A stretch of DNA of 20,405 nucleotides. It comes from a virus. Of the stretch, positions 1-20,405 are shown one piece after another. Under the pieces are notes generated by a model. The model saw nothing but the letters and a program-made list of their open reading frames with translations. It was not told the DNA's origin and ran no database searches. The position numbers were made by a program, and so were the translations under genes. Every line of letters starts with the position of its first letter. Within the stretch, counting starts at the first letter, position 1. The stretch lies in IMG/VR virus record IMGVR_UViG_3300042691_022026, positions 1 through 20,405 of that record. One strand, 5' to 3'.

Positions 1-2
1 TA

Positions 3-206
3 AATGGTATTCAATTTGGTGATGGTAAGATCATGGTTACTCCTCATGGGTTTATGATGGCAAAAGAGGCGGCTGAAGAAAAAAAATCTAGAGAAGATTA
101 TGTAAAAAATAATCTGGTTTATCTCAGCAAACTATTTGATGAAAAGGTTGATAATGTTGATGAAATCAAATTTGAACCAATTCAGGAAGAAGAAAACGAA
201 GATTGA
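3..206 (+). CDS. C-terminal 67 residues of an unidentified phage protein (5' truncated)
   Basis: An open frame enters from the left edge and ends at TGA 204-206. The visible part is hydrophilic, with a Lys/Glu-rich helix-like middle and a very acidic tail ending EEENED. I do not recognise the family. An acidic C-terminal tail occurs in some phage replication proteins that recruit partners (single-strand binding proteins, for example), but that is only suggestive here. It lies 27 bases upstream of the exonuclease gene in the same direction, so it is probably the upstream member of the same replication operon. The reading frame is secure because the other two forward frames are closed within about 60 bases. 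Confidence 0.7.
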   Translation, partial: NGIQFGDGKIMVTPHGFMMAKEAAEEKKSREDYVKNNLVYLSKLFDEKVDNVDEIKFEPIQEEENED

Positions 207-233
207 TTGTTTAATATTTTAATTTAAGACTTA

Positions 234-1256
234 ATGTCTAACATCTTGTTGGTTGATGGAGATAATCTATTGACAATTGGTTTTCATGGTCGCAAAAACT
301 ATTATCACAATGGTAACCACATAGGCGGCTTATATCATTTTATTGATACATTGAAAAGGTCATTCCAGGCTTTCAATCTTGATAAAATATGTGTTTTTTG
401 GGATGGCAAACAAGGGTCTCTTTCAAGGAAAAAAATCTATCACCTATATAAAGAAAATAGGAGAGAAAGAATTAGAACTGAGGAAGAGATCCAGTCCTAC
501 CAATATCAAAGAGACAGAATTAAACAATACTTAGAAGAACTCTATGTCAGACAAGCCGAATTTGAATATTGTGAATCTGACGATTGTATTGCATTCTACT
601 CACAAAACTCTCCAAAAGAAAAAAAATTTATTTATTCCTCTGACAGGGACTTAATGCAGTTGGTTACAGACGATGTTGCGTTATATAATCCATCACATCA
701 AAAAGTATATAAAAAAAATGATGTGGTTGAATATGATAAGGAGCAAATCATTGTTGAAAATGTAAAGCTGGTTAAGATTCTTTGTGGTGATCCATCAGAT
801 AACATATATGGTATCAGAAATTTGGGGTTAAAAAGATTGATTTCATTATTCCCACAAATAAAAGACACCAAACTAACCTTATCAGAAGTAAGGGAAATGG
901 GTAATAAGTTATTTGAACAAGATAAGGATAATAAATTGATTCAAAACTTCTTGACTGGTGTAACCAAACTCGGTGTTTTTGGTGACGAGTTTTTCGAAAT
1001 TAACAATCAAATAGTTTCATTAGACGAACCAATATTAACAGAAGAGGCGAGAGAAGGTATCTTTAGTTTAATAAATGAAAATTTGGATACAGAAGGTAGG
1101 TCCTATAAAAACGCAATGAGAATGATGAATGATGACGGGGTGTTTAAATTTTTACCAAAAGGTGATGATGGCCTGGTTAATTTCTTAAACCCTTTCCTAA
1201 GATTAACAAGAATTGAAAAAAATAAACAAATAATAAAATTTAAAATTAAAAAATAA
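234..1256 (+). CDS. rnh: 5'-3' exonuclease / flap endonuclease (T4 RNase H-like, FEN family)
   Basis: This is a 340-aa PIN/FEN-superfamily nuclease, predicted to remove RNA primers and 5' flaps from lagging-strand fragments. The acidic metal-binding residues appear in the expected order: VDGDN at residues 7-11 (D8, D10), FWDG at 55-58 (D57), ESDD at 114-117, SSDRD at 135-139, and GDPSDN at 185-190. The last begins the helix-hairpin-helix DNA-binding region that continues through GIRNLGLKR. The basic segment around residues 65-82 fits the arch or helical gateway. Length is close to T4 RNase H (305 aa), and there is no polymerase domain. The ATG at 234 sits in an A/T-only leader without Shine-Dalgarno, and the VDGDN motif begins six residues later, which fixes the start. 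The helicase encoded two genes downstream fits a replication role. The symbol follows the T4 counterpart. Confidence 0.9.
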   Translation: MSNILLVDGDNLLTIGFHGRKNYYHNGNHIGGLYHFIDTLKRSFQAFNLDKICVFWDGKQGSLSRKKIYHLYKENRRERIRTEEEIQSYQYQRDRIKQYLEELYVRQAEFEYCESDDCIAFYSQNSPKEKKFIYSSDRDLMQLVTDDVALYNPSHQKVYKKNDVVEYDKEQIIVENVKLVKILCGDPSDNIYGIRNLGLKRLISLFPQIKDTKLTLSEVREMGNKLFEQDKDNKLIQNFLTGVTKLGVFGDEFFEINNQIVSLDEPILTEEAREGIFSLINENLDTEGRSYKNAMRMMNDDGVFKFLPKGDDGLVNFLNPFLRLTRIEKNKQIIKFKIKK

Positions 1257-1266
1257 AATCTAAACC

Positions 1267-1725
1267 ATGAATAAGTTTAAAACAACAAACGATGAAATGA
1301 ACAAGTTTGAGTTCCTCTTAACTCTTGATGGGAACATAATTGTCCAAAGATACTTTTTTGTTAAAGATTATAACCCCAAAGCAAAAAGATCTATGGATTT
1401 ACACTACGAAGTAAAAAATATTTGTGAAATTATTTCGGAGGATTTGAAAATAAAAAGTTCTGATTATTTGACAGAAAATCAAAACTTTTTCCTCAATAAC
1501 GAGGTTGTGGAAGAACCTAATGAACGTGATGAACAATACTTTTTGTTGCAAATTAAGCAACTTGACGAGGTATTTATTGAAAGAATTTTCCCGGCGCATT
1601 ATTACCATCCAAAAGTAAGATACGCTGTAGACATTAGACCGATGTTGAAAAGAATTTTGAACGATTTAACTGAAATTTTGTCATCTAGAGACCTCGAAAT
1701 GACATATCTTCAGTACCAACTTTAA
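1267..1725 (+). CDS. Unrecognised 152-aa protein built from two diverged repeats
   Basis: I do not recognise the family. The protein consists of two related segments, about residues 16-65 and 92-142. From residue 28 onward they align without gaps at a constant offset of 78: R28/R106, F30/F108, Y35/Y113, P37-K38/P115-K116, D44/D122, K50/K128, I52/I130 and L60/L138. Both copies also begin with FLL (16-18 and 92-94). Each copy reads as two beta-strands followed by a Y-x-P-K turn and a long amphipathic helix. The linker at 69-91 is Asn/Glu-rich. There is no signal peptide, membrane segment or catalytic motif. Its place between exonuclease and helicase genes, 10 and 19 bases from its neighbours, suggests a small replication accessory protein. 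That role is inferred from position only. Confidence 0.8.
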   Translation: MNKFKTTNDEMNKFEFLLTLDGNIIVQRYFFVKDYNPKAKRSMDLHYEVKNICEIISEDLKIKSSDYLTENQNFFLNNEVVEEPNERDEQYFLLQIKQLDEVFIERIFPAHYYHPKVRYAVDIRPMLKRILNDLTEILSSRDLEMTYLQYQL

Positions 1726-1744
1726 TTTTTAAATTTATTAAATT

Positions 1745-3154
1745 ATGACAGAAAAAAATTTTGGGACATTAGGTGTTCAGTATCAGATGTCCCTACTAAA
1801 AATTATTATTGAAGATAAAAAATTCGCTGAAACCATTATTGATTTCATTGATCCAAATTATTTTGATAATAGTTCATTCAAGTTTATTATGACCAATTTG
1901 AAGGAATGGCAAGAATCGTATAAATCGTTTCCATCTTATGATGCATTGAAACAAAAAATACAATCAGAGCATTCTAATGGCACTCTGCTAAGGGCAAATA
2001 TTGATACAATCGATAATATTAAAAATCACAACTTAGCTGGTGGTGACATCAACTTCACAAAAGAAAGTGCGTTTAACTTCTGCAAGCAGCAGGTATTAAA
2101 AAAAACCCTAAAGGAAGTTGAAGCTATCACTGCAAACGGTGAATTTGAGGAATATCATAAGATTGAAAAAATGATTCAAAGCGCATTGCAGGTCGGTGTT
2201 ATAAACGACGAGATGCAAGACGTTTTTGAGAATATTCAAGATGCTCTTAAAGCCGATTCTAGACACCCAATCCCAACTGGGATCACAGGTATCGATAACT
2301 TGTTGAAAGGTGGCTTAGGTAAGGGCGAATTAGGTGTTGTATTGGCACCAACAGGAACAGGTAAGACAACACTTTTAACAAAGATTTCTAATACCGCTTA
2401 CAATACTGGATTTAATGTTGTACAAATCTTTTTTGAAGACAACATAAACAACATTAAGAAAAAACATTATACCATTTGGACTGGGATTTCACCAGACGAC
2501 CAAATCGTTAATCCGGAAGAGACTACTAAACTTGTTGAAGAAAAACAAGCACAATGCCAAGGTCAAATTAAATTACTTAAGTTACCAAGTGATTCAATAA
2601 CAATTAGTGAAATTAAATCTAAATTAAGAAAGCTAAATGCTGACGGTTTTAGAGTGGATTTATTAACTTTGGACTATGTTGATTGTATTTCACCTGAAAG
2701 GAGTACGTATGGCGAAGAATGGAAAGGTGAGGGGTCTATTATGAGAGCGTTAGAAGCCATGACATCCGAATTTGATATTGCAATTTGGACCGCAACACAA
2801 GGTAATCGCGAATCAATTTCATCTGAAGTTGTTACAACAGACCAAATGGGTGGGTCAATTAAAAAAGCACAAATTGGGCACGTGGTTCTGTCTATAGCAA
2901 AAACGCTTGAACAAAAAGAACAAAATTTGGCAACAATTACTCTTTTGAAATCTAGAGTGGGGAAAGATGGTGTGATATTTAATAATTCTAAATTCAATAA
3001 TGAGTATTTGGATATTGACACCGATTATCAAAACACTTTATTAGGTCATAAAGAGGATAAGGAGCAAGAAAAAAGAGACAGAATCAGACAAGCACTTGAA
3101 CATAAAGAACGAGTTGCTAGAGAAGTAAAAAATTCAGTAAATCAAGAAAAATAA
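1745..3154 (+). CDS. Replicative DNA helicase (T4 gp41 / DnaB family)
   Basis: This 469-aa RecA-fold hexameric helicase should unwind the fork and, as in T4, work with the primase. The N-terminal helical part (about residues 8-75) resembles the gp41/DnaB N-domain. The core begins with a Gly-rich strand, then Walker A APTGTGKTT at 201-209. FFED at 229-232 carries the likely catalytic glutamate E231. Walker B is LLTLDYVD at 306-313. The WTATQGNRES segment (348-357) matches the WTAAQ region of gp41, and LKSRVGKDG (401-409) matches its arginine-bearing KSRYGDK segment. Residues beyond about 435 form a charged Glu/Lys/Arg-rich helical tail. Length is close to T4 gp41 (475 aa). The start follows an A/T-only leader. 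The nrdB gene begins 9 bases downstream, so replication and nucleotide genes appear co-transcribed. No intein or intron is seen in the ATPase core. Confidence 0.92.
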   Translation: MTEKNFGTLGVQYQMSLLKIIIEDKKFAETIIDFIDPNYFDNSSFKFIMTNLKEWQESYKSFPSYDALKQKIQSEHSNGTLLRANIDTIDNIKNHNLAGGDINFTKESAFNFCKQQVLKKTLKEVEAITANGEFEEYHKIEKMIQSALQVGVINDEMQDVFENIQDALKADSRHPIPTGITGIDNLLKGGLGKGELGVVLAPTGTGKTTLLTKISNTAYNTGFNVVQIFFEDNINNIKKKHYTIWTGISPDDQIVNPEETTKLVEEKQAQCQGQIKLLKLPSDSITISEIKSKLRKLNADGFRVDLLTLDYVDCISPERSTYGEEWKGEGSIMRALEAMTSEFDIAIWTATQGNRESISSEVVTTDQMGGSIKKAQIGHVVLSIAKTLEQKEQNLATITLLKSRVGKDGVIFNNSKFNNEYLDIDTDYQNTLLGHKEDKEQEKRDRIRQALEHKERVAREVKNSVNQEK

Positions 3155-3163
3155 AATAACATT

Positions 3164-4135
3164 ATGACAGAAAAAATTCTCATTGACAATCCAGGACGTT
3201 TTGTTCTATTTCCAATCCAGCACCATGATTTGTGGAAGCTTTATAAACAACAAGAAGCATGTTTTTGGACTGCGGAAGAAATTGACTTACAACAAGACAT
3301 TTATGATTGGGAAAATAAATTAAATGCGGACGAGCAACATTTTGTTAAACATGTGTTAGCTTTTTTTGCTGCTTCAGATGGTATCGTGAATGAAAATTTG
3401 GCAATGAATTTTGTTAATGAAGTTCAGTACACTGAGGCTAAATTCTTTTATGGTTTTCAAATTATGATGGAAAATATTCATAGCGAAACATATTCATTAT
3501 TGATTGATACATACATAAAAGATAAGCAAGAACAAGATATGTTGTTTAATGCAATTGAGACCGTACCAGCTATTAAGAAAAAGGCTGAGTGGGCAATCAA
3601 ATGGATTAATTCAGAATCTTTTGTTGAACGCTTAATTGCATTCGCGGCTGTTGAAGGAATTTTCTTTTCTGGATCATTCTGTTCCATTTTTTGGTTAAAG
3701 AAACGTGGTTTAATGCCCGGCTTAACATTCTCAAATGAACTTATTTCTAGAGATGAGGGTATGCATTGTGACTACGCTTGCCATCTTTATAATAGTCATA
3801 TCGATAATAAACTTTCTCAGGATAGAATTAGAGAAATTATTTGCGGAGCTCTTGAAATTGAAAAGGAATTTATTCTTGAGGCATTACCGGTTCGTTTGAT
3901 TGGTATGAATTCGGAATTAATGGCACAATACCTTGAATTTGTTACCGACAGACTTTTAGTTTCATTAAATGTGCCAAAGGTTTACAACTCAGAAAATCCT
4001 TTTGATTTCATGCAAAATATTGCATTACAGGGTAAAACAAATTTCTTTGAAAAGAGAGTGGCTGAATATCAAAAAGCCGGTGTTAATAATGCCACAGAAG
4101 ACTTAGATTCTGCATTTGGTGATCTTGATTTTTAA
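3164..4135 (+). CDS. nrdB: Class Ia ribonucleoside-diphosphate reductase, beta subunit (eukaryote-like)
   Basis: The small subunit of aerobic ribonucleotide reductase houses the diiron-tyrosyl radical cofactor and passes the radical to NrdA. At 323 aa it is full length for a bacterial or phage R2. All iron ligands are identifiable: D41 (in EEIDL), E103 and H106 (in MENIHSETY), E164 (in [10 protein letters not shown]), and E198 and H201 (in SRDEGMH). The radical tyrosine is Y110. Long blocks such as [15 protein letters not shown] and [20 protein letters not shown] match the mammalian R2 sequence as I remember it much more closely than the E. coli or T4 proteins. The C-terminus is acidic and ends DLDF, like the R1-docking peptide. 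nrdA follows 12 bases downstream. Beta-before-alpha is the reverse of the T4 order. Bacteroidota reductases are also of this eukaryote-like type, so capture from a host is a reasonable inference. Confidence 0.96.
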
Positions 4136-4147
4136 AATAGAATAGAA

Positions 4148-6583
4148 ATGAAAGTATTAAAAAGAGATGGTTCCCTAGAGGAAATGAGATATGATAAAAT
4201 TACAAGAAGAATAACCGCTTTATGTGATGATTTAAATTTAGATTATGTTGACCCAACTTACATTACCTTAAAAGTTACTCAAGGTATATATGACGGTATA
4301 TCAACTAAAGAGTTAGATACACTTGCAGCTGAAACAGCGGCATCTATGACAACAACACATCCAGATTATGCTAGATTGGCTGGTAGAATAGCAGTAACTA
4401 ATTTACATAAAACAACACCTAAAAAATTCTCTCAAGCAATTAAAGAATTATATTCTTTTGTTGAACCAAAGACAAACAAAGAATCGTCATTAATAGATGA
4501 TGGTGTTTATAAGTTTGTTATGGAGAATAGAGATGTGTTGGATGGTGCTATCGTTATTAATAGAGATTTTGATTTTGATTATTTTGGTTTTAAAACATTA
4601 GAAAGATCTTATCTATTAAAAATAGGGGATAGAATTGTCGAAAAACCACAGTATTTGTATATGCGTGTTGCTGCAGGAATTTGTAATGGTGACGTTCAGA
4701 TGGCACTAAGAATTTATGATGACTTATCACAACATTTTTACACACACGCCACACCAACATTATTTAATGCCGGTACACGTAGACCACAAATGTCGTCTTG
4801 TTTCTTGATTGGAAACAAAGGTGATGATATTGATGGTTTATTTGATACAATCAAAGACGTAGCAAAGATTTCTAAATGGGCTGGCGGTATTGGTTTACAT
4901 GTTCACGATGTTCGTGCTAAAGGCGCATATATTAAAGGAACTGGAGGTCAATCTGATGGACTATTACCTATGATGAAAACATATAACGAGGTTGCTCGTT
5001 GGATTAATCAAGGTGGTAAACGTAAAGGTTCATTTGCAATTTATCTTGAACCGTGGCATGCAGACATAATGGAATTTATTGATCTTCGTAAAAACCATGG
5101 TAAAGAAGAAATGCGTGCTCGTGATTTATTTTTGGCGATGTGGACACCAGATTTGTTTATGCAGCGTGTTGAGTCGGATGGTGATTGGTCTTTATTTTCA
5201 CCAGATGAAGCACCAGGATTATCTGACGCATATGACACACCTGAACATAAAGCATTTACTCGTCTATATGAACAATACGAATCAGAGGGTAAAGCAAGAA
5301 AGGTTGTTAAAGCCAGAAAATTAATGGACGCGATCTTAACCGCTCAAATTGAAACCGGTACTCCTTACATGTTATATAAGGATGCAGCAAACTATAAGTC
5401 AAATCAAAAGAATTTAGGAACAATTAAGTCTTCTAACTTATGTACTGAAATTATTGAATACAGTTCACCAACAGAACAAGCTGTTTGTAATTTAGCATCA
5501 ATCGCTTTACCAAAATATGTTGTTGATGGTGAATTCAATCATGATTTATTATATGAATACACATATCAAGTAGTTAAAAACTTGAATAATGTTATTGATT
5601 TAAATTTTTATCCAACAGAAGAGACCAAACTATCTAACTTCAAACATAGGCCGGTTGGTTTAGGTATTCAAGGCTTGGCCGACATTTTCTGTATGCTAGA
5701 AATTCCATTTGAAAGTGAAGAGGCGGATAAATTACAAACAGATATTTTTGAAACAATTTATTTTGCGGCGATGACATCATCTAAAGATGTTGCAAAACAA
5801 GTGGGTTCATATGAATCAATAGCGGGATCACCGATCGAAAAGGGGGCATTCCAATTTGAAATGTGGGGGAAAACCGATAAGGATCTATCTGGAAGATGGG
5901 ATTGGAAATCTTTGAGAAAAGAGGTTGTTAAATTTGGTGTTAGAAATTCACTTTTGGTTGCACCAATGCCAACAGCATCAACAGCTCAAATTTTGGGAAA
6001 TAATGAGGCTTTTGAACCGTTTACAACCAACCTTTATTCTAGAAGAACTCTTGGTGGTGAGTTTATTGTTGTAAATAAACACTTGGTTAAAAAGTTAATG
6101 TCATTAAATTTATGGAATGAGGATATTAAAAAGAAATTGATTCTTGAAAACGGATCTGTACAAAATATTCCAGAAATACCTACGGATGTTAAAGAGGTGT
6201 ATAAAACTGTTTGGGAAATGTCTCAAAAAAGATTATTACAAATGGCAGCTAATAGAAGTATTTTTATTGATCAATCACAATCTTTAAATTTATTTATTGC
6301 TGACGCAACAAAAACAAAATTACTTGCGGCACATTTATTTGGTTGGAAATTGGGTTTAAAAACAGGTATGTATTATCTAAGAACTAAATCCGCAGTAGAT
6401 CCATTAAAAGGATTAGGAATCGACACATCAGCTAGTAAACCTGTTGAACAAGCACAACAACAGTCCGTAAATTATGTTACACCGGCGAGTAACCCAATTA
6501 TTAGTGAAGAAACCCCAGAATTGGTTATGACAAACCAAAGACCTTCGGATTCTATGTTCGAATGTGAGGGTTGCGGATCTTAA
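4148..6583 (+). CDS. nrdA: Class Ia ribonucleoside-diphosphate reductase, alpha subunit (eukaryote-like)
   Basis: The large catalytic subunit reduces ribonucleoside diphosphates to deoxy forms. At 811 aa it begins with an ATP-cone (about residues 1-92) starting VLKRDG. It keeps D57, the residue known in mammalian R1 to govern the allosteric activity site, so overall dATP feedback may be retained. Active-site residues are present: C218 (QMSSCFL) and C447 (AVCNLAS) as the redox pair, and N430, C432 and E434 in SSNLCTEI as the thiyl-radical site. Y742-Y743 in GMYYLRT form the radical-transfer pair. The phosphate-binding PMPTASTAQILGNNEAFEP is at 607-625. The C-terminus ends ECEGCGS, a CxxC tail (C806, C809) for re-reduction by thioredoxin or glutaredoxin, joined by a Gln/Pro/Thr-rich linker from about 762. 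Sequence blocks resemble human R1 along most of the length. There is no intron or intein, although T4-group nrd genes often carry introns. Confidence 0.96.
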   Translation: MKVLKRDGSLEEMRYDKITRRITALCDDLNLDYVDPTYITLKVTQGIYDGISTKELDTLAAETAASMTTTHPDYARLAGRIAVTNLHKTTPKKFSQAIKELYSFVEPKTNKESSLIDDGVYKFVMENRDVLDGAIVINRDFDFDYFGFKTLERSYLLKIGDRIVEKPQYLYMRVAAGICNGDVQMALRIYDDLSQHFYTHATPTLFNAGTRRPQMSSCFLIGNKGDDIDGLFDTIKDVAKISKWAGGIGLHVHDVRAKGAYIKGTGGQSDGLLPMMKTYNEVARWINQGGKRKGSFAIYLEPWHADIMEFIDLRKNHGKEEMRARDLFLAMWTPDLFMQRVESDGDWSLFSPDEAPGLSDAYDTPEHKAFTRLYEQYESEGKARKVVKARKLMDAILTAQIETGTPYMLYKDAANYKSNQKNLGTIKSSNLCTEIIEYSSPTEQAVCNLASIALPKYVVDGEFNHDLLYEYTYQVVKNLNNVIDLNFYPTEETKLSNFKHRPVGLGIQGLADIFCMLEIPFESEEADKLQTDIFETIYFAAMTSSKDVAKQVGSYESIAGSPIEKGAFQFEMWGKTDKDLSGRWDWKSLRKEVVKFGVRNSLLVAPMPTASTAQILGNNEAFEPFTTNLYSRRTLGGEFIVVNKHLVKKLMSLNLWNEDIKKKLILENGSVQNIPEIPTDVKEVYKTVWEMSQKRLLQMAANRSIFIDQSQSLNLFIADATKTKLLAAHLFGWKLGLKTGMYYLRTKSAVDPLKGLGIDTSASKPVEQAQQQSVNYVTPASNPIISEETPELVMTNQRPSDSMFECEGCGS

Positions 6584-6763
6584 ATAAATGGATGGTACCC
6601 CAAAGCATGGCTGAGTTCAAGACTTATCTCGAACATCCAGGACTTGACAATACAGGGTACAAATATCAAGTCACTATTTTATTAACATTTATTGCGACAC
6701 TTTTTAAAAGGAGTGTCGCATTTTTTATTTATATCTATTTTCTTATTGTTTATATTTATTGAT
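6584..6763 (+). other. Intergenic boundary between the nrd and baseplate cassettes
   Basis: This 180-base gap is the longest in the window. Its first part (6588-6660) is about 47% G+C by hand count, against about one third around it. It is bounded by a 6-bp inverted repeat, GTACCC at 6595-6600 and GGGTAC at 6655-6660. A frame from ATG 6592 to TGA 6762 could encode 56 residues, but its hydrophobic second half is the translated terminator and T-rich leader, so I do not call it a gene. The second part holds the terminator and an A/T-only leader for the gp25-like gene. The GC-richer block could be a decayed gene fragment or a structured RNA; the sequence does not decide. Confidence 0.5.
6693..6727 (+). 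terminator. Rho-independent terminator after nrdA
   Basis: A perfect 9-bp stem, TGCGACACT at 6693-6701 and AGTGTCGCA at 6712-6720, encloses a 10-base loop and is followed at once by six T (6721-6726). It is the strongest hairpin-plus-T-run noticed between genes. It lies about 110 bases after the nrdA stop, so it should end the replication/nucleotide transcript and separate it from the baseplate genes. Confidence 0.88.
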
Positions 6764-7219
6764 ATGGCTACAAAATATGGTATAGATTTCCCATTTAGAG
6801 ACAGTCTCGTTGGAGATTATGTCAGGATGACCCAATCTAGAGATGAAGAAATTCGCGCAAACCTTGTACATTTATTACTGACAAGGAAGGGCAGTAGATA
6901 TTTTTTACCAGATTTTGGTACTAGATTATATGAATATATTTTTGATTTAAATGATGCAATCACATATTCAAGCATCGAAGATGAAATAAGAGAAACAGTA
7001 AAAAGGTACATCCCAAATCTAGAAATTAATTCAATAAGAATAACTAACCCAGAATTAGAACCAGAAGACGGTTTATCATCAGTTAGTGAGGACGAAGATG
7101 CTAGACTATTTAGAGTTGGGGATACATCAACTAAACCATACACAGCAAAAATAAGAATCGATTATACAACAAATGATTCGACTTTTGCAACATCAGATTT
7201 TATAATTATCAACATATAA
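6764..7219 (+). CDS. Baseplate wedge protein, gp25 / gpW-like
   Basis: This 151-aa protein of the GPW/gp25 (T4 lysozyme-like baseplate) family forms part of the wedge core in contractile tails and is thought to initiate sheath assembly. The family signature is visible: IDFPF near the N-terminus, then EEIRANLVHLLLTRKGSR, then PDFGTRLYEYIFD, followed by the helix IEDEIRETVKRYIP and a C-terminal strand KIRIDYT. Length fits the family (T4 gp25 is 132 aa). I chose ATG 6764 because the frame extended further upstream would run through the terminator hairpin from a TTG. Despite the historical name, it is not expected to be an active lysozyme. The gpJ-like gene begins one base after its stop, consistent with joint assembly. 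Confidence 0.88.
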   Translation: MATKYGIDFPFRDSLVGDYVRMTQSRDEEIRANLVHLLLTRKGSRYFLPDFGTRLYEYIFDLNDAITYSSIEDEIRETVKRYIPNLEINSIRITNPELEPEDGLSSVSEDEDARLFRVGDTSTKPYTAKIRIDYTTNDSTFATSDFIIINI

Positions 7220-7220
7220 T

Positions 7221-9053
7221 ATGAGCAAAAAAATATCATATACAAACCGCGATTTTGCTGGGTTAAGACAAGACCTGGTTAAACTAACCAGAGATTTTTA
7301 TCCAGATATAATTCAGAACACGAATGATGCATCCATTTATTCGGTTTTACTAGATCTTAATGCTGCGGTTGCAGATAACTTGCACTTCCATATAGATAGA
7401 GTATGGCAAGAAACCATGCTTGATTTTGCACAACAAAGACAATCTCTATTTCATATTGCAAAAACTTATGGTATTAGAATACCTGGATCAAGACCATCTG
7501 TAGCCTTATGTGATTTTAGCATAATTGTTCCCGTAAAGGCGGATAAGGATGATGAAAGATATGCCGGAATTCTAAGAGGCGGTACACAAGTATCCGGAGG
7601 CGGTCAAATTTTTGAAACAATAAGTGATATTGATTTTTCAAATCCATTTAATGAAAGAGGCGAATCAAATAGATTAAAGATCCCGAATCGAGCCGCTAAT
7701 GGTGATATTATTTCTTATACATTAACAAAGAGAGAACCTGTTGTAAACGGCGTTACAAAAATTTTTAGAAGAGTTATAACACAGAGAGATCAAAGACCTT
7801 TCTTTAAATTATTTTTACCAGAACAAAATGTTTTAGGTATTACCGGGATGATTCATAAAGAAGGGACAAACTTTGTAGCCAACCCAACAAATGCTGAATT
7901 CGCTTCCTCAACAAATAAATGGTATGAGGTAAAATCACTTATTCAGGATAAAGTTTTTGTACCTAACACAACAGCGGTTTCGGATAGAAATAATTTTAAG
8001 GCTGGTGAGTACATTACTGTTAACAACAAATTTATTAGTGAGTATACCCCAGAAGGTTATTATTATATAACTTTTGGTTCAGGAAACGTTGATCCATTAG
8101 ATAATTTAGAAAACTATATAACAAATACACTTAAAGTTAATTTAGCAACATATTTGAACAATATGTCTTTAGGTGCCATACCTAAACAAGACACCACGTT
8201 ATTCATAAAATATAGAATTGGTGGTGGTAAAGAAAGTAACTTGGGTGTTGGAGTTTTAAACAATGTTGAAAACTCGGAATTTATCATCAATGGACCAAAT
8301 AGTACTATCAACGGACAGGTAACACAATCATTAACAGTAACAAATGTTACCCCTGCTGTTGGTGGTGCTGACCAACCAACCATCGAGGAGTTAAGGGGTA
8401 TGGTAGCATATAATTTTGCGGCACAAAATAGAGCGGTTACACTTAACGATTATAAATCAATGATTGAAACCATGCCATCAACATACGGAGCACCAGCCAA
8501 AGTCAATGTAATGGAAGAAGATAACAAGGTTAGAATTAAATTATTATCATATGATGAAAATGGTAATTTAACTAGCATCGTATCTAATACTCTAAAACAA
8601 AATATATTAAATTATTTATCAGAATATAGAATGATCAATGATTATTTAGATATTGTTAGTGGTGAGGTTATTGATTTAAGTTTAGAAATTGATTTATTAT
8701 TGGATAAAAATCAAACATCTACAGAAGTTATTAGAGATGTCATTGAAGCAACAACATCATATTTTTCAATTGACAAGAGGAAAATGGGTGATCCTCTTTT
8801 TGTTGGTGAACTTATGAAGGAAATAAACAATGTTTCTGGTGTGGTTAACGTAATTGAGGTTAAAGTCTTTAATAAGATTGGAGGAGAATATTCAACCTCT
8901 CAGGTTTCACAAACATACAAAGACCAAACAACAAAAGAAATTCAACAATCCGATCTAACTATTTTCATGAAATCTAACCAGATTTTTCAAATAAGATTCC
9001 CAAATAAAGATATTAAAGTAAGGGTAAGAACACTAGGTTCGACTACATATTAA
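7221..9053 (+). CDS. Baseplate wedge protein, gp6 / baseplate J-like
   Basis: This 610-aa protein is the expected partner of the gp25-like protein and would form the ring of the baseplate inner wedge (T4 gp6 is 660 aa). The N-terminal helical part (residues 8-80), with YTNRDFAGLRQDL and FHIDRVWQETMLDFA, fits the J family. The diagnostic J motif is at about 380-412: GGADQPTIEELRGMVAYNF, then AVTLNDYKSMI, the GG-x-D-x-x-T-x-EELR...AVT-x-x-DY pattern. The C-terminal third (about 420-560) alternates strands and helices like the family's terminal domains. The insert between about residues 100 and 370 is larger than in P2 gpJ, as in T4 gp6. The leader is TAATATG without Shine-Dalgarno. Its neighbour upstream is gp25-like, the classical W-J order. 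Confidence 0.88.
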   Translation: MSKKISYTNRDFAGLRQDLVKLTRDFYPDIIQNTNDASIYSVLLDLNAAVADNLHFHIDRVWQETMLDFAQQRQSLFHIAKTYGIRIPGSRPSVALCDFSIIVPVKADKDDERYAGILRGGTQVSGGGQIFETISDIDFSNPFNERGESNRLKIPNRAANGDIISYTLTKREPVVNGVTKIFRRVITQRDQRPFFKLFLPEQNVLGITGMIHKEGTNFVANPTNAEFASSTNKWYEVKSLIQDKVFVPNTTAVSDRNNFKAGEYITVNNKFISEYTPEGYYYITFGSGNVDPLDNLENYITNTLKVNLATYLNNMSLGAIPKQDTTLFIKYRIGGGKESNLGVGVLNNVENSEFIINGPNSTINGQVTQSLTVTNVTPAVGGADQPTIEELRGMVAYNFAAQNRAVTLNDYKSMIETMPSTYGAPAKVNVMEEDNKVRIKLLSYDENGNLTSIVSNTLKQNILNYLSEYRMINDYLDIVSGEVIDLSLEIDLLLDKNQTSTEVIRDVIEATTSYFSIDKRKMGDPLFVGELMKEINNVSGVVNVIEVKVFNKIGGEYSTSQVSQTYKDQTTKEIQQSDLTIFMKSNQIFQIRFPNKDIKVRVRTLGSTTY

Positions 9054-9113
9054 TCTATTTTTTACTTATCTTTTTAAACATAGAAAATTGATAAGTTTCT
9101 ATTTATAGATAAT
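9054..9113 (+). promoter_or_regulatory. Short intergenic hairpin before the 1266-aa gene
   Basis: This 60-base spacer contains a 7-bp inverted repeat, ACTTATC at 9064-9070 and GATAAGT at 9090-9096. It may extend inward by four A-T pairs (9071-9074 with 9084-9087) across a two-base bulge. The flanks are T-rich. The stem is weak in G+C and has only a broken T run after it, so it could be a poor terminator, an mRNA processing or stability element, or chance in A/T-rich sequence. Confidence 0.25.
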
Positions 9114-12100
9114 ATGGTTCAGAAGCACAGAATTAATACTAGATTAAATACTGATAAGAGGGTTGCGTTAGAATTAAAACAGAACTACGACCTTCTGGAG
9201 ATATTATCTTTAAAATTCACTCAACAAGACGCGTACACATCTTTATGTGCCGATTATGGTGTTGTTTGTGGTAGAATATCAGTAAATAACGGTTTAGGCG
9301 TTCCTAATGCCAGAGTATCCATATTTGTTCCATTATCAGAACAAGATGAATTAGACCCGATAATTTCCGCATTATACCCATATAAGTTAACCAGTGACGC
9401 AAATTCAGATGGTTACAAGTATAATCTATTACCTTCCAGAAAACAACACGGTGGCCATGAACCAACAGGTACATTCCCAGACCAAGCGGATATTTTAACT
9501 AGGGAAGAACATTTAGAGGTATTCGAAAAATATTACAAATATACCGTTAAAACGAACTCATCCGGAGACTTTATGATTTGGGGAGTTCCACTTGGGGAAC
9601 AACTCATACATGTTGATGTCGATTTATCAGATATTGGTTGTTTTTCATTAAGACCCGATGATTTTATTGCCCAAGGGCTTGGCATAGACTCTTTTAAAAA
9701 CACATATTCATATAAATCATCAACAGATTATGCGGCGCTACCCCAGATTAAATCTTTTGAAAGAACAATAGATGTCGCACCATTTTGGGGTAACGTAGAT
9801 TTGTGCCAAATAGGGATAACCAGAACTGATTTCGATTTATCCGACCAAGGAGTAAAAATTGAACCAAAAGCATATTTGTTGGGATCTGTTTTTAGTGACC
9901 AGGGTAATAATACTGTTAATAAAAACTGTAATCCAAGATCCGGAATGGGTACCAAGTGTAGTTTGGTTACAGAAGAATGTGTTATCGAAGTTTTAAGGTT
10001 TACAACACAGAAAGATTCCAATAATCGACCAACATTAGAGTTGTATGAAATAAATGGCGATATTGATGATAGTGGTTCATTTGTTTTAAATTTACCGATG
10101 AACATGGAATATGTTTATACAAATGAATTTGGCGAAAATGAAGTTACAAATGACCCGAATAAAGGTGTACCTACATCAGCATGTTATAGATTTAGAATAT
10201 CTTCTAAAAACGAATCCTTAGGTAGAGTTAGAACAATCGGCTCATATCTAGTTCCGAATATTAGAGAATATGCAACAAGCGGTGCTGAAATTGAAAAATC
10301 TTACGCGTGGTCCACAAATTGGAATGATTATCCAACAGGGGCATTAAATAACCAAATCATTTTTAATAATATTGATGGTAGCTATTACCCACAAGATTAT
10401 TTCTATAGATTAAATTATAATAAAGTATATAGTGTTTCATCATTTTTAAGCTCATATGACGAAGCAACACTTGGGATACAAGAAATTGCACCAAAATCAG
10501 AAGACGATTGTGAAAGTAACGTAGTAACGCCTCCAGTAAATTTCGGTAGAAAAAATAATTCTTTCTCAACATTATTAGCAACAATAGTTAATACATTAGA
10601 AAGAATACTTTTTTATGCATTCATTGCAATTGTCCAAGTATTAATAATCCCCTTTCAACTTTTATATAATTTTAGAATTAGAATTAGGGCTTTTGGTACT
10701 ACATTAATTGATTGGAGACCATTTGGATTTTTTGATTCATTAGTTATTGAACCATTACAAAGATTTGGTACCATTCGTTTAGGTATTGCAATATACCCAG
10801 AATGTGAAACTTGTGATAACTTAGATTACTCTAATGATCCCCCAGATACAGATATTGAACCAGAGGGTTATTATACTGAAGTGGGTAACGGATCTGCATA
10901 TCCAGATAGTGTTTTAGCTAGTACGTGTGGTAGTGTTCTTGCGGATAATGATACATCATTAGCAACAATTTATTTAAAAGTCCCTAGTGGAATTGCAGAT
11001 TGTTCACCACCGATCAGTTTTTCACCAACATTATCCGGAATAAGTATAGACGATATTGTTAATTCTCCAGGTAGATATATCTTTAAAGTTGTATCAACTG
11101 GAAATTATGGTGAGTTAGATTTATTTACAAAAGAGATCATTGATGTCAGTGGGGTTACACATACACTATATTATTTTGATGATGCTAGAGAAGTAACTTG
11201 GTCAGGTGGTACACAACAAACAAACAATTTTTCATATAAAATATTTGATTCACAATCTTTAGTTGGTGGAGGGCAACCAAGCGGAGGTCTAAATTCTGAA
11301 TTAGAGGGAGGTTGTCAACAATATGTCACCGTCTATAAAGAAAGTATTGTTAGTGGAACTTATTGTGTTACAGACCCATCAACACCATATAGTGGATTAA
11401 CATCTTCGGACATAGTTGCTGGGACCACTTGTACAAGTGGCAAAATTGCAGTTGGTCAAGTTATTAGAAATGTTGATAATAATCCATGCGGCACATGTGG
11501 GACACACAGTGGTTATTCAGAATTTAGATATGGATTATTCACAATAGTTCCTGCGGCATCAACAAGCAACTGGGGGGTTAATTTTGATGCAATAACGGAA
11601 TATTCTAGAAGAAAACTTGTTGCAAAATTATTTTGTGGTGGAGTGGCAAATTATTCATTTATTGATAATTGGTTAACAGGGGCATTATATATGTTTCCAT
11701 TCAAAGCGAAGGTTAGATGGGATGATGAAGAAACATTAGATTTAAATGTAAGAAGAACAAAATACTGTTCCGATTTGGTTTATTTTAAAGCTGGAACTGT
11801 AGAGAATCCAGATAAGAGATTTTATTATAGATCAACATATTTCAATGGCACATCATTTAACAGAAGTATCAGAGATAACCTAGGTCACCCAACAACAATT
11901 GTTGATTTGGGGCCAAGAGATGAGTTTATTAAAGAAATATGTATTGATCCAGCAATGGACCCAAATTGTTCAGTTGTTAGAAATATTGGACCAACGTCTT
12001 ATCAAAATTTTAAAGAATTATTAGGGCTTTATATTAACTATAAATTGGATTATTTGGCTGGTGACGCAAACCCAAATTCGTTTTTTCAAAATGATGGTTT

Positions 12101-12914
12101 TGATTCGACACTTGGAGTAAGTAATGTTATGAATGGTGATATTTTACAGTTAATTTCTATAAATAATGAGGCCGGAATAGAAGAGTTTGATCTTCAAAAT
12201 AGAAGTTATGCGGCATATACCCCACAAGTTTTAGATATTGAAAGTTTCCCAGACTTATTTGATGGCGGCCCTATGCCAGTAAATCTTGTTTTAGATGATG
12301 GTAATGGTTACAGAGTAAGAACATGTCTAAATGAACCGGGTAGATTGACAGAATCATCACAAGAGATACCGTTTTATTTGTGGAATAAAGGTGGAACAGG
12401 ATTTGGATCTGGAGTTAATCAATCATGGAATTATTCCAGTATTGAGACTCAACCACTACAAGGAATGACATACGCATACAATTATACTGGTGATGCCTCG
12501 CATAAGTATATATTATTACCAATGACCACACAATTTAGTGGAGCGACATTTGAATATACCGGAGTAACACTTAACGATGTTAATGCTGATGTTGAAACAA
12601 CCGGAACAACACACACAAATTATAATAACCAAGAAGAAGGATTTAGTGTCTTAGAAATTGCAACGGGAACTGAGGATAATCCTTTAACAGGAACATTATG
12701 GGTTAGAACTGGTGACACAGGAAACTGGGCATCAATTGCGTGGACTAATGATGTTGATTTCATAATAAAACCAACAACAAACAATTATAGTGGAAATTAC
12801 CAAATACTTTCCACACCGTTTTTATTCTATTTTGGATTGAGACCAGGTAATACCGCGGTTGATAAATTTATAAAAAGGTTTGGACCATTAGGTGCATTCC
12901 CATCAACTGAATAA
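9114..12914 (+). CDS. Large virion (baseplate-associated) protein with carboxypeptidase-regulatory-like domains
   Basis: I do not recognise this 1266-aa protein as a named family. Residues 50-75 (GRISVNNGLGVPNARVSIFV) and 147-170 (TNSSGDFMIWGVPLGEQLIHV) together form the pattern of a carboxypeptidase-regulatory-like beta-sandwich, split by about 70 extra residues. A second similar unit appears at about 255-335 (LLGSVFSDQ, then DDSGSFVLNLP). Residues 497-520 are strongly hydrophobic (LFYAFIAIVQVLIIPFQLLY), long enough to span a membrane, followed by an Arg-rich RIRIRAF. There are about 23 cysteines, including CxxC at 564-567 and 792-795. The C-terminal third is Thr/Gly/Asn-rich, beta-type sequence like tail-fibre proteins. 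No signal peptide is seen. Its position between J-like and I-like baseplate genes points to a virion role. It is larger than T4 gp7 (1032 aa), and I see no convincing match to it. Confidence 0.75.
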   Translation: MVQKHRINTRLNTDKRVALELKQNYDLLEILSLKFTQQDAYTSLCADYGVVCGRISVNNGLGVPNARVSIFVPLSEQDELDPIISALYPYKLTSDANSDGYKYNLLPSRKQHGGHEPTGTFPDQADILTREEHLEVFEKYYKYTVKTNSSGDFMIWGVPLGEQLIHVDVDLSDIGCFSLRPDDFIAQGLGIDSFKNTYSYKSSTDYAALPQIKSFERTIDVAPFWGNVDLCQIGITRTDFDLSDQGVKIEPKAYLLGSVFSDQGNNTVNKNCNPRSGMGTKCSLVTEECVIEVLRFTTQKDSNNRPTLELYEINGDIDDSGSFVLNLPMNMEYVYTNEFGENEVTNDPNKGVPTSACYRFRISSKNESLGRVRTIGSYLVPNIREYATSGAEIEKSYAWSTNWNDYPTGALNNQIIFNNIDGSYYPQDYFYRLNYNKVYSVSSFLSSYDEATLGIQEIAPKSEDDCESNVVTPPVNFGRKNNSFSTLLATIVNTLERILFYAFIAIVQVLIIPFQLLYNFRIRIRAFGTTLIDWRPFGFFDSLVIEPLQRFGTIRLGIAIYPECETCDNLDYSNDPPDTDIEPEGYYTEVGNGSAYPDSVLASTCGSVLADNDTSLATIYLKVPSGIADCSPPISFSPTLSGISIDDIVNSPGRYIFKVVSTGNYGELDLFTKEIIDVSGVTHTLYYFDDAREVTWSGGTQQTNNFSYKIFDSQSLVGGGQPSGGLNSELEGGCQQYVTVYKESIVSGTYCVTDPSTPYSGLTSSDIVAGTTCTSGKIAVGQVIRNVDNNPCGTCGTHSGYSEFRYGLFTIVPAASTSNWGVNFDAITEYSRRKLVAKLFCGGVANYSFIDNWLTGALYMFPFKAKVRWDDEETLDLNVRRTKYCSDLVYFKAGTVENPDKRFYYRSTYFNGTSFNRSIRDNLGHPTTIVDLGPRDEFIKEICIDPAMDPNCSVVRNIGPTSYQNFKELLGLYINYKLDYLAGDANPNSFFQNDGFDSTLGVSNVMNGDILQLISINNEAGIEEFDLQNRSYAAYTPQVLDIESFPDLFDGGPMPVNLVLDDGNGYRVRTCLNEPGRLTESSQEIPFYLWNKGGTGFGSGVNQSWNYSSIETQPLQGMTYAYNYTGDASHKYILLPMTTQFSGATFEYTGVTLNDVNADVETTGTTHTNYNNQEEGFSVLEIATGTEDNPLTGTLWVRTGDTGNWASIAWTNDVDFIIKPTTNNYSGNYQILSTPFLFYFGLRPGNTAVDKFIKRFGPLGAFPSTE

Positions 12915-14674
12915 TGAAAAAGAAAACAATTATATTACCGGAGTTAAGATATAAAGAGGCTCCATCAGAAGATCAACAGATTGGTATTGATTTAGATAGT
13001 AGTGCAGAACTTCTTAGAGAGGGTGATAGAACAATTATTTTAGATTTAGAAGAACAATTTTCTAAAGAAAGAAATGATAGTAAAAAATATAAAACCTATG
13101 GTAAAATAAGAATGGTTTTTAGAAACCTTTATAAAGGCGTTGCACCATATGGAAATTTAGAAGAATATTTAGCATTAGAGGGGGATGGTTCTGATAATAG
13201 TTTTATTGGCTATCTACCATATGATGAATTTGCATTTATTAGAAGAGATACCTATAGACAAGATATTAGTATACCAAGCGTTAGTGGAACAACATACGGA
13301 ACGTATAACCCAACGATGGCAACACCCACGTACCCAAGAAATAAACATCAAAACATATCAAATATGGGCGCACCATATCATAACTGGAATTTATATTTGA
13401 GTTATGTCTATAGTGGTGATACAAATTACCCAATTAAATATACTCTTAGCGGAGCAACAAAAACTGAAGGTGAAAATATAATTTCATTTGTTAGCGGTGA
13501 TGGTATACCTTGTAGAGTTGAGGACAGAACAACATATTATAAATTAACCACACCAGTTGAACATGGATTTAGTGATAGTGAATATGTTATTTTTTCTTCA
13601 GAATCCTCAATCAGCGGAAAAACCTACTCAGTAAGTAGTTTAGGTGACGCTAAATTTAATTCAGAAAAATATGTTATAAACCTTAATAAACAACAATTTA
13701 GCGGGGTTACCTTATCTTCTCTAGTAACAATAAAAAGATGTATTGATCAAAATAATGTTACAGGAACGACATCAAATTACTATGTACACAAACATAAAAC
13801 TTTGACAACCACAGATAAATACATAATGGATAAAGCTGGGTTTGAAACACCAATTTTTGAAGAGGAAAAAAAATTATTAGTAGAAAATAGCGTTGGTCAA
13901 AATGATTTAATTGTTGAAAGAAATAGAATGGAGTCAATTATATTTGATTTCAAATCACCATTTATTTTAAGTGGGTTAACAAATAATTTAGATTTTACCC
14001 CAACAGAGATTTACCTAAGTGTAATTTTTAGAAATGGTTCGGGGTATTTTGAATACCCACCAAAAAATGGTTATAGATTTCATTTTCACGATAGTTGGAT
14101 TGACGATCATTTCAGTGGTAGTACATCAATTGAGAGCACGATACCATATACAACAGGTATAACTAGCGGAGTCACATTTACATATGGTTCGGCGCTACCA
14201 GAGGGGACAATTTTGACAGGCGCATTTGTTGAATATAATAGAAGTGAATTAAAAGAAAGAATTATATCTGAATCATTTCATAGAATTTCAAATCCAATAA
14301 CAATATTTGATCATGATCAAGACACAAATGTGACAGCATTTAGTGGTGCAACAGCAAATAATAAAATGGGATTAATTTATCAACCACATTACAGAATAAA
14401 ATTGAGAGAACTCTCTAGTTATATAGAAACATCGAACACAAATGACATTGATGGCCTACCCGATAATGCTGAATATTTCCAGGGTGAATCGCTGTGGAAG
14501 TGGAGAGATTTATATGACCATGGGTACATTGATGAAGAAGGAAATGGTGTAGATTTTCCATTTGTAAATGGGCAACATTATGTTAAAAGTGATATAAACT
14601 TCTATTTTAGAAACGAAAGATACTTCTTAAATAAAGCTGATGGAAATAAAAATTTAAACAGCACGAATTGCTAA
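12914..14674 (+). CDS. Predicted virion structural protein with tail-fibre-like HGF motif
   Basis: The family of this 586-aa protein is not recognised. The N-terminal 110 residues are charged and partly helical, suited to docking. The middle (about 205-262) carries a pattern common in phage tail-fibre and receptor-binding proteins: PVEHGFSDSEYVIF, a Ser/Gly segment, GKTYSV, then a strand. The rest is Ser/Thr/Gly-rich beta-type sequence with repeated S-G-x-T motifs at 179-182 (SGAT), 263-266 (SGVT), 401-404 (SGST), 418-421 (SGVT) and 477-480 (SGAT). It has only three cysteines and no membrane segment. The ATG overlaps the previous stop in TAATG, so translation is probably coupled to the 1266-aa protein. 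A baseplate or short-fibre component is the likeliest role, inferred from context and composition. Confidence 0.7.
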   Translation: MKKKTIILPELRYKEAPSEDQQIGIDLDSSAELLREGDRTIILDLEEQFSKERNDSKKYKTYGKIRMVFRNLYKGVAPYGNLEEYLALEGDGSDNSFIGYLPYDEFAFIRRDTYRQDISIPSVSGTTYGTYNPTMATPTYPRNKHQNISNMGAPYHNWNLYLSYVYSGDTNYPIKYTLSGATKTEGENIISFVSGDGIPCRVEDRTTYYKLTTPVEHGFSDSEYVIFSSESSISGKTYSVSSLGDAKFNSEKYVINLNKQQFSGVTLSSLVTIKRCIDQNNVTGTTSNYYVHKHKTLTTTDKYIMDKAGFETPIFEEEKKLLVENSVGQNDLIVERNRMESIIFDFKSPFILSGLTNNLDFTPTEIYLSVIFRNGSGYFEYPPKNGYRFHFHDSWIDDHFSGSTSIESTIPYTTGITSGVTFTYGSALPEGTILTGAFVEYNRSELKERIISESFHRISNPITIFDHDQDTNVTAFSGATANNKMGLIYQPHYRIKLRELSSYIETSNTNDIDGLPDNAEYFQGESLWKWRDLYDHGYIDEEGNGVDFPFVNGQHYVKSDINFYFRNERYFLNKADGNKNLNSTNC

Positions 14675-15489
14675 TGAGAATTTTATTTAAAAATATTGAT
14701 AACAGTTTAACACTAGGAAAAACAACCACCTTTTCTAACGATTTAGGTTGGGAGGAATCTTTTAAGGAAGCCGAGAGAGATATACTTGAAAGTATAATAA
14801 ATCCGGTGGAAAATTATGAAACCATCAGATATATCAATGAACCATATACAGGAGCAACAGGTTTAGTTTCTGATGTGTGGTATTTTTTCTATTTTATTGA
14901 TGGTAGCAATACATACGCGAAGGGGTTAGACTATAGTTTGGCGGGAATAACACCCAAAGAAAACGCTCTATTATTAAAACAAACAACTAAAAGTTTCTTT
15001 AGATTAGAATTTTATACTACCCCGAGTAGGGAGACGCAGAAATTAGTTTTTGCAAAAAACTTATCAATACCACTAGGTCAAAAAGTTTTTGACCAAAATC
15101 TTCTTGACAACATCTTTGTCCCTGTGTTTAATGGGAACAATTATCGAAATACCGAAAACATGTATTTGTTTTGGTTTGGGGATGATACGGTTTTTAGCGG
15201 AACATCATTTTACATGACTGCCAGATTTTTTAATGCTGATGATGGAACCATTACGCAATTTTTAAATAAGGATTTAAATGTGGATAATTCTGGGCTTACT
15301 GATGGCCAAAGGTTAGGTTCATATGCAGCACCAATAAAGTTCTATGAAATAGCATCAAATTACAATGTCGTTCCAGAAGACGACTTATATTATTGCGTTT
15401 CTTTTAGAAGAACTGATCATACATATAAAATAACTAGATGTGGCGATTTTTGCCAATTTTCTGATGGTACCGCAACAATTGTAACATAA
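14674..15489 (+). CDS. Predicted virion protein, 271 aa, unrecognised
   Basis: This protein is not recognised. I chose ATG 14674, which overlaps the preceding stop as TAATG and gives MRILFKN; a TTG at 14668 would add two residues but is less likely because two other junctions here use the same TAATG arrangement. The sequence is aromatic-rich (VWYFFYFI, MYLFWFGDD) and predominantly beta-type, with a charged helix near residues 25-45. The motifs YTGAT and FSGTS echo those of the neighbouring proteins. Three late cysteines (in YYCVSF and CGDFC) could bind metal or form disulfides. There is no signal peptide and no clear membrane segment. Its position suggests a baseplate-peripheral protein. Confidence 0.68.
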   Translation: MRILFKNIDNSLTLGKTTTFSNDLGWEESFKEAERDILESIINPVENYETIRYINEPYTGATGLVSDVWYFFYFIDGSNTYAKGLDYSLAGITPKENALLLKQTTKSFFRLEFYTTPSRETQKLVFAKNLSIPLGQKVFDQNLLDNIFVPVFNGNNYRNTENMYLFWFGDDTVFSGTSFYMTARFFNADDGTITQFLNKDLNVDNSGLTDGQRLGSYAAPIKFYEIASNYNVVPEDDLYYCVSFRRTDHTYKITRCGDFCQFSDGTATIVT

Positions 15490-15490
15490 A

Positions 15491-16396
15491 ATGGAAAAAA
15501 ATTCATATCAAATATTATGGAGTTCCGGATCGACTTATGATTTACCAATTTTTTTAGATTCAGATGTTGATGAACTTGGTGTTATGGTCGGCTTCGATGG
15601 CGATATCGAACAGGTTGAACAGTTATGTAATTTTACATACACTGCTAGCGGTTTAGTTTTAAGAGTATATAACACAACAAACACAAATAAAATAAATAAA
15701 GTTGTTGATGCAACATTTCAAATAAATTGGGGAGACGGTTCATCAGTAACTTCAATAGGTATTTTACAAAATAGCGGTCATACATACTCAACAAGTGGTG
15801 AAAAGACCGTAACCATTACCATGGATAGCCCATGGGGGGTTAAAAGTACTAGTAAAAAAATTAATTTACCATTACAACAAAGTGACCCAACAGACCTAGG
15901 ATCATTAACATTTGATATTCCGTACACAGAAATAACTGATTTCGTTCAAAATTATCAAAATGATTATGAATATGATACAACTGGTTATACAGGTACAACC
16001 ACATTTTTTGCAATTGGTAGAAGTAGAATAATTGAAAAACAAATATATGGTGGAACCTATACAGGAACAACAAATGGAACAACCACAATAAGTGGTGAAA
16101 ATTTTGCTTATACTGGTTACACGTTAGATGGGTTAGATTATCTGGACTTATCAGATGGAACAACGTATATTAGTGGTAGTACTTCTAGCTTTGTTTCTGA
16201 AGCTGAATTCACAAAAAAATTAACCAGAAATGAGCATTATTTGGGGTTTATAAACGAACCGATGATTTATTCGGACATTTTTGTGGAAAGAGGAAAAATG
16301 GGGGTATCCGAATTTAACCTAAGACTTGGAGAAATAGACAATCTAGGCGAATTAGAAATTTATGGAAATGGTTTTTTTAATGTGAAAAAACAATAA
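15491..16396 (+). CDS. Predicted virion protein with PKD (Ig-like) domain
   Basis: This 301-aa protein contains a PKD-type Ig-like fold at about residues 50-127. The diagnostic pieces are FQINWGDGSS (76-85) and GHTYSTSGEKTVTIT (96-110), matching the family's WGDGS...HTY...G...VT pattern. PKD and related Ig-like folds on virions usually mediate weak binding to surface carbohydrate or to other proteins. Residues from about 165 to 215 are a Thr/Gly-rich low-complexity stretch (YTGTTTFF, GTTNGTTTISG, ISGSTSSF). The C-terminus (about 240-301) is different, more charged, and may be a docking domain. The gene begins one base after the preceding stop (TAAAATG). A tail decoration or adhesin role is inferred; the PKD call rests on the visible motif. 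Confidence 0.75.
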   Translation: MEKNSYQILWSSGSTYDLPIFLDSDVDELGVMVGFDGDIEQVEQLCNFTYTASGLVLRVYNTTNTNKINKVVDATFQINWGDGSSVTSIGILQNSGHTYSTSGEKTVTITMDSPWGVKSTSKKINLPLQQSDPTDLGSLTFDIPYTEITDFVQNYQNDYEYDTTGYTGTTTFFAIGRSRIIEKQIYGGTYTGTTNGTTTISGENFAYTGYTLDGLDYLDLSDGTTYISGSTSSFVSEAEFTKKLTRNEHYLGFINEPMIYSDIFVERGKMGVSEFNLRLGEIDNLGELEIYGNGFFNVKKQ

Positions 16397-16421
16397 AAAT
16401 TATATTTATTAATAAAACAAT

Positions 16422-17330
16422 ATGGCAGTAGGTAGTTACGGAACAATTAGACCAGCGGATGTGTCGCCAGATGATGTGGAGATACTCTTACATTATGTTG
16501 CTGATAGATCAGCTGCGGCTGATGTTTCATTAACAAAATTAACATCATCAGAAGTTTTGACACCAGTGTTTCACAACGCTAATACCGGAGGTGCAAATGG
16601 TGTAGAATTGCTAGGAGGTATGTATAATCTCAGATTAAGCACCGATAACTTTGATCAAATTGGAATATATACACTACACATCAGACCAAAGCAAATAAGA
16701 ACTTCAATTAGTGATTGTGGTGTCTTATCCTCATTACCATCTGTTAGAGGAATTGTTTTAGATTTAGGTGATGTTTCCGAAGAAGATAGAAATAAGTTTG
16801 TACCACAAGGATTAGTTGGTTACAGAATTGAATATATTGATTTAACATCGCAACAAAAAGTCCCAAATTTTTATAAAGTAGTTACATCATCATTTTATTG
16901 TGAGCCAGTAACAACAAATTTGACGAATAGTTCTCAAAAATCTATTAGATATCGATATACCGATACTCCAACAAACTTATTGTTTTTGACGGTAACACCA
17001 TCATCTTCACCAACAACGAGACCTACAATTGTACCATTTATTGGTCAACCAGGACAAACGATTATTTTAACAAATAGTTTTTTTAATCCAACTACGGTTG
17101 AGGTTGAGATGGTTGAACATGATATATCAACATTAGCACTTGCTCTTTATGGTAATCAAAGTAAGGCTGTTTCTTCTGGTATCTATACAATTTATGACGG
17201 AGGAAATAATATCTATAAACAGTTTAATCTATATGAAGTTAAAGACGAATTTAACGAAACTCTATACGAAATTAGAGAGGAAAGAACTGATATCGATCAA
17301 ACATTAAACTTTACTGATATTACCGAATAA
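16422..17330 (+). CDS. Predicted virion protein, 302 aa, unrecognised
   Basis: I do not recognise this 302-aa protein. The first 60 residues (GSYGTIRPADVSPDDVEILL, then HYVADRS) look like a compact N-terminal domain. The rest is beta-type, with a Pro/Thr/Ser-rich linker near residues 185-200 (TVTPSSSPTTRPT), then FIGQPGQTIILTNSFFNP. The C-terminal 40 residues are strongly acidic. There are only two cysteines. Unlike its neighbours it lacks the repeated S-G-x-T motif and is less Thr/Gly-rich, so it may be a core or connector protein rather than a fibre-like one. It is preceded by a 25-base A/T-rich gap, and its stop overlaps the next start as TAATG, which suggests coupled synthesis with the tail protein I-like protein and perhaps direct interaction. 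Confidence 0.7.
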   Translation: MAVGSYGTIRPADVSPDDVEILLHYVADRSAAADVSLTKLTSSEVLTPVFHNANTGGANGVELLGGMYNLRLSTDNFDQIGIYTLHIRPKQIRTSISDCGVLSSLPSVRGIVLDLGDVSEEDRNKFVPQGLVGYRIEYIDLTSQQKVPNFYKVVTSSFYCEPVTTNLTNSSQKSIRYRYTDTPTNLLFLTVTPSSSPTTRPTIVPFIGQPGQTIILTNSFFNPTTVEVEMVEHDISTLALALYGNQSKAVSSGIYTIYDGGNNIYKQFNLYEVKDEFNETLYEIREERTDIDQTLNFTDITE

Positions 17331-20300
17331 TGGCAAATAGAAAAGTTCCGAGTCAGGCTTCTAGTGGTTTTGATACGTTTAGTGATAGTATTGTTGGTAG
17401 ACAAATTACCGATGGTACTAGTCAATTGACTAATACTAATTTTGCATTAGATCGAGAACTACCGGAACAAGATGCTAAAACATTTCGAACCGCACCATTT
17501 TCAAATTATCTAACTCTAGATGATTTAAAGATTGAAGAAGATGTGCCGACAACCGTTGTTCAATCAGATGGTAAAAAAAGGCCTGTTAAATTTAATAGTT
17601 CAAAAACAGATGCAACCAAATCACTATTTGGGTCTCTAAGAGAAAGAATTAGAGTTTCTATTGAAAGAATTATAAAAAATTTTCCAGCGGGTTTATATGT
17701 TGATGCGAGTAATGTTAGATCTATAACAAATCTTACTGCAGAAAATATTACATACAATATTAACACAAATAGAACAACTTTCGATGTTCACTCACCAAAG
17801 TTTTTTAATCCATTTGATGTTATTATTAGAAAACCAACGCAAAGTAATTTAGTTGAATCTCAAAATAAATTAAGAGATTTTTATTCATCTTTTAGAAAAT
17901 ATTCTGTTGAAATAGGTGGTGTATTATATCCCATTACAAATTATGTGGAACCAGCAACAACAAACTATATTCAGCTAGAAGTTATTGGTAAACCATTTAC
18001 CGGGTCAACATATTCATCTAGTTACCTAATTAAACCAAACAATTCTGTTGTTGAGGAATTTTTTTTAGGGCTAGACGATCTTGAATCAACCATATTAAAT
18101 AGAGAAACATTCCCTATTTACCAAGCATCATTTAAAGTTCCAAAAACTAGCTTAGATGAAAGTAAAACAGAAATTGTTTCAGTATTAGTTAATTGGCCAT
18201 TAAGTGTTGATGGATGGAATTTAAGTATTGATGGTTTAGCGTTTGACAGTTACATTACTGATTTAAATAATTTAGCCGAAGAGGTTGATGGTTATAAATC
18301 AAACTTAGTTACAAGATTTTTAAGTGCACCACAACTATTTGAATTTGATAGTAAAGATCAAAAAATTGACAAGATATTTCAATTATATGGTCAAAGTTTT
18401 GACAAAGTAAAAACCTATATTGATAATATTGCCTATATGAGAAATGTCTCATATGATGCAATTAATAATGTTCCGGATGTATTTTTAAAAAATTTAGCAA
18501 ACACATTAGGATTAAATACAATAGATTTATTTGATCAAAAATCTTTAGAAGATCAAATATATAAATCTTCAGATGTAATTTATAACGGACAATCAATTGG
18601 TAAAAATTTAGTTGAGGCAGAATTAGAATTCTATAGAAGAATTTTAATTAATCTTGCGTTTATATACAAATCAAAAGGTACAAGAAGTAGTTTAGAATTC
18701 TTCCTTAAATTTATTGGGGCGCCAAGCCCAATGGTAACAATCAATGAATATGTTTATAGAGTTGATTCATCAATAAGCGGCGCATCCACCGAAGATGATA
18801 TCTTCAATGTGATTAATAATGTTGAAACAAATAACAGAATCACACTTGATGAAGATACATTTACATATAGGCTAAGTGGCTCCACAGGAACAACAAATGT
18901 TAGTCAAATATCTGATTATCCTGTTGACCCTGTTACGTTTTTACCAAAAACACCAACAACAAATACAGATAACTTATTTTTCCAAATGGGTTCTGGTTGG
19001 TACACAACAACATTAGATCATAGAGGCCCAGATATTTTAGATGAAGAAAATTCGGTACTGAGTGGTAGAACAAAAACGATATTAACTAAATCAAAACCAT
19101 ATACATATGGTGAACAATTTTTTGATGCGTATAGAACGCTACCTGGATTAGATTATGGCTTCACATTAAGAAGTGAGGTAGATAACATTAAGGGCCAAGT
19201 TATTGATGATTTAGATTTATCTAACCTAACTCTAAATAGAAAAAACATAAACGTATTTGTTAATCCAGCAAATGCTATAAATTATGACATTTGGACAAAA
19301 TCTAGAGAGTTAGAGGTAACATTTGGTACAAATAGTTTAGAGCCTCAAGTAGGGATAAGTTTTAGTGAGTTTCTTGGTAATGTTTTAAATGGCCAAATAA
19401 AAAATTCTAATTTAATTCGATATAAAAAGAATTATATTCAATTAGAAGATGTGTATAGAGATTATGTGTCACAATTGACATTGTCTGGGTATACACCATA
19501 TGACATTATTACCGTTTCAGAATTCGTTAATAAAATGAGCCCATATTGGGCAAATGTTCTAGATCAAATAATTCCGGCAACGACTTTATGGTTAGGTGGT
19601 AACTTAGTTGAAAACAATGTATTTGGTAGACCTAAATATGCATATAGAAAACCATGTAAGCCGCTAGAGATTGTTGAGAATTTATATCCCGATTTTGAAA
19701 CATTTATTGAAGAGGATCTCGAAACAATTATTGGGGAACCAGATAATTTAAGAGGTTTAACATATTTTAGTGGTGCAACATTTACACTTTTTGTTGAAAT
19801 AGATGGTGTTGAATATAGCGGATCAACACAAGTTGTAATTACCGGCAGTACAATATTTCCTGATGGATTTACAGCATCTAATAGTTGTAGTGTTTTATCA
19901 AACTCAGCAACAGCAATTCCATTAATTTGTGATTATAAAAATTGGATCGAATTAGATTTAAATACAATAAAAACTAATTGGGATTCAGCAATCGATGATT
20001 TAGTTAGTGAAATCAATGAAACCTATACACAGTATAGTGCAACAAACACTCCCGACTATGTTCCATCTGGTGCAATAATACCTAGAGATATGCAATTACT
20101 GTCCTATGAAATATTCGAGGATAGTAACCAAATTAAAAAAATTAGATTTATATTAAATAATAATGGTGATTGTAGAGGTAAAAAATCATTAGATTTTTAT
20201 TTCTCAGCAACCTATGGAGTAACACAAGACCCAAGATGCTATCTTGATGCGGAAATTTTCGCACCTTGCGATGTATATACCGGTCAAACTGATTGTAAGT

Positions 20301-20405
20301 TAGTTAGTGATGTTATTATTAATTTAACAGGGGTAACGGTTCAAGAAAATTATGATGGTGCTCTTGATTGGGGTATCTATATGCATAGAAATTGTGAGGT
20401 GGGTG
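17330..20405 (+). CDS. Large baseplate wedge protein with tail protein I / T4 gp7-like region (3' truncated)
   Basis: The frame is open from ATG 17330 to the window end, giving at least 1025 residues. Residues about 320-470 match the architecture of phage tail protein I (P2 gpI family), whose T4 counterpart is the wedge protein gp7. There is a helical block with FLSAPQLFEFDSKDQKIDKI and VKTYIDNIAYM, then VPDVFLKNLANTLGL, then FYRRILINLAFIYKSKG running into TRSSLEFFLKFIGAP (451-465). The run from YKSKGTRSSLE to the terminal Gly mirrors the family's YRRRGTRRGLE...G signature. N-terminal residues 1-310 and everything after about 480 are extra, beta-rich, with SGST/SGAT motifs near 813 and 829 and a cluster of cysteines in the last 80 residues. 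It should occupy the gp7/gpI place beside the gp6/J-like protein. The assignment rests on motif reading, not on alignment. Confidence 0.78.
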   Translation, partial: MANRKVPSQASSGFDTFSDSIVGRQITDGTSQLTNTNFALDRELPEQDAKTFRTAPFSNYLTLDDLKIEEDVPTTVVQSDGKKRPVKFNSSKTDATKSLFGSLRERIRVSIERIIKNFPAGLYVDASNVRSITNLTAENITYNINTNRTTFDVHSPKFFNPFDVIIRKPTQSNLVESQNKLRDFYSSFRKYSVEIGGVLYPITNYVEPATTNYIQLEVIGKPFTGSTYSSSYLIKPNNSVVEEFFLGLDDLESTILNRETFPIYQASFKVPKTSLDESKTEIVSVLVNWPLSVDGWNLSIDGLAFDSYITDLNNLAEEVDGYKSNLVTRFLSAPQLFEFDSKDQKIDKIFQLYGQSFDKVKTYIDNIAYMRNVSYDAINNVPDVFLKNLANTLGLNTIDLFDQKSLEDQIYKSSDVIYNGQSIGKNLVEAELEFYRRILINLAFIYKSKGTRSSLEFFLKFIGAPSPMVTINEYVYRVDSSISGASTEDDIFNVINNVETNNRITLDEDTFTYRLSGSTGTTNVSQISDYPVDPVTFLPKTPTTNTDNLFFQMGSGWYTTTLDHRGPDILDEENSVLSGRTKTILTKSKPYTYGEQFFDAYRTLPGLDYGFTLRSEVDNIKGQVIDDLDLSNLTLNRKNINVFVNPANAINYDIWTKSRELEVTFGTNSLEPQVGISFSEFLGNVLNGQIKNSNLIRYKKNYIQLEDVYRDYVSQLTLSGYTPYDIITVSEFVNKMSPYWANVLDQIIPATTLWLGGNLVENNVFGRPKYAYRKPCKPLEIVENLYPDFETFIEEDLETIIGEPDNLRGLTYFSGATFTLFVEIDGVEYSGSTQVVITGSTIFPDGFTASNSCSVLSNSATAIPLICDYKNWIELDLNTIKTNWDSAIDDLVSEINETYTQYSATNTPDYVPSGAIIPRDMQLLSYEIFEDSNQIKKIRFILNNNGDCRGKKSLDFYFSATYGVTQDPRCYLDAEIFAPCDVYTGQTDCKLVSDVIINLTGVTVQENYDGALDWGIYMHRNCEVG

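Follow-up and report, generated by a model that had tools for sequence, protein, structure and literature searches.

Contractile-tail baseplates and the locus studied here

The wedge scaffold of contractile tails consists of gp25, two copies of gp6 and one copy of gp7 in both T4 and Vibrio phage XM1 (PMC10457771). XM1 numbers its counterparts of gp25, gp6 and gp7 as 15, 16 and 17, and its gp7 ortholog is 242 aa long (PMC10457771). Here we describe a 20,405-base fragment of an uncultured virus (the window), in which five genes, designated A to E, stand between a gp6-like gene, designated J, and a gene at the gp7 position, designated I-like. Far-T4 phages were considered as a name for the group to which it belongs; the text of that paper does not mention the baseplate (PMC4360716).

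Layout and coding status of the operon

The left end of the window carries replication and nucleotide genes, with a helicase and a ribonucleotide reductase assigned in relatives. A hairpin follows, after which the genes run on the + strand in the order gp25-like, J, A, B, C, D, E and the start of the I-like gene. The features are as follows.

6694..6719, + strand: terminator-like hairpin preceding the baseplate operon, GCGACACT..AGTGTCGC with a T-run after it (TTTTTT)
6764..7219, + strand: gp25-like baseplate wedge gene, 151 aa from ATG (PF04965, PHROG 261)
7221..9053, + strand: J, T4 gp6-like wedge gene, 610 aa (PF04865, PHROG 219, hhalign)
9054..9113, + strand: J–A spacer with inverted repeat and TATTTAT (conservation, motif enrichment)
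9114..12914, + strand: gene A, 1266 aa, large and Cys-rich, opening the A-B-C cassette
9252..9860, + strand: predicted transthyretin / CarboxypepD_reg / CnaB-like domain of A, about residues 47–249 (range carried over from the model of the L004 homologue)
10563..10691, + strand: conserved hydrophobic segment of A, about residues 484–526, one 43-residue helix in the model (hydropathy, L004 model)
12914..14674, + strand: gene B, 586 aa, without a known family
14674..15489, + strand: gene C, 271 aa from ATG, without a known family
15491..16396, + strand: gene D, 301 aa, with an N-terminal module, a PKD-like domain (aa 74–123) and a C-terminal signature of about 60 aa
16422..17330, + strand: gene E, 302 aa, beta-rich, the most conserved of the five
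17330..20405, + strand: gp7/gpI-like gene, truncated at the window end; core aa 310–479 at 18257–18766

The hairpin was spotted by eye, and the terminator scan gave no score for it. The start of the gp25-like gene was placed at ATG 6764, with TTG 6692 set aside, and an in-frame TTG at 14668 would give a gene C product of 273 aa.

The A/B, B/C and E/I junctions are TAATG stop–start overlaps. Comparison of the window with L004/L100 gave dN/dS values of 0.08 (J), 0.15 (A), 0.11 (B), 0.09 (C), 0.09 (D), 0.10 (E) and 0.13 (I), which are approximate, with dS above 1. The range of 0.08–0.15 across J to I indicates that all seven are real coding genes; A to E are intact and under purifying selection. 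Thirty-four loci hold the seven genes (28 contigs, some near-identical); each has the order J-A-B-C-D-E-I with all genes on the same strand, and no locus violates it. The initial annotation had described five unrecognised ORFs of 1266, 586, 271, 301 and 302 aa between the J-like and I-like genes. Its coordinates and lengths are correct, the order is unbroken in 34/34 relatives spanning the region, and profile searches with A to E returned nothing above cut-off in PHROGs, Pfam and NCBIfam.

The J–A spacer contains an inverted repeat (ATAGAAA..TTTCTAT) adjoining TATTTAT, conserved in the 22 loci compared. TATTTAT is present in the window at 6753–6759 (before gp25), 9100–9106 (before A) and 16403–16409 (before E); the genes J, B, C and I lie close behind or overlap the preceding gene. 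Across four 60 kb stretches (from G002, G004, G006 and G009), 36 of 88 plus-strand copies were located at most 35 bases upstream of an ORF start, with 2.1 expected by coverage. The motif is possibly a late promoter element in the window's clade.

Known and probable wedge genes flanking A to E

The assignments of gp25 and J are firm. The gp25-like protein, which is 149–151 aa long in most relatives, matched GPW_gp25 (PF04965, 1.2e-12, above cut-off) and the PHROG 261 baseplate wedge family (9.2e-17). J matched Baseplate_J (PF04865, 4.6e-7, above cut-off) and the PHROG 219 baseplate wedge family (3.2e-21), and aligned with T4 gp6 at 93.6% in hhalign.

The I-like gene showed no direct match to any baseplate family in the Pfam and PHROG searches, and none to T4 gp7 in hhalign, in which the T4 side was a single sequence. 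Residues 310–479 were compared with the large genes standing one or two genes after J in the phages immuto, Mel-JY01 and LR756508. Three separate comparisons gave 72%, 86% and 72%, respectively (hhalign), and every other gene of those regions gave at most 2.2%. The shared pattern is LYGQ.FD ... NL...LG ... RR...NL..I.KSKGT...L.F.L.F.GAP. Tail_P2_I weakly matches the same large gene in LR756508 (12.7 bits, E 0.024). By these profile comparisons the I-like gene is likely the gp7/gpI counterpart, a grade chosen because T4 gp7 itself went unmatched.

Complete copies of the I-like protein range from 1,176 to 2,329 aa among the first relatives and reach about 3,000 aa in the marine clade described below. 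These proteins (L118 12201–17045 and others) have long Thr/Pro-rich C-terminal stretches of variable length, and phrog_15511 was found in 9/13. The I region is broken into at least two ORFs in L139, L141, L143 and L144. Sequence-profile searches of the PDB yielded no credible phage match for E, B, I or A; strong PDB matches to I were rejected as due to its Thr/Pro-rich tail. A sheath and tube directly downstream of I, guessed from gene sizes of about 700 and 200 aa, were also rejected: the gene of 200 aa is RuvC-like, with primase and SbcCD genes after it, and the sheath lies about 25 kb upstream of J.

Separation of A-B-C from D-E among relatives

Distant relatives were collected by a scan of cellular genome contigs and two further viral scans. 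The J tree contains three clades, namely that of the window, a marine clade and a third clade (L148–L153), and leaves their branching order unresolved. The marine clade keeps J-A-B-C-D-E-I, with a single small hydrophobic gene separating J from A (L129 961–1374; L135 1072–1590; L138 1112–1528; L141 2387–2650; L144 2580–2891). Its product, seen in this clade only, has 87–172 aa and an N-terminal Cys motif, MGCxxCK in most. In G009 of the window's relatives (L121 5901–7356), two additional ORFs of 248 and 235 aa separate A from B.

Third-clade genomes likewise have D, in shortened or split form, and E ahead of I, and other genes fill the interval between J and D. These encode a small protein whose start, judged by eye, resembles the D N-terminus, a DUF6734 protein in some members (L148 8666–9538; L150 2926–3783, 2.8e-14; L151 2081–2938), and in others a longer protein with a weak LRR match. 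The DUF6734 gene carries a DxD-like motif (HVDSDVF) and perhaps encodes a glycosyltransferase.

An absence of A-B-C from the third clade was considered and rejected, as whole-genome searches found the cassette elsewhere in the genome. In G017 the A and B profiles detected both genes (A with E about 1e-99), and in G019 they detected A; profiles at the ORF level placed A-B-C contiguously in both. A-B-C occupies 180.3–185.0 kb in G017, with J-D-E-I at about 61–71 kb, and 36.7–40.8 kb in G019, with J-D-E-I at about 146–155 kb, a separation of about 105–110 kb. In both genomes the start of A and a divergently oriented tail sheath gene (PHROG 1.6e-64) are about 300 bp apart. A and B were not found in G018, which has 148 kb and is possibly a fragment.

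A-B-C is thus one separable cassette, and D-E are constant partners of the I-like gene. The initial annotation had treated the five genes as one inserted block; five genes do lie between J and I, but they are not one unit, since D-E stay with I in three clades and A-B-C can separate. The position of A-B-C at a tail address in two contexts gives a good probability that these are tail genes.

Domain and fold analysis of A to E

All-pairs profile–profile comparison of A to E gave at most 0.8%, and the possibility that they are duplicates of one another was rejected. A tblastn search of 50,697 phage records with A and E of the window and of the third clade returned no homologue.

A ranges from 1,199 to 1,732 aa among relatives, with conserved ends and a variable, Cys-rich middle. 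The complete homologue from L004 (1,199 aa) was modelled with AF2 at a mean pLDDT of 65, and only the better parts of the model were interpreted. Residues 47–249 matched domains of carboxypeptidase D and M, teneurin and pilin (VIA-align, Z 8–10 over 77–94 residues, 2–3.5 Å rmsd), and Pfam CarboxypepD_reg weakly matched A in 12/25 members (best 0.009). On the model, A carries a transthyretin/CnaB-like domain. At full length A had no convincing match among solved structures.

D gave a PKD_4 match below the cut-off (0.002, 18.6 bits against a cut-off of 27; best relative 7e-5) and contains WGDG and HTY motifs. Its C-terminal signature of about 60 aa is conserved in three clades. D proteins have 300–484 aa, with variable N-termini of between none and about 180 extra residues (e.g. 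L022 18805–20064); one member of the alignment has a CBM_5_12-like match (0.006).

E retains 43–87% identity across three clades. An AF2 model from a 37-sequence alignment (pLDDT 76) was beta-rich, and a fold search with it gave no PDB match at E ≤0.001; the best Z of 6.5 is in the range of common beta arrangements, and the absence of a PDB match is no evidence of a new fold. The only strong structural relative was the Myoviridae protein ctNQV2 (41% identity). The adhesin-like folds proposed initially are supported for A (transthyretin/CnaB-like, by the model) and weakly for D (PKD-like, by Pfam); E is beta-rich and matched no known fold.

Host

One relative's contig comes from a Prochlorococcus single-cell assembly (L129, QCKH01000004.1, 83.8 kb, equal to L131 in IMG/VR) and one from a Bacteroidota MAG. 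The place of L129 in that assembly may reflect either infection or co-sorting. L129 contains no psbA-type gene, and 12 records searched for psbA, as a sign of a cyanobacterial host, yielded none. A Bacteroidota link is suggested by the MAG and by a short match of ribonucleotide reductase to Cellulophaga phages, and the Prochlorococcus assembly complicates it. From these sequences a Bacteroidota host is plausible.

A proposed role for A to E and its alternatives

We consider it probable, though well short of certain, that A to E are lineage-specific baseplate components of T4-related contractile tails, with A-B-C forming a peripheral subassembly and D-E wedge attachments. We assume that gp25, J (gp6-like) and I (gp7-like) build the wedge scaffold familiar from other contractile tails. 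D and E would be fixed wedge attachments on the gp7-like protein, the D C-terminus docking on the scaffold and its PKD-like and variable N-terminal parts facing outward. A, B and C would assemble jointly as the peripheral subassembly, with outer parts contacting the host surface; the conserved N-terminus of A may dock while its fast-changing middle is exposed, with B and C as partners. A to E would then link the core baseplate to host-contact parts, as peripheral wedge proteins. The length variation of A and the variable D N-termini, including the CBM_5_12-like one, fit exposed surfaces. We infer the virion location, docking sites and host contact, presence in the virion being read from the gene neighbourhood. 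Several observations count against this explanation: a baseplate adhesin would not usually carry a hydrophobic helix such as that of A, the I-like gene did not match T4 gp7 and is linked to Tail_P2_I indirectly, and neither E nor A had a convincing counterpart at full length among solved structures. The elaborated baseplate with host-contact parts proposed in the initial annotation remains the best reading, refined to an A-B-C cassette plus a D-E pair, with host contact inferred.

It is possible, although we think it unlikely, that A to E are instead highly diverged T4 peripheral wedge proteins (for example, B as gp10, E as gp8, and C as gp9 or gp11) that lie between gp6 and gp7 rather than after gp7 and serve, as in T4, as pins, fibre connectors and wedge cement. 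Sizes are alike (B 586 vs gp10 602, E 302 vs gp8 334, C 271 vs gp9 288 aa), the genes belong to the wedge operon, and a gp23 capsid marks the relatives as T4-related. Gp23 scored above cut-off in 4/8 uncultured relatives searched, which are fragments, and in 3/3 named or public outgroup phages. Pfam identified a tail sheath in relatives of the window and marine clades, and PHROG did so in the third clade; the window itself has neither a sheath nor a gp23 gene. However, profiles of A to E against T4 gp53, gp5–gp15 and Wac gave at most 0.9% in hhalign, compared with the 93.6% between J and gp6, a weak test for distant folds with single sequences on the T4 side, and no contractile-tail baseplate protein was among the PDB matches listed for the E model. 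Ordinary T4 gp7–gp12 in their usual order, which would have argued against the initial annotation, were not seen; five genes lie between the gp6-like and gp7-position genes.

To a second alternative we assign a small probability: A may be membrane-active, its helix staying shielded in the tail until contact and then entering the host envelope, either by itself or together with the marine small hydrophobic protein. A hydrophobic segment (KD19 ≥1.6) is at the same place in 37/39 window- and marine-clade homologues of A, and the L004 model shows it as a 43-residue helix (481–523); no segment of this kind was seen in B, C or D. The hydrophobic gene between J and A of the marine relatives could supply the partner. 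The hydropathy maximum of a single A protein is, however, often no higher than shuffling its own residues can produce, so it is the segment's shared position, and not single values, that counts as evidence. Third-clade A has no such segment, which shows that it is dispensable for the cassette, and a buried oligomer core would explain it equally well.

Slimmer still is the chance that A-B-C is a transferable cassette encoding a membrane-engaging, disulfide-rich, new-fold subassembly that docks either next to the sheath gene or within the wedge operon, with the A helix entering the host envelope at contraction. Very improbable is that some of A to E are assembly chaperones or non-structural proteins that are in a late operon by chance, a reading favoured by the replication genes in the neighbourhood but opposed by the strict synteny with wedge genes, the place of A-B-C near the sheath in a second context and the beta-rich, multi-domain A and E, which better fit tail proteins.

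Returning to lineage-specific baseplate components, the evidence points to a known machine, the contractile-tail baseplate, in elaborated form, and not to a machine of a new kind. Relatives of J are encoded on at least 594 viral contig stretches, and five conserved tail-operon genes were absent from the three family libraries searched; naming A to E makes the baseplates of a common group of uncultured aquatic phages readable. A-B-C shows that baseplate-associated genes can stay a block at distant genome positions. If A to E do contact the host, they would be a natural place to seek host-range determinants.

Comparison with known systems

The domain at A 47–249 shares its fold with the beta-sandwiches of transthyretin, CarboxypepD_reg and CnaB (pilin, teneurin), but differs in having a long insert between strands and in being embedded in a phage protein of 1,200–1,700 aa with no second recognised domain. 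With the T4 wedge (gp25, gp53, gp6, gp7, gp8–gp12) the locus shares tandem gp25 and gp6 homologues and a large gp7-position protein downstream, whereas its gp6-like and gp7-like genes are five genes apart and A to E have no detectable profile match to gp8–gp12. XM1 and the P2-type W-J-I genes follow the same gp25 / (gp6)2-gp7 scaffold logic; by comparison, the J–I interval here spans about 8.3 kb and the I-like protein is more than 1,000 aa long.

The nearest public phages, Flavobacterium phage immuto, Microcystis phage Mel-JY01 and the uncultured LR756508, have a related J (26–29% identity), the I-like core, and J and I that are not adjacent, and no A, B or E was found anywhere in their genomes. 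Their J–I interval holds a 369–420 aa protein (L083 19875–21035, in Mel-JY01; L082 19814–20923; L084 19890–21152), CBM96-like in Mel-JY01 (5.5e-5, slightly below cut-off), and two of the three add one gene, of 112 or 413 aa. A J–I gap filled with unrelated genes in these three phages means that the gap is not unique to the window's group.
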